DNA from: Leptonema illini DSM 21528
GTDB lineage: Bacteria > Spirochaetota > Leptospiria > Leptospirales > Leptonemataceae
Assembly (NCBI RefSeq): GCF_000243335.1
Contig: NZ_JH597773.1
Location: forward strand, 1,261,989-1,325,988
Reading direction: 5' to 3'
DNA: 64,000 nt
In this document: positions 1 through 64,000 of the stretch, piece by piece
Position numbering within the stretch: position 1 is the stretch's first letter
How the letters are laid out: every line of letters starts with the position of its first letter
Notes under the pieces: model-generated
What the model saw: only the letters and a program-made list of their open reading frames with translations
The model's database searches: none
Told to the model about the DNA's origin: nothing
Program-made: the position numbers and the translations under genes

Positions 1-1321
1 TTAGTTTTTTATTCTTCGAAATTGTGCTAACAGCCATAACTGTTTCGTAAAGGCCAACAGTCCATGGTTTTTCTTTTCCTATCTTCTCGTTCTTTTTCTT
101 TATGATATCATCTTCGCGAGGGCGGGAAGGAGGTAATGGTATATCGTATATTTTCCTCACCTGCGCGAGAGACGGGACTGTTTTTCTTTCAGGTTTTCCT
201 TCTGTAAACGGGTAGATCGCGTTGTCGGCTTCGGGATATAGTCGTCGACATAGACTTGTGTAGTATGAAAGCATGTTAATGATTTCATTGCGTGCTGCTT
301 CATACACCTTATGCTTGTAGTCAATGCCGGATTTGCTGGAATTCCATGGTAGAAGGGATGGCTTACCATAAAAATTAACGATTAACCTGCTCAAAGAGGA
401 GGCCCCGTGAGGAACTCCAGCCTTTCCGCTTGTGAAGCCGACTTCATATGATTTTTCGGCACGGGAAACGAGTCTTTCATTGCAGTAAAAATAAACCCCA
501 TACTCCCCATGCCCCGCCGAGCCTCCATCAGTTATTAGACCTCCTTCAAATTTCACTTCCACGATATCGTTTTCTACCGGTATTTTTGTTTTGATCACCT
601 GCGGTTTGTAGTCAGGATTGTAGCTCCAGCTATTATTGAAGATTAGAGGCTTCAATTTCGTCTGGTTAATAATTAAAGAAAAATTTTTATGAAGGATGAA
701 ATAGCCGTAAGTCGCTTGCAGCTCTTCGATTACTTTTTCTATTCTCTCCAATGTCAAAGGGTTGCGAAGACGGCTCAAATCAATAGTGGTCGTTTTCGGT
801 TCAATATCATTGATTTCATAATAAGGCAATTGCCATGAGTCTTCGTTAAGCCAGTCATCATTTAGTTCGACATGGAATGTTTTCTTCTTCTCATATCTGG
901 AGGCGATCTTGATTTCTTGGGCGATCGCGACTACTGCACGTTTTGAGCCTACGCCGAATATCCCTATTGACCCTTTCGCAGACGTACTCGAAGTCTGTCC
1001 TGGCCCGACAATGTAAGACAGTTCTGACTCCTTGATGCCTCCGGCATTATCTGAAACCTGAATTGTCTGCTGGTCCAGATTTAACTCGATGCAAACGGAT
1101 AGATTCTTCTGTTTCCCTGATTTTACCCATTGATCAATAGCATTATCTATCAATTCGCATAGCGCTTGTTTGAGATCATAATCGGCTATGATCGATTTGA
1201 AGATTCTTTTTGAAGGTGAGGCATCAATAAAGCCCTTTTCTGTTTTCATATCTGCGTTAGAACGAAGCCTCTCAAAGTCATCCTTGAGCTGCGGACTTTG
1301 GGAAGTCGGTGCATGGCTCAA
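1..1321 (-). CDS. GHKL (MORC/Hsp90-like) ATPase, 3' end beyond window
   Basis: An uninterrupted minus-strand frame enters at about 1321 and runs off the left edge, giving at least 440 residues with no stop. The Bergerat-fold motifs are clear: N box CELIDNAID, G1 box DNAGGI and G2 box GIFGVGSKRA. Further on, a stretch reading LLPWNSSKSGIDY resembles the distal part of MORC/MutL-type ATPases. The likely start is TTG at 1321, because LKDDFERLRSNAD before the ATG at 1249 looks like conserved coding sequence; neither start has a good ribosome-binding site. The gene is visibly more AT-rich than the chromosome to its right and follows an antitoxin gene, which suggests an acquired accessory or defence island. 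Its role is not known; related ATPases occur in restriction-type and MORC-like systems. ATPase fold certain, function uncertain. Confidence 0.8.
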   Translation of the reverse strand, partial: MSHAPTSQSPQLKDDFERLRSNADMKTEKGFIDASPSKRIFKSIIADYDLKQALCELIDNAIDQWVKSGKQKNLSVCIELNLDQQTIQVSDNAGGIKESELSYIVGPGQTSSTSAKGSIGIFGVGSKRAVVAIAQEIKIASRYEKKKTFHVELNDDWLNEDSWQLPYYEINDIEPKTTTIDLSRLRNPLTLERIEKVIEELQATYGYFILHKNFSLIINQTKLKPLIFNNSWSYNPDYKPQVIKTKIPVENDIVEVKFEGGLITDGGSAGHGEYGVYFYCNERLVSRAEKSYEVGFTSGKAGVPHGASSLSRLIVNFYGKPSLLPWNSSKSGIDYKHKVYEAARNEIINMLSYYTSLCRRLYPEADNAIYPFTEGKPERKTVPSLAQVRKIYDIPLPPSRPREDDIIKKKNEKIGKEKPWTVGLYETVMAVSTISKNKKL

Positions 1322-1369
1322 CCACTTGAACGAACCGGCATGCTGTGGTCATACTCTGTTTATTGATTG

Positions 1370-1398
1370 CCCATACCATACCTGTATTGTATTGTCAA
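1370..1398 (-). promoter_or_regulatory. candidate promoter of the GHKL ATPase
   Basis: Reading the minus strand there is a perfect -35 TTGACA at 1398-1393, then 17 nt, then a poor -10 TATGGG at 1375-1370. It would start transcription about 40 nt before the TTG at 1321. The rest of the 238-nt gap between the ATPase and the HigA-like gene shows no convincing gene. Confidence 0.35.
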
Positions 1399-1559
1399 AT
1401 AAAAAATTTGGGATACGGTTGGTTTACTTGTTTGATCGGACCTGCGTGAACTTGAGAAGATAAGGTCGAAGGTGCCGATCTTTACGATCCAGCCTCCTGC
1501 ATTGGGCCGCCGTTGCTTATGGCGTAAAGATATTGCTTCGGCAGGCCTCATCGGCCCCT

Positions 1560-1925
1560 TCACTCCGATGTCGAATATTCTTTAATCAGGCTCTCCGTTG
1601 GAATATTCAACGACTCATGCAGTTTGCGGATCATGCGAAGCGTAAGTCTTCGCTTTTTATGCAAGATCTCGGATGCTCGATTCCGTCCTCCCAGGATTTC
1701 AGATAACTGAGCCTGATCGATGCCGGCCCGTTCCATCGAAAACTTGATGGCCTCAATAGGATCTGGAAAGTCAATTGGATAGTTGTCGTCCTCGTATTTT
1801 TCAACCAAAGTTGCGAGAACATCCAGCTCATCTGTTTCAGCCTTCGAGCATTTTTTGCTCATGAGATGCTCGATGCGGTTAAGGGAGTTTTTGTAGTCCC
1901 GTTCGGTTTTAATAGGTTTGATCAT
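1560..1925 (-). CDS. HigA-like Xre-family antitoxin/regulator
   Basis: The product is 121 residues. The C-terminal half is an Xre-type helix-turn-helix (AGIDQAQLSEILGGRNRASE, then RRLTLRMIRKLHESLNIP), and the N-terminal half is the acidic ERDY/ELDVLATLVEKYED region seen in HigA antitoxins that carry an N-terminal extension. ATG at 1925 is chosen because AAGGA lies 11 nt upstream; a longer frame to 1982 has no such signal. HigA normally sits behind higB on the same strand, but no toxin-like frame is present between this gene and the kinase at 2307. It is therefore an orphan antitoxin, a regulator, or the survivor of a decayed pair. It could also control the ATPase gene downstream. Confidence 0.8.
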   Translation of the reverse strand: MIKPIKTERDYKNSLNRIEHLMSKKCSKAETDELDVLATLVEKYEDDNYPIDFPDPIEAIKFSMERAGIDQAQLSEILGGRNRASEILHKKRRLTLRMIRKLHESLNIPTESLIKEYSTSE

Positions 1926-2306
1926 GGATTCGGAATTCCTTAAATGGCGTTGCGATAACAGAAACCGGTCAGAATCTTGCATCCATCCCCCATCCTGTCA
2001 AACAAAATAGTCCGACTATCGTTAGCCTTCACGCCCGATCCCACTCGCAATCAATCCCATCTGTCAGGCAATAATCTCGCCCGCAGTGACATCCGATACG
2101 TCAGTGTGAGCCAGCATTCTCCCGCTTCAGCGCCTCGCCCTTCTGTAACGCCCGTAGTAGCCACCATGACTCCCACTCCCACATCCTCTCCGTGTCGCCG
2201 TCCATTCCCCCTTTCTCTTTGTGCCCCTCTGCGCTCTCAGCGTCCTTCGTGGTTATCCTCTTGCCCGATTCATGACCTCGCCTGTTCGTCGCGTCCGCAA
2301 TACCGC
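1926..2306. other. 381-nt intergenic region with a microrepeat remnant
   Basis: No credible gene is seen on either strand. The frame across it on the plus strand is the antisense of the kinase. It contains a decayed copy of the 9-nt microrepeat block described at 47-49 kb (see 2215-2254). Any HigB toxin that once preceded the HigA-like gene would have been here, but no recognisable remnant remains. Confidence 0.5.
2215..2254. repeat. solo copy of the 9-nt microrepeat block (E type)
   Basis: On the minus strand this reads as successive nonamers of the form CnCnGAGn, beginning with CCACGAAGG and followed by ACGCTGAGA and GCGCAGAGG. This is the same block that ends every unit of the array at 47371-49337, here alone and diverged, about 45 kb away. 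Confidence 0.6.
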
Positions 2307-4160
2307 CTAATCCCCCGCCGTCAACGTGAACTCGAAGCAGGCCCCTTCGCCGGGCTTTGCGCTTGCCCGAATCTCGCCGCCGTGCCGGTTTATAATGCGG
2401 CGCACGGTGGCAAGACCGATGCCGGTGCCGGGGAATTCCGAGGCCGGATGAAGGCGTTGAAAGGGCTTGAACAGATTCTGCGCATATTTCTCGTCGAAGC
2501 CGGCGCCGTTATCCGTTATGCGAAACCACTGTCGGCCAAGTTCTTCGAAGCCGGTCAGGTGGATCACGGCCTTTTCTTTACCGGCCGTGTATTTCACAGC
2601 GTTCTCGATCAGGTTTGTCAGAGCGATTTCAAGCAGTCGTACATCGGCCTCGCAGGCAAGGCCTTCGTCGACCGACCATTCGATGCGATCGGCCCGATCG
2701 GGTACGTCTTCGAGCATGCGCTTGAAGATGGCATGAGCCAGGGAATGTATGTTAACCGGTGCGATCGTCATGTCGGTCCGTGTCAGTCTTGAAAGCTGAA
2801 GCAGAGTTCCTATCAGCTCTGACATGTGCTCGACGTCGGTGTGGATTCGTGTCAGCATTTTTTGCGCTGTTTCGCTGCAACGGTCGCTCAGCTCCTGAGC
2901 GAGTAGATTGGCCCAGGCGTCGATGCTTCGCAGAGGAGCCTTCAGGTCATGTGAAACGGAATAGGCGAACGCTTCGAGCTCCTCATTTGAATCGCGCAGT
3001 TGTTTTGCGATGCGTCTCGCTTCGGAATGATTCATCATCGTCGATCGGCTCATGATGAATCGTCCTTTATCGTCATAGATGGCCGTCGAACTGAGAAGGA
3101 CGGGAAGAACACTTCCATTTTTGCGAACAAAGTCGAGCTCAAGGTCGTTCACGAATCCGTTCTCTTTAAATCGTGGAAAACTATAAGCGAAGACCCGCTG
3201 GCTCTCTTCGGTAAGCAGCTCCTGTGCCCTGATTTTACCGATCATCTCCTCTCTTGTATAACCGAGCCAGTCTAATTCCGTATCGTTGACGCGCAAATAA
3301 AGTCCGTTACTGTCGAGGGAATGGTATCCGCACGGAGCGTTGTTATACAGATCGCTGAGATCGGCCGTCCTTTTCTGCACGGTTATCTCAAGCTCGGCGT
3401 TCATGCGCTGGATCGCCTCTTCGGATTGACGCCTTTCGGTAATGTCGGCCGACAGAATAAAAAGACCCTCCGGAACGGGTTCGATGCTCAGCTCAAACCA
3501 GCCGGCTGATCCGTCCGCATATTCGAAGCGATTGACGAGTCGATCGGTGGTTCTCTCTTTCATACATCGTTCTAAGGTCGCAAAGACCGATGTCTTTTCA
3601 AACCCGGGAAAGACCTGAAACATCTGGAAGCCGATCAGTTCGTCTTTGGTTTTACGGGCCTGACGGGCCACGGTGTCGTTCACATATAGATAACGCCAGT
3701 CCGGACCGATGACCTGGCAGCCTTCCATCAGGTGATCGAGCGTCGTGATCAATCGCGTCTGGATGTCGCGAATTTCGTTTTCCTGGCGCCTGCGCTCGGT
3801 AAGATCGCGAACAATGCCCAGCCATCGGCCGTCGGGCAGCTGCTGTCCGTTGATCTCGACGGTGATGACAGATCCATCTTTTCGAAGAAGATGCCTTTCG
3901 ACGATGACGGGCTTGCCTGCTGCCATAGCGGCGGTTCGGATAGGTTTTGTCACAAGTTCATCGGGCGCAATGAGGTCTATGGGGCGCAACTGTAGAAGTT
4001 CTTCCCGTGTGTAACCGAGCATCCTGCATCCGGATGGATTGACGTCGACATAGTAGCCGCCCGGTTCTGAAATGAAGATGCCGTCATGGGCCTGCTCGAA
4101 GAGGGTGAAGAAGAGATCCGCTTCGTCGCGCGATGCGGGCGCTGTATCTTTACGGGCCAT
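2307..4160 (-). CDS. soluble PAS sensor histidine kinase
   Basis: The product is 617 residues without membrane segments, so it is a cytoplasmic sensor. Order: PAS at about 14-120 (LFFTLFEQAHDGIFISEPGG), a second PAS at about 130-245, a coiled linker, a third PAS at about 270-380, HisKA with SVSHDLKAPLRS (phospho-acceptor His404), and HATPase_c with NLIENAVKYT, DNGAGFDEKY and GTGIGLATVRR. The architecture is that of phytochrome-like/KdpD-style soluble kinases. The single-domain response regulator at 4294-4662 lies just upstream on the same strand and is the obvious candidate partner. The ATG at 4160 follows a possible promoter so closely that the mRNA may be nearly leaderless. The signal is unknown; no haem or flavin signature could be judged. 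Confidence 0.9.
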   Translation of the reverse strand: MARKDTAPASRDEADLFFTLFEQAHDGIFISEPGGYYVDVNPSGCRMLGYTREELLQLRPIDLIAPDELVTKPIRTAAMAAGKPVIVERHLLRKDGSVITVEINGQQLPDGRWLGIVRDLTERRRQENEIRDIQTRLITTLDHLMEGCQVIGPDWRYLYVNDTVARQARKTKDELIGFQMFQVFPGFEKTSVFATLERCMKERTTDRLVNRFEYADGSAGWFELSIEPVPEGLFILSADITERRQSEEAIQRMNAELEITVQKRTADLSDLYNNAPCGYHSLDSNGLYLRVNDTELDWLGYTREEMIGKIRAQELLTEESQRVFAYSFPRFKENGFVNDLELDFVRKNGSVLPVLLSSTAIYDDKGRFIMSRSTMMNHSEARRIAKQLRDSNEELEAFAYSVSHDLKAPLRSIDAWANLLAQELSDRCSETAQKMLTRIHTDVEHMSELIGTLLQLSRLTRTDMTIAPVNIHSLAHAIFKRMLEDVPDRADRIEWSVDEGLACEADVRLLEIALTNLIENAVKYTAGKEKAVIHLTGFEELGRQWFRITDNGAGFDEKYAQNLFKPFQRLHPASEFPGTGIGLATVRRIINRHGGEIRASAKPGEGACFEFTLTAGD

Positions 4161-4166
4161 ACAGAC

Positions 4167-4195
4167 AGAATGACTCTCAAAATAGAGTATGTCAA
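4167..4195 (-). promoter_or_regulatory. candidate promoter of the PAS kinase
   Basis: A minus-strand TTGACA lies at 4195-4190, followed by 17 nt and a weak -10 CATTCT at 4172-4167. The kinase ATG is only six bases beyond the -10, which would make the transcript leaderless or nearly so. The -10 match is poor, so this is tentative. Confidence 0.3.
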
Positions 4196-4293
4196 GAATA
4201 AGAATGAAAAGTAAATCCTGTTCCCTGCATGGATCGGATCTTAACGACAGAGCTCAGTCAGGCAATTCAGAATTGTTGAGACCGCTATACGTC

Positions 4294-4662
4294 TCAGGGA
4301 GTGATGGCCTTCACCATCTTCATGTAAAGGTCGGCAGCCTGTACGGGCTTGCGTACGTGGGCAACAAAAACGGAGGGCGCTTCATCGTCTCCCGTTATGG
4401 CGATGATGGGCAAGGTCGAGCGGAACTTCTGAATCTCAAGCGCCGCTGTTGTTCCGTCCATGCCCGGAAGATTGACGTCCATCAGCACGAGATCAAAATG
4501 GCCGCCCGCAGCTCTATGAACGCCTTCGAGCCCGTCATGGGCGACGGTGAGATCGACTCCCCATTTCTTTAGCTGTCTTTCGACAAGATAAACAACGAGC
4601 TCGCTATCATCGACGAGAAGCACACGAATCCCCTGAAGCTGGCCTGTATCTCTATGTTCCAT
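4294..4662 (-). CDS. single-domain response regulator (CheY-like)
   Basis: The product is 122 residues, one receiver domain and no output domain. It has the acidic pair in LLVDDSE (Asp18, Asp19), the phosphorylation site in LVLMDVNLPGMDG (Asp62), the Thr in IIAITGDD and the invariant Lys in RKPV. ATG at 4662 is preferred over a far upstream start because AGGA lies at good distance and the longer version would run into the AEC permease gene. With no output domain it must act by protein contact or phosphotransfer. It is followed by the PAS kinase on the same strand with a gap of about 130 nt, suggesting a two-gene signalling unit. Confidence 0.85.
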   Translation of the reverse strand: MEHRDTGQLQGIRVLLVDDSELVVYLVERQLKKWGVDLTVAHDGLEGVHRAAGGHFDLVLMDVNLPGMDGTTAALEIQKFRSTLPIIAITGDDEAPSVFVAHVRKPVQAADLYMKMVKAITP

Positions 4663-4801
4663 GTACAGTCCTGTCACATTCCTGCTTGAGCGACGAACCT
4701 TCTCGTCATAAAATGGGACGTGCCTTTGCTTCCAATCCGGAAAAGAATTGCCACTCGACCGTCCTGTCTGTAAGTGCAGGCCGATCAAGCATCGCCCGGT
4801 C

Positions 4802-5716
4802 CTATTGCATGAACAGATACCAGAGCGGTAACGTAAGAAAGGAGAGGGCGATGCCGACGGCAAGCATCAGCGAGGCCAGCGGACGATTCAGATCCTGCTC
4901 CATGGCGACGATGCCACCCGTTATCATCGGCCCCATCGCCGCCTCGAACACCGTAACCCTCGAGATCATGCCGTCGGCAAGCGTCGGTAGATAAAGCGCT
5001 GCGATGATGGCCGGTGCGATTGCCAGTTTATAGAAGAGACCGATGCTTAAAGGCTTCATTCTGGCTTTCAGATCGCTGAGCTTCACCTGAAATCCGACGG
5101 CGACGAGGGCGACCGGGGTGAGCGTGGCGCCGAGCTTCTCAAGCACGGTCGTGATCCATTCCGGGTAGACCACCGGCCGAAGCAGGATGGCCGCCAGCAG
5201 GGCGATAAAGGGCGGAAAGGTCAGGATGCGACGGGCAATGTCGATGGCGCCAGGCGTCTTCTCGCCTTCGGCGCGGGCCGAGAGCTTTGCCGCCAGGAAG
5301 ATGCCGCCTGTGGAAAGCATCAGGAACGTGCCGGCCTGGTCGGCGATGATGCCGATGCCCAGGGCTTCTTTCCCGTAGTAGGCCTCGATCATGGGCAGTC
5401 CGACGAACGAGGTATTGCCGAGGCCTGCCGTCAGGATCAGACATCCGGCTGTGGCTCGGTCGATGACGTTCATGCGGTAGAGAACGAGAAAAAGAGCGGC
5501 GCCAAGGGCAAAGAGAATCCACGGCATCGTCGCCGGCGCTATGAGCTCGGGCTTCACCGATAGATTATGGATATGCAGAAGGGCAAGCGCCGGCAGCGGA
5601 ACGTGGATGATATAACCGCCGAGCACCGAAGGCGTCTGAATGGGAAAGCGCCCCGATCGCGCCATGACGATACCGAGCACAAACGAGATGATCAAGAGGG
5701 CAATCGACGGATTCAC
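4802..5716 (-). CDS. AEC-family permease (auxin efflux carrier-like)
   Basis: The product is 304 residues and almost wholly hydrophobic, with about ten membrane spans arranged as two five-helix halves, the usual length and pattern of the AEC/Mem_trans family. It starts MNPSIALLIISFVLG and contains TAGLGNTSFVGLPMIEAYYG, typical of the broken helix in the first half. AEC proteins export or import carboxylates in the inner membrane; the substrate cannot be told from sequence. It is transcribed ahead of the response regulator but separated by about 140 nt, so shared expression is uncertain. Confidence 0.85.
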   Translation of the reverse strand: MNPSIALLIISFVLGIVMARSGRFPIQTPSVLGGYIIHVPLPALALLHIHNLSVKPELIAPATMPWILFALGAALFLVLYRMNVIDRATAGCLILTAGLGNTSFVGLPMIEAYYGKEALGIGIIADQAGTFLMLSTGGIFLAAKLSARAEGEKTPGAIDIARRILTFPPFIALLAAILLRPVVYPEWITTVLEKLGATLTPVALVAVGFQVKLSDLKARMKPLSIGLFYKLAIAPAIIAALYLPTLADGMISRVTVFEAAMGPMITGGIVAMEQDLNRPLASLMLAVGIALSFLTLPLWYLFMQ

Positions 5717-5809
5717 AGGACTGCATTTACATCGGGTGACGAACTGTCATCTGAAAAGCCTTTCAATTCCTTGACCCCCGGCAGGGCAGGCATGACCTGA
5801 ACCCGTCGC

Positions 5810-6832
5810 ATGAAACTGCTTTATTTTGGCTCCCCTGAAATCTCGGCGCAACTGCTGGATCGACTGATCGTTGACGGCGAACATCAGATCTGCGCGGTGA
5901 TCAGCAACCCCGATCGCCCGAAAGGTCGTTCGTCGCAGCCTGTTCCGACGCCGGTTTCGAGTCGGGCTCTTGACGCAGGCCTGCCACTTTTTCGATTTGA
6001 ATCGCTGAAAGGCGAGGCAGGTCATCAGGCCTTTCAGGAGCTCCAGGCCTTTGACGCCGACCTTGCCGTCGTCTTCGCCTACGGATCCATTATTCCGAAG
6101 GCGATCTTTGAGGCGCCCCGACTTGGCTCCGTCAACCTGCACGGCTCGCTTCTGCCAGCCCTCCGCGGAGCCTCGCCGGTACAGAGCGCAATACTACAGG
6201 GCCTGACGACGACGGGCTGGACGTTGCAGCGTCTTGGCGAGCGCATGGATGCAGGCGATATTCTTTCCACCGTAGAGATTGCGGTCGACGGCAGGGAAAC
6301 TTCGGGCGAGCTCTTTGAGCGGATGATCCCGTCCGGAGTGCAGCTTGTGATCGATTCTTTGCGCCGCATCGACGATCTGATAGCGGCGGCCCGACCCCAG
6401 GACGAGGCGCAGGCCACGTATTGCAGCAAGCTGCGTCCTGACGATGCCTTTATCTCATGGTCCGATACGTCAGAGAAGATCCACAATCAGATTCGCGGAA
6501 TGAACCCGGCTCCGCAGGCCCGCACAATCACCGAAAAGGGCGATCTTATTCTGCTGCATCGCAGCGCTCTTTTATCAGATGAAGACATTGCCGCATTATT
6601 CCCGTCGGGTGATGCAGCGTCACGGCACGCCTTGCTTCCCGGCACGATCTGCGTGGCAAAGCAGTCCGGTAAAAAAAGGCTTTTAGCCAGAACAGGCTCC
6701 GGATTTCTTGAAATCTTAGAACTCCAGCTCTCTGGACGCAAGCGGATGCCGGCGCATGACTTCCTGAATGGAAGCGTTCTTGCCGACGGCTCCCGTTTCG
6801 ACGGAGCTCCGGATGCAAAGCAAATTGTATGA
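5810..6832 (+). CDS. fmt: methionyl-tRNA formyltransferase
   Basis: The product is 340 residues. The N-terminal Rossmann formyltransferase domain (MKLLYFGSPEISAQLL) carries the active-site stretch NLHGSLLPALRGASPVQSAI with its Asn and His, and the catalytic Asp in GERMDAGDIL. The C-terminal OB-like domain begins with FISWSDTSEKIHNQIRGMNP, as in the family. It formylates Met-tRNAfMet using 10-formyl-tetrahydrofolate. Length is slightly over the usual 310-320 because of an extended C-terminal loop. Its stop overlaps the start of the PASTA gene by four bases (ATGA), so the two are translationally coupled. No def gene is beside it here. Confidence 0.97.
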   Translation: MKLLYFGSPEISAQLLDRLIVDGEHQICAVISNPDRPKGRSSQPVPTPVSSRALDAGLPLFRFESLKGEAGHQAFQELQAFDADLAVVFAYGSIIPKAIFEAPRLGSVNLHGSLLPALRGASPVQSAILQGLTTTGWTLQRLGERMDAGDILSTVEIAVDGRETSGELFERMIPSGVQLVIDSLRRIDDLIAAARPQDEAQATYCSKLRPDDAFISWSDTSEKIHNQIRGMNPAPQARTITEKGDLILLHRSALLSDEDIAALFPSGDAASRHALLPGTICVAKQSGKKRLLARTGSGFLEILELQLSGRKRMPAHDFLNGSVLADGSRFDGAPDAKQIV

Positions 6833-7836
6833 CAGAGCAGAAAAAAGAATGGATCAAGCTGGCCGTGCGCTATGCTCTCCTGTTTTTCCTGGCCGGAGCG
6901 TTGTTCCTGGTCATGGCCCTTACCGTATTCTCGCTGCGTAATGAAAGCACGGGCGTATGGACGATGCCGAATGTGAGCGGTAGCTACTACACCGACGTCC
7001 ATAACGAACTCGCTCGCATGAACCTGCGCATTGAGCTCGATCGAGAGTATTTTCCCGACCGTCCCGAGGGCATTATCCTCACGCAGAGCATCATGCCCGG
7101 TGAGACCGTTCACAGCCGCGACAAGCTGCTGCTGACCGTTAATGCCTATCGAGCCATCCTTGATATGCCTGATTTTAAAGGTGCTCCGTTTGCAACGGTG
7201 CTTTCTTCATTAAAGCAGATGACCTACGAAGATCAGGTCTTCGCGCTCCGCCCTGGCGTCGTAACCTATGTCTACGACGAAAGCATGCCCGATGGAACCG
7301 TCATGGAACAGTTCCCACCCGGCGGCTCGAAGGTGCTTCCCGATTCGACCGTCGACCTCCTGATTTCGTCGAAGAAAGAAGAAGTGAAGAAGGTTTTCGA
7401 AAGCAAAACGTCGCTTCCCGTTTCTGAACTGAAGAACGTGCGCATTGACGTCGTCTCGGGCTATTTCATGAAGGCCGGCGTCGATTATCAGATCGTTTCG
7501 GTCGAGCCAACAAAAGACGACTCGAAAAGCGGACAGGTAACCGACATCACCTTTACGAACAATCGTTACGAGCTGAAGGTGCTCTATCGTGAGCCTTCCG
7601 AACGCTTTAACGAAGGATTCGAATCTATCTCAAAAGATATCGGTCCGGCGCAGAACTGCGAGGCCTCTCTTGTTAATCCGAACGATGAAGAAGATCGTCG
7701 CCTTGTCTGGAAAAGCCCCGGCGTCGTCGAAGAGCTGAAGCTCGTCTTCTTTCGCATCGGCGAGCGCCGCCTTGAGGTAAGCTGTGGCGGAGACGTCGTT
7801 TACAAAAAGAAATTCACTCCGGAATACCCCGGTTAA
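6829..7836 (+). CDS. membrane-anchored PASTA-domain protein
   Basis: The product is 335 residues. A short basic start is followed by one membrane span at about 14-36 (LLFFLAGALFLVMALTVFSL), so most of the protein is periplasmic. There are two clear PASTA repeats at about 46-106 (MPNVSGSYYTDVHNEL to LLLTVN) and 111-180 (MPDFKGAPFATVLSSL to DLLISS). The C-terminal third is not recognised. PASTA domains bind muropeptides or peptidoglycan precursors, usually on Ser/Thr kinases or penicillin-binding proteins; here there is no kinase or transpeptidase. A role in cell-wall sensing or scaffolding is inference. It overlaps fmt by four bases and is closed by a strong terminator. Confidence 0.9.
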   Translation: MTEQKKEWIKLAVRYALLFFLAGALFLVMALTVFSLRNESTGVWTMPNVSGSYYTDVHNELARMNLRIELDREYFPDRPEGIILTQSIMPGETVHSRDKLLLTVNAYRAILDMPDFKGAPFATVLSSLKQMTYEDQVFALRPGVVTYVYDESMPDGTVMEQFPPGGSKVLPDSTVDLLISSKKEEVKKVFESKTSLPVSELKNVRIDVVSGYFMKAGVDYQIVSVEPTKDDSKSGQVTDITFTNNRYELKVLYREPSERFNEGFESISKDIGPAQNCEASLVNPNDEEDRRLVWKSPGVVEELKLVFFRIGERRLEVSCGGDVVYKKKFTPEYPG

Positions 7837-7838
7837 AA

Positions 7839-7869
7839 AGAAGGCAGCTCAGGCTGCCTTCTCTATTTT
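7839..7869 (+). terminator. Rho-independent terminator of fmt-PASTA operon
   Basis: A perfect 10-bp stem AGAAGGCAGC / GCTGCCTTCT (7839-7848 with 7853-7862) and a 4-nt loop TCAG are followed by CTATTTTA. It starts two bases after the PASTA stop codon and ends before rpe, so it separates the two transcription units or attenuates read-through. Confidence 0.8.
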
Positions 7870-7885
7870 ATAGTTTGAGGATACC

Positions 7886-8530
7886 ATGCTTCTTTCTCCT
7901 TCCATCCTTGCCGCCGATATGACCGATCTGAAATCCATGCTGCCAGTCCTTGAGGGACAGGTGGACTTCCTGCACATGGATGTGATGGACGGGCACTTTG
8001 TACCGACACTGTCGTTCGGCGAGATGTACACGAAGACGATTGCGAAGCATACGTCCATTCCGCTTGACGTTCACCTGATGGTGACGAATCCCGAGGCCGA
8101 GGTGCCGAAATACTTCGACATCAAGCCGGCTAACATCACCTTTCACGTCGAGACGACTGCTTTCGGCGTGCGCCTTGCCGGCGAGATACGCAAGCAGGGC
8201 ATCAGAGCCGGCGTGTCGCTTAACCCCGCCACGTCGCTTTCCACGCTCGATCATCTGCTCGATCATATCGATCTTGTTCTGATTATGAGCGTCGAACCCG
8301 GCTTCTACGGACAGAGCTTTCTACCGCTTGCCCTGGATAAGATTCGCGAATTGAAGCGACGCATTGGCGGCCGTCCCATCACCATCGAGGTCGATGGCGG
8401 CATCACTGCTGCTAATATTCGGTCTGTTCTGGACGCCGGCGCCGATATGATCGTTGCCGGTTCGGCCGTCTTCTCGGGCGGTACTCCTGAAAGAATCAAA
8501 GAGAACATCGCCGCCTTACGCAAGGCGTAG
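7886..8530 (+). CDS. rpe: ribulose-phosphate 3-epimerase
   Basis: The product is 214 residues, the normal length for this TIM-barrel enzyme. It interconverts ribulose 5-phosphate and xylulose 5-phosphate in the pentose phosphate pathway. Visible signatures are LSPSILAADM at the start, the metal-binding FLHMDVMDGHFVPTLSFG, LDVHLMV, the second motif VLIMSVEPGFYGQSF and IEVDGGI near the phosphate site. GAGG five bases before ATG 7886 sets the start. Its last 15 bases overlap the end of the convergent RES toxin gene, so the two messages are complementary at their 3' ends. Confidence 0.97.
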   Translation: MLLSPSILAADMTDLKSMLPVLEGQVDFLHMDVMDGHFVPTLSFGEMYTKTIAKHTSIPLDVHLMVTNPEAEVPKYFDIKPANITFHVETTAFGVRLAGEIRKQGIRAGVSLNPATSLSTLDHLLDHIDLVLIMSVEPGFYGQSFLPLALDKIRELKRRIGGRPITIEVDGGITAANIRSVLDAGADMIVAGSAVFSGGTPERIKENIAALRKA

Positions 8531-8974
8531 ATCGATCGGTTTCTCTTCGATCTTCAGCAGCCGGACCTCTGCGATCGCCGGATGCTGCGGGTTGATAACA
8601 TAGTTCCATTCTTCGGGTATCACGGCCGAAGGTACGCGAAGCAAGAGGGTGCTCCTTTGCTTTCGCCACTGCTCGCCCAGATCGGCCAGTGCGTAGGGGG
8701 AGGGCGTTCTGCGCCAGCCCTCTGGAAGATCGGGTACCGCTATCGTTTCAAGAATATCTACAGTATCAGGGACTTCAATCTCAGCCATACACAGGTCATC
8801 GGGCAGAAGCGTAAGGCTTGTATGAACGAGATACTCAAGCACGGCAAGCGAGCGACTGCCCGACGTATAGACCACGGGACTTCCTTTTCTGTTCCACCGT
8901 CCACCGTAAAGGCGAGCCCCTTCTCCCGTCAGATCTTCAATGAAGGCCTTGCGAGCGATACGAAAGACTTTCAT
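8516..8974 (-). CDS. RES-domain toxin of a type II TA pair
   Basis: The product is 152 residues, the size of RES toxins (MbcT/ParT group), which degrade or transfer NAD+. The expected elements are present: the Arg in YGGRWNRKGSPVVYTSGS, the Glu in LAVLEYLVH, and the Ser-containing RVPSAVIPEEWNYVINPQH near the C-terminus. It begins one base inside the stop of the antitoxin gene (TAATG), the usual tight coupling of the pair. Its 3' end runs 15 bp into the end of rpe on the other strand. All key residues I can recognise are intact, so I expect an active toxin. Confidence 0.92.
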   Translation of the reverse strand: MKVFRIARKAFIEDLTGEGARLYGGRWNRKGSPVVYTSGSRSLAVLEYLVHTSLTLLPDDLCMAEIEVPDTVDILETIAVPDLPEGWRRTPSPYALADLGEQWRKQRSTLLLRVPSAVIPEEWNYVINPQHPAIAEVRLLKIEEKPIDLRLA

Positions 8975-9405
8975 TATGAAACGATGCCGTGTTCCATACG
9001 ACCGAGCAGGTCGAGGATCATCTGAGCGCCGAAGCGAGATTTCAGCATGACGATCGGCTTTTCGTTACCGAGAGCGCGGTTCTCTGTGTTCAGCCATTTC
9101 TGGCAGCTTTCCAGCGAGCCGAGTACATCGGCAGCCCGGGCGTAGACCTCTGCAATGGCGAGCAGCTGCTCGCTTGTCGTCCCATCAAGCAAATCGAAGT
9201 CTTTTTTCCGCTGTATGGTGCGTTCGTTGATATTCAGAAGATAAGCCATGAACCGCATTGAGAGATCCACGTTTGCGGCAAAATGCACGAGGACCTTTTT
9301 AGGAAGCCCGTTCTGTGAAACCTCGTAGCGATCTCTGTCCGTCTGGATCTTATGGCCGAGTGTTCTCTGGCCTCCGAGCAGCTTTTCAGCCGTTGCAGTT
9401 GACAT
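8974..9405 (-). CDS. MbcA/ParS-type antitoxin (DUF2384)
   Basis: The product is 143 residues. The N-terminal half is an Xre-like DNA-binding region (LSMRFMAYLLNINERTIQRK). The C-terminal half is the toxin-binding DUF2384 segment, with WLNTENRALGNEKPIVMLK followed by a Gly-Ala pair and a final Leu-Gly-Arg helix. It neutralises the RES toxin encoded directly after it and very probably represses the shared promoter, since a long palindrome lies between the -35 and -10 upstream. ATG at 9405 follows GGAGG. Confidence 0.92.
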   Translation of the reverse strand: MSTATAEKLLGGQRTLGHKIQTDRDRYEVSQNGLPKKVLVHFAANVDLSMRFMAYLLNINERTIQRKKDFDLLDGTTSEQLLAIAEVYARAADVLGSLESCQKWLNTENRALGNEKPIVMLKSRFGAQMILDLLGRMEHGIVS

Positions 9406-9428
9406 TGCGAGCCTCCGACTTTTTTCCC

Positions 9429-9458
9429 TATACAGAGCGACTTTTGTCGTTCTGTCAA
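9429..9458 (-). promoter_or_regulatory. TA promoter with palindromic operator
   Basis: A 24-bp palindrome spans 9432-9455: arms ACAGA-n-CGAC and GTCG-n-TCTGT around a TTTT centre. It is nested in a promoter whose minus-strand -35 TTGACA is at 9458-9453 and whose TGTATA-like -10 lies around 9434-9429. Binding of the antitoxin here would block RNA polymerase, the usual autoregulation of toxin-antitoxin operons. Confidence 0.65.
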
Positions 9459-9557
9459 CCGTTTTTTCTGCGCTTGATGGGAGAGGGCTCGGCCTGCTGT
9501 CCTTTTCCCGATCATTCTTTTATTTGACATGGATTTCATTCGCAAAAAAGTGCCTCT

Positions 9558-9848
9558 GTGGTAAAACTGAGACTCCAGAGATATGGAACTAAAAAGCGGC
9601 CTTTTTATCGTATTGTAGTGGCCAACGTTCGGGACCGTCGTGACGGACGTTTTGTTGAAATCGTCGGTCTGTACGATCCGCTCAGCGCTAAAGAGCCGGT
9701 TCGCCTTGAGAAAGAGAAGATCCAGACGTGGATTCAGAAAGGAGCGGTTCCCAGCGATACCGTTGCCTCGCTTCTGAAGAAAAACGGCGTGGAGCTGAAG
9801 GCTCAGGCCGGCGAGAAAACCCATAAAGGCAAAAAAGCCGGAGCCTGA
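9558..9848 (+). CDS. rpsP: 30S ribosomal protein bS16
   Basis: The product is 96 residues with the bS16 signature: KLRLQRYGTKKRPFYRIVVA at the start, DGRFVEIVGLYDP, and WIQKGAVPSDTV. It is a primary structural protein of the small subunit. Translation starts at GTG 9558 (GTG-GTA-AAA), matching the MVK start of the family, although no good Shine-Dalgarno is visible. A Lys/Gly-rich tail extends beyond the globular domain. It opens the rpsP-khpA-rimM-trmD-rplS operon, the standard bacterial order. Confidence 0.97.
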   Translation: MVKLRLQRYGTKKRPFYRIVVANVRDRRDGRFVEIVGLYDPLSAKEPVRLEKEKIQTWIQKGAVPSDTVASLLKKNGVELKAQAGEKTHKGKKAGA

Positions 9849-9850
9849 AT

Positions 9851-10117
9851 ATGAGCAGGGATGAAATGCCCGCAGAACTGATCAGCCCTCAGGGGCTGAT
9901 CTCGTTTGTCTGCCAGAACCTTATCAGCAAGCCAGAATCGCTGAAAATCTCTGAGATCCCGGGATCAGAAGAGACGGTGATCGAGATCCGCGTCGATTCT
10001 GACGATGTGGGCAAGATCATCGGCAAGAACGGTAGCGTTGCTCGTTCGATCCGCACCCTCGTATCTGCGATGGGTAGCCGTTCCGGCGTAAACTACGTCG
10101 TTGAAATCGTCGATTGA
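9851..10117 (+). CDS. khpA: KH-domain RNA-binding protein KhpA
   Basis: The product is 88 residues and contains a single KH domain with the GXXG loop in VGKIIGKNGSVARSIRTLV. KhpA proteins bind RNA, often together with KhpB/Jag, and the gene sits between rpsP and rimM in many bacteria, as here. It starts two bases after the rpsP stop and its 3' end overlaps rimM. It is slightly longer than the typical 75-80 residues at the N-terminus. Confidence 0.93.
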   Translation: MSRDEMPAELISPQGLISFVCQNLISKPESLKISEIPGSEETVIEIRVDSDDVGKIIGKNGSVARSIRTLVSAMGSRSGVNYVVEIVD

Positions 10118-10673
10118 TCCTGCTCAGGCCCTGGCAATCGCCAGGGTGAAGGAATTCCTGTCTTCAGATTCGCTTCTGATCTGCACGGCACATGGCTCGG
10201 CTCTGGCTGAGCTTGAGCCGCCGTTTGAGGCGCAGCTTTTCTTTCCCGCGCATAAGGCCGTTTCGGGCAGCTTTGACGATCTGTCGCCGTCGTTTGATGG
10301 CCCAGGCGCCGGGCGATTCCAGCCTGTGGGAGTAACTGAGATCCGGCAGCGCAAGCATGAGGTCGTCGTCCGCATTCAGCTCTTTCAACCGACCGACCCC
10401 GTCGGAGCCTGGCTCTGCATCGATCGGCGCCTGCTTGAGAAGACCGGTGAGCTTTACTTCTATAAGATAAAAGGCCTGCCGGTACGGCGCGCGTCGGGCG
10501 GTGAAACAGTGGCCGTTATCAACGATTACATGGAAACAAGCGCCCATGGCATCCTCATTGTAAGGCGAGAGGATAACGGCGAATCCCTCTACCTGCCTCT
10601 GCATGACGAGCATGTGAAGCTCGACCTGGAAAGCGGTGAGTGCATCGTTCCGGGCTTCGATGACTTCCTGTAA
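10101..10673 (+). CDS. rimM: 16S rRNA processing protein RimM
   Basis: The product is about 190 residues if the TTG at 10101 is used, overlapping khpA by 17 bases; no better start is evident. The N-terminal half (ARVKEFLSSDSLLICTAHG) is a diverged RimM domain. The C-terminal half is the PRC-barrel, ending YLPLHDEHVKLDLESGECIV, which aligns with the characteristic RimM IPFVDEYV-type ending. RimM assists maturation of the 30S head and binds S19. The sequence is divergent, so identification leans on the C-terminus and on its position before trmD. Confidence 0.85.
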   Translation: MKSSIDPAQALAIARVKEFLSSDSLLICTAHGSALAELEPPFEAQLFFPAHKAVSGSFDDLSPSFDGPGAGRFQPVGVTEIRQRKHEVVVRIQLFQPTDPVGAWLCIDRRLLEKTGELYFYKIKGLPVRRASGGETVAVINDYMETSAHGILIVRREDNGESLYLPLHDEHVKLDLESGECIVPGFDDFL

Positions 10674-10752
10674 ATAGTTCCTGCATCGGATGTCTTGCTT
10701 TCGGATGTATCGGATGGACCTTTTGATGAACGGATGAACCTGAAGGCTATAG

Positions 10753-11568
10753 ATGCTCTTATTCCAGATCATAACCCTTTTTCCAGAGCGATATGAGATC
10801 TTCTTCAATTCTGGCTTGCCTGCAAAGGCGATTCAGAAAAAATTGATCTCTATTCGCCCTGTGCAGCTGAGGGATTTTGCAGATCCCGAACGAAAGGGCA
10901 GGGTGGACGATGCACCGTACGGCGGCGGGCCCGGAATGATTCTCCAGGTCGGTCCCATTTATCGGGCATTGCAATCTCTTCCTGTGAAGCTGCCGGTGAT
11001 TCTTCTCACTCCGTCAGGAGAGAGGCTGAATCAGTCCCTTGTGCGAACGCTCTTTGACGAGGCCTCATCTGGCAATCGAAAAGAGAGGGGAGATGACGGC
11101 GTTACGGGTGGGTTTACGCTGATCTGCGGCTTCTACGAAGGAGTCGATCAGAGGGTGGCCGAATACCTCGTAGATCGGGAGGTGTCGCTGGGCGACTTCA
11201 TCCTGAACTCGGGAGATCCGGCGGCACTCTGTCTCATCGAAGCGGTATCACGATTGGTGCCGGGCTTCATGGGCAAGATGGAAAGCGCCGACGAGGAGAG
11301 CTTCGAGGCAGTGCCCGATAGCGACTCGATCGGCGAGCAAGGTGAAGATATAGATACGGCGAAGGCCGGGCCGGGGCAGCTGCTGGAGTATCCGCAGTAC
11401 AGTCGACCGGCGGACTTTATGGGATGGAAGGTTCCTGAGATCCTGCTTTCCGGGCATCATGGCGAGGTGCGGAAGTGGAGGATGGAACAGAGACTGGAAC
11501 GAACAAGGAATCGAGGAAGTTATGAGCACCGAACAGGAACAGGCAGTAGAAACTCCGGAAGCAACTGA
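10753..11568 (+). CDS. trmD: tRNA (guanine-N1)-methyltransferase
   Basis: The product is 271 residues. TrmD makes m1G37 in tRNA using S-adenosylmethionine through a trefoil-knot SPOUT fold. Visible: [29 protein letters not shown], the knot [33 protein letters not shown] and [12 protein letters not shown]. Two oddities: the interdomain linker after ADEESFE carries an extra acidic stretch of about 20 residues before the catalytic [11 protein letters not shown], and the C-terminal helical domain is cut short. Its last 47 bases are shared with the start of rplS. AAGG six bases before ATG 10753 supports the start. Confidence 0.95.
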
Positions 11569-11962
11569 AGAGAAAGCAGGTCCGGCAGAGATGATGAATA
11601 TCTTTGTCAACGGACGCAAGCTGCAGGTCACGAAGTCTCCGATGTTTGCAGAGAAGTCCTGGGCCGATTTCGGACCGGGCGATACGGTAAGCATCCACTA
11701 CCGCATCAAAGAAGGCGACAAAGAGCGCGTACAGCTTTACGAAGGCACTGTTATCTCTATTCGCGGTGAGTCCTATAACCGCACGTTTACCGTACGTCGT
11801 ATCGCTCATGATGTCGGCGTCGAGCGAACATTCCCCTACCATTCTCCGTGGATCGCTAAGATCGACGTGAAGCGCAAGGGCAAGGTTCGTCGCGCGAAGC
11901 TGTTCTATCTGCGTGGTCTGTCTGGAAAGGCCGGCCGCATTAAAGAAGCATTCCGCAAGTAA
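11522..11962 (+). CDS. rplS: 50S ribosomal protein bL19
   Basis: The product is 146 residues. The bL19 core is unmistakable: [20 protein letters not shown], then [20 protein letters not shown], then [19 protein letters not shown]. Canonical bL19 is about 115 residues; here an acidic Glu/Ala-rich N-terminal extension of roughly 30 residues precedes it. ATG at 11522 is preferred to a start further upstream because GAGG lies five bases before it. It overlaps trmD by 47 bases and abuts rnhB with no gap. Confidence 0.96.
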
Positions 11963-12658
11963 GTGGGTCGCTTTGAGCCGATCGAAGCCGGTCTTGAAGG
12001 CTCTGTAGCGGGGCTTGACGAGGCCGGGCGTGGCGCTCTGGCCGGGCCTGTTTCCGTGGGGCTGGTGGTGTTTCCACCGGCCTTTTTCGCGTCTGCACCC
12101 GATTCCGATGAGGCCCGCTTCCTGGCCGCTCTCGACGACTCCAAGAAACTTTCTCCCGCAGCGCGTGAGCGCCTTCTGCCTGAAGTTTACCGTTTTGCTG
12201 CTTTTGCCTCGTGTGTTATGATGTCGTCAAAGGTCGTTGACCGCATGGGCATCAATCCGGCGACGGAGCAGGCCATGATTCTGCTTGTGCGCAGGGCGGC
12301 GAAGGCTCTCGGAGCGGAACCGGGCGCATGGTCGGCCAGTCGGGGCGGGCTCACGCTTCTGGTCGATGGCAATTACCGATTTCATCGTCTGCCCGCCGAG
12401 CCTGCCGTCAGGGCCGTGCGCACCGAGATCAAAGGCGATTCGCGCATTGCCAGCATTGCCGCCGCCTCGATCCTTGCGAAGGTTCTCCGCGATCGCCGCA
12501 TGGACCGGTTCGATCGCATCTTTCCTGGCTACGGATTTGCCGTGCACAAAGGCTACGGCACAGAGCTGCATCGCCGTTCGATGGCGCGCCTCGGTCTTAC
12601 TCCCGCGCATCGAAAAAGCTACGGTTCGCAGTTATCTCTTTTCGACGATTCGCCGTAA
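11963..12658 (+). CDS. rnhB: ribonuclease HII
   Basis: The product is 231 residues. It removes RNA from RNA/DNA hybrids, including single ribonucleotides. The catalytic carboxylates are visible in AGLDEAGRGALAGP (Asp, Glu), LLVDGNYRF (Asp) and IKGDSRIASIAAASILAK, followed by HKGYGTELHR. The GTG start comes immediately after the rplS stop codon, so translation is coupled. Placement after rplS is typical of many bacteria. Confidence 0.96.
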   Translation: MGRFEPIEAGLEGSVAGLDEAGRGALAGPVSVGLVVFPPAFFASAPDSDEARFLAALDDSKKLSPAARERLLPEVYRFAAFASCVMMSSKVVDRMGINPATEQAMILLVRRAAKALGAEPGAWSASRGGLTLLVDGNYRFHRLPAEPAVRAVRTEIKGDSRIASIAAASILAKVLRDRRMDRFDRIFPGYGFAVHKGYGTELHRRSMARLGLTPAHRKSYGSQLSLFDDSP

Positions 12659-12699
12659 ACAAAAGGGTGATCCCGCAGCTACTAAAGCAACTGATCCGG

Positions 12700-13263
12700 A
12701 TGCAGAACCCTCTTCAAGATTTCGACCGTAAAGGCGATGCGTCATCAAGGCCCGGCTTCACAGGTGCCCGGGCAGGTTCTCTTTCGCATGGGCTTGAACG
12801 CAGCTCGACAAAGGTGTCTGATCCGGGCATTCGCGCGCCTCTCGGCTCCGGATCGGCCCCCGTAGAGGTGGCCCGCACTGATCTGCAAGTTTCGACAGGT
12901 AGCGTCCCGGCGTTCCGGCCCGAGACACCGGCGTATGAGGGCATGCGCATCGACGTAGATCTGCTGCCTTCTCTCTCGGAAGCGCCGGAGATTCTTTTTT
13001 TTGAAGAGAAGATTAGCGAGAAGGAAAGGCGAGAGAAGCAGCGGCGAGGCTCTCATCTGCCGTTCTTAACAGTGCGCTGGCAGGAAGCGGTGCTTGTCTT
13101 TCGGGCGAACGATACCGATTTCAGGCGTATGAGCCTTGAGTGGAATGGTCCCTTATTAGAGGAAGGAAAGGCCTTTTTCGAGCTGCTTTTACGACTGAAA
13201 GAGTATGGAATCGAAGAAATCTACAGAAACGGGCGTCTTATCAGCATGGAGCGACAGGCATGA
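12700..13263 (+). CDS. YlqG/FliK-like protein of the rnhB-flhB' locus
   Basis: About 187 residues from ATG 12700; an in-frame GTG at 12667 would add 11, and neither has a strong ribosome-binding site. The N-terminal two thirds is low-complexity and Ser/Pro/Gly-rich. The C-terminal part (RWQEAVLVFRANDTDFRRMS, then LLLRLKEYGIEEIYRNG) resembles the last strand-helix unit of FliK-type hook-length proteins. In Bacillus the same order rnhB-ylqG-ylqH is found, and YlqH matches the next gene. I infer that this is the YlqG counterpart. Its stop overlaps the start of the following gene (ATGA). Function unknown. Confidence 0.65.
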   Translation: MQNPLQDFDRKGDASSRPGFTGARAGSLSHGLERSSTKVSDPGIRAPLGSGSAPVEVARTDLQVSTGSVPAFRPETPAYEGMRIDVDLLPSLSEAPEILFFEEKISEKERREKQRRGSHLPFLTVRWQEAVLVFRANDTDFRRMSLEWNGPLLEEGKAFFELLLRLKEYGIEEIYRNGRLISMERQA

Positions 13264-13508
13264 AAAGGGCCGTCGCATTGCGCTACAGAGAAGAGGATCG
13301 CGCACCGGTCGTCGTGGCAAAAGGCCGTGACGAGCTCGCCTACCGTATGCTTCATGAGGCTAAACGGAGCGGAATCCCGGTTGTGGCCGAGCCCGAGCTC
13401 GTACTTCTTCTCGAACAACTGAAAACAGGGAGGGAAATTCCCGATAATCTGTACAGGGCCGTAGCCGATGTTTTTGTTTTTCTGATTCAGAACGGTTTGC
13501 GTCGGTGA
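13260..13508 (+). CDS. free FlhB C-terminal domain protein (YlqH/FhlB-like)
   Basis: The product is 82 residues and matches only the cytoplasmic autocleaved tail of FlhB/EscU: KRAVALRYREEDRAPVVVAK, then GIPVVAEPELVLLLEQL, then EIPDNLYRAVADVFVFLI. The NPTH cleavage motif and the membrane part are absent. In FlhB this domain sets the export-specificity switch together with FliK. The stand-alone version, encoded right after a FliK-like gene, suggests a partner pair, but its job is not established. The start is ATG 13260, overlapping the previous stop by four bases. Confidence 0.88.
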   Translation: MKRAVALRYREEDRAPVVVAKGRDELAYRMLHEAKRSGIPVVAEPELVLLLEQLKTGREIPDNLYRAVADVFVFLIQNGLRR

Positions 13509-13537
13509 TCTCCTCCGACGCAGGTCGGAGAGAGTGC

Positions 13538-14701
13538 ATGAAGTCGATTCAGTTACATGAAATCAAGCCAGGAATGGTTTTCGACAGTCCGGTCTTTATT
13601 GACCGGGAGAACCTCTTTGTCCGGGCCAACGAGCCCATCAAGTCGAGTGATATCGAAAAGCTCCTGAAATGGGGGATCAACGAGGTTCATACAGAGGGCA
13701 AGGCGGTCGAAGCCGAGGCTCCGGCCCCTGTGCGTACGGCCGATACCGAATCCATTCGACTGCACAACGAATACGACGTTTTACGAAAGAACTGGACGAC
13801 GGTGCGCAACGATCTTGTCGCCACCGGCGACATTCTCAAAGCGAATATGCGTTCGCTGATCGAGCGCAAGATCTTCAATAACCACGAAATCATCGAACAA
13901 TCGCAGAAGATCGTCACGAATATCTTTCAGGTGCCGTATTATCTGCTCGTATTGCAGAATCTTGTCATTTCAGATAATCCGATCATCCATCATGCGGTAC
14001 GGGCCTCCGTCTTCGGCGCTCATCTTGGCAGGGCGATGAATCTCAGCCGTCCTCGCGTGCAGGAGCTCTTCTTCGGCATGCTTCTCATGGACGTCGGCAT
14101 GTTTTTTGTGCCCGAATCGATCCGGCGCAGCCCGACCTCGCCGAATCCCGAAGACTGGAAGAGTCTGCGCTCGCATCCTCTTACCGGTTACAAGGTTCTG
14201 GTAAACGACGCCTATGTGAAGACGTCGCTGGCCGTGATCGCCCTGCAGCATCATGAGAATTATGATGGCAGTGGTTATCCGCGCGCGCTGAGAGAGAACC
14301 AGATCGATCTGCTTGCTCGTATCGCCGCCATCTGCGATCGCTTCACCGCTCTTCTCGAAGACCGCTATCATCGAACAGGCATGGTGCCCTATGATGCCAT
14401 GCGCGTCATTCTGGGCGCCGAGGCAGGACGTTTTGATCCGATTCTGCTTCGTTCGTTTCTTGGGGCCGTCAGTATTTATCCCACCGGGTCGCTTGTTGAG
14501 ATCTCGACGGGAGAGAAGGGGCTTGTGCTCGGCTGCTCGCCCGAAAAACCGCTTCGTCCGCTTGTTCGTATTCTGCGCACGGCGGATGGTAAGGCAGTCG
14601 ACACGCTTGATTTTCTTGATCTGAATGAAAAGTCGTCCGTGTACATCGTGCGGGCGCTTACGTCGGCTGAGATGGGCGTGAATATCGTTGACGAGATCTG
14701 A
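13538..14701 (+). CDS. HD-GYP-family protein with degenerate HD motif
   Basis: The product is 387 residues from ATG 13538, which has GGAG at good distance. The N-terminal 60 residues look like the DUF3391-type domain (LHEIKPGMVFDSPVFIDREN). The HD-GYP domain follows at about 140-300. HHENYDGSGYP (His238, His239) and the IAAICDRFTALLEDRYHR segment are intact, but the family HDxGK is replaced by MDVGM at 184-188: the metal-binding His and the Lys are lost and the Asp remains. A C-terminal beta domain, TGSLVEISTGEKGLVLG, is also typical. Cyclic-di-GMP hydrolysis is doubtful; a binding or regulatory role is more likely. It sits in a run with two signalling ATPases. Confidence 0.85.
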   Translation: MKSIQLHEIKPGMVFDSPVFIDRENLFVRANEPIKSSDIEKLLKWGINEVHTEGKAVEAEAPAPVRTADTESIRLHNEYDVLRKNWTTVRNDLVATGDILKANMRSLIERKIFNNHEIIEQSQKIVTNIFQVPYYLLVLQNLVISDNPIIHHAVRASVFGAHLGRAMNLSRPRVQELFFGMLLMDVGMFFVPESIRRSPTSPNPEDWKSLRSHPLTGYKVLVNDAYVKTSLAVIALQHHENYDGSGYPRALRENQIDLLARIAAICDRFTALLEDRYHRTGMVPYDAMRVILGAEAGRFDPILLRSFLGAVSIYPTGSLVEISTGEKGLVLGCSPEKPLRPLVRILRTADGKAVDTLDFLDLNEKSSVYIVRALTSAEMGVNIVDEI

Positions 14702-14725
14702 CATCCTGCCGGAAGATCCGGAGCA

Positions 14726-15991
14726 ATGAATACAAAAAAAGCCGGAAGGCTGCTTCTGGTCGATGACGAGGAATTGAATCTCGAATCCCTTTCGGCCTTC
14801 CTCACTTCAAGCGGTTTTGAAGTCGTAACGGCCCGCAACGGGCGCGAGGCTCTTGAAGTTTATAATGCCGAAGCCGAACAGGCCGAGCCGTTCCGCATCG
14901 TTCTCACCGATCTGCGCATGCCCGTCATGACGGGCGATCAGCTGATCGCACAGCTTCTCAGTCGACCCGATCCTCCGGTCATTTTGATTCAATCCGTCGT
15001 CGGCGACGTCGATCGCGTGATTCAGTTCATCAAACAGGGCGTCTATGATTACGTGATCAAACCATATGGGTTCGATGAGCTGCTGCATCGTATTCGCAAG
15101 GCCGGCGAATACGACAGCCTGCGAGAGGTGAAGAAAAACCTCGAGAGCGAAAAAGAGCTGCGATTGCAACAGCAATTGCACTGGAACTTTCGAAAGGAGC
15201 AGTTACTCAAGCGAAGCCAGGATAAGGTCGATTCTACCATCATTCACAATATCAAGACCTCTTTCAGTCAGGGCGGCGGATTCGGAGCTCTGCTTTCACT
15301 GATCAAGATCATCGAGCAGCAGGCGAAACAGGTAGATGGCGGATACCTCATCGATCCCGATCTCATGCAGCTTGTGTTCTCGAATGCAAAAGCGGCGACC
15401 AGCATCATCGAGCTTTTTGAGGAGATTGACGGCATTGAGATAGCGCCCATTTCGCAGACACCGGTGAGCGCCGCCGAGCTACATAGCTCCCTTGAAGCGT
15501 TAGTAAAAGACCTGAGAAACCTAACTCGAATCCAATCTCAGAGGATCATCGTCGGAGAGCGGGGTTATGTGCCCGAGTCCCTGCCGCTTGCCATCGACCT
15601 GAATCTCACGGAAAAGGTGTTCCGCGAATTGCTTGTGAATGCCATGAAGTTTTCGGTTCCTTCGTCAGAGATCTATGTGACCTTTCAGATGGCCGAACAC
15701 GGTATTCGCGTATCGGTGTTGAACAGCCCCGTCGAAGATCAGTTCGGACATCGCGGGATCCCATCCGAGTATCAGAACATCATCTTCGATCCTTTTTACC
15801 GAATGTCAAAGCACGTTTTCGAGGAATACGGCACACATGATTTTGGCCTCGGACTGACGCTCGTCGACCGGATACTGCGTCGCATGGGCGGTTCGATAAC
15901 GGCTTACAATGTCAAGAATCACCTCAACCGAGAGATGAGCGACCTGCTGGTTAATTTCGAGGTCGAGCTGAAATCTGTCGATGCTGTATGA
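14726..15991 (+). CDS. receiver domain-HATPase fusion
   Basis: The product is 421 residues. A receiver domain at 1-130 has RLLLVDDEELN and phosphorylation site LTDLRMPVMTG (Asp62). A coiled linker leads to a helical bundle (STIIHNIKTSFSQGGGFGA) and a histidine-kinase-type ATPase with ELLVNAMKFS, IIFDPFYRM and FGLGLTLVDRILRRMGGS. The helix containing HNIK could be a diverged DHp, but the normal HExxP-type pattern is missing, so whether it autophosphorylates is open. A receiver placed in front of an ATPase suggests control of the kinase by phosphorylation from another protein. The next kinase overlaps it by 11 bases, so the two are made together. Confidence 0.85.
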   Translation: MNTKKAGRLLLVDDEELNLESLSAFLTSSGFEVVTARNGREALEVYNAEAEQAEPFRIVLTDLRMPVMTGDQLIAQLLSRPDPPVILIQSVVGDVDRVIQFIKQGVYDYVIKPYGFDELLHRIRKAGEYDSLREVKKNLESEKELRLQQQLHWNFRKEQLLKRSQDKVDSTIIHNIKTSFSQGGGFGALLSLIKIIEQQAKQVDGGYLIDPDLMQLVFSNAKAATSIIELFEEIDGIEIAPISQTPVSAAELHSSLEALVKDLRNLTRIQSQRIIVGERGYVPESLPLAIDLNLTEKVFRELLVNAMKFSVPSSEIYVTFQMAEHGIRVSVLNSPVEDQFGHRGIPSEYQNIIFDPFYRMSKHVFEEYGTHDFGLGLTLVDRILRRMGGSITAYNVKNHLNREMSDLLVNFEVELKSVDAV

Positions 15992-18290
15992 GCTGCACTA
16001 CATATCTCCCGAACAGCGGTCTCCGGAGTTAGCCGGCTTTATCAAGTCCATCGGATTCGGCATACGCTGTTCGTCGCATTCGCCCGAAGATTTTCTGAAA
16101 CGGTTCTCACGACGGAATCTTCTGGTTTTCGTCGACAGTGAATCGGCCGGCGCCTTCACGGAATCGGAATGGCAGCGGCTGCTAACGGCCGATCAGCGTC
16201 CTCGGCTCGTCGTTTATTGTGAGAAAGGGCCCATTCTGCCTTTCCTGGCCGGGGATGGAGTCTTTCGACCGGGCGATCGCGACGCTCTTCAAGAAACGCT
16301 CCGAACCCTGCTGCACGAAGCCTTCATTGCACGCATGCGCCAGTACTTTAACTCTTCAGAGCGTTTCGCTGCGCGCTTACTGGCAGGATCCCTCGATGCC
16401 TTGCAGGAAGGGGTTCTCGTCATCGGTCCTTCCGGCAGGATTCTGTATGGCAATGCATTTGCCGAGCAGACCGGAGCGTATGGTGTCGCCTCTGTGGGAC
16501 GTTCCATTTACCCAGAAGGTGTTCAATACTGCGACCGCAACGGCCGTATACTGACGAAGGCCGAGCATCCGGCCTTTGTAGCGTTACGAACGGGCACTCA
16601 TATCGTACAGTTTCGTATCGGGCTTGAAACAAAGGGAGGGCGACTCTGGTATTCGATGAATGCCATTCCGCTTAGAGGAGCCGATTCAGAGCGGATTCGA
16701 TTCGTTTTGTTAACCATCCGGCCTGAAACGATTGAAACGAACTTGAGAAAAGAGCTCTATTTGACGCGCCTGCGATTGGAGAGGTTGCTTTCTACCATGC
16801 CGGCTCTGATTTACGTCGTCGATGTCGAGCAGGGGCGGTCGCGGTCGCTGAACCGACAGCTGGAGTCGTACCTCGGGTACACGTCGGCAGATCTGGAAGC
16901 GGGCGATTTTCTGATCTCGATTATGGAGCAGGAAGACAGAGATAAGTTTGTAGAAGCACGCACGGCCATACTGACGGAGCAGAGGGAAGGAGAAATCGAG
17001 CAGGTTGTTCGCTTGCGATCGCGAGATGGGGTGGCACGGTGGTTTCAGATCAAAGAAACGATCTATGAAAGGAGCGCTCTCGGAAAGGTTCAACAGCTGC
17101 TCGGTACCGGTATCGATATTACGGATGTCATGGAATCGTCGAAGGTGATTACGGAACAGAGCCTTCTGATATCGGGCATCTTCCATCATACTCCGATTAT
17201 GATCCTTCTCAGAGACGAAGACGGGCAGATCATGTCGGCCAATCAGGAGTTCGAGCAGAGAACGGGATACAGGTCGCGTGACTTCTTAACGAAGCAGCTG
17301 CTGGATTTTATGATCGTCGAAGACCGACAGCGTGCGACTCAATTTTTTGAGATGCTTTTGCGTGGAGAGCGCTATGAACCCTTTGAGGCTCGCATACGCA
17401 TCAAAGACGGGAATATAAGGCATGTTTTGATTTCGAGCTCTTTCATTAAAGGAGCAGGCGGCGGGAACAGGTATATCCTGACCGCACTTGAAGATATTAC
17501 GGAGTTCCGATCGCTACAGGATAAGCTGGCAGAGTCAAGACGTATGGACTCGCTCGGATCGATGGCCGGCGGCGTCGCTCACGATTTCAATAACATCTTG
17601 CAGGGGTTATCCAATTTCAACCGTTTGATTCAAATGGAATTCGAGAATCTGGGAGTCGGAGGGGAGACTTTAGAGCGTCTGAAAGGCTTTGTTGCCAATC
17701 AGCGGCGTCTCATCGAAAGAGGAGCCGACATTACGGGGCAGGTGCTGGAATTCTCACGTCAGAAAGAACTCAGTCCGATGTTACTGAATCTGAACGTCGA
17801 AATCCGCGAATTTCTTGATATTTTCACGAATCAACTGCCCGCACAAATCCGCCTTGAAAGAAGCCTGCCCGATACGCCGCTTTATACAATCGGCAACAGG
17901 GTAGCCTTCCAACGATTGCTTCAGAACCTCTTCTCCAATTCGTTGAAGGCGCTCGAAGATACCGATGAAAAAATTCTTCGAATCGCTCTCGATCGGGCAC
18001 TGCTCGAATCACGCCCTCCCGAGGCCATTGTAGATATCCCTCCTGGGGAGTATGCACGCCTTGTCTTCTATGATAGCGGCGCGGGCATTGCAGAAGAAAA
18101 TAGGCCGAGAATCTTCGATCCTTTTTATTCGCATCGTCCTGAAAACCCGGGCACGGGCCTGGGACTCGCACTTGTCTACAGTACCGTGCGTCGTATGAAC
18201 GGTTCGCTTGCAGTTCGCACCCGCGTGGGTGAATTTACAGAATTCGTTTTCTATTTCCCTTTAACGCAGGAACAGGATGTTCCGTCATAG
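15981..18290 (+). CDS. multi-PAS sensor histidine kinase (NtrB-type DHp)
   Basis: The product is 769 residues with no membrane span. The first ~110 residues look like a diverged receiver-like fold without a clear phospho-Asp. Then come PAS domains at about 130-255, 265-390 and 395-520, a DHp of the NtrB/HisKA type with GGVAHDFNNILQGL (His534), and an ATPase domain with NLFSNSLKALED, DSGAGIAEENRPRIFDPFYS and NPGTGLGLALVYSTV. It overlaps the preceding receiver-ATPase gene by 11 bases and yraN by 14. A pair of co-translated signalling proteins is likely, with the receiver of the upstream protein as a possible target. Confidence 0.9.
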   Translation: MLYELHYISPEQRSPELAGFIKSIGFGIRCSSHSPEDFLKRFSRRNLLVFVDSESAGAFTESEWQRLLTADQRPRLVVYCEKGPILPFLAGDGVFRPGDRDALQETLRTLLHEAFIARMRQYFNSSERFAARLLAGSLDALQEGVLVIGPSGRILYGNAFAEQTGAYGVASVGRSIYPEGVQYCDRNGRILTKAEHPAFVALRTGTHIVQFRIGLETKGGRLWYSMNAIPLRGADSERIRFVLLTIRPETIETNLRKELYLTRLRLERLLSTMPALIYVVDVEQGRSRSLNRQLESYLGYTSADLEAGDFLISIMEQEDRDKFVEARTAILTEQREGEIEQVVRLRSRDGVARWFQIKETIYERSALGKVQQLLGTGIDITDVMESSKVITEQSLLISGIFHHTPIMILLRDEDGQIMSANQEFEQRTGYRSRDFLTKQLLDFMIVEDRQRATQFFEMLLRGERYEPFEARIRIKDGNIRHVLISSSFIKGAGGGNRYILTALEDITEFRSLQDKLAESRRMDSLGSMAGGVAHDFNNILQGLSNFNRLIQMEFENLGVGGETLERLKGFVANQRRLIERGADITGQVLEFSRQKELSPMLLNLNVEIREFLDIFTNQLPAQIRLERSLPDTPLYTIGNRVAFQRLLQNLFSNSLKALEDTDEKILRIALDRALLESRPPEAIVDIPPGEYARLVFYDSGAGIAEENRPRIFDPFYSHRPENPGTGLGLALVYSTVRRMNGSLAVRTRVGEFTEFVFYFPLTQEQDVPS

Positions 18291-18765
18291 CGGCGAAGAA
18301 AAGGCCTGGCTCTATCTGCAAGAGCGGGGGCACAGGCTTCTCGAACATAACTATCGGACGCCCGATCGACGAACGGAGATTGATCTGATCACGTTGAAAG
18401 ACGGCGTCGTTCATTTTATCGAAGTGAAGGATTGGAAATCGGGCATACCGGCCCTGACTCAGAATCGAAAGCGGCAGGCTATGGTGCGCCGGGCTGCCGT
18501 CATCTATATGGGCTCTGACAGATTCTATAATTCTATTATGTCTATTCGAGTGGAGGTGCCGCCGATTTCGGGGAGTGACGGTGAGGGGTTAGTCGTGATT
18601 GATGCCGATATGGTTAGTCGTATGTCGGCTCCGGAATGCGACACCGGTGGCGAATTATGTCTCACAGGGTCCGCTTCGCCGCTTGATACAGGGGCATATT
18701 CTGTCTCATTTGATCTGATATCGATCATAAACGGGCAGATTGAGCATATCGAACGGCTCTTTTGA
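18277..18765 (+). CDS. YraN/UPF0102 endonuclease-like protein
   Basis: The product is 162 residues. The restriction-enzyme-like core is present: RGHRLLEHNYRTPDRRTEID, then HFIEVKDWKSG, matching the E-x-D-L-I ... F-V-E-V-K pattern of UPF0102. Family members average 120 residues; the C-terminal 50 residues here have no match that I recognise. The family is Holliday-junction-resolvase-like in fold, of unproven role, and is usually near rnhB and comM, as here. It overlaps the preceding kinase gene by 14 bases. Confidence 0.88.
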   Translation: MFRHSGEEKAWLYLQERGHRLLEHNYRTPDRRTEIDLITLKDGVVHFIEVKDWKSGIPALTQNRKRQAMVRRAAVIYMGSDRFYNSIMSIRVEVPPISGSDGEGLVVIDADMVSRMSAPECDTGGELCLTGSASPLDTGAYSVSFDLISIINGQIEHIERLF

Positions 18766-18866
18766 ATTTTTCAATGCCGTGAAATCCAAAAGTACTCACA
18801 GGAATCGGAAACTCCGTCGAAGGTACCTTCATCCACGGATGGAAAAAACGTTACAGGGAAGTAACC

Positions 18867-19067
18867 ATGAAAGAGACCCTCGAGAAGGACAGGGAGGTCC
18901 TTGATGAGGAGTTCGGATATGATCCCGTAGTACTGCGCAAGCAGGGGATCACGGCGAACGACCATCGAGATATCTCCTCTTTCAAAAGAAAGATAATCGA
19001 TGACAGGTATATGGAACACGCCATCAATCGCATCGCTATGGAGCTTTCGCACTTTCTTTCGAAGTAA
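18867..19067 (+). CDS. small conserved-looking hypothetical protein
   Basis: The product is 66 residues, charged and helical (METLEK-like start, then SSFKRKIIDDRYMEHAINRI). A good Shine-Dalgarno AGGGAAG lies seven bases before ATG 18867, which argues for a real gene. It is soluble, with no signal or membrane segment. It lies about 100 bases after yraN and converges on comM. I do not recognise a family. Confidence 0.6.
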   Translation: MKETLEKDREVLDEEFGYDPVVLRKQGITANDHRDISSFKRKIIDDRYMEHAINRIAMELSHFLSK

Positions 19068-19120
19068 GCGGCGAAGTGAAAGAACGAAGGCGTTGAACGG
19101 CGTTTTCCGGGAAGCTCTTC

Positions 19121-20635
19121 TCAAGCCCGCCTGCGGGGTTTGAGTCGAGCTGCAAGCGGTGGAGGAGCCTCCCAGAAATTCTCTGGAAGGCTGTAACTCC
19201 TGGCTTCCAGAAGGTCTTCTGCACGAATGCAGGAGGCTTCGTCCAGATCGGCAATCGTTCTGGCAAGCCTCCTGATCCCTGCGGAACGACGTCGCGAGAT
19301 AGTGTTTTCACGAATCTCTAACCAGACTCGATCGGCCCGCTCATCGGCGAGCGTACAGAAATCATCGACGCCTAACCCAACGAGCTCGCCGTTATATGCC
19401 GATCCGTTACGGGCTCGCTGTATTTCCACGGCCCGAAGGATTTTTCGGCGAATGTCAATGAGGTCGTCTGCGGTACGCAACACCGCTGGCATTCCTTTCT
19501 CATATACCGTTTGCAGATCTATACGATCGGCAAACGGCCCCGACAGAAGCTGTTTGCGTTTATCTGTATGAATGCGGCTGCAGTGGCAGACACGGCCTTT
19601 CGAATTGAAATAACCGCAGGGACAGGGATTTGCCGTCGCCGCAAGCCAGAATCGGGCAGGCAGGCGTCCCGGTCTTCCGCCGCGATTGTGAGATATTTCA
19701 TGAGATTCCAGCGGTTCGCGTAACGCCTCGATTACCTGACGATCATATTCGGAGAGCTCATCGAGCAGGAGTAATCCATCGCTTGCACGATTTGCCTCGC
19801 CGGCACGTAACGGCGTTCCGCCTCCGACCATGCCCGTGACCGTGATGGAGTGATGCGGCTGACGTAGCGGACGTGTTCCGGTAAGATCCATATCGCGAAA
19901 GAGCAATCCGTTTTTAATGATACGTCGTCTTTCGACCGCGTCGGGATCGGGCAACAGTTCGTAAAGGAGCCTCGCCGCCACCGATTTCCCGGAGCCGGGC
20001 GGACCGACAAAGAGCAGTCCGTGCTTGCCTGCGGCGGCGAGTAGGAGCATGCGCAGGATGCGATCGGGAATTTCGAATGCCGGCAGGTTTCGAATGAGCG
20101 GTTCGAGGATCAGGCCGACCTGCTCTACCTGGCCTTCGATAATGTCAGACAGATGCCGTACGCCGATCCAGCTTACTGCGCTCTGCGGCAGGCGAGTTCC
20201 GGCGCTGAGCGGTAAAAATACGCGGCTGAATCCGGCATCGGCTCCACAGAGAGCCCAGGCGGCCAGTTCGGGCAGGTCGCAGATCTCGCCGGTTAGGGAG
20301 AGTTCTCCGAGAAAGAGAGTCTGACGATCAATGCGCCGCCGCAGTCCCGGAACGCCGATGGCCAGCATCAGACAGACGGCAATGGGCAGATCGAGCAGGG
20401 CCGAACCCTTTACACGATCGGCGGGGGAGAGGTTGACAAGGACGGTACAATACGGGAATTGAATCCCAGAGGCCAGCAGTGCCGTGCGGATGCGCTCTTC
20501 ACGATCGCGGGAGCGACCGTTTGTGCCTGTGATGCGGAATACGGGCAATCCCGGTCTGATGATGGCCTCAATACGAATCCGTTCGGCAAATAGATTCTCT
20601 TCAAGGTAAATGGCCGATAATCTGGCTGTTTTCAT
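19121..20635 (-). CDS. comM: ComM/YifB-family Mg-chelatase-like AAA+ ATPase
   Basis: The product is about 504 residues from ATG 20635; a TTG 36 bases further upstream is possible. The N-terminal ChlI-like domain (ENLFAERIRIEAIIRPGLP, then VNLSPADRVKGSALLDLPIA) is followed by the AAA+ core: Walker A GPPGSGKS, RPLRQPHHSIT, Walker B GLLLLDELSEY and the zinc-like NPCPCGYFNSKGRVCHC. ComM is a hexameric branch-migration helicase that helps integrate transforming DNA. It is encoded divergently from the T2SS operon, sharing a gap of about 60 bp. Confidence 0.93.
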   Translation of the reverse strand: MKTARLSAIYLEENLFAERIRIEAIIRPGLPVFRITGTNGRSRDREERIRTALLASGIQFPYCTVLVNLSPADRVKGSALLDLPIAVCLMLAIGVPGLRRRIDRQTLFLGELSLTGEICDLPELAAWALCGADAGFSRVFLPLSAGTRLPQSAVSWIGVRHLSDIIEGQVEQVGLILEPLIRNLPAFEIPDRILRMLLLAAAGKHGLLFVGPPGSGKSVAARLLYELLPDPDAVERRRIIKNGLLFRDMDLTGTRPLRQPHHSITVTGMVGGGTPLRAGEANRASDGLLLLDELSEYDRQVIEALREPLESHEISHNRGGRPGRLPARFWLAATANPCPCGYFNSKGRVCHCSRIHTDKRKQLLSGPFADRIDLQTVYEKGMPAVLRTADDLIDIRRKILRAVEIQRARNGSAYNGELVGLGVDDFCTLADERADRVWLEIRENTISRRRSAGIRRLARTIADLDEASCIRAEDLLEARSYSLPENFWEAPPPLAARLKPRRRA

Positions 20636-20698
20636 ACCCGAAGAGGTCAGGAAATGGCCGATTGGATTCAAGTTTTTCGACGGTAACTGGAGCAGGGA

Positions 20699-21085
20699 AT
20701 GAGATTTGTGATGATTCTGGTAGTGCTTTCAGCCTTTTTGCCTGGCTGTCGGTCTGCCTTTGTGCCGAAAAAGCAGCTTGAGGCGTTCAATCAGGAATAC
20801 CAGGGAAAGAAATTCCGCAGTCGGGAAGATCTGTTCTTTCAGCAGAACGATCGGATCGATAAAAACAGGCTGATTCATAAAAAAGGAACGGTCGTTGTAC
20901 TCAAGGTTGAGGCCTCGGATGATTGGATCAGGGTACGTGCGCGCGACGTAACGCGCAATGAAGAGCAGTATCCGGGTGAAGTCTTCCTATTTCTTGTCGA
21001 AGATCCAGAGAACGAGCAGACCGGAGAGCAGATTCTGGCCGCTCTGCGACGAATTCTTGGCGCGAATCTTGCGCCTGTTCCCTGA
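20699..21085 (+). CDS. T2SS-associated lipoprotein
   Basis: The product is 128 residues. A signal peptide ends in the lipobox LPGC (Cys17), so the mature protein should be lipid-anchored. The rest is charged (KKQLEAFNQEYQGKKFRSRE) and has no domain that I recognise. It is the first gene of the operon leading to gspC-J. Leptospira carry a small lipoprotein at the same place, annotated as T2SS-associated. A pilotin-like role for the secretin is a reasonable guess. Confidence 0.8.
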   Translation: MRFVMILVVLSAFLPGCRSAFVPKKQLEAFNQEYQGKKFRSREDLFFQQNDRIDKNRLIHKKGTVVVLKVEASDDWIRVRARDVTRNEEQYPGEVFLFLVEDPENEQTGEQILAALRRILGANLAPVP

Positions 21086-21117
21086 ACAAAAAACGAACAC
21101 AGGTCGATATTAAAGCT

Positions 21118-22230
21118 ATGAAACGGTTGCTGCTCTTATTCTGTCTCATTCCCGCATCGCTTTTCTCGCATACCGAGCAGAGCCGTGATCATTCCGACGA
21201 GATCGATGAAGCCATAACAAAGTACGTCGAGGGCATCCGTCGATCGGGCAGCGTCGACGTCGATGAAGAGAAGATCCGTCGCATTTTCGGCGATCGTACC
21301 GAGCTATCGGACGACGAGGCCATCCTCGAAGAAGAGGCTCCGGAATCCGATCAGATATCGTTTCACAATGCCGGGTCAGCCGTTCATGTCGTTCAGAAAG
21401 GCGAGACGCTTTTTGCCATCGCACGCAAATACGGCGTCGCTCCGACCGATCTTGTAAAACTCAATCCATTCTTGAATGAGCGTCCGCTTTACATCGGTGA
21501 TAAGCTGACGGTCCGTTCGCAGCCTGCGCCCGCAAAGGTTGTTAAGAAAAACGAGAAGGGGCTACCTGAGAAAGAATCTTCAAGCCCCGACAACGGCTGG
21601 AAGAAGAAGCAGGTCGTAAAGTATAAAGTCAAAAAGTATACGGTGAAGAAGGGCGATTCGCTGAGCGCAATCGCTCGTAAGCACAATAAATCGTTAGCCG
21701 ATCTTCTCAAGCTGAACGACATGAAAAAAAATGAGGTCATCCAGCCCAATCAGGTTCTGTTCGTCGAGAAGATGCAGATCACCGAGAACTTCCGTTACAG
21801 GAATCTTTTTGTGCAGCCTGTCGACGGCCGTCTGAGTTCAGGCTTTGGGCGACGTCGCAATCCCTTTGTCGCGGGCGTGTACCATTTTCATAAAGGCATC
21901 GACCTTGCAGCCGTCATCGGCACACCGTTTCGGGCCGCCCGTGACGGTCTGGTCGTCTTTTCGGGTCGCATGCAGGGCTACGGAAACGTGATTTTCATTC
22001 GCCATAAAGACGGTTATATTACCGTGTACGGCCATAACAAGTTGAACCTTGTGAAAAACGGCGACATCGTAAGGCAGGGGCAGACGATCGGCGAGGTCGG
22101 GCGAACCGGCATCGCCACCGGGCCGCATCTTCACTTCGAGGTGCGCAAGATGGATGAGATCATCAATCCCTTTATCGCCTTGAAAATGCAGGAAGTGATT
22201 CCCGTCTCTACGGAGACGGCGCAAAAATAA
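21118..22230 (+). CDS. LysM-LysM-M23 peptidoglycan endopeptidase
   Basis: The product is 370 residues with a signal peptide (KRLLLLFCLIPASLFSHT). Two LysM domains at about 88-135 (VHVVQKGETLFAIARKYG) and 178-225 (KYTVKKGDSLSAIARKHN) bind peptidoglycan. The C-terminal M23/LytM domain has its zinc ligands in HFHKGIDLA and GPHLHFEVRK, so it should be active, unlike EnvC/NlpD-type factors. It lies three bases before gspC. T2SS assembly needs gaps in the wall for the secretin, so a dedicated cutter in the operon is plausible. Confidence 0.92.
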   Translation: MKRLLLLFCLIPASLFSHTEQSRDHSDEIDEAITKYVEGIRRSGSVDVDEEKIRRIFGDRTELSDDEAILEEEAPESDQISFHNAGSAVHVVQKGETLFAIARKYGVAPTDLVKLNPFLNERPLYIGDKLTVRSQPAPAKVVKKNEKGLPEKESSSPDNGWKKKQVVKYKVKKYTVKKGDSLSAIARKHNKSLADLLKLNDMKKNEVIQPNQVLFVEKMQITENFRYRNLFVQPVDGRLSSGFGRRRNPFVAGVYHFHKGIDLAAVIGTPFRAARDGLVVFSGRMQGYGNVIFIRHKDGYITVYGHNKLNLVKNGDIVRQGQTIGEVGRTGIATGPHLHFEVRKMDEIINPFIALKMQEVIPVSTETAQK

Positions 22231-22233
22231 AGT

Positions 22234-23079
22234 ATGTCTTTTCTCTTCTGGCTGCAAAAGAACATCTTCTGGGTTGTGGTCGGATCGGCCGTCTTTCTCG
22301 GCTTTTCGCTCGCCTATATGAGTTCAACCATGGCCGCTCTGCTTTTGCCCGAGCCGGTCGCCGCTCCAGGTGCGCGTCCGCGGGCGAAGGTTAGTGCCGT
22401 TCCGCGCAGCCGTCCATTTGAGGATTACGAATCCATCATCGTCGGGAACCTCTTTCAGGGTCGTCAGGCCTCGAACGAAGAGGGCGTGGCCGTCGAGGTG
22501 AAAGATATCGTGCTGCACGGCGTCCTGGCCGGTGCTCGCTCCTTTGCCCGCGCCATCATTCAGATCAAGGGCGAGAACGATATACGTGAGTATGCCATCA
22601 GCGAAGAGGCGGGCGGAAACCGAGTTATGGCCATCTACGGCAATTCCGTGTTGCTCGATCGCGGAGGGCGACAGATGGAGCTCGCCGTAGGCAGTGATAC
22701 GTCGACACAGCCTGCTCCGGCTCCCGCTGCACCGACGGGTGATCAAGGAGTGCCCGGCGCAAAACGTATTACGATTCCGAGAAGCCGCATCCTCGCATTG
22801 ACGAAAGACCCGACCGCAGCGACGAAGACGAAGATGGCGCCCGTCAATATTGCAGGCAAGATTGCCGGTCTGAAACTTGTCCTGGTTCCCAATGACTCCA
22901 TCTTCTTTGAGCTGGGCGCTCGCACGGGCGACATCATCCGCCGTCTGAACGGGCAGCCGCTTGAGAATCAGGATCGCTTAATGGAATTTTACATGCAGCT
23001 GAAGACGATGGACCGAATAAACGTTGAGGTCGAAAGAGGCGGAAAGATCCTGCCTTTCGAAATCGTGATTCAGAACTGA
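22234..23079 (+). CDS. gspC: T2SS inner-membrane protein GspC
   Basis: The product is 281 residues. One N-terminal span (IFWVVVGSAVFLGFSLAYM) is followed by a periplasmic homology region with YESIIVGNLFQGR and VKDIVLHGVLAG. An Ala/Pro linker at about 153-165 leads to a C-terminal PDZ domain (DSIFFELGARTGDIIRRLNG). GspC bridges the inner-membrane platform and the secretin GspD. It directly precedes gspD, the canonical order. Confidence 0.88.
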   Translation: MSFLFWLQKNIFWVVVGSAVFLGFSLAYMSSTMAALLLPEPVAAPGARPRAKVSAVPRSRPFEDYESIIVGNLFQGRQASNEEGVAVEVKDIVLHGVLAGARSFARAIIQIKGENDIREYAISEEAGGNRVMAIYGNSVLLDRGGRQMELAVGSDTSTQPAPAPAAPTGDQGVPGAKRITIPRSRILALTKDPTAATKTKMAPVNIAGKIAGLKLVLVPNDSIFFELGARTGDIIRRLNGQPLENQDRLMEFYMQLKTMDRINVEVERGGKILPFEIVIQN

Positions 23080-23112
23080 CCCTCTACAGTCCGATAATCG
23101 AAGCAACCGATT

Positions 23113-24984
23113 ATGCGACCTCTGCCTGCTGTAAAATCAAGGGCCCTTGTCCTCATATTGCTACTTATCTCTACGGCGATCCTGTCTCAGGAGCCTCCGC
23201 GGCGTATTCCCGACGGCATGTTCTTGCCGAATTTTCGTGACGTTGAGATCGCGGATTTTCTCAAGACGATGGCTCAGGTGACGCGTCGCAACATCCTCGT
23301 AGACGATTCTATTAAGGGCAAAATCACCGTCGTCGCCTATAAGCCCATTCCGGTTTCAGAGGCCCTTGCCTTTATGAAGCGCGTGCTTGAGGTGCGCGGC
23401 TTTGCCGTCATCGAAGAGGGCGGGCTGATCAAGATATCGAAAACGACCGAAGCAGTGTCGCAATCCGAGACGAAGTCGGCTCTCGACGAAAAGGATGCCG
23501 ACATCATCACAAGCGTGTATCGCGTTCCCGAATATGCAAGCGTGAATGAGATCCTGGCCTTCTTTCAGAAGATTGGCGGAAAGGACGTCGTCGTGGAGCC
23601 GTTTCGCTCTTCGAATACGATCGTGCTTTCGGGGTATGCTCCGCGCATCAAACGTATGATAGAGCTGGCCGGCGAGGTACTGCCTCCCGAAAAAGAAAAG
23701 AAGTCGGCCGGCGCCACAGAAGGCGTTCATATCTATCAGGTGATGAATCTGCAGGCCGAAAGCCTGGCCTCCGTTCTTGTGAAACTCGATGCGCCCGTTC
23801 TTGACGGCGATGCAAAAGACGGTAAGCCTCCTCAGGCCGGCAAGATTCGTGCGGTGGCCCATAAGGAATCGAATACGATCATTATTACGGCCGGTCGCGA
23901 AGAATGGACCGAGATCCGCCGTATCGTCGAGCAGCTCGATCGCGAGCGCAAACAGATTCTGCTCGAAGTACTGATCGCCGAGGTAAGCGGCAAAGACACG
24001 AAGGACTTCGGTATCGACTGGCGCGTTACAAGCACGACGGCCGGCCATTCGCAGTTTAATAGCGGCCTGGCGGTCGAAGGGTCGATGCTTGATTCGAACG
24101 GCAATATTACGGGCAATAATACCCTGTCTGGATTCTCCGTAGGCTTCCTGAAAAAAGGCGGCGATCTGCTCGGTATCTTCAACGCAAACATCGCCAATCA
24201 GAACTTCAACGTTCTCTCGGCTCCGCAGATCCTGACGCTCGATAATCAGGAGGCCGAGATCAACGTAGGCCAGGACGTGCCCGTGAAAACGCAGGAGCGT
24301 ACGTCGGGCGGCGGCACGTCGGAATCGACGGTGAATTCGTTTGAGTACCGTCCTTCGGGCATCAAGCTGAAGTTCACGCCGAATATCAATTCAAACGGTA
24401 ATATCGTTCTCGAACTCTTCTCAGAGGTCACGAACATCGAAGGCGGTTCAAGCTCGACCGTGAATCCGACCTTTAACAAGCGCAATATCAAGACGTTCAT
24501 CACCGTCGATAACGGACAGACCGTCGTCATCGGCGGCCTTGTATCGACGGAACGACTTCAGGCGGTAAAGAAGATTCCGCTTCTTGGTGATATTCCGCTG
24601 CTTGGCTTTATCTTTCGCCGCACCACCTTCGAGACGAAGCGCACGAACCTCATGGTCTTTCTTACGCCGATCATCCTGAACGATCGCGAGACGGCGGACG
24701 GACTGACGCGCATGAAGCGCAGTCAACAGATTGACATGGGACGCATCTTACAGGAAGATATCCGTCTCTGGCCTCAGAAACGTGTGCCGCTGCTTCGCGA
24801 AGAAAACGGCAAAAAAGAACAGGATCATGAGATCTATATCTTTGACCCTGAGAATCGACCGGCACGCGAAGAGAAAAAGCCCGCCGACGAAAAGCCGAAG
24901 CTCGAAGAGCTGAAGAAAGATGAAACGCCGGGCATGAACATCGAAAAAGAAACCAGAGAGTCTTATTACCGGAAGAAGAAATGA
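23113..24984 (+). CDS. gspD: T2SS secretin GspD
   Basis: The product is 623 residues with a signal peptide. N0 is at about 35-105 ([20 protein letters not shown]), followed by N1-N3 repeats ([33 protein letters not shown]) and the secretin core from about 300 with [18 protein letters not shown] and [20 protein letters not shown]. It forms the outer-membrane channel. After the secretin core there is a charged tail of about 80 residues, rich in Lys and Glu, which could serve as the site for a pilotin-like lipoprotein such as the one encoded at 20699. Its stop overlaps gspE by four bases. Confidence 0.95.
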
Positions 24985-26651
24985 AAAAGCCGCTTGGTGA
25001 GCTGCTGCTCGATGAGGGGGTGATCAGCAGAGAGGATCTGAACGAAGTTCTCAAGCTGAAAGAGAAGTCTCCTCTGCGCATCGGGCAGATCCTCCAGAAG
25101 AAGGGCGTCGCCGATGAAAACGATATTCTCGGCGTCCTTGCGCGCCAGTACGGCCTTTCTTTCGAGAAGAAACTGCATTTTAAGAATGACGCCGCCTTTG
25201 AACGCATTCCCGCCAATCTCATCGAAAAATACCGGATGGTGCCTTTCGAGAAGAAAGGCAAGCTGATACGTATTGCGTTATCCGACCCCGAGCAGGTGCA
25301 CTATCAGGACGATCTGCGTCGTCATCTGAAAGGCTTTCGCGTCGAATTCGTCGTCTCTACCGAGACTGAGATCAACAAGATCTTTCACGGTCACTTTCAA
25401 CGGGCAGGCGAGGCGGCCCGGGACGTCATCGAAGGCCTGGCGGGCGAAGAATACGGCGATCTCAATCTGAGCGACGATAACGCCGATCTGGCGAACGACG
25501 CTCCGATTATTCGTATGGTGAACGCCGTGCTGACACAGGCCGTTCAGGAGCGGGCATCGGACATCCATATCGAGCCTTACGAAAAGACGACCGTCGTGCG
25601 CTACCGCATCGACGGCATGCTGCACAAAAGGTTATCGCCGCCGAAGGCCGTGCATGCCGGACTCATCTCGCGCATCAAGATCGAATCGAACCTGAACATC
25701 GCCGAGAACCGCCTTCCCCAGGACGGACGCTTTCGCAAACGCATCGCCGGTAAAGAGGTGGATATTCGCGTCTCGACGATACCTTCGCGTCATGGCGAGC
25801 GCGTCGTTATGCGCCTTCTTAATAAATCCGACCAGCGTTTCGATCTCGACGGCCTGGGCCTGTATTCCGATCTGCTTGTGCGCATCCGCAAGGTGATGGC
25901 GCAGACGAACGGCATTCTTCTTGTGACGGGCCCGACGGGTTCCGGAAAGTCGACGACGCTGTACGGGATGTTAACCGAACTCAATCAGGAGTCGCGCAAC
26001 ATCATGACGGCCGAAGATCCGGTCGAATACGAGGTTGCCGGTATCTCGCAGACGCAGGTGAACGAGAAGATCGGCCTGACATTCGCCAGCTCGTTGCGCA
26101 CGATGCTGCGTCAGGACCCTGATATCATCATGGTGGGCGAGATCCGCGATGCCGAGACGGCCCGTATCGCCATCCAGGCTGCCTTAACGGGACACCTTGT
26201 TCTCTCGACGCTTCATACAAACGACGCTCCGTCGGCCGTTACCCGACTGGCCGACATGGGCATCGAACCGTACCTCATTACAAGCACCGTGCGCGGTGTG
26301 ATCGCACAGCGCCTTGCGCGGCGCATCTGCCCGCACTGCAAGACGACCTATACGCCCGATACGGCGCAGATTCTCGAGGCGGGCCTGAAACCGGCCGAGG
26401 CGAAAGGCAGAAAATTCGCCCGCGGTAAAGGATGCGAGCACTGCTCGAATACGGGCTTTCTCGGTCGACTGGGTATCTACGAATATATGGATATGACGCC
26501 TTCGGTTCAGCGCGGAGTGCTTCAGGGAAAGGACTCTGAATCGCTGAAAGAGATTGCCGCCACAGAGGGCCTCATCACACTGCTGGATTATGGACGTCGT
26601 AAGATCCTCGACGGAGAGACGACGCCTGAAGAAGTCCTGAGAGTTTGCTGA
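24981..26651 (+). CDS. gspE: T2SS assembly ATPase GspE
   Basis: The product is 556 residues. The N-terminal domain at about 1-150 ([20 protein letters not shown]) is of the MshEN/T2SSE_N type. The ATPase core has Walker [14 protein letters not shown], the Asp box AEDPVEYEV, Walker [15 protein letters not shown] and the His box [15 protein letters not shown]. The tetracysteine zinc element CPHC ... CEHC is intact. It powers pseudopilus assembly from the cytoplasm. ATGA overlap with gspD and one-base overlap with gspF show a tightly coupled operon. Confidence 0.97.
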
Positions 26652-27877
26652 TGCCCGTCTTTCGCTACACGGCCGTTAACAGAAAAGGCAAGAATGAAAA
26701 GGGAATCATCGACGCGTCGACGGCATCGTCGGCCCGCCAGATTCTGCGCTCTCGCGGCCTGATCGTCCGGCAGCTTGCTGAAGACGAAGAGAAGCGCGAC
26801 AGAGAACTCTTTCCTTTTCTTGCAAAGATTCTGTATCGTGTGCCGCGCAAGGACGTCTCCCTGTTTGTGCGCCAGCTGGGAACGCTTCTTGACGCAGGCA
26901 TCCCCCTTGATCGATCGCTGCATAACATCATCGAACAGACAGAAAATCCGTATCTTAAAAAGGCGCTGATCGAGATCAGAGGCGATATCATCGAGGGCGA
27001 GTCGTTAAGCCAGGCCCTTGCAAAGCATTCGGCTATCTTTCCCGACATGTACACAAACCTCGTTGCCGTAGGCGAGCAGACGGGTACATATGAGAAGGCG
27101 CTTCTGCGACTTGCCGATCTTGAAGAGGCGAATCTGCGCATGCAGAACAAGGTACTCTCGGCGCTCTTTTATCCGATGATCCTGATCTTCATCCTGGGCA
27201 TCGTCATGGTCTTCTTGATGACCGTCGTCATTCCACAGATCCAGGAGCTGTTTGCCACGCTGAATGCTGAGCTGCCGCTTCTTACGCGCGCTGTGATCGC
27301 CGCATCAAAGCTCTTTACGATTCCCTGGATCTTGATTCCCTTTTTACTGATCGGCGGCGGCATCGTCGGTTTCCAGAAATGGGTGAGCAAACCGGCGGGG
27401 AGGCGGCAGTTCGAAGAGCTTGTTTTACGCACGCCACTTATAGGAACGCTGATTCAGAAGTCGCTCCTGGCTCGCTTTGCGCGGAATCTGGGCGTCATGC
27501 TTGAAAGCAGGGTGTCTTTGATCGTCGCTCTTCAGGTGACGGCCCGGGTGGTCAATCACAGCATCTTCAGCGGCGAGATTATCCAGGCCATCGATCGCAT
27601 TCGAGAGGGTAGCGGCATCACCGACGGCTTTCGAGATTCCGTCGTGCTGACGCAGATGGTGCGCGGGATGCTGGCCGCCGGCGAGGCCACCGACCGGGTC
27701 GCCCCGATGATCGTCAAGCTGGCCGACATCCTTGAAGATGAGGTCGACGCCACCGTGCAGCGTTTTTCTACTTTACTGGAACCGGCTATGATGGTTTTTA
27801 TGGGATTGATGATCGGCGGAATCATGGGAGCCATCCTCATGCCCATGTACAACCTGACCAAGCAGTTGCAATTCTGA
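26651..27877 (+). CDS. gspF: T2SS inner-membrane platform protein GspF
   Basis: The product is 408 residues, the normal length. It starts [18 protein letters not shown], followed by two T2SSF domains, each with FVRQLGTLLDAGIPLDRSL-like helices, and three membrane spans (about 170-195, 218-240 and 375-400). The start is ATG 26651 in TGATG, sharing a base with the gspE stop. GspF anchors the ATPase and rotates the pseudopilus. Confidence 0.96.
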   Translation: MPVFRYTAVNRKGKNEKGIIDASTASSARQILRSRGLIVRQLAEDEEKRDRELFPFLAKILYRVPRKDVSLFVRQLGTLLDAGIPLDRSLHNIIEQTENPYLKKALIEIRGDIIEGESLSQALAKHSAIFPDMYTNLVAVGEQTGTYEKALLRLADLEEANLRMQNKVLSALFYPMILIFILGIVMVFLMTVVIPQIQELFATLNAELPLLTRAVIAASKLFTIPWILIPFLLIGGGIVGFQKWVSKPAGRRQFEELVLRTPLIGTLIQKSLLARFARNLGVMLESRVSLIVALQVTARVVNHSIFSGEIIQAIDRIREGSGITDGFRDSVVLTQMVRGMLAAGEATDRVAPMIVKLADILEDEVDATVQRFSTLLEPAMMVFMGLMIGGIMGAILMPMYNLTKQLQF

Positions 27878-27896
27878 TCCGATCCGGAGGTAGTCA

Positions 27897-28370
27897 ATGT
27901 TTTCGAGATTGAAGCGGCATCTGAAAAAGCGCAGCCGCAAAGGACTGACGCTTGTCGAGCTTGCCATCGTGGTGCTCGTTCTGGGCGTCATCATGGGAAT
28001 CGTATTTTATAATCTGCGCGGAACCGCAACGGATGTTATGACAGGAGCAAAAAAGCTTCAGGTTTCGCAGTTTCAGGCCAATCAGCTTCCCAGAAAATTG
28101 GATGAGTTTCGCGACGCCGGCGGCTCGGTGAATCCGGGCGAAGACCTGACCGTTCTGCTGCAAGAGATTCCTGAGAGTTCTTATTCTCCGGCCAAAGAAG
28201 AGCTTGTACTCGATCCGTGGGGTAAGCCCTACTTCATGTGCCAGGGAGAAGACGGCTCTGATCGCATCTGCTCTTATGGGAAAGACAAAGAAGAGGGCGG
28301 CGAGGGCGAGGATGCCGATTTTCAGCTCGATGACGACCGAACATGGCCCGACTGGCTGAAGAAGAAGTAA
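27897..28370 (+). CDS. gspG: T2SS major pseudopilin GspG
   Basis: The product is 157 residues. Prepilin leader ends KRSRKG, cut before LTLVELAIVVLVLGVIMG with the essential Glu at +5. The C-terminal calcium-site region LDPWGKPYFMCQGEDGSD and EEGGEGEDADFQ is typical of GspG. Strong Shine-Dalgarno CGGAGG stands before ATG 27897. It is the main subunit of the pseudopilus. Confidence 0.95.
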   Translation: MFSRLKRHLKKRSRKGLTLVELAIVVLVLGVIMGIVFYNLRGTATDVMTGAKKLQVSQFQANQLPRKLDEFRDAGGSVNPGEDLTVLLQEIPESSYSPAKEELVLDPWGKPYFMCQGEDGSDRICSYGKDKEEGGEGEDADFQLDDDRTWPDWLKKK

Positions 28371-28951
28371 TCTCGTCGTCTCCTTTTTCATTGAAAGCGC
28401 GACGTGGAATGACGCTGATCGAGGTCAGCGTCGTTCTGCTTGTCATCACGATGGTGATGGGCTTTCTCGTCTGGATGCTGCAGAGCTTCGCGACGTTGCG
28501 AACGACGGCCGATGAGGCCGAGGCTCTCTCTCAGGCTTATACCTTTGCTCGCAGAGCGGCTATAAAATCGGGCGAAACTGTTTACTTCGAGATGCATCTC
28601 GAAGAAGAAAACTATTCCATTTACCGTATGGATCGCTCGGGTAAAGAACCCGAAAAGAAGACGATCCTTGAAAAGCGCACGCTGTCGTCGCGCAACTCCC
28701 TTGTCGCCGTCGTCTCGCCGCTTGGCGGACGCATCAATACCGGAACGATCACACTTCCGTTTTACTACGACGGCACGACCGAAGAGGTTTCGATTTATCT
28801 TGGATCCGACCCTTCGATCGATACGACGGTGCATTTTCCGCGCTTTGCCGTATCGGGCATTATCGAAGAAGGCGAGACCCTTCCCGAAAGCATGCCCGGC
28901 GACGACGAAGACATCCGCGAAAAGGATCGTCTGGAAGAGAAGGAGTTCTGA
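28343..28951 (+). CDS. gspH: minor pseudopilin, GspH-like
   Basis: The product is 202 residues. A long leader ends KARRG, with processing before MTLIEVSVVLLVITMVMGFL. The body is beta-rich with an acidic C-terminus. It is placed as GspH by gene order after gspG; the sequence itself is too divergent to be certain. It starts inside the end of gspG (28-bp overlap), and its stop is shared with the gspI start. I see no bridging frameshift. Confidence 0.82.
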   Translation: MARLAEEEVISSSPFSLKARRGMTLIEVSVVLLVITMVMGFLVWMLQSFATLRTTADEAEALSQAYTFARRAAIKSGETVYFEMHLEEENYSIYRMDRSGKEPEKKTILEKRTLSSRNSLVAVVSPLGGRINTGTITLPFYYDGTTEEVSIYLGSDPSIDTTVHFPRFAVSGIIEEGETLPESMPGDDEDIREKDRLEEKEF

Positions 28952-29481
28952 TGCGATTGCATAGAGTCAGGCTGCGCAGTGGCGTTACGCTCGTCGAGAT
29001 GGCGCTTGCCATGTCGGTTGCCGCCACCTTCTGCATGATGACGCTCTATATGATCGCCGACGGCATGCGACTGCGCCAGAAATCCGAGAAGATGGCCCTT
29101 GCGTCGACGCTTGCGCAGGCGAAGATGGCACAGCTTCTCAGTCGACCGTTTCTCGATGTGGCGAATGAAGATGGCGACATGGGCGATAGCGGCCCCTACG
29201 CGCGTTTTAAATATACCATCAAGATAACGGAAGAGCAGATCGACCTTGCCGCCGTTTCGTCAGAGGGCAAGATCTCAGGTGTGAACGTAGACGACCGGCT
29301 CGACGCCGGCGTGCAGAACGGCAAGCCGAGAGAACGTGCCGGACAGGGAGCGGCCACGGAAACGGGTGGCCTCGTCGATATTAACCGTATCATACTGATT
29401 ATCGATTATCCTGTCGGCAGTGAGCGCGAGCAGCTGCGTATCGAGACATTCAAAGCGGCTGCAAAGACGACAAAGCCATGA
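28951..29481 (+). CDS. gspI: minor pseudopilin, GspI-like
   Basis: The product is 176 residues. Prepilin leader ends RLRSG, then VTLVEMALAMSVAATFCMMT with Glu+5. The C-terminal part (IDYPVGSEREQLRIETFKAA) ends in the kind of strand seen in GspI. The assignment as GspI rests on order between H and J. It overlaps its neighbours by one and four bases. Confidence 0.82.
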   Translation: MRLHRVRLRSGVTLVEMALAMSVAATFCMMTLYMIADGMRLRQKSEKMALASTLAQAKMAQLLSRPFLDVANEDGDMGDSGPYARFKYTIKITEEQIDLAAVSSEGKISGVNVDDRLDAGVQNGKPRERAGQGAATETGGLVDINRIILIIDYPVGSEREQLRIETFKAAAKTTKP

Positions 29482-30152
29482 TCCTTCACAGAAAAGTATC
29501 ACACAGACTGCGTCGCGGACTCACGCTGGCCGAGTTATCCATCGTCATACTGCTTATGTCCATTCTGTTCACGATCATGTTCAGTACGTTCTTCGCCGCC
29601 TCGCGTATCGAAAAGAATACGTCGCCGGCGAACGATGCGCGCACGGCCGCCCTGCTTGCCCTGAATCTCGTGCAGAATTCGCTAAATCAGGCCTACTACG
29701 TGCCCGAACTCGATCGGCTTGTCTTTTATGGTAAGTCCGAGGGAACGGGGGATAGCCGATCCGACGTCATCAGCTTCGCCACCGTGTTTCCGGGTAGCGA
29801 CGCCGTCGGATTGCCGGCCGTGCGTGAGGTCTCGTATTATTTAAAGCGCAAGGACGTGAGTTCGCCCGGAGCGCTCTATCGCCGCGAAGATCAGAACGTC
29901 GACGATCAACCCTATACGGGAGGCGTTCATTATAAGATCCTCGATAACGTCGAATCGTTCAAGTTAACCTACAGCCTGAACGGGAAGGACTGGGTCGATA
30001 CCTGGAGCTCGAAGGCCAGTCGCCGCTTTCCCCGATTGATCCGCATCGAGATCCTTGTGCGTGTGGGCGCTAAGAACGAAGATGGGAAGCTGGAGGGCGG
30101 GCGGCTTGAGCGATTTGAAAGCCTCGCCTCTCCGGGCCTGTATATGTATTAA
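29478..30152 (+). CDS. gspJ: minor pseudopilin, GspJ-like
   Basis: The product is 224 residues, the largest pseudopilin of the set, as expected for GspJ. The leader ends HRLRRG, with processing before LTLAELSIVILLMSILFTIM. The C-terminal sequence has PRLIRIEILVRVG, a GspJ-like ending. It is the last gene of the cluster: gspK, L, M and N are not here and no gene follows on this strand. The RND pump gene converges on it 35 bases later. Confidence 0.82.
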   Translation: MILHRKVSHRLRRGLTLAELSIVILLMSILFTIMFSTFFAASRIEKNTSPANDARTAALLALNLVQNSLNQAYYVPELDRLVFYGKSEGTGDSRSDVISFATVFPGSDAVGLPAVREVSYYLKRKDVSSPGALYRREDQNVDDQPYTGGVHYKILDNVESFKLTYSLNGKDWVDTWSSKASRRFPRLIRIEILVRVGAKNEDGKLEGGRLERFESLASPGLYMY

Positions 30153-30187
30153 CAGGCCCGCAGAGATGGACTCAAGGCTTCACTGTA

Positions 30188-33100
30188 TCAGTGTTTGCGT
30201 TTCTTGTTGCCCATCTGAAGAGCCGGTTCGTTTATCAGATTCGGTTCATCCTGATGGCCGATACGACTTTCGATAAAGACCCGCAGACGGTCGACGTATT
30301 CAAACATAGCGGGCACCACAACAAGCGTGATCGCCGTCGAGATGATCAGACCGCCGATGATGGCGATACCCATCGAAGAACGGAATTTCGAAACCTCGCC
30401 GATTCCCATCGCAACGGGCAGAATACCGGCGATCATGGCGATCGTCGTCATGAGAATCGGGCGCAGTCGGGCCGCACCGGCGTTGTAGATGGCCGTCTTG
30501 CGATCATAACCCGCTCGAATCTCCTGCATCGCATGGTCGACAAGCAGAATAGAGTTCTTCACGACCAGACCGACAAGCATGATGATGCCGATCATACTGA
30601 AGATATCGAGCGTCTTCTGCATCAGCGCCAGCCCGAAGAAGGCTCCGGACAGGGCAGGCGGAATGGCGATCAGAATCGTTATCGGCGTGATAAACGACTC
30701 GTAAAGACTCGAAAGCGTCAGATAGATAAGCAAAATGGCCAGACCGAGCGCAAGCAGGATGTTCGCCACAAGCTCGTTCATATCTTCGGACTGACCGACA
30801 AAGGCATAGGTAACACCAGGCGGTGGCGGATTCTCTTTGAGAATCTTCTGGGCCGATTCAATGGCGCTGGTTAACGCGCCCTTCGGCGGCGGCGCAAGGT
30901 TTGCCGTAATCTGAACGACCCGCGAGCGGTCCTGCCTGAAGATGACGGCGCTCGACGTATCCATGCTTCCCGAGGCGATGGCTTTCAGCGGAATAAGCCT
31001 GTACTGCATATTCGGCACCTGCACGCTGTTAAAGGCCTCCTGCAAGTTACGCTGTTCGGGCTTTGCTCGAATCGTCACATCGTATTGAATGCCGTTTTCG
31101 TTAAAGATGGCCACCTCTTCGCCGGCCACATGATAACGCAGTTCGAGTCCGGCCATGCCCGGGTTCACGCCGGTGCGCTTCGCCCGATCGGAATCGATGC
31201 GGATCTGAAAATCGGGTTTACCCGGCCGCGACGAAGCGTCGACGTCGGCCAGTTCTTCGAGCCCGCGCATCTTAGAGAGTAGCTTCTGCGAATAGGTTTC
31301 GAGAACCTTTAAATCCTGGCCCGAGATGTTCAGCGTGAACGGATACTGCACACCACCGATGGCGGAGTAGTCGTTCACCCGCGGATTCGTATGCTGGAAT
31401 TTCTTCGCAAGCATCTCACGCACGGCGGCCTTCACCTCCGTTGTCGTCACGTCACGCTTTCCATACGGAGTCAGCTTGATGCCGAGAACGGCCTTGTTCT
31501 TCTCGCCCTGCTGCGAGCCGACGACGGTGGCGATCAACTCGACGTCATGGATCTTCTTCAGCTCCTCTTCGATGGCCGCCGCCTGATCAGACGTCGCATG
31601 GATGCTTGTTCCCGGCGGAAGCTCGATCGACACCATGAACTCGCCCTGGTCGCCCGTCGGCATGAACGTCTTCTTTACAAGAGGAGATATGGCGACACCG
31701 AGACTGATGAAAAGAATGACCACCGACAATGCGATGACTTTCAGCGGATTGTCGATAGAGAAGCGCAGCACCTTCTGGTAGATGCCGTCCTGCCAGTCCT
31801 GATATCGGTCGAAAAGCTGTACGGCCTTTGAGCGAGGCGCATGCACATCGCCCGAGAAATACGCCGAAAGCATCGGAGCGACGGTCAGGCCGTCGAATAG
31901 CGAGATCAGGATGGCAAAGACGACGGTCAGAGCGAACTGCTTGAAGAACTGGCCGACAATGCCGCTCAGGAATCCGACGGGAAGAAAGACGGCGACGATG
32001 GTTAACGTCGTTGCGATGACGGCCATGGCGACCTCCATCGTTCCCTTTTCGGCGGCCTCTTTTACCGAATAACCCTGTTCAAGCTTGCGAAAGATATTCT
32101 CACGCACGACGATGGCGTCGTCGATGAGAAGGCCGACGGCGAGCGAAAGAGCAAGCAGCGACATCAGGTTGATGGTAAAACCCATCGCATACATGATGAT
32201 AAAGGCGCCCAGAAGGGAGTTCGGCAGAGCGATACCGGTGATGATCGTCGATCGCATGTTGCCGAGAAAGAAGTAGACAACGATGACGGCGAAAAGCACG
32301 CCGAGCATGATGGCCTCGCTCACATCGGCAATGTTAAGTCGGATGGGCCGCGCTCCGTCACGGACGAGCGTCATGCTCGGGTTGCCCGTTTTGCTGGAAA
32401 GCGTCGTATTGAGCTTCTCCATTTTATTCAGGATGCCGTCGGCGACGGCGACCGTGTTTGATCCCGACCGCTTATAGACGTCGATAAAAAGCGCCGGTCG
32501 TCGCGCCGACTGGCGTTCGGCCTTTGATCCGCCGCTGAAGATACCCTTGATACGATCGATGATGCCGTTCTGTTTACCTTCGACGGCCTCCACAGGCGCA
32601 TAGAGGAAGCCGAGCGTTTCCACGTCCTTCACAGTGTCGACGACGGTACCCAGGTCTTTCACCTGAACGCCGCTTGTGATGTCGCCTGAGAACGAGATTA
32701 GCGTCGTTTCGACGTCGCGCAGGCTTTTGAATTCTCCATCGAGCCGGTACGAAAGATCAAGCGTCTGCTTCTCGACGTTGCCGACGGGAACGTTCTTGCC
32801 GGCGCTGCGAAGGGAGGTGGCTACCTGTAACGCTGAGATCTTGTACTCGTTCAGCTTCTTGCGATCAAGATGGATCTGAATCTCGCGCTTTGTGCCGCCG
32901 AGAATATCGACCTTACCGACGTCTTCGACGCGGGAGAGTTCGGGCTTGATCGTCTGGTCGGCAAGGTCATAGAGAGCGGCCGGTGATAGATCGGCGAAGA
33001 CGGCCAGACGCATAATGGACTGGTCGGCGGGGTCGACACGCGATACGACGGGTTCGCGTGCCTCGTCGGGGAAGTCGTTACGCACGCGGTCCGTGTGATT

Positions 33101-33427
33101 GCGCACCTGCTGTTCGGCGTATTTAATATCGGTGCTGAGGTTAAACTCGGCCACGACGACCGACATGCCTTCGTAGTTATAAGAGCTGATACGCTTCAGG
33201 CCGCTGATTGAGCTGAGCTCGTCTTCGAGCAGACGTGAGATCTGCTCCTCGACTTCTTCGGGCCCGGCACCCGGATAAATCGTATTCACGACGACGACGG
33301 GAATGTTCACGTCGGGAAAAAGATCCACGCCGATGCGCTTCATGGAGATGTAGCCCGAAACAAGCATCAGAAGCACAAGCGAGGTGATAAGCGTCGGGCG
33401 TTTTATCGAAAAAGAGGCGATATTCAT
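30188..33427 (-). CDS. RND-family (HAE1/AcrB-like) efflux pump
   Basis: The product is about 1079 residues from ATG 33427 (MNIASFSIKRPTLITSLVLL); an in-frame extension upstream is rejected as unlike the family. It shows the RND plan: one span, a large periplasmic loop, six spans, repeated twice. The proton-relay pair is in LAVGLLIDDAIVVREN. Further signatures are FPDVNIPVVVVNTIYPGAGP, GVLFAVIVVYFFLGN and IGIIMLVGLVVKNSILLVDH. It exports hydrophobic or amphiphilic compounds by proton exchange. No membrane-fusion or TolC-like partner is adjacent. No regulatory gene is beside it. Confidence 0.95.
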   Translation of the reverse strand: MNIASFSIKRPTLITSLVLLMLVSGYISMKRIGVDLFPDVNIPVVVVNTIYPGAGPEEVEEQISRLLEDELSSISGLKRISSYNYEGMSVVVAEFNLSTDIKYAEQQVRNHTDRVRNDFPDEAREPVVSRVDPADQSIMRLAVFADLSPAALYDLADQTIKPELSRVEDVGKVDILGGTKREIQIHLDRKKLNEYKISALQVATSLRSAGKNVPVGNVEKQTLDLSYRLDGEFKSLRDVETTLISFSGDITSGVQVKDLGTVVDTVKDVETLGFLYAPVEAVEGKQNGIIDRIKGIFSGGSKAERQSARRPALFIDVYKRSGSNTVAVADGILNKMEKLNTTLSSKTGNPSMTLVRDGARPIRLNIADVSEAIMLGVLFAVIVVYFFLGNMRSTIITGIALPNSLLGAFIIMYAMGFTINLMSLLALSLAVGLLIDDAIVVRENIFRKLEQGYSVKEAAEKGTMEVAMAVIATTLTIVAVFLPVGFLSGIVGQFFKQFALTVVFAILISLFDGLTVAPMLSAYFSGDVHAPRSKAVQLFDRYQDWQDGIYQKVLRFSIDNPLKVIALSVVILFISLGVAISPLVKKTFMPTGDQGEFMVSIELPPGTSIHATSDQAAAIEEELKKIHDVELIATVVGSQQGEKNKAVLGIKLTPYGKRDVTTTEVKAAVREMLAKKFQHTNPRVNDYSAIGGVQYPFTLNISGQDLKVLETYSQKLLSKMRGLEELADVDASSRPGKPDFQIRIDSDRAKRTGVNPGMAGLELRYHVAGEEVAIFNENGIQYDVTIRAKPEQRNLQEAFNSVQVPNMQYRLIPLKAIASGSMDTSSAVIFRQDRSRVVQITANLAPPPKGALTSAIESAQKILKENPPPPGVTYAFVGQSEDMNELVANILLALGLAILLIYLTLSSLYESFITPITILIAIPPALSGAFFGLALMQKTLDIFSMIGIIMLVGLVVKNSILLVDHAMQEIRAGYDRKTAIYNAGAARLRPILMTTIAMIAGILPVAMGIGEVSKFRSSMGIAIIGGLIISTAITLVVVPAMFEYVDRLRVFIESRIGHQDEPNLINEPALQMGNKKRKH

Positions 33428-33655
33428 AAGAGGGTAATGCCAGAAAAAGGACGGGCCGTTGCTCCAGCAACTTTTTTGTCTCTCTGAAAGGGCGGATTGT
33501 TCAGTAAGTTCAAAAAAAAATGATCGTTTACCGGGATGGCCCGATCCCCTGGTTGACCGGAATTCGGCTTGCCGCGCAACCCCGAGATGCGAAAAGGACA
33601 GACGAGTCGTTGCGCCAGAGGCATTTTCAGAGGCGTTTTTACACAGGAGAAAGCA

Positions 33656-34921
33656 ATGTTTGGAATTCGATTTGAAGCTCAACCAGAGACGATACTGTCA
33701 GATGCCCTGAAAGACTGTCAGACGGCGATGAAAACCCTCGAAGAACGTACAGGACCGGGGTCGGAGTTCCTGGGCTGGTTGGATCTGCCTTCTTCTATGA
33801 AAGAGGACGGCCTTGCCGCAAGCGTCGCCGACGCCATGAAGGGCCTTGACGACGTGATCGTAATCGGCATCGGCGGCTCGTATCTCGGATTCCGGTCTGT
33901 GCTGGCCGCTCTTGAAAACCCGTTTCGCTCTACAAAGCCGCGCATCCACTTTGCCGGCCATCATCTCAGCTCGGGCTATATGAAGCAGCTGCTCGACTAT
34001 CTGGAAAACCGATCCTTTGGCATCATCGTTATTTCGAAAAGCGGAACGACGACCGAGCCGGCCGTCGCCTTTCGGTTTCTCTTTGATCGTCTGCATCGGC
34101 AATACGGCGCCGAGGGCGTGAAAAAGCGCGTCGTCGTCATTACGGACGAGAAGAAAGGCACGCTGCGTCGCCTTGCCGACGATCTACAGCTGCAGAGTGG
34201 AGTCGTCCCGGATGATGTGGGCGGGCGTTATTCCGTCTTCTCTGCCGTGGGGCTTGTACCTCTTGCCGTCGCCGGCGTCGATGTGAAGGCGTTGCTTGGC
34301 GGCGCCGAGCAGGCAATGCTTCATGTGCGCGAGAAGTATAACGAAGCGACGAATCCGGCGCTGGCGTATGCGGCGTATCGCAACAGCTGTTATCGCAGCG
34401 GAAAGAAGATCGAGCTATTCGCCTCATATCGTCCGGAGCTTCAGTATGTGGCCGAATGGTGGAAGCAGCTTTTCGGCGAATCTGAAGGAAAAGAGAATAA
34501 GGGTATTTATCCGGCGTCGGTACAGCTGACGACCGATCTGCACTCGATGGGGCAGTGGATTCAGGAAGGGGAGCGCACGATTTTCGAAACGGTGATCGAC
34601 GTCGAGAACGACGCCTCGTTGAAAATGCTCAAGGCTGAGAGCGACGGCGACGGGCTGAATTATCTTGCCGGTCGCGAGTTGAACGAGATTAACCGTATCG
34701 CCCTTCGCGCCACGATGGAGGCGCACCGATCGGGCGGCGTTCCGGTCGCCGAGTTCCTGGTTCCCGAACTGAACGCCCACCATATCGGGGCGCTGCTCTA
34801 TACGTTTGAATACGCATGCGGCATTTCTGCCTATGCCCTTGGCGTTAACCCCTTCGATCAACCCGGAGTGGAAGCCTACAAAAAGAATATGTTCCGGATG
34901 CTCGGCAAACCCGGAGCCTGA
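33656..34921 (+). CDS. pgi: glucose-6-phosphate isomerase
   Basis: The product is 421 residues, belonging to the short bacterial class. It contains VIVIGIGGSYLGFRSV, ISKSGTTTEPAVAFRF, the phosphate-site GGRYSVFSAVGLVPLA, and TDLHSMGQWIQEGERTIFET with active-site residues. ATG 33656 follows AGGAGA seven bases upstream; an in-frame extension to 33569 has no such signal. It interconverts glucose 6-phosphate and fructose 6-phosphate. The 228-bp gap to the divergent RND gene shows no gene and should hold both promoters. Confidence 0.96.
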   Translation: MFGIRFEAQPETILSDALKDCQTAMKTLEERTGPGSEFLGWLDLPSSMKEDGLAASVADAMKGLDDVIVIGIGGSYLGFRSVLAALENPFRSTKPRIHFAGHHLSSGYMKQLLDYLENRSFGIIVISKSGTTTEPAVAFRFLFDRLHRQYGAEGVKKRVVVITDEKKGTLRRLADDLQLQSGVVPDDVGGRYSVFSAVGLVPLAVAGVDVKALLGGAEQAMLHVREKYNEATNPALAYAAYRNSCYRSGKKIELFASYRPELQYVAEWWKQLFGESEGKENKGIYPASVQLTTDLHSMGQWIQEGERTIFETVIDVENDASLKMLKAESDGDGLNYLAGRELNEINRIALRATMEAHRSGGVPVAEFLVPELNAHHIGALLYTFEYACGISAYALGVNPFDQPGVEAYKKNMFRMLGKPGA

Positions 34922-34947
34922 CAGGAAGCGGCCATACCTTTGAACAC

Positions 34948-34977
34948 GTCCCAGAACCCCTCCATGAGTTCCGGGAC
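34948..34977. other. hairpin after pgi
   Basis: Arms GTCCC-n-GAAC and GTTC-n-GGGAC (34948-34957 and 34968-34977) flank a 10-nt loop just downstream of pgi. There is no T-run after it on either strand, so it may stabilise the 3' end or be a weak terminator; the evidence is limited to the pairing. Confidence 0.3.
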
Positions 34978-35028
34978 CGACTCTCACCGGAATCATAGCC
35001 GGGCGAACTGAGTTCGAAAGGAGATGGT

Positions 35029-36306
35029 ATGAAGATTTCTGACGATCGAATCGTATTCGAGAACGTTTTCTCTCTCGAGACGTTTCTGCATCAGCTTGAT
35101 CTGAGCGGCGTACTGCGGCTGGATGACGACGTGCTCGATAACCGCGGAGCGGTGCTTGTTAAGGCCCGTTACCCGATATCGGCGGAGCTGGTTCAGAAGC
35201 TGAAAGGCATGCGCGGTTCCTATCCGGAGCGCTTTTCGGTTTTGATGAACGCCGAACTGAAGGCGGCTATCGTCCGTTATATTGCCGGCATCGCCGTTGA
35301 GAGGATCGATAACTGGCCTCTGATGCGAAGACTCTATGACCTGCCAGGGCACCGCTTTCGCCGCTACATAGAGCATGCGCTTGCGCGTGACGGCGTGGCG
35401 CTTGCCTGCCTGCAAACGGTTCTTGATAATAATGAGCACCTTGACAGTCTGCTCCAGCATGCGCTGTTAACGATGTCTATCGTCATACACGGTTTTTTTC
35501 GCATTCGCATGATCCATGTCGATGCCTTCCTTGCCGGATTGATCTTTGCCTCAGTGGATCCCGAGCGGCACATGGCCGCTCCGATGGATGAGAGCGCTCT
35601 CAATGCGCACAAAAGCGATGCTCTGCAGAAGTGTAACGTCTTCAAGGCCTCGGAAAACGTCGTTGATGCCATCGTCAGGCAGCGTCCGGCCACGGCTCAG
35701 GCCGAAGAGATCTCTGAGGCCGAGATTGAACGCAGTTCTCGAACAGATATGCTGATGGATGATTTCTTGAGTCTTGAAGGCAACGACACAGGCGAGGATT
35801 CAGAAGAAGACTCCGCTCGTGACCCGCTTGATCGTCAGAATCCATCCGATCATAACGAAGCGGCGGCTCATGTTATCGCAGAGGCGCTGCACATCTGTCG
35901 TTACATCCTCTATCTGCGGGCTCGCTTAAAGCCCGAGGACCACCTCGTGCGCGAGATCGCAACGCGCCTTGCATATAACGCGAAGAAGGGCCTCTTTTCG
36001 ATGAGGCTTGTAAATCCTCTGCTCGGCGTCTTTCGCGAGTACGAGAAAGAGATCCGGGCCGTCATGCATGTGGCCGCCGTGGAACTGAAATGCCTGTATC
36101 TGCCGTCTGCATGGGCGTATCCGAAGCCTCGACCGACACAGATGATCTGTCGGCTGCATGTGCTCGATTGTCCGAAGCTGAAGTCGGGGTGGAATCTAAC
36201 CGTCGTTTCGCCGACGGAGGCTTACGGATGGATCGGCGTCACCCTGAACCCCGGCCAGTATCTGAAATGCGAACTCGAAGAGGAATTCAAAGGCGTCTTT
36301 GATTGA
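35029..36306 (+). CDS. unknown protein, possibly an HD-domain relic
   Basis: The product is 425 residues with a very strong Shine-Dalgarno (AAAGGAG) before ATG 35029. It is soluble. The N-terminal part (VLDNRGAVLVKARYPISAEL) resembles the beta domain in front of HD-GYP proteins. The middle (ALLTMSIVIHGFF, then DAFLAGLIFASVD, then LNAHKSDALQKC) has the spacing of an HD-GYP core but lacks nearly all metal ligands. An acidic low-complexity stretch (about 235-275) divides it from a C-terminal domain rich in aromatic residues. I cannot assign a function; the HD link is inference. Confidence 0.7.
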   Translation: MKISDDRIVFENVFSLETFLHQLDLSGVLRLDDDVLDNRGAVLVKARYPISAELVQKLKGMRGSYPERFSVLMNAELKAAIVRYIAGIAVERIDNWPLMRRLYDLPGHRFRRYIEHALARDGVALACLQTVLDNNEHLDSLLQHALLTMSIVIHGFFRIRMIHVDAFLAGLIFASVDPERHMAAPMDESALNAHKSDALQKCNVFKASENVVDAIVRQRPATAQAEEISEAEIERSSRTDMLMDDFLSLEGNDTGEDSEEDSARDPLDRQNPSDHNEAAAHVIAEALHICRYILYLRARLKPEDHLVREIATRLAYNAKKGLFSMRLVNPLLGVFREYEKEIRAVMHVAAVELKCLYLPSAWAYPKPRPTQMICRLHVLDCPKLKSGWNLTVVSPTEAYGWIGVTLNPGQYLKCELEEEFKGVFD

Positions 36307-36308
36307 AC

Positions 36309-37451
36309 TTACAGGCATTGCCTGTAAAGCGCAGGAAAGACGGTGCAGAAACGTTCGATCTCTTCTTCTGTAGTAAAGAATCCGGTTGAGAAGCGCAGTG
36401 CCTGCAACGATTCAGCCTCGCTGAAGCCCATACGCAGAAGCGTTTGCGATGGCTGTCGCGTCCGCGACTTACAGGAGCTTCCCGTCGAACAGAGGATCTG
36501 CTCTCGGTCAAGGGCCATCAGAAGAAAATCCATATTCTCCATTTCAGGAAAGACGGCATAGGTCGTGTTATTGCGCGGCGAGCCCGAGCCGGCGATGCGA
36601 GCGCCGCACTGCGATACGAACATTTCTTCTATACGGTCATGACGATCATGGCGGATGCGCAAATGCTCGTTAACCGATTGACTTCGCTCGATCTGTCTTT
36701 CAAACGCCTCGGGCAGAGCAAGGATAGAGGGCAGGTTTTCCGTTCCGGCCCGCCGTTCGCCTTCCTGAAGTCCGCCTCTGAAAAGAGGCTTGAAGCCGTC
36801 CCTGTCAGATAGCCATACGACCGCCGTTCCGTAGCCGGCGCCGATTTTATGCCCGTTGAGAACCATGCCATGAACGCCTTTCAGTTTCAGAGGCACCTTG
36901 CCCGCTACCTGTATGGAATCGCTTATCATCGGTACGTCAAACTCGGCGGCGATGGCGGTGATGTCGTCTAACGGTTGAAGCACGCCTGTTTCGTTGCAGA
37001 GCGCCATCACCGAGAGCAGGCTGATACCGCCGCGGGCAAGCCGTTGCCTGACGGCCTCGGGATCGAGGCGGCCATCGTGAGAGGCGGGCAGCAGTTCGAC
37101 ATCCATACCTGCAAAACGACAGGCAGCCACCATCGCCTCATGCTCGTAGGGAGAGAGCAGAGCCGTCGCCTCGCCCGACTGACTTCTCGATGAAAAGGCC
37201 GAGACGAGATGATGCACGGCCTCCGTTCCCGTCGAAACAAAGAGCAGCTGCGCCGGATCAGCATCAAGCCCGTGCATGGCGGTTAACTGCCGGGCGATGC
37301 GCTGCCGGGCCGCTTCGATGCGTCCCTGGTTTTTCTGCGAAGGGTACGATATACCGCTCGGATTCGCGAAGTTATTCCCGTATTCGTCGAGGCTTTTATG
37401 TAAGAGATCGAGAAAAGGCGGATGCGTTGAGTTATAGTCAAGATAGATCAT
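36309..37451 (-). CDS. class V aminotransferase, cysteine desulfurase-like
   Basis: The product is 380 residues from ATG 37451, starting MIYLDYNSTHPPFLDLLHKS as in NifS/IscS proteins. The PLP lysine is in LNGHKIGAGYG, the conserved RAGTEN block is present, and the active-site cysteine loop reads CSTGSSCKSRTRQPS, so sulfur removal from cysteine is possible. The usual QSVGK/SGHKIYGPKG wording is altered, and no IscU/SufU is near. It is more likely a specialised desulfurase than the housekeeping one. It sits 10 bases after the upstream minus-strand gene, probably in one transcript. Confidence 0.82.
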   Translation of the reverse strand: MIYLDYNSTHPPFLDLLHKSLDEYGNNFANPSGISYPSQKNQGRIEAARQRIARQLTAMHGLDADPAQLLFVSTGTEAVHHLVSAFSSRSQSGEATALLSPYEHEAMVAACRFAGMDVELLPASHDGRLDPEAVRQRLARGGISLLSVMALCNETGVLQPLDDITAIAAEFDVPMISDSIQVAGKVPLKLKGVHGMVLNGHKIGAGYGTAVVWLSDRDGFKPLFRGGLQEGERRAGTENLPSILALPEAFERQIERSQSVNEHLRIRHDRHDRIEEMFVSQCGARIAGSGSPRNNTTYAVFPEMENMDFLLMALDREQILCSTGSSCKSRTRQPSQTLLRMGFSEAESLQALRFSTGFFTTEEEIERFCTVFPALYRQCL

Positions 37452-37461
37452 GAAACACCGA

Positions 37462-38643
37462 TCAGAGCTTGAAGTCGACGCAGGCCGGTCGCGGGCCTCC
37501 GCGTTCGGCCTCTTCAGAGAAGCAATCCGCTTCGACGAAACGCCCCGAGCCGATGAGCACGCTACGGGCAAGGGCGCGAAACTCCCTGTTGCGTTTGCGT
37601 TCCGGGCCCATGATGACGTCGAGTATATGAAGCTGTCGGTAGGCTTCGTCGTACCTCCGATCAGTAGCGAGCAGGGCGCCCATCTCAAGCCTTGCCTGAA
37701 CCTCTGAGCTGCGATCGCTCGTCGCTCCCTCAAAGCGGTTAAGCGCCTTCTCGCGATCGTCCTTTCGCTTCAATCGCAGATAGATGCGAGCCTGATTCAG
37801 ATACAGCATGCCGAGTCGGTCGTCGGGCGACGTATAAATGAGCTTATCGGTGATACGGGCCGCTTCATCGGGGGCGATGCAAACGAGCCTGAAGTCCGTG
37901 CAGGGCTCTTCGGGATCGGCGGGCGCCGCTCCGCCTGCATAGCGACGCAGGGCCATGATGTATTCTCCGCGGTTCTTCAGCGTGCTCAGCACAAGAAGCT
38001 CTTTTTCAGCGGGAAAGGGCAGACGCAGTTCGAGATCCTTATCGGCCTCTAAAAGGACGCGGTAGGCACGCTTTTCCTGGAAATAGGCGTAATCTCCCCA
38101 GACGCGAAGAGCGGGATACGGATTGCATAACGCCGCTGCCAGCCGATCTACAAGATCGGGAACAAGCAACGCCTCTTTTTCTGTGATCTCGGCCGGAATC
38201 TCGTAGGCATACAGGCTGGCTTCGAGCACCGAATGCAGCGCAATCGATACGGTTTCTCGATGCTGCTTCCAGTAGAGATCAGCGGGCAGATCGGCATCGT
38301 CCGTGAACTCTTTGCGCTGCATATACTGCTGCAGCCAGTCTTTCTGAAAGAACTCCTCGTCGGCTCTGTAAGAGTGCTTCAGAGCGGCCGGACAGCTACC
38401 TGCCATGCGCCCGAGGTCGATCCTTTCGTCTTCAAGGGAGGCGAGGGCGTCGTCGATGAAATCATAGGCCCTTGAGGCGTTCTGTGTGCCCGGCTCGGGC
38501 AGATTCTGGGTAAGACGATAGAGATACGAGAGCAGCTCGAAACGGTGTTCGAAGATATAGTATCCGGCGGCAGTCCAGAAAACAGCCAGGAGAAGCAGTG
38601 GTGTCCGGTACTTCCGGATCTGTCGCAGAATCAGTTTCAGCAT
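37462..38643 (-). CDS. membrane-anchored, TPR-like unknown protein
   Basis: The product is 393 residues. A basic N-terminus and one span (TPLLLLAVFWTAAGYYIF) anchor it in the inner membrane with the rest outside. The body is helical; near the C-terminus LGMLYLNQARIYLRLKRKDD and ARLEMGALLATDRRYDEAYR look like two tetratricopeptide-type helical hairpins. Cysteines are scattered without a motif. It is followed at 10 bases by the cysteine-desulfurase-like gene, so the two may be functionally linked. I recognise no named family. Confidence 0.7.
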   Translation of the reverse strand: MLKLILRQIRKYRTPLLLLAVFWTAAGYYIFEHRFELLSYLYRLTQNLPEPGTQNASRAYDFIDDALASLEDERIDLGRMAGSCPAALKHSYRADEEFFQKDWLQQYMQRKEFTDDADLPADLYWKQHRETVSIALHSVLEASLYAYEIPAEITEKEALLVPDLVDRLAAALCNPYPALRVWGDYAYFQEKRAYRVLLEADKDLELRLPFPAEKELLVLSTLKNRGEYIMALRRYAGGAAPADPEEPCTDFRLVCIAPDEAARITDKLIYTSPDDRLGMLYLNQARIYLRLKRKDDREKALNRFEGATSDRSSEVQARLEMGALLATDRRYDEAYRQLHILDVIMGPERKRNREFRALARSVLIGSGRFVEADCFSEEAERGGPRPACVDFKL

Positions 38644-38694
38644 GTGTGATTAAAAAAGGCTGGATTCCCGGATGAGTTGCAAAAGGCTGTGCCT

Positions 38695-38799
38695 ATGGCA
38701 CATTCTAAAAAGATTAACGTCCAGCGCAAGCACAGAAAACGTCTGAAGAAGCTGAAAGAGCGTCGTCGGGCCCTGATTGCCTCCGCTAAGAAAAAGTGA
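38695..38799 (+). CDS. 34-residue highly basic protein
   Basis: A short frame reads MAHSKKINVQRKHRKRLKKL and continues KERRRALIASAKKK to a TGA at 38799. About half of the residues are Lys or Arg. AAAGG lies eight bases before the ATG. The composition and helical pattern are those of tiny ribosome-associated proteins (compare bTHX and the AURKAIP1/COX24-like basic peptides), but I cannot match it to either. It stands alone in the gap between two divergent genes. Real gene likely; nucleic-acid or ribosome binding is inferred from charge. Confidence 0.65.
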   Translation: MAHSKKINVQRKHRKRLKKLKERRRALIASAKKK

Positions 38800-38839
38800 G
38801 AGTAATCGGATTCAACGATTGAATCCTCTGGCAGGGAAA

Positions 38840-38860
38840 AGGCGAACTTCGCGTTCGCCT
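38840..38860. terminator. GC-rich hairpin after the basic mini-gene
   Basis: A perfect 8-bp stem AGGCGAAC / GTTCGCCT (38840-38847 with 38853-38860) has a 5-nt loop. On the plus strand no T-run follows; on the minus strand TTTTCCC does. It may end the mini-gene transcript about 40 bases earlier, but the missing plus-strand T-run makes this uncertain. Confidence 0.4.
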
Positions 38861-38901
38861 GTCTGTCGAAAATAAACGATGCAAATACGGAAAGGCAAAG
38901 C

Positions 38902-39690
38902 ATGAAGGTCAGAGCCCAGGTCAGAGCGATCCTCACCATCTCAGTATTCCTGCTCGGTTGTCAGTCAGCCGTTCGCGGCGAACCGACAGAAGAACCCGAG
39001 AAGAACGAGATTGAAGCGACGACGGATAGCGAGGCCTTTCGCAGCGAAGTGAAAAAGCTCTATGAGCCGGCGCAATGTTTTCGCACAAACTTCGCCGTCA
39101 CGCTAACCGTTCCGGGACAGGGAGCGCAGACGGCCGCCGGGCTTCTGCGTGCCGATAACGGCAATCAGCGCATGCGCATGATCCTGACCGAGCCGAATCT
39201 CGGCATCACACTCAGCTGGATTACGATTAAAAGCGGAACGGCCTACGTGAGCAATCCGCGGATGGCCGGTGTGCAGAGAGTCCCTCTTGAGGGATTCGAG
39301 CTGCAGAGCATGGGCACGAATAACATCCAGCTTCCGTTTACGCTGTTTCAGGATATTCTCTACGGCGGACTGCCGGCCGGCCTGTACGGCGAGAATACGA
39401 AGTGGGAGCCGACAGAGACCGGCTACAGCGCTCGCTTCACACAGAACGGCGACGCCTTCGAATATCGTTTTAATAAAGACTATCGAGTCGAACGCATCCT
39501 CTACGCGAAAGCAGGCGGCAACTACAACGCCGACATTGTGTTGAAAGGCGTATTCTACAATACGATCTTTCCGCAGTGGTTCGCCATCCAGACCTACGCC
39601 GGCGGTCGTCCCTCTGAAACGATGCGCATCGTCTTTCAGGCCGCCGATTTCAAGGCATGGTGTAAGGACGAGTACTTTCCCGTTCAGTAA
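38902..39690 (+). CDS. lipoprotein, LolA/LolB-like candidate
   Basis: The product is 262 residues. Signal peptide with lipobox FLLGC (Cys20); GGAAAGG precedes ATG 38902. The mature part begins with an acidic linker, then a run of alternating strands (CFRTNFAVTLTVPGQ, TAAGLLRADNGNQRMRMILT, SGTAYVSNPRMAGVQRV, TGYSARFTQNGDAFEYRFNK) with the order expected of a LolA/LolB half-barrel that carries lipid. That fold assignment is by pattern only. Signal and anchor are clear; the exact role is not. Confidence 0.75.
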   Translation: MKVRAQVRAILTISVFLLGCQSAVRGEPTEEPEKNEIEATTDSEAFRSEVKKLYEPAQCFRTNFAVTLTVPGQGAQTAAGLLRADNGNQRMRMILTEPNLGITLSWITIKSGTAYVSNPRMAGVQRVPLEGFELQSMGTNNIQLPFTLFQDILYGGLPAGLYGENTKWEPTETGYSARFTQNGDAFEYRFNKDYRVERILYAKAGGNYNADIVLKGVFYNTIFPQWFAIQTYAGGRPSETMRIVFQAADFKAWCKDEYFPVQ

Positions 39691-39730
39691 ACCGACTCAC
39701 CGATTTCCCTGAATAACTCACCCGGCCTCT

Positions 39731-39770
39731 CTGAAAAGTGCTGGAATAGCCCTTGAATCTGTGCTATCCT
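39731..39770 (+). promoter_or_regulatory. candidate dps promoter with shared upstream 15-mer
   Basis: CTGAAAAGTGCTGGA (39731-39745) overlaps a -35-like TGGAAT; after 17 nt comes a -10-like TATCCT at 39765-39770. The same 15-mer occurs at the same relative place before the gene at 49409. No PerR- or OxyR-type box is obvious. Confidence 0.35.
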
Positions 39771-39790
39771 GTCTCCAAACGGAGGCCATT

Positions 39791-40258
39791 ATGAAAATCG
39801 ACATCGGAATACAGGAAGCGGATCGCCAGGCCATTTCAGACGGATTGAAGCGTCTGCTTGCCGATACATACGTTCTTTATTTGAAAACACATGGTTATCA
39901 CTGGAACGTCACCGGGCCCATGTTCGAAAGCCTGCATAACAGCTTCATGACGCAATACACCGAACTCTGGAACGCCATCGACCCTATTGCAGAGCGCATC
40001 CGTTCTCTGGGTTTTTTCGCTCCGGGCACCTATTCCGAGCTGGGCAAGCTCACCTCGATTAAAGAGGATAGCTCCGTTCCGGCAGCCACCGACATGCTCA
40101 AGAACCTGGTCGAAGGACATGAGAGCGTTATCCGTACGGCACGCAGCGTTTTCGCTGCGGCCGAAAAAGGATCGGACCAGGCGACGATGGATCTCTTAAC
40201 TCAGCGTCTTGACGTTCACGAAAAAACGGCATGGATGATCCGCGCCGTTCTTGGCTGA
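39791..40258 (+). CDS. dps: Dps ferritin-like DNA-protection protein
   Basis: The product is 155 residues, the normal length. It has the ferroxidase ligands of the dodecamer interface: [20 protein letters not shown], then [15 protein letters not shown]. Dps stores iron, detoxifies hydrogen peroxide and often coats DNA. There is no Lys-rich N-terminal tail, so DNA binding may be weak. GGAGG five bases before ATG 39791 decides the start against an upstream alternative at 39761. Confidence 0.95.
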
Positions 40259-40318
40259 TCGTTAGCATTGAGAACCGTTCCGGGAATCCGTCCTGGATTT
40301 CTGGAACGGGCGGCTTTT

Positions 40319-40380
40319 GTCGTGCAATCGACATACGGCCGTCATAGCCGTAAGGTCTTTCAAGCGTATGATTGCACGAC
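40319..40380 (+). promoter_or_regulatory. 5' leader hairpin covering the start of the DUF2141 gene
   Basis: An 11-bp perfect inverted repeat GTCGTGCAATC (40319-40329) and GATTGCACGAC (40370-40380) pairs the leader with bases that include the last base of the ATG (40368-40370). If it forms in mRNA it would reduce translation start. A few more pairs extend inward after a small bulge. Confidence 0.4.
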
Positions 40381-40811
40381 GACTCTTTCAAACGACGGCA
40401 CTTCTGTTCAGTCTGCTTGCCTCGGCCGCTACTGCGAACACGGGCCGCACTGGCTTTGAGCTCGTCGTGACCGGCCTGCGCAACGACACGGGCATCGTCG
40501 GCGTTCTTGTCTTTCAATCAGCGAATGGCTTCCCGGATGAGCGCGCCCGTGCTGTTTTGCAGACGGGCGCTCGACCATCGAACGGCACGGCAAGGATCGC
40601 CCTTGAGCTTCAGCGAGGGCAGTATGCCTTTGCCGTGATTCACGACGAGAACGAGAACCATCGCATGGACTGGAAGACGATGATGCCGGCTGAGGGCTTT
40701 GGCTTCTCTCGCAATCCGACGGTACGCGTATCGGCTCCCACTTTCGATGAAAGCGTGATCAACGTTCCTCCGTCAGCGCAGGACGCCGTTATCAGGTTGC
40801 AGTATTTTTAG
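40368..40811 (+). CDS. secreted DUF2141 protein
   Basis: The product is 147 residues from ATG 40368, with a cleavable signal peptide (ALLFSLLASAATANTG). The mature part matches the DUF2141 pattern: FELVVTGLRNDTGIVGVLVF, then YAFAVIHDENENHRMDWKTM, then PAEGFGFSRNPTV. The family is periplasmic or extracellular, immunoglobulin-like, and of unknown role. A leader hairpin overlaps the start codon. It follows dps by about 110 bases and may share its transcript. Confidence 0.85.
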   Translation: MIARRLFQTTALLFSLLASAATANTGRTGFELVVTGLRNDTGIVGVLVFQSANGFPDERARAVLQTGARPSNGTARIALELQRGQYAFAVIHDENENHRMDWKTMMPAEGFGFSRNPTVRVSAPTFDESVINVPPSAQDAVIRLQYF

Positions 40812-40882
40812 GGCATTCCAGAACGCTGTTTGATTGGCTTGCGTCTTAAGAGCACAGGTTTGGATCGAGTTTGATGCCGACT

Positions 40883-43384
40883 TTATTCGGGCTTATGACC
40901 GTATGTCTCTTTATCGCCGACCAGTAATTCGAGGATGGCCTCGATCAAACGGGCCCTTGAAATCGGCTTCGTTAAGTGCAGATCAAAGCCTGCTTCATGA
41001 ATGCGATTCTTCTCTTCTTCGAGGGCCTGGCCGGTAAGGGCGACGATAGGGCGTCGCATGCCGGCCGCCGTATCGATACGCCTTATCTCTCGAAGAACGG
41101 CAAATCCGTCCATACCGGGCATCTGAATATCGAGTAGAATCAGATCGGGATCGACCGAGGGAAGCATCTTGATCGCCTCGGGTCCGTTCGTCACCGTCGT
41201 CAGGGTCCACGATGTCGGTTCGAGAAACTTACGCACGAGAAACAGATTCTCATCGGTATCGTCGACGGCAAGAATGCGAAAGGGCGATTGAAGGGCCTTA
41301 TGAGCAAGAGGCTGCGATTCGATGGCTTCGGGTCGGCCTGTATAGACCTCGGTGCGCATGTCGAATTCAAATATTGATCCTTCGCCGACCTTGCTTCGCA
41401 CGCGGATGGACCCGCCCATGAGTTGAATCAACTGGCGCGAAAGCGCAAGCCCGAGCCCCGATCCGCTGAAACGTCGGGCGACTCCGGAGTCGGCCTGATA
41501 GAAACGACTGAAGATGTGTTCGAGTTGCTCATCGGTCATACCGATGCCCGTGTCTTCTACGGCGAAATTCAGCCACAGATGCCGCTGGTTCTGTCTTGCC
41601 GAAACCGTAAGACGGACGGCGCCTTTTTCCGTAAACTTCAGGGCGTTGGAAAGCAGGTTGGATAACACCTGAAAGAGACGGTTCGAGTCTCCGAACACAT
41701 AGACCGGAAGCAGGTCTGGCATGATGATTGTAAAGTTTAGCCCCTTCTGCATGAAGCCCGGTCGGAACGTCTTTTCCAGAACGTCCATCGTCTCGCTGAG
41801 GGAGAAGGGCTTGTAGTCGATAGCAAAGCGTCCGGATTCGATACGCGAGAGGTCGAGAATATCATTGAGGATATTCAAAAGCGAATCGCCGGCTCTGCGG
41901 AAGATACGCACGTACTCTTTCTGTTGTTCGTCAAGCTTTGTGGCGTCGAGCAGCTCCGCCATTCCGAGAATGGCGTTCATCGGAGTGCGAATCTCGTGAC
42001 TCATATTGGCAAGAAACTCGCTCTTGACGGCGGCATGCTTCTCGGCCTCCTGCTGTGCGAGCATGCGTTCTCTCATCTCTGTGCGCAGCTCTTTCGTGCG
42101 TTCGCGTACCTGATCTTCAAGCCGCCGGTTCGTCGTCTGCAGTTCTCCCGTCAGCAGCTCGACTTCGCGAAAGGCCCGGGAATAGCGGATGGATAGAATC
42201 GCCGATTGCGAAATAACGAGCGCGGTTAACCCGAGATGCGCGATAAATCCCGTATAGATCACCTCGTTTGTGTAGAGGACGTCGTTGACCGAGGTGAAGG
42301 CGAGGGTTAACGTTCCGGCTGCAAGGAACAGACTGAACTCGCGACGCCGCCTCAGGGCGACGATCTGTGCGAATAAACCGTACAGCAGTGCTCCGAATAG
42401 AACGAGAACGTAGGGATTGGCCGTATGCGAATACACCGTCGGAGGCGTAACCAGAACGACGGCCGTAAATGCAGAGGCGACAATATAGAAGAGGCGCACG
42501 ACACGAAACGAAACCTCATGCGGAATGATCTTCTGAATGAAGTGCATGCCGAGAGGCACAGCCAGAAAATAGGTGATGTATTCGATGGCAAGATAGAGAA
42601 AATACGGGGCTTCGGGAAAGAGACGTGTAAAGGTCTTCTCTCCCGTCGTCAGAGTGCGCAGAAGGATAACGATACAGAATAGGCTGAAGATCAGCGAGGT
42701 ACGATCCTCTTTTCTGATGAAGAAGAGAATAAGGTGATATACGGCGACAAAAACGAGAATGCCCATGACGAAAACATCTCGAATCAGAATATTCTCGATC
42801 GATGAAACGATCTGATGTTCGTCGCCGATGACGACCGGATCGATGATGCCTCCGCGTCGGTGGTCGAAGTTCGATACCTGCATGAGGATTTCGATCGTGC
42901 TGCTCTGCGGCGAGAAGATGCCCAGGGTCGGCACCGTATCGGGAATGGACTCACCGGCTCTGTCAGAGACGCGGCCGGCTCCAGGAAGCTCTTCGCCGTT
43001 CACAAAGATGCGCACGGCCGTAAACTGTTCCAGCGTGCGCAGGGCAAGGACGCGATTCCCGGCTTTGTAAGGATCAATACGGATGATCAGGCGATAGGTG
43101 CCAAAGCCGACGCCGGGCATGCCTCTGTCGCCGATGTTTAAGTCGTTCCAGGATCTGGGCACCGGAAAATATACCGGCTTCAGGGTACTTCGATCTTCGC
43201 CGGGGCTCAGTAGCTTGAACGGATAAAACTCCCACTCTCCGTTCAGTCTAACCGGCGGACTCTGCGTGAAGTCATACTGGCTCAGATCGATCTCGCCCTG
43301 CTTCGCCGTGGGCGGAGCGGCGGGCGCCTTACAGCTGCAAAGGGTGAGGGCGATGGCGGCAAGAATAAGAGCAAAACGCCGCAT
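40883..43384 (-). CDS. 7TMR-DISM hybrid histidine kinase with lipoprotein-type signal
   Basis: The product is 833 residues. The N-terminus is a signal peptide with a spirochaetal lipobox (TLCSC, Cys18), followed by a periplasmic jelly-roll sensor ([15 protein letters not shown], then [14 protein letters not shown]) and seven membrane spans at about 205-400, the 7TMR-DISM layout. A coiled coil leads to HisKA ([16 protein letters not shown], His463), HATPase_c ([26 protein letters not shown]) and a receiver domain ([19 protein letters not shown]). Such receptors are thought to bind carbohydrates. The gene for a secreted protein ends one base before its start. No transcription-factor output is attached. 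Confidence 0.92.
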
Positions 43385-43385
43385 T

Positions 43386-43937
43386 TCAGAGTTCCATGCT
43401 TTTCAAGAAGAGTTCTCTGTAGCGCATCGCCTCATCGTACTGTGCGGTGACTTTAGAGCCTGAGGGCCGATCGTTAGTTTTTCCGTCTTCGATCAGGCGG
43501 ATGGGCTTTTTCTGATGCCAGTAGCATCGCAATTCATACGGCCGCTCGGAATCCGTGCGCCTGAAATAGAAGACCGGTTCGCCGCCGTCGAAGACGAATT
43601 CTTCGTAATAGGAGCGCGCCGCCGAGACGGTCGTCACCGTCACGCGTCGCAGAACCGAGGCTCCCTCTTCAGAAATGGTCGGATCATCGGCATACCAGAA
43701 CGTTACCGATTTGCGGTAGGTTCCGACGGCGCGCCAGCTGCCGTCGTAGGTGTTGAAGATCAGATCGTTTGCATAGAGTTCACCCGGTTCCCCCGCTCGC
43801 GCCAGCTCGATCGTTTTCGCTATGGCCCGGCTCTGCTCCTGGTAAAGCGTGCGGATGCGCTCGATCTGCGCCGCGGGGGCGGAGAGCAGTGGCGAGAAGC
43901 CGGGCAGGAGCAGCAATGCGAGCAGGCCTATCCGCAT
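43386..43937 (-). CDS. secreted protein paired with the 7TMR-DISM kinase
   Basis: The product is about 183 residues from ATG 43937 with a signal peptide ([19 protein letters not shown]). The mature protein is strand-rich ([20 protein letters not shown], then [20 protein letters not shown]). I recognise no family. It is immediately upstream of the hybrid kinase with a one-base gap, so it could supply or modulate the signal that the kinase senses in the periplasm; that is inferred from position alone. Upstream in-frame starts exist but would destroy the signal peptide. Confidence 0.75.
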
Positions 43938-44059
43938 GCTTTCGCGTAACGGTCGTCGCCTTTTTTTACAAGGAAAAAACAACCTCTTCTTTTCAGTGAG
44001 CGGAATTCTTTCTAATATCTTCATTGAAAGCCTCACGCAGAGCGAATTTCTGTCCCGAT

Positions 44060-47000
44060 ATGGCGAAAGAATCTACAAAAAAGGCCCCTGAGAAGGCAGA
44101 ACCGACGGAAGCCGCTTTGAGCAATCGAGCCCGGCGCGAAGAGGCCATCCTGCAATTCTGGAAGGAGAAGGAGATCTTTCGCAAGCATATTGAAAAGAAC
44201 GCCTCCGGACCTGTCTTCTGTTTTTACGAAGGTCCGCCGACGGCGAACGGTCGGCCCGGCATCCACCACGTTCTCAGCCGGGTGTATAAAGATATCTATA
44301 TTCGCTATTATGGTCTGAAGGGCTATCATATTCCGCGTAAGGCCGGATGGGACTGTCATGGTTTACCCGTCGAGCGTGAGGTCGAGAAAGAGCTCGGCAT
44401 TCAGACGAAATCCGAGATTGAAGAGAAATACGGTCTTGAGAAGTTCAACGAGCTCTGCCGTCAGTCCGTTTTGAAATACGTCGATGCCTGGAATACGTTT
44501 ACCGATCGCCTCGCATTCTGGGTCGATCTTGAGAATCCGTACTTCACGATGGATAACTCTTACATCGAAGGCGTCTGGTCGCTTCTGAAAACGATTCATG
44601 AAAGGGGATTGCTCTATCAGGGATACAAGGTCGTGCCTTTTGATCCGGTGATGGGGGCGACGATGAGCGACGCCGAGGTCGCACTCGGATACCGCACCGT
44701 GCAGGATCCGTCCGTGACGGTAACGTTTCGCATCATACACGAAAAAGACGAGAAGAAAAAAGACCTGAACGGCGTCAACGTCCTCGTCTGGACGACGACG
44801 CCCTGGACGCTTCCGGCTAACGTGGCGCTTGCATTGAATGCAAACGAAAGCTATGTCGTTTTCACCGTGGACAGAGAGGAGCTGAAAGGACAGCGCTTCC
44901 TCTGTGCCGCCCCTCTACTTGAAGCGGTCACCGCCCATCTTGCGAAAGAGGGAGCGACCGTTACCGTACAATCCACGCATAAAGGGGCCGACCTTGCTGG
45001 CCTTTCTTACGAGCGTCTGTATGATTTTATTCCCGCTCCGGCCGATAAGAAGGGCTGGTACACGGTGACCGCCGATTTCGTAACGATGGATACGGGAACG
45101 GGCATCGTGCATATCGCCCCTGCCTACGGCGCCGACGACCTCGAGGTCGGGCTCAAGCATGATCTTCCCGTAATCTACGGGGCGCAGCTTGACGGTAAAT
45201 TCAAAGAGGGCCCCTGGATGGGCGTCTTTTTTAAAGATGCCGATAAAGAGATCTTAAAAGAGCTGAAGTCGCGCGGTCTCATCTGGAAAAGCGAGACCTA
45301 CAAGCACGAATATCCGTTTGGATGGCGCACGGGCGCTCCGCTTATGTATTACGCGAAAGACGCCTGGTATATTCGCACGACCGCCCTTCGCGACGAGCTG
45401 ATTCGCAATAACGAACAGATTCGCTGGGTACCCGGCCACGTCAAAGAAGGACGATTCGGCAACTGGCTTGAGAATAACAGAGACTGGGCTCTTTCGCGAG
45501 AGCGCTACTGGGGCACGCCGCTTCCCGTATGGATGGACGACGAAGGCCATATCGAGGTGATCGGATCGGTAGCCGAGCTTGAAAAGAAGACCGGACGCAA
45601 GCTTACCGAGATGGATCTGCATCGTCCCTATGTCGACGAGATCACGTGGAAGGACGAGAAGAACGGCCGCATCTTCAGACGCACGCCCGAGGTCATCGAC
45701 TGCTGGTTCGATTCCGGTGCGATGCCCTACGCTCAGTGGCCGCTTTCGGATAACGCCAATCGCGAGCGCTTCTTTCCCGCCGACTTTATCTGCGAGGCGG
45801 TCGACCAGACCCGCGGATGGTTTTATACGCTTCTTGCCATCTCGTCGATGGTTTCGGGAACGTCCTCGTACAAAAACGTCGTCTGTCTCGGTCATGTGCT
45901 CGATGCAAAAGGCGAAAAGATGTCGAAGAGCAAGGGCAATACGGTCGATCCATGGGACGTTTTCAGCGCGCATGGCGCCGACGCCATCCGCTGGTATTTC
46001 CTGACCGGAGCTCCTCCGGGCAATTCGCGTCGTATCGGCTCGCCGGGAACTCCTGGAGATCCGCTGCCTCTTGTGCAGGGATTCTTCAATATGATCGAGA
46101 ACTCACTCGAATTCTATCATCTGTATGCAAATGCCGACGGCGTAAACGTCGCCGATCTGAAAAAGGCGACGCCTTTCGCCGAGCGTCCCGACATCGACCG
46201 CTGGATTCTTTCGCGTCTGCAGCAGTTAGTCGAAGAGGTGAGCGTCTCGCTGACCGATTACGACTGTTTGCGTGCCGGACGTCGCATCGAAGAATTCGTC
46301 GACTCGCTGTCGAACTGGTACATTCGTCGCAACCGCCGTCGTTTCTGGAAAGGCGAGAAGGATGCCGATAAACTCGCCGCCTACGATACGCTGCATACCT
46401 GTCTGCGCACGCTTGCCGTTTTGATGGCGCCTTTTACGCCGTATCTGGCCGAAGATCTCTTTCGCCGGCTGCGAAGCGAGAATGACCCGGAAAGCGTGCA
46501 TCTGTGCGCCTGGCCTGAAGCAAGCGCCATGTCCATCGATGAGGCGGCCTTGCGCGACGGCGATAACGTGCTGCTTGTGGCCTCGCTTGGACGATCTGCC
46601 CGTCAGCGTTCGGGCCGCAAGGTGCGTCAGCCGTTATCCGAGGTGATGGTCTTTGCTCCGGCAGCGGCTCGTGAGGCGATCCGGGCGAATGAGACGGTAT
46701 TGCTCGAAGAGTTGAACGTGAAGACGTTAACCTTTCTCGACGATGCCGGCGGATATTTCGGCTATGTTGTGAAGCCCAATCTGCCCGTACTCGGGAAAAA
46801 GATCGGCTCAAAGATCCGCTTCTTGCAGGATTATTTGAAGAAGGCCGATCCCACCGAGCTTGTGGCCAGCCTGAAGGCCGGGTCGATTAACGTCGATCTT
46901 GACGGTGAGTCGGTCACGCTCGAAGAGGAAGAGTTCCTGATCGAAGGCATTTCGAAAGAAGGCACATCGGGCGCCGAATCAAAGGGCTTTGTCGTCGTAA

Positions 47001-47287
47001 TCGATACGGAGCTCAATGACGAACTGATTCGCGAGGGCATGGTGCGCGATATCGTGCGCCAGATCCAGGAGATGCGCAAGAAGGCATCGTATGATATCAG
47101 CGATCGCATTCAACTGTCGCTCAAGGCCACTGGATCAGAGCTTGAGAAGGCCGTTGCTGAGTTTCAGTCGTATATCGAAGGCGAAACGCTTGCAACCGTC
47201 GTCGCGTCCGTTGCGGAAGCCGATGCCACCGATACCGTGCGTTTCGAGCAGGGCGAGGTAACGATAGCCATACAACGGAAGAAGTGA
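44060..47287 (+). CDS. ileS: isoleucyl-tRNA synthetase (eukaryote-like type)
   Basis: The product is 1075 residues from ATG 44060. The class I signatures are GPPTANGRPGIHH (HIGH site) and GEKMSKSKGNTVDPW (KMSKS). The sequence KAGWDCHGLPVEREVEKELG and the long C-terminal half place it in the second, eukaryote-like IleRS group, which is commonly tolerant of mupirocin. The editing domain (VWTTTPWTLPANVALALN) is present. There is no zinc-finger tail as in E. coli-type enzymes. Its 3' side opens onto the repeat array. Confidence 0.97.
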   Translation: MAKESTKKAPEKAEPTEAALSNRARREEAILQFWKEKEIFRKHIEKNASGPVFCFYEGPPTANGRPGIHHVLSRVYKDIYIRYYGLKGYHIPRKAGWDCHGLPVEREVEKELGIQTKSEIEEKYGLEKFNELCRQSVLKYVDAWNTFTDRLAFWVDLENPYFTMDNSYIEGVWSLLKTIHERGLLYQGYKVVPFDPVMGATMSDAEVALGYRTVQDPSVTVTFRIIHEKDEKKKDLNGVNVLVWTTTPWTLPANVALALNANESYVVFTVDREELKGQRFLCAAPLLEAVTAHLAKEGATVTVQSTHKGADLAGLSYERLYDFIPAPADKKGWYTVTADFVTMDTGTGIVHIAPAYGADDLEVGLKHDLPVIYGAQLDGKFKEGPWMGVFFKDADKEILKELKSRGLIWKSETYKHEYPFGWRTGAPLMYYAKDAWYIRTTALRDELIRNNEQIRWVPGHVKEGRFGNWLENNRDWALSRERYWGTPLPVWMDDEGHIEVIGSVAELEKKTGRKLTEMDLHRPYVDEITWKDEKNGRIFRRTPEVIDCWFDSGAMPYAQWPLSDNANRERFFPADFICEAVDQTRGWFYTLLAISSMVSGTSSYKNVVCLGHVLDAKGEKMSKSKGNTVDPWDVFSAHGADAIRWYFLTGAPPGNSRRIGSPGTPGDPLPLVQGFFNMIENSLEFYHLYANADGVNVADLKKATPFAERPDIDRWILSRLQQLVEEVSVSLTDYDCLRAGRRIEEFVDSLSNWYIRRNRRRFWKGEKDADKLAAYDTLHTCLRTLAVLMAPFTPYLAEDLFRRLRSENDPESVHLCAWPEASAMSIDEAALRDGDNVLLVASLGRSARQRSGRKVRQPLSEVMVFAPAAAREAIRANETVLLEELNVKTLTFLDDAGGYFGYVVKPNLPVLGKKIGSKIRFLQDYLKKADPTELVASLKAGSINVDLDGESVTLEEEEFLIEGISKEGTSGAESKGFVVVIDTELNDELIREGMVRDIVRQIQEMRKKASYDISDRIQLSLKATGSELEKAVAEFQSYIEGETLATVVASVAEADATDTVRFEQGEVTIAIQRKK

Positions 47288-47370
47288 AGGCGACAGTATA
47301 AACCTCAGAGGACTCCGAGAGTAAGGAGTGACGAGTCCGAGATCTGTCGTTGCCTGGTGAAATCCTTTTT

Positions 47371-47647
47371 TACCGCGAAAAGCGCGAAAGAGAACCGAAG
47401 GCAAGGTGCCTTATCTCTTTTCGATCTGAGACCCATTGGAAAAGGTTTTTGGAAAGACCCCCGGACCTCTGTTTTCGAGGTTCGCGTCTTTCGTGTTTTT
47501 CGCGGTCAACAACTCTTTGATTGTGCTGTAAACTCCCGCCACAGAGAGGTCAGTTCAACTGACAGAAGAGTGAACCCGGCTAACCACCCCATACCTTTCT
47601 CCCTCCACTCCTCCTCCGTGCCCTCAGCGTCCTCTGTGGTAAAAAAA
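47371..47647. repeat. composite repeat, unit 1
   Basis: Layout: block A of nCnCGAAAn nonamers (only two left, 47371-47390), a loop, block C that is its inverted complement (47476-47508), the perfect palindrome GTCAGTTCAACTGAC (47549-47563), and block E of nCnCnGAGG nonamers on the minus strand (47611-47640) followed by A7. Confidence 0.85.
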
Positions 47648-47676
47648 GTTTGTAGCTTTTGATTGAAATCCGTTTG

Positions 47677-47955
47677 TCCACGAAATACACGAAAAGCGCG
47701 AAAGAGATCCCCGGCCACGGACCTTTTCACTCTTTATTCTTTGACTCATTTGATGCAGTCTCAGGAAAACCGGTGAAGCCCTCTATTCGAGGTTCGTGTC
47801 TTTCGTCCCTTTCGTGGACACTAACTCTTTTTTTCAGTTGTAAACTCTCGTAACAGAGAGGTTACAACTGAGAGAAGATTGAACCCGGCTAACCACCCCA
47901 TACCTTTCTCCTTCCGCACTCCCTCCGTGTCCTCCGTGCCCTCTGTGGTAAAAAA
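47677..47955. repeat. composite repeat, unit 2
   Basis: Block A 47677-47704, block C 47788-47820 and block E 47921-47955. The central palindrome is replaced by a different inverted pair (CAGTTGTAA and TTACAACTG), so the pairing is kept while the bases changed. Confidence 0.85.
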
Positions 47956-48011
47956 CTGAACACGATAGTTGGAGCAGAAGGAGCGGGCAATGGCAGAGGC
48001 CACGAACAAGA

Positions 48012-48377
48012 TCATCCCCGTTTCAGAGTCAGTGCAACCTGGGCAATGCCGCTTAACCCGCAGGCGACGACGATCAGCGCCGATACCGGAAGAGTGAAGC
48101 GATCGTTGCCGGCGATATAGAATCCGGTATGTATGAGCAGGGTCAGAATACCGAGCCCTCCAGTAATCAAAGACCAGCGACGCCCGTTAGGTGCTCGCAA
48201 AAGGACCATTCTAAAGCCGAAAACGAGAAAAGGGATGATGGCAAGATTCAGGATATCGAACAGCTGAATGCCACCGGGCAGCAAGAAAAGCTCCCATTCC
48301 TTCCAGTAGGCTGCGTCGATCTGATGCACGATAAGAAGCGAAAGTGTGGCGATGTAAAGGCGTTCAATGTTCTTCAT
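48012..48377 (-). CDS. small four-span membrane protein (DUF6713-like)
   Basis: The product is 121 residues from ATG 48377; frames reaching further upstream only add translated repeat sequence. Four membrane spans are evident. The first loop has HQIDAAYWKEWELFLLPGG, which fits my memory of a small membrane family annotated DUF6713 (H-x-x-D-A ... K-E-W); this match needs checking. It lies exactly between repeat units 2 and 3 and is the only gene in the 2-kb array. No good ribosome-binding site is visible. Confidence 0.7.
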   Translation of the reverse strand: MKNIERLYIATLSLLIVHQIDAAYWKEWELFLLPGGIQLFDILNLAIIPFLVFGFRMVLLRAPNGRRWSLITGGLGILTLLIHTGFYIAGNDRFTLPVSALIVVACGLSGIAQVALTLKRG

Positions 48378-48431
48378 TGCATGCAATAAACGCAAGCTTT
48401 TATTTTCTGTCAAAGGAAAGAGTATTCCGGG

Positions 48432-48714
48432 TCCACGAAATACACGAAAAGCGCGAAAGAAAACCGAGGGCAAGGTGCCTTATCTCTTTTCGATCTGGGC
48501 CCATTGGAAAAGGTTTTTGGAAAGACACCCGGACCTCTGTTTTCGAGGTTCGCGTCTTTCGTGATTTTCGTGGACACTAACTCTTTGATTGATCTGTAAA
48601 CGCCTCCCACATAGAGGTCAGTTCAACTGACAGAAGAGTGAAACCGGACTCCGACCACCCCGATACCCTCCACTCCTCCTCCGTGCCCTCAGCGTCCTCT
48701 GTGGTAAAAAAAAA
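48432..48714. repeat. composite repeat, unit 3
   Basis: The best-preserved unit. Block A 48432-48459 (three nonamers) pairs with block C 48544-48575 across a loop of about 84 nt, roughly 22 of 27 positions complementary. The palindrome GTCAGTTCAACTGAC is at 48617-48631, and block E lies at 48676-48714, ending in a long A-run. Confidence 0.88.
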
Positions 48715-48742
48715 GTTTGTGCCTTTGATTGAAATCCGTTTG

Positions 48743-49027
48743 TCCACGAAATGCACGAAAAGCGCGAAAGAAATCCCAGGCTAACGTGTCTTTTACCTTT
48801 TCTTTCTGGGACTGATTGGATAAGGTCTTCGGAAGATCGGTGAAACTCTATATTTGAGGTTCGCGCCTTTCGCGTTTTTTGCGGTCAATCACTCTTTGAT
48901 TAAGCTGCGGACTCCTAAAGCCGTGAGGTCAATTCAACTGACAGGAGAGTGAAACCGGACTCCGACCACCCAATAACTCTCTCCTCCGCCCTTCCTCTGT
49001 GCCTTCAGCGCCCTCTGTGGTAAAAAA
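48743..49027. repeat. composite repeat, unit 4
   Basis: Block A 48743-48770, block C 48855-48887 and block E 48991-49027. The palindrome is degraded by one base (GTCAATTCAACTGAC). Confidence 0.85.
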
Positions 49028-49056
49028 GGTTTGTAGTTTTAGTTGAAATCCGTCTG

Positions 49057-49337
49057 TCCACGAAATACACGAAAACCGCGAAGGAAATCATCTGCTGACG
49101 TATCTTTCCCTTATTTTATAGTGGGATTCCTGGATAGGGTTTTAAAGAGCTCCTCGAAGCTCTGTATTCGATGTTCGTGTCTTTCGTGATTTTCGTGGAC
49201 AACAATTCTATGATTGAGCTACTAACTCCCGCTACGGAGAGATCATTTCAACGGACAGAAGAGTGAAACCGGACCAACGATCCAAAAACTTTCTCATCCA
49301 CTCTTCCTCCTCGCCCTTAGCGTCCTTAGTGGTGAAA
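49057..49337. repeat. composite repeat, unit 5
   Basis: Block A 49057-49083, block C 49168-49200 and block E 49302-49337. It is the most diverged unit, at the end of the array next to the gene at 49409. The middle palindrome is largely lost. Confidence 0.8.
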
Positions 49338-49361
49338 CAAGGCTGTCCTGCGTTTAGCGTC

Positions 49362-49399
49362 CTGAAAAGTGCTGGATTTTCAGACATCCGCTCGATACT
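49362..49399 (+). promoter_or_regulatory. candidate promoter with the dps-shared 15-mer
   Basis: CTGAAAAGTGCTGGA at 49362-49376 overlaps a -35-like position, followed after 17 nt by a -10-like GATACT at 49394-49399. ATG 49409 is only nine bases further, so the leader would be very short. Confidence 0.3.
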
Positions 49400-49408
49400 C
49401 TGAATACG

Positions 49409-50134
49409 ATGAAGGAATGGAAGCCGCAGCGTGAATTCAAGAAGGCTGATTTTCCCGCAAATCCCGGTGAGCGAAAGCAAGAGAAGCGACCGTCAGCGGA
49501 AAAAGCGGCTCCGCTCGAGCCCGAGATAACGACGGATGTGAAGCCGGGCCGCGTGGTGAAGGCCTGGATGCCGCCTTCGGTCGCAGAGCCGTCTCAGACG
49601 AAGAAGGTCAACAGTCCGGCCTTTTCAGAGGGCGCCGGTATTGAGAGATCCGCTTCTGCAACTGGCCCGGCTGACGCAAGGCCATCGGAAAAGACCAGAT
49701 CTCCGGAACGACAGAGTATTCCGTCGCAGACTTCTGCACAGCCGCCGCGAAGCACTCCAAAACTCTTTGCCCCTGAATCGAGAGAGCAGGCGGCGCGAAG
49801 AGCGGCCGAAGAGGCCGACACAAAGCGAGCCGCCGCCGACATGAGCGGAGAGATGCTCGATGAGTTAGTCATCGCTCGCCCCATCGAAGCCACCGATCTT
49901 CTGCGCCGCTGGTACTGGCAGAAGCCCGAGGGCGGCACGACGCCGCAGACGAAGATCTATATCATTCTGCACTCGATGAAGAAAGAGACTCTCGTAGAGT
50001 TATACAGATGCTTCACGGCGATGGAGCGTCGGCAGATGCATGAGATCTTTTCAAAGAAGCGCACGGTTGTGAAAAGCGAGATCCTATCTGCGCGCGGTGA
50101 ATTCATGCAGCGACTGTCGCAAACGTTCACTTAA
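49409..50134 (+). CDS. protein with FliF-tail/FliG-N-like C-terminus
   Basis: The product is 241 residues. The first 150 are disordered and rich in Pro, Ser, Ala and Glu. The last ~95 are helical: LDELVIARPIEATDLLRRWY resembles the FliF tail that binds FliG (P-E-x-V-A-x-x-L-R-x-W-L), and TKIYIILHSMKKETLVELYR resembles the first helices of FliG (K-A-A-I-L-L-x-S-L-G). If so, two interacting motor segments are merged in one protein. This is by eye and could instead be an MgtE-N-like helical repeat. No signal peptide or membrane span. It faces the ArsA-like genes. Confidence 0.6.
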   Translation: MKEWKPQREFKKADFPANPGERKQEKRPSAEKAAPLEPEITTDVKPGRVVKAWMPPSVAEPSQTKKVNSPAFSEGAGIERSASATGPADARPSEKTRSPERQSIPSQTSAQPPRSTPKLFAPESREQAARRAAEEADTKRAAADMSGEMLDELVIARPIEATDLLRRWYWQKPEGGTTPQTKIYIILHSMKKETLVELYRCFTAMERRQMHEIFSKKRTVVKSEILSARGEFMQRLSQTFT

Positions 50135-50180
50135 AGACCGACCTGAAACCAGAGTCGATAGCCCGTGTCGGCCTCTTTGC

Positions 50181-51260
50181 TCAGCGACGCAGGCGGCTGC
50201 CCAGACGATCCAGCTCTTCAAGACGCAATTCACCGGCCTGTTCCAATCCGGCGAGCACCGGCAGCTCCGTTACGGTATTTTCGCCAAGACGCTTCATGAC
50301 GCTTTCGCGTATCGTCGAGGCCGATTGCAGATACTGGCAGAAAAGTGCGTCGAAATCGGTGGCCGGGAAGTTCGTCTTCGCGAAGAGCGAGCGCACCTGC
50401 TCATCGGCAAAAAACGCCTCAGAAATGCTTCGATTGAGGACGATGCGCGAATCCTTCATGTCGTTATCCGCGAGGATGCGCGCAAGCTCGGCGGCGACAG
50501 AGACGGCATCGTCGCGAGGCGAGCAGACAAGCACGACGTCCGTTGCCGGATCTCTAATCCATCGACGCGCCTCTTCGAGCCGGTCGACCATACGAAACAT
50601 CACACGATCCATCATGAGCAGCAATTCGCCAAGAGAGAGAAGGATGTTTTCGCCGCCGACCTTGCCAAGCGCCTGAAGGATACTTTTCGCTCCGCTTCTG
50701 AAGATACGCTGCATAAAGCCGGCGTTAGCCTCGTCGCCTCCGGCGAACCATTTCAGCCATTCAAGGATCTTGCTATCAAAAAATGCGAGCAGACGCTCCG
50801 GCCGGATCAGAAAGTCCACGGCGTGAAGGCCTGGAGCTGTATCGATGATCAGATCGTCGGTATCGGGAAATTGCTCGATCCACTCCGCCATGCGTATCGG
50901 AGCGAGCGTCTCGGTGGCAGAGGCGATCTTCTCGGCCACCGTTTGAAATAGCGGATGCTCGAAAAGCCTCTGCTCATGATCTCCTTCAAGCCCTTCGTCG
51001 CGAATCCAGCGGCGCAGGCTGTCGGGTAACGAAAGAACGGCCGCTCGCAACTCTCCGTCGCCCGTCTCACTTTTCCAGAAGATCTGCCCCGATTCGTCGA
51101 TGTGATCGGCGCCCAGCGCCGTCTTCAAACGCTTCGCCGGATCAATGGAAAGCAGCCCGACGCGGCGGCCCTGAAAGGCCAGGTGTATGGCTAACGATGC
51201 CGAAAGCGTCGTCTTGCCGACGCCGCCGGCCCCCAGAAATATATGAAGACGGGTTTTCAT
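50181..51260 (-). CDS. ArsA/Get3-like ATPase, second subunit
   Basis: The product is 359 residues. It has the P-loop GAGGVGKTTLSASLA with the normal GKT lysine but without the first signature lysine of the deviant Walker A, then LLSIDPAKRLKTALG (switch I-like) and DLIIDTAPGLHAVDFL (switch II). This pattern matches the actinobacterial Get3-like subunit with GSGGVGKT. It overlaps the preceding ArsA-like gene by four bases, so the pair is very probably a heterodimer. No arsenite-binding cysteine cluster is seen; handling of membrane proteins or a wall/lipid process is more likely than arsenite export. Confidence 0.88.
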   Translation of the reverse strand: MKTRLHIFLGAGGVGKTTLSASLAIHLAFQGRRVGLLSIDPAKRLKTALGADHIDESGQIFWKSETGDGELRAAVLSLPDSLRRWIRDEGLEGDHEQRLFEHPLFQTVAEKIASATETLAPIRMAEWIEQFPDTDDLIIDTAPGLHAVDFLIRPERLLAFFDSKILEWLKWFAGGDEANAGFMQRIFRSGAKSILQALGKVGGENILLSLGELLLMMDRVMFRMVDRLEEARRWIRDPATDVVLVCSPRDDAVSVAAELARILADNDMKDSRIVLNRSISEAFFADEQVRSLFAKTNFPATDFDALFCQYLQSASTIRESVMKRLGENTVTELPVLAGLEQAGELRLEELDRLGSRLRR

Positions 51261-52213
51261 GCATGCACCGCCGCAAGAGTGCCGGTAAGGGCCTGAATAC
51301 GTTCCAGACCCGTTTCTTCGGGAGCGACGATCATGCGATCGGGCAATGAGATAACGGGAATGCTGACCGCCGTGCGAAGGCGTCGCTCGTATTCGAGACG
51401 ACGGGCGAGGTCGCCGTGCAGGGCGTCGATGGTTATCCGGCTTTCGCTACCTGCGAGAGCGTGGATCCGCTGCGAGAGTGTCGACGATAGTTCAGAGGAC
51501 GAGGCAAGACCATCCGCTAAAAGAGGAGAGAGGCTGCGATTGAGCAGAATAAAAAGCGGAGGACGTCCGAGATCCTTTTCAAGGACGGGAATCATCTCAA
51601 GCGTCTCTTCGACGGGCAGCTCTTCGGGTAACGTCACGATGGCCGTGCCGACTTTCGCGGGGTCTTCAAGCATCTGCGCCACGCGCGCCGTTTCAGAAAC
51701 GAGAGGCCCGCTCAGCTTAAAGCGTGAGATCGTCGCCGCCACTCCAAACAGGGCCGAGCCATGTCCTGTGGCCGGCGAATCGATGATGATGCGATCGAAG
51801 CGGTATCCGCGTTCTACTTCGGCGAGTTCCACCAGCCAGAAGAGGCGACCGAGAAAGAAAAGCTCTTCGAGACCGGGAGCGGCATGGATGAGCTTTTGAA
51901 CCTGTTGGTTCTCAAGCACGAACTTATAGAAAAGCCCCATATTCAGATGCTCGACGAAGTACTCCTTCATGGCCTCGTCGGCGTCATAGTTCATGACGCT
52001 GAGGCCGGGCAGCAGCTGTCTGTGTTTATGGCCTCCCTGTTCGAGATTAAAGAGAGGCGAGATCATATCGCGAAGCGCCCACTGCACAAGCAGCACCCTC
52101 TCGCCGCAGCGCACGGCGCGATCATAGCCGATCGCCGCCGCCGACGTCGTGCGTCCCACTCCGCCTTTGCCGAGCAGAAAGAGAACGGGAGGTATGGAAA
52201 GGCGATCGTCCAT
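51257..52213 (-). CDS. ArsA/Get3-like ATPase, first subunit, Arg P-loop
   Basis: The product is 318 residues. The deviant Walker A reads GKGGVGRTT: the signature lysine (GKGG) is present, but the phosphate-binding lysine of GKT is Arg (codon CGC). Switch II is DRIIIDSPATGHG. The partner encoded next has the reverse arrangement, so each subunit may supply one of the two lysines. This would be like the paired Get3-type proteins of actinobacteria. It is preceded by the MoxR-like gene with a 27-base gap and overlaps its partner by ATGA. Confidence 0.88.
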   Translation of the reverse strand: MDDRLSIPPVLFLLGKGGVGRTTSAAAIGYDRAVRCGERVLLVQWALRDMISPLFNLEQGGHKHRQLLPGLSVMNYDADEAMKEYFVEHLNMGLFYKFVLENQQVQKLIHAAPGLEELFFLGRLFWLVELAEVERGYRFDRIIIDSPATGHGSALFGVAATISRFKLSGPLVSETARVAQMLEDPAKVGTAIVTLPEELPVEETLEMIPVLEKDLGRPPLFILLNRSLSPLLADGLASSSELSSTLSQRIHALAGSESRITIDALHGDLARRLEYERRLRTAVSIPVISLPDRMIVAPEETGLERIQALTGTLAAVHA

Positions 52214-52240
52214 GCGTGATGGATCGAAGTCGGACTTCGA

Positions 52241-53674
52241 TCAGTACAGATCCACAGATTTAAAGCTGCTGATCTCGCCAAGTCTTCTGCGACTGATCTT
52301 CTCTTTCGTGGTCAGGCCTTCGAGTATGAACTCGATACCGGCGGCGCTGAGCTGCGCATCGACATCCCACTTCTGATCGCGCAGCAGATCGAAGCAACCG
52401 GGCAGCAGCTTCAAAAGCTCCCTGTAGCTCGCAGCGGGCATCGTATCGGCGATCTCGATGCGTTCGGCCTGATAGACCTGTTTCGTGATCTCGTCGAATT
52501 GTTTCGCGTATTTTTCTTCGGGAAAGAATTCTTCGAAGACCTCTTTGATGGCGAGATCGATGAGCTTCATTACGATCTGATACTCGGTGACGGCTTCGTC
52601 GCGATACGGATCAAGCTCGATCTTGCCCGCACTCGAAGCGAAAAGCGTGCCCAGATCGGTGAGGCGCACGATGGCCCGATCCTCGCCGGCCATTAGAGCG
52701 CGCCGTCGAGCCGAGGCAAGGGCCGTCTCATAGTTTGCAACCGAGAGGCGGGCAGAGACGCCCGATTTCTGATTCACCAGAGGATGACGCCTTGCCTGTA
52801 TGGTGATCTCTTCGATGATCTGCTCGATGAATTCGGGCATGACGACTTCGGGTGAGTCGGTGAAGCGACTGATCTCCTGCTTTGTGATCGTTAACCCAAC
52901 ACCTCTCGTCTTCGGATAATGCGTGCGGATCTCGGCTCCGATCCGGTCTTTGAGCTGCGTAATGATCTTACCCGATCGCGTGTATTCGGCCGGATTTGCC
53001 GTAAAGCAGACGAAGACGTCAAGCGGCAGGCGCAGCGGGAGGCCGCGAATCTGAATATCCTCTTCTTCAAGAACGTTAAACATCGCCACCTGCACGAGAT
53101 AGTCGAGGTCGGGAAGCTCGTTTATCGCGAAGATGCCGTGATTCATGCGCGGAAGCAATCCATAATGCAGGGCCTCTTCAGATCCCATAGAACGGCCTTC
53201 GATGATTTTCGATGGATCCAGATCGCCGATGATATCTGCGATGCGCGAACCCGGAGCAAGGCGTTCTCCGTAACGCTCTTCTCGCGTCAGCCAGCGAATG
53301 GGCAGATCGTCGCCGTGAGCGGCAAGCAGTGCCCGACCCTTAGCCGTAATCGGCTTGAACGGGCTTTCGGGGATCTCCGTTCCGGCGATGACGGGGAAGG
53401 CTGCATCAAGCAGATCGGCCAGATGTCGCATCAACCGTGACTTCGCCTGGCCTTTTTCGCCAAGCAGGGCGATATTATGGCCGGCAAGTATGGCATGATA
53501 GAGCTGCGGCAGAACGGTGTCTTCGTAGCCGTGGATCTCGGGAAAGACGTTTTCTCTGTTTCGAAGGCCGGCGGCGAGATTCTCGGCCAGTTCTTTACGA
53601 ATCGGCCTGTAGACATAGCCGGCATCTTTCAGCTCGCCAAAGGTATGGATGTGTTTCGGATCTCTGCTGTCCAT
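52241..53674 (-). CDS. MoxR/Mg-chelatase-like AAA+ ATPase
   Basis: The product is about 477 residues from ATG 53674. Its P-loop is GEKGQAKSRLMR, followed by GDLDPSKI, NHGIFAINELPDLDYLVQVA (Walker B region), VFVCFTANPAEYTRSGKIIT (sensor 1) and LKDRIGAEIRTHYP. This is the large family often labelled magnesium chelatase subunit, related to MoxR chaperones that act with VWA-domain proteins. No VWA gene is in the window. It heads a minus-strand run with the two ArsA-like genes and is divergent from the BarA-like kinase across about 100 bp. Confidence 0.88.
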   Translation of the reverse strand: MDSRDPKHIHTFGELKDAGYVYRPIRKELAENLAAGLRNRENVFPEIHGYEDTVLPQLYHAILAGHNIALLGEKGQAKSRLMRHLADLLDAAFPVIAGTEIPESPFKPITAKGRALLAAHGDDLPIRWLTREERYGERLAPGSRIADIIGDLDPSKIIEGRSMGSEEALHYGLLPRMNHGIFAINELPDLDYLVQVAMFNVLEEEDIQIRGLPLRLPLDVFVCFTANPAEYTRSGKIITQLKDRIGAEIRTHYPKTRGVGLTITKQEISRFTDSPEVVMPEFIEQIIEEITIQARRHPLVNQKSGVSARLSVANYETALASARRRALMAGEDRAIVRLTDLGTLFASSAGKIELDPYRDEAVTEYQIVMKLIDLAIKEVFEEFFPEEKYAKQFDEITKQVYQAERIEIADTMPAASYRELLKLLPGCFDLLRDQKWDVDAQLSAAGIEFILEGLTTKEKISRRRLGEISSFKSVDLY

Positions 53675-53774
53675 CAGAGGACAGTGAAGCAAAGAGGCGC
53701 TCTCGCGGAAAGTGAGATTTTAGGAAAACGGAAAAGGCTTGAAGATGTTCGCCAGTAGTTTACAGTGTTGAAAG

Positions 53775-56678
53775 ATGAGGTCTTTGCGCAGACTGTTCCG
53801 ACAATTCGTCAAAGCTTTAAGGGGGACTCCGGAAGCAAGAGTTGAATTCCTGCCGCAGTGGACGATCCTGATAATTGCGCTTTCCATTATCGGTGTCGGT
53901 ATTCTTGCATTCTCTGTCTGGCAGCGAGGCGTGATTGAGCGTCAGGAACAGGAGCGGTTGAAAGCTCTCGTTCATATACTCGATGCAAATATTGCACAGA
54001 ACCTTGAAGCAAGCTCGCAGACCCTTGATAACCTGCGCGCAGATTTTCCACAGTGGCGTACGGTCGAGGATCGATATCGAGCGCGAAAGCGCATGGAGGC
54101 TCTTGCAGCGGCGATTCCAGGCATTCGAACGATCTTTGCTCTCGATAGATTCGGGAACGTTATAGCGACGAATCGAAAGGAGCTTGAGCATCAGAATTTT
54201 GTCTATCGCGAATATTTCCAGACACCTCGCGATAAAAAGATCGATCAACTGTATCTGTCGCGTCCGTTTCGCACGATCACGGGTATCTACTCCATGAACG
54301 TTACAAAACCGGTGTTCGATGCGAACGGCAATTTTGACGGCATCGTTTCGGCGACGCTCGATCCCGATTTCTTTAAGACTCAGTTGCATTCGGTTCTTTT
54401 AACAGAGGATATGTGGAGTTCGATCGCTCATGGCGAAGGAATCATCTTTCTGACGCTTCCCGATCGGCCGGAGTTAAGCGGGAAGAACATCGATGTGCCA
54501 GGATCATTCTTTACAAGGCACCGTGAATCGGGCCTGAAGACTTCGGTAATGACCGGAACCGTTTTTGTTACGGGCGAAGAACGCATGATGGCGCAGCAGT
54601 CCGTTTTTCCCGTATTCTCGGCTATTGATCGGCCGATGGCCGTTGCCGTCAGCCGGGACCTGCCCGCCATCTATGCCGCCTGGTCCAGGAATACGGGCGT
54701 TCTTGCCGTTGTTTATGCTTTGCTTGTTCTGCTTTCTTCATCGCTGCTGCTTTTCTATCAGTGCAGACAGATGCGTCATCTGGCCGATCGGCGTCGCATG
54801 GAGAAACTGGTACGGATTCGAGAGCACGATCTCTCTGCCATTCTCAACGCCATTCCGTCCATGGTCGGCTACTGGGATAAACGATTGCATAATCGATTCG
54901 GCAACCACGCATACAGCGATTGGTTTGGCATCACGCCCGAGCAGATGAAAGGCAGACATATAAAAGAGGTGATTGGCGAGCGGCTTTTCGAGATGAACCG
55001 CCCTTATATCGAAGCGGCCATGCGCGGAGAACTGCAAACCTTCGAGCGTGAGATCCCTCTGCCCGACGGATCGGATATTCGCTATTCGCTGGCCAGCTAT
55101 ATTCCGGATTGGGACGGAGAAAAGGTGATCGGCTTCTATGTGCTTGTCACTGATATCACCGAAGTAAAGAAGGCGCAGATAGCGGCCGCTGCGGCTAACC
55201 TTGCCAAAAGTCAGTTCCTTGCCAATATGAGTCACGAGATTCGAACGCCGATGAACGCTATAATCGGGCTTTCGGAGCTTCTGAATCGAACACAGCTTGA
55301 TGCGAGGCAATCCGACTACATACGCAAGATCGTCGGAGCATCGAAGGGCCTTCTTAATATTCTTAACGACATCCTTGATTATTCGAAGATCGAGGGCGGC
55401 TATGTTGAACTTGAATCGATCGAATTCCGAATGCAATCGGTACTGAACGGCGTAAGAGATATGTTTTCGCTCACCGCCGAACAGAAGGGCCTGAGGTTTG
55501 TCGTCGACGTAGATGGCGACATTCCTTCCGTTTTAGTTGGCGATCCGCTCAGGCTCGGTCAGGTGCTGAATAACCTTGTCGGTAACGCTATTAAGTTCAC
55601 AGAGAGAGGAGGCGTTCATCTTCATGCACGCTGCAAAGACCGTAACGATCAAACGGCCACGATTGAGTTCAGCGTCAGTGATACGGGTATCGGTATCTCA
55701 CCCGAAGAACAGAAGAAGCTCTTTCAATCATTCAGTCAGGCCGATAGCTCGACCACCCGTCGTTACGGTGGCACGGGACTCGGTCTTGCCATCAGCCGCC
55801 GGCTGGTTCAGCTTATGGAGTCAGATATCGAGCTGGTGAGTAACACCGGGCAGGGAAGCCTGTTTCGATTTACTGTAAGGTTCCCACTCGCCGAGGGAAT
55901 CAAAACCGTTGAGGCTCCGACCGGGCGGACGCTTCAAGGGAGGCATGTGCTGATCGTCGAGGATAACGAGATCAACCGTCAGATTCTTGACGAGCTGCTC
56001 TGTGACATGGGACTCTTTGTCGATACGGCGACAAACGGTCTTGAGGCCATCGCTCTCGTTGAAGAGAGCGGTAAAAGGTATGAAGCGGTCTTTATGGATC
56101 TGCGCATGCCACTGATGGACGGCCTTGAGGCGACGCGACGATTGCGAAAAGAACATACGGCCGATCGGCTACCGGTCATCGCCATTACTGCGACAGCAAA
56201 CGAAGAAGAGAGACAGGAATGCCTCGATGCCGGCATGAATGCCGTGGTCATGAAGCCCTTTGATATGGCCGAGATCCGATCCATTCTTGAACGTGTGCTG
56301 CATGCAGAGTCGTTTTCCGAATCGGGCGAAAGCGAGGCCCATCCAGATATTGAGCTATCTGGGTTTCATCTCGACAGAGCTCTTCAGAGGCTGGGAGGTA
56401 ATCGAAAGGCGTTGGTTTCTCTGCTTCACCTTTTTGCCGAGCAGTATGCCGGAGCGTCCGATACGATGCGCCGCCTCAGCGAACCCGGTCGACAGAACGA
56501 ACTCACAGAATTCGTGCACACACTTAAAGGCGTGGCCGGAAACCTTGCGGCGACGGATCTGTTTGAGGCCGCCTCAAAACTCGAAGCTTTAATAAAGGCC
56601 GGTCAGGAATACGATATCTCAGAGCTCGATGCGACGTTGCGTCACGCTCTCGCAGAGGTTGCCGCGCTTTCGAAGTGA
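53775..56678 (+). CDS. BarA-like hybrid kinase with Cache sensor and HPt
   Basis: The product is 967 residues. Two spans (about 29-50 and 300-325) enclose a periplasmic double-Cache sensor of about 250 residues. Next come PAS (about 345-470), HisKA with [16 protein letters not shown] (His487), HATPase_c (LVGNAIKFTERGGV; GTGLGLAISRRL), a receiver with VFMDLRMPLMDG (Asp775) and a C-terminal HPt with EFVHTLKGVAG (His915). It is thus a complete phosphorelay in one chain and needs an external receiver as output. Cache domains bind small ligands such as amino acids or carboxylates. Confidence 0.95.
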   Translation: MRSLRRLFRQFVKALRGTPEARVEFLPQWTILIIALSIIGVGILAFSVWQRGVIERQEQERLKALVHILDANIAQNLEASSQTLDNLRADFPQWRTVEDRYRARKRMEALAAAIPGIRTIFALDRFGNVIATNRKELEHQNFVYREYFQTPRDKKIDQLYLSRPFRTITGIYSMNVTKPVFDANGNFDGIVSATLDPDFFKTQLHSVLLTEDMWSSIAHGEGIIFLTLPDRPELSGKNIDVPGSFFTRHRESGLKTSVMTGTVFVTGEERMMAQQSVFPVFSAIDRPMAVAVSRDLPAIYAAWSRNTGVLAVVYALLVLLSSSLLLFYQCRQMRHLADRRRMEKLVRIREHDLSAILNAIPSMVGYWDKRLHNRFGNHAYSDWFGITPEQMKGRHIKEVIGERLFEMNRPYIEAAMRGELQTFEREIPLPDGSDIRYSLASYIPDWDGEKVIGFYVLVTDITEVKKAQIAAAAANLAKSQFLANMSHEIRTPMNAIIGLSELLNRTQLDARQSDYIRKIVGASKGLLNILNDILDYSKIEGGYVELESIEFRMQSVLNGVRDMFSLTAEQKGLRFVVDVDGDIPSVLVGDPLRLGQVLNNLVGNAIKFTERGGVHLHARCKDRNDQTATIEFSVSDTGIGISPEEQKKLFQSFSQADSSTTRRYGGTGLGLAISRRLVQLMESDIELVSNTGQGSLFRFTVRFPLAEGIKTVEAPTGRTLQGRHVLIVEDNEINRQILDELLCDMGLFVDTATNGLEAIALVEESGKRYEAVFMDLRMPLMDGLEATRRLRKEHTADRLPVIAITATANEEERQECLDAGMNAVVMKPFDMAEIRSILERVLHAESFSESGESEAHPDIELSGFHLDRALQRLGGNRKALVSLLHLFAEQYAGASDTMRRLSEPGRQNELTEFVHTLKGVAGNLAATDLFEAASKLEALIKAGQEYDISELDATLRHALAEVAALSK

Positions 56679-56717
56679 TATCCGGCTATCTCAACAGAGG
56701 TATCCGTGCCGTTATTG

Positions 56718-56742
56718 CCGTAAGGCGTCTGACGCCTTACGG
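56718..56742. terminator. perfect hairpin between convergent genes
   Basis: An 11-bp perfect stem CCGTAAGGCGT / ACGCCTTACGG has a 3-nt loop, located between the ends of the hybrid kinase and the enolase-superfamily gene. It lacks a T-run on both strands, so it may act as a bidirectional roadblock or message end protector rather than as a classic terminator. Confidence 0.5.
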
Positions 56743-56755
56743 TACGGTCGACACA

Positions 56756-57979
56756 TCAATTCGCGGCTTCTTTGCGCTTCTTGATTTCAAGGGCCGTTTT
56801 TAAACCCTTCTCTTTAATCACCTTCCACTTAAGACCGGACTCCGTTATCTTGAAGAATCGCTTCCCGTATTTTCGCAGCATCCTCTGGTCGATGGTGAAG
56901 CCAAGCCCTGGCTGTGTGAACGGCTTCAGGTAACCATTTTCGGGCAGAATCGGCGCAATGATACCATCGCGATACTGTGGAATCCAGGACGGCGGTTCAA
57001 ACGGATATTCGAGTGGAAGCATGTTTTCGGGGTCAGAGAGCACCATGTTCCAGTTTACATAGAAGCCGATGCCGTTTGTCCAGGTATGCGGAGTGTACAG
57101 GCGATCGTGTTTATGGCAGGCGTCGATGACCTGCTTCACCTGAGCGATGCCGCCGGCGAACATGGCGTCGGGTTGATAGATATCAAAGCAATCCTTCTCG
57201 AACATGATCTTGATCTCATCCCATCCGTAGTTCAGCTCGGCGCCAGAGATCTTAACACGCGAATATTTCTTTAAAGCGGCATTGCCATCGTAATCGCGCG
57301 AATCAAGCGGCTCTTCAAGCCATTGAATGGCGTTATCGTAGCAGGCGTCACTGAATCGTTTCGCTCTATCAAGATCCCAAGCCGGCACTTTATCGACGAT
57401 GCTGACAAGCCATCCCTGATTGGCGTCTACGCCGAGAGAGAAATCTCCGACGCGTTTGCGAATCGTCTCGATCAGAGCGATGTCGTCTTTGAGTTCGTGA
57501 TTCTTTACGCGAAGCTTCGCCGTGCGGTAGCCCATCTCTTTGATACGCAGGATCTCTTCGGCCCGCTTTTCAGCGGGATGCATTTCTCCCGTCGAGCAGT
57601 AGACCTCGATCGGCCGTGCCTTTCCGCCGAGCAGCTCGTAGACGGGCTTACCTTCTTTCTTGCCGATGATATCCCAGCAGGCGGGCTCAATCCAGAAGTT
57701 GCGCCATCCGAGGATGCCGGCCTGCTTGAGAAGGGCCTGCACGCGGTCGATGTCGGTCGGATCTGATCCGAGCAGATAGCCGCCCAGAAGATCACCCAGG
57801 CCTTCGCGCTCCGTTCCCATCGCAGCTCCGGCGGAATAGCCCTCAATGCCTTCGTCGGTCACGATCTTGATCAGAGTAAACCTGTTGTGCGTCTGCGGAT
57901 ATCCTGGAATCCACGTCGGCCAGAACGTTTCCTTGAGCGGTATGGAAACATGATACAGTTCAATTGCCGTAATTTTCAT
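56756..57979 (-). CDS. enolase-superfamily (MR/MLE) sugar-acid dehydratase-like enzyme
   Basis: The product is 407 residues. The capping domain starts MKITAIELYHVSIPLKETFW. The barrel has a catalytic Lys in TAKLRVKN (K-x-R rather than K-x-K), metal ligands in LGVDANQGW (Asp), WLEEPLD (Glu) and ISGAELNYG (Glu), and a His in TPHTWTNGIG. This set suits an acid-sugar dehydratase more than a racemase; the substrate is unknown. GGGGAG stands just before ATG 57979. A GntR gene is divergent, with an operator 31 bp upstream, so expression is probably substrate-induced. Confidence 0.9.
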   Translation of the reverse strand: MKITAIELYHVSIPLKETFWPTWIPGYPQTHNRFTLIKIVTDEGIEGYSAGAAMGTEREGLGDLLGGYLLGSDPTDIDRVQALLKQAGILGWRNFWIEPACWDIIGKKEGKPVYELLGGKARPIEVYCSTGEMHPAEKRAEEILRIKEMGYRTAKLRVKNHELKDDIALIETIRKRVGDFSLGVDANQGWLVSIVDKVPAWDLDRAKRFSDACYDNAIQWLEEPLDSRDYDGNAALKKYSRVKISGAELNYGWDEIKIMFEKDCFDIYQPDAMFAGGIAQVKQVIDACHKHDRLYTPHTWTNGIGFYVNWNMVLSDPENMLPLEYPFEPPSWIPQYRDGIIAPILPENGYLKPFTQPGLGFTIDQRMLRKYGKRFFKITESGLKWKVIKEKGLKTALEIKKRKEAAN

Positions 57980-58009
57980 AAACTCCCCCTGTTTGCCTGT
58001 TATTGTAAC

Positions 58010-58020
58010 TGGTTATACCA
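58010..58020. promoter_or_regulatory. GntR/FadR-type operator
   Basis: The perfect palindrome TGGT-TAT-ACCA, with further symmetry of AA and TT outside it, matches the TGGTnnnACCA pattern bound by FadR-subfamily GntR regulators. It lies between the divergent enolase-superfamily gene (31 bp from its ATG) and the GntR gene (72 bp), placed to control both. Confidence 0.7.
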
Positions 58021-58091
58021 ATTTTTGCGCGCCTGATCGGGCCTGTCAACTTTTTCAGTTGCCCGGAAATCGGACTTTCGTTCCCTATTCT

Positions 58092-58805
58092 ATGACTTTA
58101 GCGGATCGCATCTTTGAAGGGATGCGTAATGACATCGTGCTTGGTGTTTACCCCGTTCATTCGAGGCTGCCCTCTGAACGAGATCTTGTTGAGAAATACA
58201 ATGCCAGTCGGTTCGCCGTGCGAGAAGCGATCTCGCGGCTCATACAATCGGGTTTTGTAATCACGCAGCCGCAGAGCGGAACCTACGTTGTCGATTTTGT
58301 TCACGAAGGTTCGATAGAGACGCTTGTTCAGGTGTTGCGCATCCGTCGCACGATTGATGCAGAGACGATGAAATCGCTGATGCAGTTTCGATTGCAGACC
58401 GAAAGCCAGGCGGCCGCTGATGCGGCGCGTCATATTCAGGACAGTGACATCGAGTATCTGACCGACATTCTACGACGGAAGAGAGAGAATGCAGCAAGTG
58501 TTGAAAAACTTGTTGAAGCTGACTATCTGTTCCATCATCGCATCATCTTGCTTTCGGGGAACAGAATCACGCAGCTCATCTTTAAGTCCTTTCAGCCGGT
58601 TTATATGTTCTTTACCGAGTTCTTCTATTCACTGGATGATGCGGCGGCAAGCTCGCTACGCCTGAATGAAAAACTGCTTCGTGCTCTGACCGTGCGCGAC
58701 GCCGCCGGTGCAGGTAAGGCGATGACCGAGATTCTTAAAAACGGCGAGCGAAAGGTTTTAGCGGCCATTAAAAGAACCGGTAGTAAAGAGCTCTATTTGC
58801 CGTAA
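58092..58805 (+). CDS. GntR-family regulator, FadR subfamily
   Basis: The product is 237 residues from ATG 58092; the longer in-frame version lacks homology at the front. N-terminal winged helix: ADRIFEGMRNDIVLGVYP, then LPSERDLVEKYNASRFAVRE and SGTYVVDF. The C-terminal part is an all-helical FCD/FadR-like effector domain with FHHRIILLSGNRITQLI. It probably responds to the substrate or product of the divergent enolase-superfamily enzyme and binds the TGGTTATACCA site. The chemoreceptor fusion gene follows 65 bp later on the same strand. Confidence 0.9.
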   Translation: MTLADRIFEGMRNDIVLGVYPVHSRLPSERDLVEKYNASRFAVREAISRLIQSGFVITQPQSGTYVVDFVHEGSIETLVQVLRIRRTIDAETMKSLMQFRLQTESQAAADAARHIQDSDIEYLTDILRRKRENAASVEKLVEADYLFHHRIILLSGNRITQLIFKSFQPVYMFFTEFFYSLDDAAASSLRLNEKLLRALTVRDAAGAGKAMTEILKNGERKVLAAIKRTGSKELYLP

Positions 58806-58870
58806 TAATTTTGGATGCCAGCGAAAACGTGCAGGAAATAATGAGTCAGGGAAGATAAGGGAAGTAAACA

Positions 58871-61549
58871 ATGGTTCTATGGTATGTAATCGCGGGCGTG
58901 ATCGCTCTCATCGGTCTCGGTATTGATCTCCTGGGATACTGGCATCCCGAATTACTGCCCGCCTATCAATGGTTGATCGCCCGGGCGAGCATTGTCGGTC
59001 TTTTGATACTGGTTGCCGTTATCCTTTTGAATAGGTTTCGTAGAAACGAGCGAAAGAATATAAATCGAATCAAAGATCTTCGTACCACGGCAAGTCGGCT
59101 CGAAAGCTATGTCGGTAGCCTTGTACAGGATGTCGGTATCATACAGGAGGCGATCAAGCATCAGATCAACAGCGTCATTGATGTTCAGGAAAGTCTTGCC
59201 GAGTTAAACAATCTGGCCTTGCAGGCCGTAGATCAGGTCAGCGACCAGGCGGGCTCTACGGAACAGACATCGGCCGCCATTCAATCCGTAACCGACACGA
59301 TTTTTGAAGTCGTCCGTAATGCCGGCGCAACTTCGGATAACGCAAAGAGCATGAGCGAACGTGCGGCTCGCGGCGGCGAGTTGATGGAAAGGAATCGTGT
59401 CGATGTGGCATCGATCATATCCGTTTTTGCAAGCATTCAGGATCAGATCACGAAACTGGAGGGCTCCATCGAGAAGGTGGGGCAGATCACCGAAGTCATC
59501 GACGACATTTCAGATCAGACGAATCTGCTTTCGCTTAACGCCGCTATCGAGGCGGCCCGCGCAGGCGAATCAGGCAGGGGGTTTGCCGTAGTTGCCGATG
59601 AAGTGAAAAAACTGGCCGAGAAATCTCAGACCTCTACGCGCGCCATACACGATCTGATACAGAGCACACGGCAGGAGATGAAGAATCTCTCAGGCGAGGT
59701 GCAGAATGCCAGTGCAAACATCAATAGCGCCGTTGAAAGCGCGAAGGAGATGGTCGGAACTCTGCACTCTATAGCCGAATCCGTGCATTCCACGACCGAC
59801 AATATCGAATATATTTCAAAAGCCATGGAGCGACATGCAAGCACCATGGAAGAGATCACGGGCGCCGTGCAGAACATCGCCACCGGAGGCGGTCATATCA
59901 AAGAGCTTTCGGATCGACAGGTGGAGAATCTCAAGAAGATCATCTCGAAGCTGGATCGTTCTTACCGTCTTTCTCTTGAGGCATCCGAATCTGTTAACAA
60001 GATTTCGGTGAACTCCGAGGAGCTCAAGGACATCGTTCTTAAAACAAGAACCGATGTTGTGAGGATTGCAGAACAGAACAAAGAGGAGCAGCGGCGAAAA
60101 GGCGAGGTTACTGTCACCATGTTTTCGGGCGATGTGCCGGCTCTGAGCACGTTCTGTCCGTCTTTTGATCCGGATTCCTTTTCATTGAAAAGCCAGATCT
60201 ATGACGGTCTGATTCATTGCGATCTTGAGGGCAACATGGTACCCGGCCTGGCCACTGCATGGACACAGCTTGATGATCGCACGATCGAATTCAAGCTGCG
60301 GAAGGGCGTACGTTTTCACGATGGCAGCCCGTTCACGGCAGAAGATGTTAAATTTACTCTGAAAACCGTTCTTGATCCGAAAGTGGGCAGCGGGACCGCA
60401 TGGATTATGTCGGTCATCCGTGACGTGCAGGTCCTTGATCCGTTTACGGTGCGAGTGCGTACATCTGAACCTGATGGCATGCTTCTTCGTAGGTTAACTC
60501 TCTTTGGATTGATCAGCTCGAAAGACTATGTCAGTAAAGTCGGTCTTGAAAAGGCGCTGATGCATCCTGTCGGCACCGGACCGTTTCAATTTGTTTCGCA
60601 TACCCCCGGGCAGGAGTATTTGCTTCGAAGAAATGCATCGTACTGGAGACGTGGAGTTCCTTCATACTCGTTTCTGCGTATTAAGATCCTTCCGGAGCGG
60701 CGGTGGGCGGATGCTCTGCTTTCAGGCGATGTCGATATTGCCCCCTATCTTTCAGGCAGCAAAGAAGGGCTCTTTGCCGCCTCAGAAGAGGCGATCATTG
60801 AGAAGCGGCTTGTTCTTCAAAGCCCGTGGGTGTTTATGAAAAATCAGGGCCCTCTTGCCGACGTGCGCGTGCGCCGTGCCCTGAATCATGCCATTGATCG
60901 CAAAGCTCTGATTCAGTCCGTGGAAAACGGAAACGGCGAGCCTCTGGCGTCTCTCGGGCTAAAAGGAAGTTTCGGCGCCAGTGAAGAACTTCAGCCTTAC
61001 CCTTATGATCTGAGGCTGGCGCGCAAGCTGATGCAAGAGGCGGGCTTTGAAGAGGGCTTTTCTCTTAAAGCCATCGCCTCGGACGTGACCGAGGGCGTTG
61101 CCCGTACCATACAGGAGCAGCTACATACGATTTCCGTCGACCTGGATATCGAAGTCGTCTCAAGGCCGGAGTGGGCCCGTCGTGTTGTCGTCGGCAAGAT
61201 AACAGGCCATCCCTATGAAGGGGACATGGCTTTCAATATGGTGGATAATCCCATCTATACGACGGCTTTTCATGCCGGTCTCCTTCTGTCATCCGGCGGT
61301 CTTTTTTCTCTATTGAACGATCCTGAATATGACCGTCGCTATCAGGCGGTCATGAAGCTGACAGATGCGCAGGCGCATAGAAGGGCGCTGGCCGACCTTG
61401 ACCGATTTGTGCACGAGAATGCTCTCATGCTCTTCACATATCAGCAGATCCGCACGGTGGGCATGTCAAAGAAGATACAGATCCCGGGCATTCCCGTAAA
61501 TGGCCATGTGGATTTCCTTATGCTCAGCGATATTCAAAAGAGGAAATAG
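58871..61549 (+). CDS. methyl-accepting chemoreceptor fused to an SBP family 5 domain
   Basis: The product is 892 residues in one intact frame, with GGGAAG before ATG 58871. Two spans (about 1-21 and 33-54) are joined by a loop of about 12 residues, so there is no periplasmic sensor. A basic stretch after span 2 puts the rest in the cytoplasm. The methyl-accepting domain (about 60-370) has the conserved tip [20 protein letters not shown] at about 209 and [15 protein letters not shown]; there is no HAMP. A coiled linker leads at about 411 to a complete OppA/DppA-type (SBP_bac_5) domain of about 480 residues, with [20 protein letters not shown] and [13 protein letters not shown]. Binding proteins of this type are normally periplasmic; here it should be cytoplasmic. 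I infer an intracellular ligand sensor for chemotaxis. It lies behind the GntR gene. Confidence 0.92.
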
Positions 61550-61573
61550 AGATGCGGACTTCATTCAAGAATC

Positions 61574-63904
61574 CTACCTGATTCCTGGATCATAGAGGAT
61601 GCGGGCTGCATGATAGTGCAGATAGTTCTCATAGGTCTTACGCACGTAGTTGCGGCTTTCTTCTACGGGTAATACCTCGAGAAAATAGTTGAAGTCGCCT
61701 CTGTAGTATTGCCGCTTCCATTTGCGCATATTGCCCGGGCCGCCGTTATACGAGATCGACGCCCAGCGAAAGTCGCGGTCGCTGGAGCGCATCAGATCCG
61801 AAAAGAACTTCGTACCGAGCTTGATGGACGTTTCGGGATCGGTCAGATCGTATTCTTTGATCCCCATGCGCCCGGCAAGCCAGGCGCCGGTTTTCGGCAT
61901 GATCTGCATCAGACCGAGAGCGCCCGAGCGGCTTTCGGCGACCTCGCGGAACATACTCTCCTGACGCATGAGACCGTAGATCATATCTTCGTGCATGCCG
62001 TAGTCGCGCGCATAACGCTGCACCACGCTACGGTAGGGTCGCGGATAAAGGGCCTCAAGCAGGCGAGGCGGCAGTACAAACGGATCTTCGGGAATGTTCA
62101 GCTTTCGCAGCAGCGTGCGAAGATAATAGACCTCGACGAATCGATTACGGCTCTGGATGCCGGCAGCAACGAGGCTTTTCAGATAATCGACGTCGGGCAG
62201 ATCGCCGTATTTCTCTTTGAAATAGGCGAAGCCGAGAGTGAATTCACCAAGAGCAAGGATCTCGACGATCTCGTTATCCACCGGCCTGCCGTCCATGTAC
62301 AGCTCTTTAGAGAGACGGACGGCGTCCTGATTGTAGTATCCGTACAGGCTCTTACGAGAAAGGAAGCGCAGGGCGTCGTCGTTGCCTCCATGCGCCGAAA
62401 TCCAGCGATAGTAGCCGTCGACGCCTGAAACGTTATTCCAGTCCGCCTCATAACCCTTCGTCGTGGATTTATCCCAGAAGGGAACGGAGTAATAGGAGCC
62501 CGGCGCATAACGATAAAAGTTCTCGGCCAGCTCTTTCGCTCGCCCCGGATACTTCTCGGTATAATATCTCCAGAGCCAGTAAACGAAGCGACCGCTTCCG
62601 GGCTGTTTGGGCAGCTTAGTTGCCGCCGTTTCCCAATGTCGCTGATCGGCCCAGCGAATCTGCTCGGGATGATCGCCGATCAGAAAGTTGATGAGCCGAT
62701 CATGCACATGAATGTCGGAGTGATGGACGACGAGGTATTCAAGCAGCTCGTTAAAATATACCTCGCGATTCCCGGTCTCAAGCAGTTCAAGGTAGGCCTT
62801 CCAGAGCCCGCTGTGATAGAGCCGCGTATGGGCGAACTGTTGCAGCAGATCGAGGGCGACGGCTCTGTTCTTCTTTTTTGCCAGCTCGTCCACCCAGAGC
62901 TTGAGCACGTCCGCTTCGCGCGAAAGGTACGTATAACCGCGGGCGGCAAGGTCTTTCAGATACCGCTCCTGATTCGATCGAATCAGATACATGCCGTCCT
63001 GCCGGATCGTATCGGCCGATGTGGTGGCGATCAGCGTCGTCGGAGAGATACCGATGCGGGCGACAGGAATCTGATCATAAAACTGAACGGCCGAGCGTCG
63101 CTCCCAATCTGTCAGGCCGGGCGTCGCCGGATAATCAGGAGCGACGGCCGTCAGATCTTTATGAATGGCGCGAAGAAGCCAGGAGGCATTGGTGTCTGAC
63201 GCTGCTTTGATATAAGAGTCGATGGCTTCCTGCTTTCGGTTCAGGCCGGCGTAGATCTTTCCGCGGGCATGGTAGACCGACCCGCCTGTGATCGATGTGT
63301 TGCGCTGCATGTGAGCGTGGGCGCGGTCGAGCTGACGCAGATTGAAAAGCGCAAGCAACGTATCGGCAAAGATGCGTCGGGTAACGGGATTGTCGCGCGA
63401 AAGATCGGCCTGAAGCAGAATGCCTGCGCGCAGTCGCGTATCACGCAGTTTCTCGGCGAGCTCGCCGGCACGCATGACGGCAAGATTACGAAGTATGCCG
63501 CGGCCGTTTGCACGACCCGATTCGACGCAGACCGTCAGATCGCTTCCACAAAAAAGCCCAGCAGCGCGCAGATATTCGGCGATGACGGCCTTCGTCTGCT
63601 CGGGATCGGGATTGCGAAGCAGACGCTTTTCCTCTTCTGTCGCTCTTGCCAGGGCATAACGCTGCGCCGGATCGGACGGCGTGCGATTGCGGAACTGACT
63701 GATGATCGTCGACCACCGGCCGGAGCGAACGAGATCGTAGATCTCCACATTGAGCGGATGGGCCGAAAGCGACGAACAAACGGGAAGCAGGCTTATAAGA
63801 GCAACAAGATATAAAGGCCGACTTTTCGACGAGAAGGCCGAATAAATCAACTTCACAGGATGATTCTTAGAAATAGTATTGCTTTTCTCGATTTTTCTCT
63901 TCAC
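61574..63904 (-). CDS. Slt70-like soluble lytic transglycosylase
   Basis: The product is about 776 residues from GTG 63904, which has GGAG six bases upstream; a second GTG at about 63858 would also give a signal peptide (SRPLYLVALISLLPVCSSLSA). The long middle is a helical superhelix of TPR-like hairpins (DPAQRYALARATEEEKRLL), as in Slt70. The C-terminal SLT domain has LMRQESMFREVAESRSGALG with catalytic Glu649, LMQIMPKTG and ISYNGGPGNMRKW. It cleaves peptidoglycan to 1,6-anhydro products in the periplasm. It is convergent with the chemoreceptor gene. Confidence 0.92.
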   Translation of the reverse strand: MKRKIEKSNTISKNHPVKLIYSAFSSKSRPLYLVALISLLPVCSSLSAHPLNVEIYDLVRSGRWSTIISQFRNRTPSDPAQRYALARATEEEKRLLRNPDPEQTKAVIAEYLRAAGLFCGSDLTVCVESGRANGRGILRNLAVMRAGELAEKLRDTRLRAGILLQADLSRDNPVTRRIFADTLLALFNLRQLDRAHAHMQRNTSITGGSVYHARGKIYAGLNRKQEAIDSYIKAASDTNASWLLRAIHKDLTAVAPDYPATPGLTDWERRSAVQFYDQIPVARIGISPTTLIATTSADTIRQDGMYLIRSNQERYLKDLAARGYTYLSREADVLKLWVDELAKKKNRAVALDLLQQFAHTRLYHSGLWKAYLELLETGNREVYFNELLEYLVVHHSDIHVHDRLINFLIGDHPEQIRWADQRHWETAATKLPKQPGSGRFVYWLWRYYTEKYPGRAKELAENFYRYAPGSYYSVPFWDKSTTKGYEADWNNVSGVDGYYRWISAHGGNDDALRFLSRKSLYGYYNQDAVRLSKELYMDGRPVDNEIVEILALGEFTLGFAYFKEKYGDLPDVDYLKSLVAAGIQSRNRFVEVYYLRTLLRKLNIPEDPFVLPPRLLEALYPRPYRSVVQRYARDYGMHEDMIYGLMRQESMFREVAESRSGALGLMQIMPKTGAWLAGRMGIKEYDLTDPETSIKLGTKFFSDLMRSSDRDFRWASISYNGGPGNMRKWKRQYYRGDFNYFLEVLPVEESRNYVRKTYENYLHYHAARILYDPGIR

Positions 63905-63915
63905 ATGGATCTCCG

Positions 63916-64000
63916 ATGACAGCTCTTTCGGCCGTTCTGAGTCTCTATGCGGAGCATATCGCTCCCTTTGCAAGACACGATGACTTCTATGGCAACATTC
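63916..64000 (+). CDS. start of an unidentified gene, cut by window edge
   Basis: An open frame begins at ATG 63916 (MTALSAVLSLYAEHIAPFAR) and runs to the end of the window without a stop, 28 codons. GGA lies seven bases before the ATG. It is divergent from the transglycosylase gene with only a few bases between, so one of the two starts may be misplaced. Too short to identify. Confidence 0.4.
   Translation, partial: MTALSAVLSLYAEHIAPFARHDDFYGNI

Follow-up and report, generated by a model that had tools for sequence, protein, structure and literature searches.

A conserved 34-residue lysine- and arginine-rich protein encoded in Leptonema illini and its relatives

Judged from its own sequence and that of its relatives, an open reading frame of 34 codons in Leptonema illini is a real and easily overlooked gene of this species and of its family. 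We did not find it described in the literature searched, which lay mostly outside subscription journals and small-protein catalogues, and as far as these searches reach its product represents an undescribed family, of a general kind that is known: small, basic, lineage-restricted proteins. The role which we tentatively consider the most likely is that of a clade-specific helix that would bind RNA or the ribosome. The gene adds a conserved family of about 34 residues, unmatched in the libraries searched, to the branch near Leptospira, and it illustrates how a tiny gene can occur in one genome and be lacking in another whose slot is otherwise similar.

The gene and its conservation

The window, i.e. 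the whole stretch of 64,000 nucleotides that was analysed, corresponds to positions 1261989-1325988 of a 4,325,094-base contig; the Leptonema illini genome comprises 4,522,760 bases in 3 contigs. The features of the region, in positions of the window, are the following.

37462..38643, minus strand: divergent neighbour, 393 amino acids, without a Pfam match at E<=0.01, adjoining the small gene in 13 of 14 genomes
38637-38939, antisense to the small gene: overlapping open reading frame of 100 amino acids, from the list of open reading frames
38652..38657, plus strand: A-tract, its end 37 nt upstream of the small gene's ATG, a putative UP/-35 promoter part judging by its spacing
38681..38686, plus strand: AAAAGG, the sole Shine-Dalgarno-like stretch of the small gene, weak by duplex energy and not conserved
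38695..38799, plus strand: the small gene, encoding the 34-amino-acid Lys/Arg-rich protein, recognised by its reading frame, conservation, dN/dS and the comparison of sense and antisense
about 38808..38868, plus strand: two stem-loops, predicted by folding, between the small gene and the next gene, without a U-run
38902..39690, plus strand: downstream neighbour, 262 amino acids, lipoprotein-like N-terminus by eye, with a DUF4292 match just below the cut-off

The small gene is composed of an ATG and 33 further codons (34 in total), followed by TGA, and its product is MAHSKKINVQRKHRKRLKKLKERRRALIASAKKK. Lysine and arginine account for 16 of the 34 residues (47%), and for 18 of 34 if histidine is included, which bears out the original prediction of a Lys/Arg-rich protein of 34 residues, about half of them basic. 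By lysine plus arginine content it ranks first among the 281 ATG-initiated open reading frames of 25-60 amino acids in the window, the runner-up having 38%, and in the 14 members of the protein family, L. illini included, this content ranges from 39 to 52%. Other matches of this type are absent from the L. illini genome (E<=10). The ATG at 38695 aligns as the start in all 14 members (its own included), and an alternative TTG start 18 nt upstream would yield an extension that is not common to the relatives. By eye the protein has neither a signal peptide nor a membrane segment. A single helix covering residues 2-33 is predicted by AlphaFold2 from the one sequence with no alignment (mean pLDDT 91.9); such a prediction is to be expected for a peptide of this kind, and the pLDDT says little on its partners.

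Relatives were sought in 61 genomes with the single sequence; the profile searches covered the class with 48 genomes and the phylum with a sample of 344. One single-sequence match (L013, in G019) was removed before counting, as it is an unrelated frame without ATG, and partial matches of E 0.09-1 were excluded from the counts. At E<=0.01 the profile matched 14 of the 22 genomes of the Leptonema family (its own included), distributed over 9 of 13 genera, and 0 of the remaining 322 sampled Spirochaetota, so that the gene is conserved and clade-specific, as had been expected. The relatives in the 14 genomes match end to end; M1, S4, K5, V9, K12, H13, K15 and K21 are invariant in the alignment, and R14 and K32 nearly so.

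For five close pairs (dS was computable in 5 of 8) dN/dS was 0.025-0.105, with dN of 0.03-0.10 and dS of 0.65-2.6. These low values show selection on the sense frame. Codon-position counts alone are undecisive, because the third positions of the small gene and of the antisense open reading frame fall on the same bases. That the reading frame is spurious, or that the coding strand is that of the 100-amino-acid antisense frame, has practically no chance of being correct: the gene is short and the antisense frame is free of stops across it in 12 of the 14 loci, but amino acid identity is higher in sense than in antisense in 89 of 91 genome pairs (means 0.516 vs 0.364), and dN is higher in antisense than in sense in all five close pairs tested. 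A frame lacking both conservation and a translation signal, the case that would have spoken against the gene, is not what was found.

A contig scan for occurrences outside the phylum confirmed only two loci, both in spirochaete MAGs, using one degenerate pattern that recovers 2 of the 14 known loci, too few to speak for absence beyond Spirochaetota. A phage search gave no match, a weak result given a consensus-like query and the BLAST low-complexity filter, and viral contigs likewise gave none, again a weak result obtained with one degenerate pattern. Nothing significant was found for the protein or its profile in Pfam, NCBIfam and the PDB sequences, the profile scans being based on the first 12 aligned members.

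Upstream signals, neighbours and the slot without the gene

A ribosome-binding site had been claimed in front of the small gene, and this claim does not hold. AAAAGG has a duplex energy of -4.1 kcal/mol in L. illini, where shuffled sequences average -3.0 (sd 2.65); this is no better than chance, and the signal is not conserved, since the value is -0.4 or weaker in 8 of the 14 genomes; for the ribosomal protein gene bS22 the values in ten of the 14 genomes are -3.2 to -7.7.

A run of five or more A residues ends 35-40 nt upstream of the ATG in all 14 loci. Among mechanically chosen control starts such a run ends 35-41 nt upstream in 6 of 178 from GC-rich and 16 of 119 from AT-rich regions, a comparison to be read knowing that the distance range was picked after inspection of the loci and that members of the same genus are not independent. 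The A-tract also lies near the start of the divergent gene, yet it is retained in G014, whose divergent gene is found on another contig than the small gene. Three genomes without the small gene also have a similar A-tract, whose end lies 40-42 nt upstream of the next gene's ATG. So rigid a distance to the first open reading frame, whichever that is, suits a promoter that leaves only a very short leader, and suggests that the mRNA of the small gene is near-leaderless. In Leptospira interrogans leaderless mRNAs are reported to be common (PMC5243855).

Scans of 38400-39100 detected no sigma-70-type promoter, and there was no Rfam match in 38400-39200. In the Leptonema family the A-tract might form the core of a class of promoters. 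A regulon of translation genes marked by the pattern TTAAAAAA-N1-4-TGG was considered and rejected; the genome contains the pattern 16 times and its reversed form 5 times, and by eye the other 15 occurrences are not followed by translation genes.

The hairpin announced behind the gene is not confirmed: stem-loops are predicted there, the 111-nt stretch folding with -29.9 kcal/mol, but the z score is only -1.74, with 10 of 200 shuffles equally good, a U-run is lacking, and the scan of 38400-39100 found no terminator on the plus strand.

Nor does the gene stand alone, as the original prediction had it. Its distance in L. illini is 51 nt to the divergent gene and 102 nt to the following gene of the same strand, and in the relatives a run of envelope-type genes begins with it, at times with an overlap between it and its successor. 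Five genomes have spacings of -4, -4, +1, +1 and +2 nt to the following gene, and seven have +15 to +102 nt, with starts chosen mechanically and TTG in three of the five close-gap genomes; in G005 and G010 there is no long open reading frame starting near the end of the small gene. Directly 3' of it in 8 of the 14 genomes is a gene for 516-795 amino acids with a hydrophobic N-terminus (TPR-like by eye), and a DUF4292-like gene is found at most two listed genes downstream in 12 of the 14. The conserved neighbours are either envelope-type, resembling genes for secreted proteins or lipoproteins, or without a family match, and translation genes are not among them. A mechanical open reading frame of 100-126 amino acids is present between the small gene and the divergent gene in the window, in G003 and in G005. 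The divergent 393-amino-acid gene is present in 20 of the 22 family genomes. Further downstream in the window, at 39761-40258 on the plus strand, is an open reading frame that by eye is Dps/ferritin-like.

Some family genomes have the slot but lack the gene. The divergent gene and the TPR-like gene (by eye) face each other in G001, G013 and G016, and no open reading frame of the small type lies between them; in G012, where 85 residues of the divergent gene are present, no such frame follows, which makes four genomes with a visible but empty slot. This assessment excludes G008, G009, G019 and G021, in which the neighbour gene was not found or matched partially. The presence/absence tree, from which G012 (84 residues) was left out with 19 of 20 rows kept, requires two changes in the presence of the small gene; as its root serves for drawing only, the tree leaves gain versus loss undecided.

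Possible roles of the protein

As an RNA- or ribosome-binding helix the product would be a cytosolic protein of 33-39 residues that forms one basic alpha-helix, at least when on RNA, and would act as an accessory ribosome- or rRNA-binding element with its helix in an RNA groove. The contacts would be made by the invariant K12, H13, K15 and K21 together with the nearly invariant R14, and further ones may come from a sparse hydrophobic stripe formed by V9 and residues 17 and 20, the latter two belonging to the stripe in 12 of the 14 members. The protein would work like bS22 or eL41 without being a member of either family. The 5' end of its mRNA would probably lie no more than about 10 nt from the ATG, and translation of the downstream genes from this transcript is likewise probable.

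Composition, the single-helix prediction and the conserved basic and histidine positions fit a ribosomal reading and make it plausible. It is weakened by the lack of a ribosomal family match, by the envelope-type neighbours, by the four genomes with the slot and without the gene, and by an intermediate codon usage. Highly basic peptides in general tend to look RNA-binding and helical. Of the earlier remark that such proteins are often ribosomal and clade-specific, the second half stands, and the first is plausible. Should the protein be located on the ribosome, it would count as a ribosomal protein specific to this lineage, with a datable gain or loss and amenable to a deletion test in a culturable spirochaete. 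The more elaborate picture of a family-specific ribosomal protein, a second tiny basic helix besides bS22 on the ribosomes of the Leptonema family, encoded on a near-leaderless mRNA shared with outer-envelope genes, is possible but doubtful; were it true, ribosome make-up and envelope biogenesis would be placed under one promoter.

Codon usage gave an equivocal answer. In L. illini the codons of the small gene resemble those of a set of 16 translation genes, with an LLR of +4.2 bits and, under the ordinary-gene model, P = 0.006. The test is weak because bS22 of the same genome, taken as control, is itself not distinct from ordinary genes (P = 0.113). When repeated over 13 genomes, leaving out G007, the mean z of the small gene was +0.78 versus ordinary genes (negative in 5 of 13) and -0.71 versus ribosomal-protein genes; the bS22 control over 10 genomes had +1.23 and -0.18, respectively, all of these figures coming from related genomes and not being independent. 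The small gene is placed between ordinary and ribosomal-protein genes, and the repeat weakens the signal of the single genome.

A rather unlikely alternative is a cytosolic protein that binds nucleic acid or another polyanion away from the ribosome (nucleoid, mRNA, sRNA), or a small protein that balances charge. The same composition and helix evidence would suit it, as would the absence of translation genes beside the small gene and the equivocal codon usage, while Pfam and NCBIfam offer no match to a DNA- or RNA-binding family.

It is quite unlikely that the protein is a partner of the gene group, helping to make, anchor or regulate the secreted TPR-like and DUF4292-like proteins. Its first position in the group, the close spacing to the next gene in 5 of the 12 genomes measured (-4 to +2 nt; mechanical starts, TTG in three) and the DUF4292-like gene within two listed genes in 12 of 14 could be explained in this way. 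However, the small gene is kept where the TPR-like gene is not adjacent (6 of 14), without a nearby DUF4292-like gene in G005 and G010, and without both in G010, and the protein has by eye no segment that would take it to or across the membrane.

Decidedly unlikely is a regulatory upstream open reading frame, in which the act of translation and not the product controls the genes behind. Such a function would agree with the overlap of stop and start in G014 and G018 (a TTG start in the latter) and with the similar A-tract that lies about as far upstream of the next gene in the three genomes lacking the small gene; against it are the amino acid constraint along the peptide and the retention of the gene when the downstream genes change.

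Comparison with bS22 and other tiny ribosomal proteins

Among the closest known counterparts of the RNA- or ribosome-binding helix proposed here is bS22/mS38 (AURKAIP1, COX24_C, PF08213), which like the small protein is very basic and helical and has about 30 residues in bacteria. It binds the pocket of 16S h2/h27/h44/h45. A precedent is the Borrelia ribosome, for which bS22 and bL38 are described, ribosomal proteins that are tiny or had escaped annotation; bS22 was found there though unannotated (PMC10618245).

Identity with bS22/mS38 was the initial lead. Size, charge and the KHRK core resemble mycobacterial bS22 by eye, yet a divergent bS22 is extremely unlikely, as a clear bS22 is encoded elsewhere in all 14 genomes that carry the small gene. 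Five solved bS22 chains, combined with four loci from spirochaetes, gave a bS22 profile that matched 42 of the 48 genomes of the class (Leptospirae), these 14 among them. The bS22 of L. illini is located at G000:C1:1553179-1553265 on the minus strand (E 5.1e-8, sequence MPSGKKRKRRKIRTHKRKKKRKLNRHKKKLR); two further matches in this genome are weak (E 0.15 and 0.65), and neither is at the small gene. With a separate bS22 in every one of these genomes, the two genes coexist. They differ in sequence motif and match each other's profile in neither direction: the bS22 profiles list no match to the small protein at E<=1, hhalign gave no usable alignment, with a single column aligned between the two profiles, and the best E value of the small-protein profile against 8029 frames (13 ribosomal-protein regions, 17 bS20 loci and 13 bS22 loci) was 0.76. 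This calls for caution in naming every tiny basic protein of spirochaetes bS22, since here the real bS22 is a different gene. The Pfam model COX24_C (PF08213), in contrast to the bS22 profile, had no match over its cut-off in the 61 class and phylum genomes, and none in L. illini at E<=1.

The short basic helix of eL41 is another likeness, and in the PDB the chains of eL41 come closest to the small-protein profile. They make up three of the four sequences listed, none of these significant (E 1.9-2.3, with a profile of biased composition); the match spans profile positions 13-32 only and does not speak for common descent. The fourth, apCC-Di-B, is presumably a designed coiled coil. bTHX (PF17070), a short, basic and lineage-restricted protein of the small subunit, is similar in these three traits; at E<=0.01 it has no match in the 48 Leptospirae genomes, L. 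illini included.

The first residues of the small protein resemble by eye those of bS20 (PF01649), M-A-N-x-K, and the bS20 of L. illini begins with A-N-I-K after its start. A fragment derived from bS20 was rejected, as the sole PF01649 match of the L. illini genome, a full one, lies elsewhere and the small-protein profile misses the 17 bS20 loci. PF01649 scores over its cut-off in 17 of the 22 family genomes, L. illini included. The five genomes without this match have a completeness of 78-89%, and two of them, G004 and G007, carry the small gene.

Follow-up and report, generated by a model that had tools for sequence, protein, structure and literature searches.

A tandem array in Leptonema illini composed of small gene-less elements, whose kind of ends also brackets GxxExxY nuclease-like genes

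The window analysed here, a stretch of 64,000 nt of the Leptonema illini genome, contains an array of composite repeats between ileS and a downstream ORF (Table 1). Sequence inspection and a repeat finder resolve five units of about 310 bp, grouped 2 + 3: the A blocks start at about 47371, 47676, 48431, 48742 and 49056, giving spacings of 305, 755, 311 and 314 bp, and the spacing of 755 bp arises because an interruption of ~450 bp that contains a DUF6713 gene separates units 2 and 3. The five units described in the first-pass annotation stand, as two plus three and not as one unbroken run. Blocks A and C of each unit are the two ends of one gene-less element of ~140 bp, and block E belongs to a second element type, of which it forms one end. 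That the blocks are the ends of small dispersed elements had been overlooked, as had the fact that the same kind of end brackets genes of the nuclease-like GxxExxY family. In unit 1, block A has lost one nonamer, and a decayed CCACAGAGAGG adjoining the palindrome GTCAGTTCAACTGAC may be the left end of an E element.

Table 1. Features of the array and its neighbours, in window coordinates except for the first row.
Feature	Position	Strand	Detail
Window in genome	C1:1261989-1325988
ileS, left neighbour of the array	44024-47287
Unit 1, CACGAAA-type gene-less element	47371..47507	+	folding z -6.0
Unit 1, left end A	~47371-47390		two nonamers left
Unit 1, right end C	~47480-47506		inverse orientation
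Unit 1, small palindrome GTCAGTTCAACTGAC	47549..47563	.	between C and E; sequence
Unit 1, block E	47613..47639	-	three-nonamer CACAGAGG-type end, CCAC outermost; pattern scan
Unit 2, CACGAAA-type element	47675..47820	+	A 47676-47703, C ~47793-47819
Unit 2, block E	47922..47948	-	CACAGAGG-type end; pattern scan
DUF6713 gene, gap between units 2 and 3	48012..48410	-	Pfam PF20460, E 1e-41
Unit 3, CACGAAA-type element	48431..48577	+	A 48431-48458, C ~48548-48576
Unit 3, block E	48678..48704	-	pattern scan
Unit 4, CACGAAA-type element	48741..48890	+	right end in GCGG form, discordant with left end
Unit 4, block E	48994..49020	-	pattern scan
Unit 5, CACGAAA-type element	49055..49202	+	A 49056-49083, C ~49173-49201
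Unit 5, block E, degenerate	49315..49332	-	pattern scan, 2 mismatches
ORF, right neighbour of the array	49409

Across the window, CNCGAAA pairs with up to one mismatch occur 18 times where 1.05 would be expected, and CNCNGAGG pairs with up to two mismatches occur 16 times against an expectation of 2.2; in neither case did any of 100 shuffles reach the observed count. By inspection, single blocks consist of tandem nonamers without an internal palindrome. The stem that had been proposed to form between A and C is real, in that all five units fold better as RNA than 200 shuffles (z -3.4 to -6.6), and the blocks are indeed better kept than the spacers, conservation in the alignment of the units being highest in the arms. 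A search of 46500-50500 with the Rfam covariance models found nothing up to E = 1. Distant from the array, at 2226-2252 on the minus strand, lies a lone three-nonamer block of mixed CGAAG/GAG type, CCACGAAGGACGCTGAGAGCGCAGAGG.

The presence of further copies elsewhere in the genome had been set beforehand as a check, and such copies were found: in the whole genome (4,522,760 bp, three contigs) the exact CNCGAAA-pair pattern has 135 matches and the exact CCNCNGAGG-pair pattern 63, with none for either reversed control, and 56 similar places are spread across it. Within ~110 kb around fetched copies, 12 of 13 left-right neighbour pairs of the CACGAAA type span 131-156 bp; the ends of these pairs are related and their interiors diverged, as expected of a family of miniature inverted-repeat elements. 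Compensatory change between the arms, likewise named in advance, is also seen, with the outer A/G position concordant at both ends in 14 of 16 L. illini elements (Fisher p = 0.013, hand count) and a permutation p < 0.001 for the Bacteroides elements described below. PF13366, the Pfam family of GxxExxY, is represented in the L. illini genome by only two genes (L031 and L032), both less than 1 kb from repeat blocks; the two score 125-143 bits against PF13366 (curated cut-off 22) and 131-137 bits against TIGR04256 (cut-off 35). The gene at C1:3743495 is enclosed by CAGAGG-type inverted ends, whereas around the other one (L031) no ends can be recognised, two CACGAAA elements being just its neighbours. 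No GxxExxY gene of the subfamily that bears CGAA-type ends in other genomes was found in L. illini, and PF05635, the S23/IVP family discussed below, had no match in this genome. At L032:2708-3265, adjoining the cluster of repeats near the second GxxExxY gene, lies an ORF that by eye resembles the C-terminal part of a group II intron reverse transcriptase.

GxxExxY genes have strings of this kind as neighbours, and we therefore tested the association. A first set of 80 named loci was gathered with a narrow GPGLLES-type query and is biased towards that type; it covers Spirochaetes, Bacteroidetes, Planctomycetes, Verrucomicrobia, Proteobacteria, Chloroflexi, a cyanobacterium, Methanoperedens, Methanothrix and others. 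An enlarged set comprises 156 GxxExxY genes, drawn from archaeal genomes as well as from many phyla of bacteria. Enrichment of period-8 and period-9 clusters at the 80 loci is confined to the 200 bp nearest the GxxExxY gene. When the upstream flank was scored against the reverse complement of the downstream flank, with control regions taken from the same locus, 52 of 79 genes in the first set and 102 of 156 in the enlarged one exceeded the control 99th percentile for a flanking inverted repeat, the median score of the 156 being 30 as against 17 in control regions; in roughly one GxxExxY gene out of three, no inverted repeat stands out clearly. A typical end is a row of three or four modules, AACCACAGAGGACACAGAGAGCACAGAGG for example, that face inward towards a gene lying directly inside, and the gene-bearing element has a median length of ~500 bp end to end (10-90% range, 452-649 bp). 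The microrepeats measure 8-10 nt and stand about three to an end, in inverted orientation with CCAC outermost, and the end types encountered across many phyla comprise the CACGAAA and GAGG types together with CACAGATT, CAGGATTAA and CACAAAG. The suggestion that A/C and E look like versions of a single three-microrepeat module is supported. Among 198 spirochaetes, GAGG arrays and PF13366 co-occur to a moderate degree (16/55 vs 17/143, p = 0.006), a relationship that differences in G+C content, and the existence of further end types, may obscure.

The type of end follows the subfamily of the protein that it brackets. On a protein tree of 117 columns, many of whose forks are unresolved and for which the shuffles leave relatedness in, the distinction between GAG-core and GAT-core ends requires 4 changes, compared with 22 after shuffling (0/500 as low), and the microrepeat period (8, 9 or 10) requires 7, compared with 14 (0/300 as low). 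Two controls address host effects: both end types are co-resident in nine genomes, and in 101 of 107 comparisons the nearest protein from another genome shares the end type. The four labelled rows with CGAA-type ends need 3 changes, which is no better than the best shuffles, and the link of this end type to a clade is therefore only suggestive; the nearest neighbours of these rows are mostly one another.

GxxExxY itself (PF13366/TIGR04256) is a protein of ~115 aa with 13 invariant columns, among them the residues of the G-x-x-E-x-x-Y motif, D61, E71-x-K73 and Q85. Its AlphaFold2 model has a pLDDT of 96.8. Foldseek returned no match below E = 0.001; PD-(D/E)XK proteins are numerous among the ranked structural matches, which include Cas4-like SSO0001 (Z 9.8, 3.3 Å over 95 residues), AF1548 (Z 8.1, 2.4 Å over 85 residues) and the archaeal Hjc resolvase (Z 7.5, 3.0 Å over 82 residues). 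A Z near 8 is weak evidence for anything beyond the general fold, and it is from the invariant residues together with the fold that we consider GxxExxY a putative PD-(D/E)XK nuclease-like protein. One query each found it on 8 of 72,556 plasmids and in none of 50,697 phages, and this distribution is reminiscent of a chromosomal REP-type system. The best plasmid match, NZ_OY725952.1 (L234), is labelled a 24.8-kb Bacteroides finegoldii plasmid and carries thrA, asparaginase, radA and phosphoglycerate mutase; with its radA and other housekeeping genes, it looks like a mislabelled chromosomal fragment. A defence system was considered with PADLOC, which gave only weak partial PDC-M36A matches, and no defence assignment was made.

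Whole elements are present in some Bacteroidaceae and absent from others at the same site, the interval between radA and the gene that follows it, which measures 0-90 bp in many species and contains a GxxExxY element in others. The 18 elements found there form clusters by protein, and every cluster has an end type of its own (CACAGAGGA; CACAGATTA; CACAGAGTxx); GxxExxY protein identity is uncorrelated with RadA identity (r = 0.06), a pattern best read as several independent arrivals, with replacement of an older element by a newer one as a possible alternative. At this site the ends of any one element resemble each other more closely than they resemble the ends of other elements, with 0/5000 permutations as high. 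In one radA-FAD gap (L260), heptamer-type repeats (AGGGTTAAAGGGTGAAGGGTTAAAGG...) stand where relatives have GxxExxY elements.

Gene-less elements are also dispersed in Bacteroides. Of 100 genomes of this genus, 17 contain triplet arrays and none contains the reversed pattern, and array ends number up to 43 in some genomes; PF13366 is found in 13 of these 17 genomes, as against 30 of the 83 others (hand count). One genome, G371, a single contig of 4.84 Mb, has 27 array ends and no PF13366 match, so the arrays persist there without the gene. Its gene-less elements of ~140 bp are 84-92% identical within flanks that are unrelated (~0.55), and they have therefore dispersed as units bounded by their ends. 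One copy of this dispersed element (L366) carries a nested insert of ~100 bp with an inverted repeat of its own, CGTCAGTTCGATAC ... GTATCGAACTGACG. An orthologous gene-less element of 153-155 bp is inverted in place in G419 (L372) relative to four others (L358-L361), and in the inverted element the middle microrepeat is altered at both ends together. As to a target-site duplication, direct repeats of 3-5 nt occur at chance level and a few longer ones slightly above it.

A parallel layout surrounds a protein family unrelated to GxxExxY. Genes for S23/IVP four-helix-bundle proteins (PF05635) at the spirochaete loci L204-L233 are bracketed by inverted arrays of ~7-nt microrepeats such as AAAGTTGAAAGGGGAAAGTTGAAAG and AATGTGTAATTGGTAATT (L210, L215, L216 and L218 are examples), and 13 of 22 such genes lie above the control 95th percentile. 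The 23S rRNA intervening sequence with S23 (PMC4990558) resembles the elements described here in being a ~430-nt element with one small ORF within long inverted terminal repeats, sporadically distributed and of unexplained mobility; it differs in that its protein is a four-helix bundle and in that it sits in rRNA helices, where RNase III excises it from the RNA.

The L. illini array is very probably a tandem cluster of gene-less elements belonging to a widespread system, and we are a shade more confident still that this system includes GxxExxY; that GxxExxY is the enzyme that moves the elements is the likeliest reading, though at no better than even odds. On balance, and with some reserve, we favour a reading in which small gene-less mobile elements were amplified in tandem to give the composite array, the GxxExxY elements are their presumed gene-bearing form, and GxxExxY mobilises them. 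The gene-bearing form would measure ~450-560 bp end to end, with one GxxExxY gene between ends of the same kind. Protomers of GxxExxY would bind the microrepeats, which lie roughly one helical turn apart, and would bring two inverted ends together and cleave there, whereupon the freed or copied element would enter another intergenic gap. Gene-less elements with matching ends would ride along, and tandem units would then arise by ordinary duplication. For the CACGAAA elements of L. illini, we infer movement by a GxxExxY protein that is absent from the present genome. Several observations weigh against this reading: L. illini lacks the subfamily with CGAA-type ends and has L031 bare of ends, G371 keeps its arrays with no PF13366 match, no clear target-site duplication turned up, a third or so of the GxxExxY genes show no clear inverted repeat, S23/IVP genes lie within analogous ends, and GxxExxY is nearly missing from plasmids and was not seen in phages with one query. 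Considerably more tentative, and in our judgement somewhat doubtful, is the idea that GxxExxY and its ends make up a novel kind of mobile element that, at ~450-560 bp, would rank with the smallest autonomous ones known, and in which one ~115-aa PD-(D/E)XK nuclease recognises inverted ends of tandem microrepeats and moves its own element and swarms of gene-less ones, with no target-site duplication. Were it true, it would account for the CACAGAGG/CACGAAGG-type repeats that lie between genes in many phyla, and the S23/IVP-heptamer elements would be a parallel system.

The strongest rival is a passenger model, in which the elements are mobile and are moved by an unlinked enzyme of the host or of another mobile element, GxxExxY being cargo with a role perhaps in defence, addiction or maintenance. 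Two unrelated proteins, S23/IVP and GxxExxY, lie inside analogous microrepeat ends, and the gene inside could therefore be a passenger; the 27 array ends of the PF13366-free genome G371 and the lack in L. illini of the GxxExxY subfamily expected for CACGAAA ends are also in its favour. However, end type and period track the GxxExxY tree and separate paralogues within a genome, for which there is no simple passenger account, and we consider the model unlikely, if deserving of serious weight. A structured RNA or a role at the level of transcription, with the arms forming an RNA stem (a terminator, a stabiliser or an RNase III substrate) selected for pairing, would suit the folding of the five window units, the concerted change of the arms and the 28-bp terminal stem of the C. 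burnetii intervening sequence (PMC4990558). Yet arm mismatches compatible with G-U pairing show no excess over A-C mismatches (118 vs 103, p = 0.35), so that constraint on an RNA stem is not supported; no Rfam family matches, and the microrepeat period and the link to the protein tree would be superfluous for a stem, which makes this explanation quite improbable. Least probable of all is that the paired arrays serve as sites for a global regulator, IHF/HU or a similar nucleoid protein, for although the same architecture of three tandem repeats in opposite-strand pairs at variable distance has been described (PMC2700814), the arrays bracket and co-vary with one gene family, gene-less copies disperse as units, interiors included, and that paper itself calls the match of IHF/HU to site unknown.

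Repeats that look to be of the same kind were described, at the earliest that we could trace, in Geobacter metallireducens, whose class 2 sites comprise three tandem TCTCCGTS[Y] repeats, paired, with binding by IHF/HU given as a guess (PMC2700814, 2009). TCTCCGTS[Y] is the reverse complement of the CACGGAGA module, and the sites lie, like the blocks here, on opposite strands at variable distance; the class 3 sites are built of heptamers. The Geobacter sites differ in having been read as IHF/HU regulator sites and not as mobile elements, and the text makes no link to GxxExxY. In the open-access literature, no paper was found that ties such repeats to GxxExxY. The family is an uncharacterised nuclease-like one, spread over bacteria of many phyla and archaeal genomes, and repeats of this sort fill intergenic DNA in some genomes, where their translation yields spurious low-complexity proteins. 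A link between the two gives the protein a testable function and the repeats an origin, and the S23/IVP parallel may help with the old question of how the 23S rRNA intervening sequence moves.

Our best reading overall is of a REPIN/MITE-like system whose gene-less elements share their ends with elements that carry a nuclease gene, and it points to a family of very small mobile elements whose members had not been connected before. As in MITEs, the elements are short and gene-less, with terminal inverted repeats and dispersed copies in unrelated flanks, features seen in the G371 family of Bacteroides and in the L. illini pairs; unlike MITEs, they have no clear target-site duplication, no linked DDE transposon and ends composed of tandem microrepeats, and GxxExxY is a candidate for the trans-acting mover of these MITE-like elements. 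With REPIN/RAYT (PMC3116915) they have in common short repeats in inverted pairs that form hairpins, an intergenic location, tandem clusters that include flanks and a non-autonomous character, as well as a tie to an enzyme gene on the chromosome, which has the same repeats on either side and co-evolves with them. Inverted pairs with a spacer, dispersed and able to form hairpins, are present here (12/13 pairs at 131-156 bp; hairpin z -3.4 to -6.6), and the blocks inspected contain no palindromic single repeat. The differences are that the linked protein is of putative PD-(D/E)XK type whereas RAYT is a Y1/HUH transposase, that each end has ~3 microrepeats of 8-10 nt whereas REPs are single palindromes, and that GxxExxY genes are enclosed in elements with inverted ends and in some genomes are present in several copies. 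The link between repeats and GxxExxY would thus be a nuclease-centred counterpart of REPIN/RAYT.
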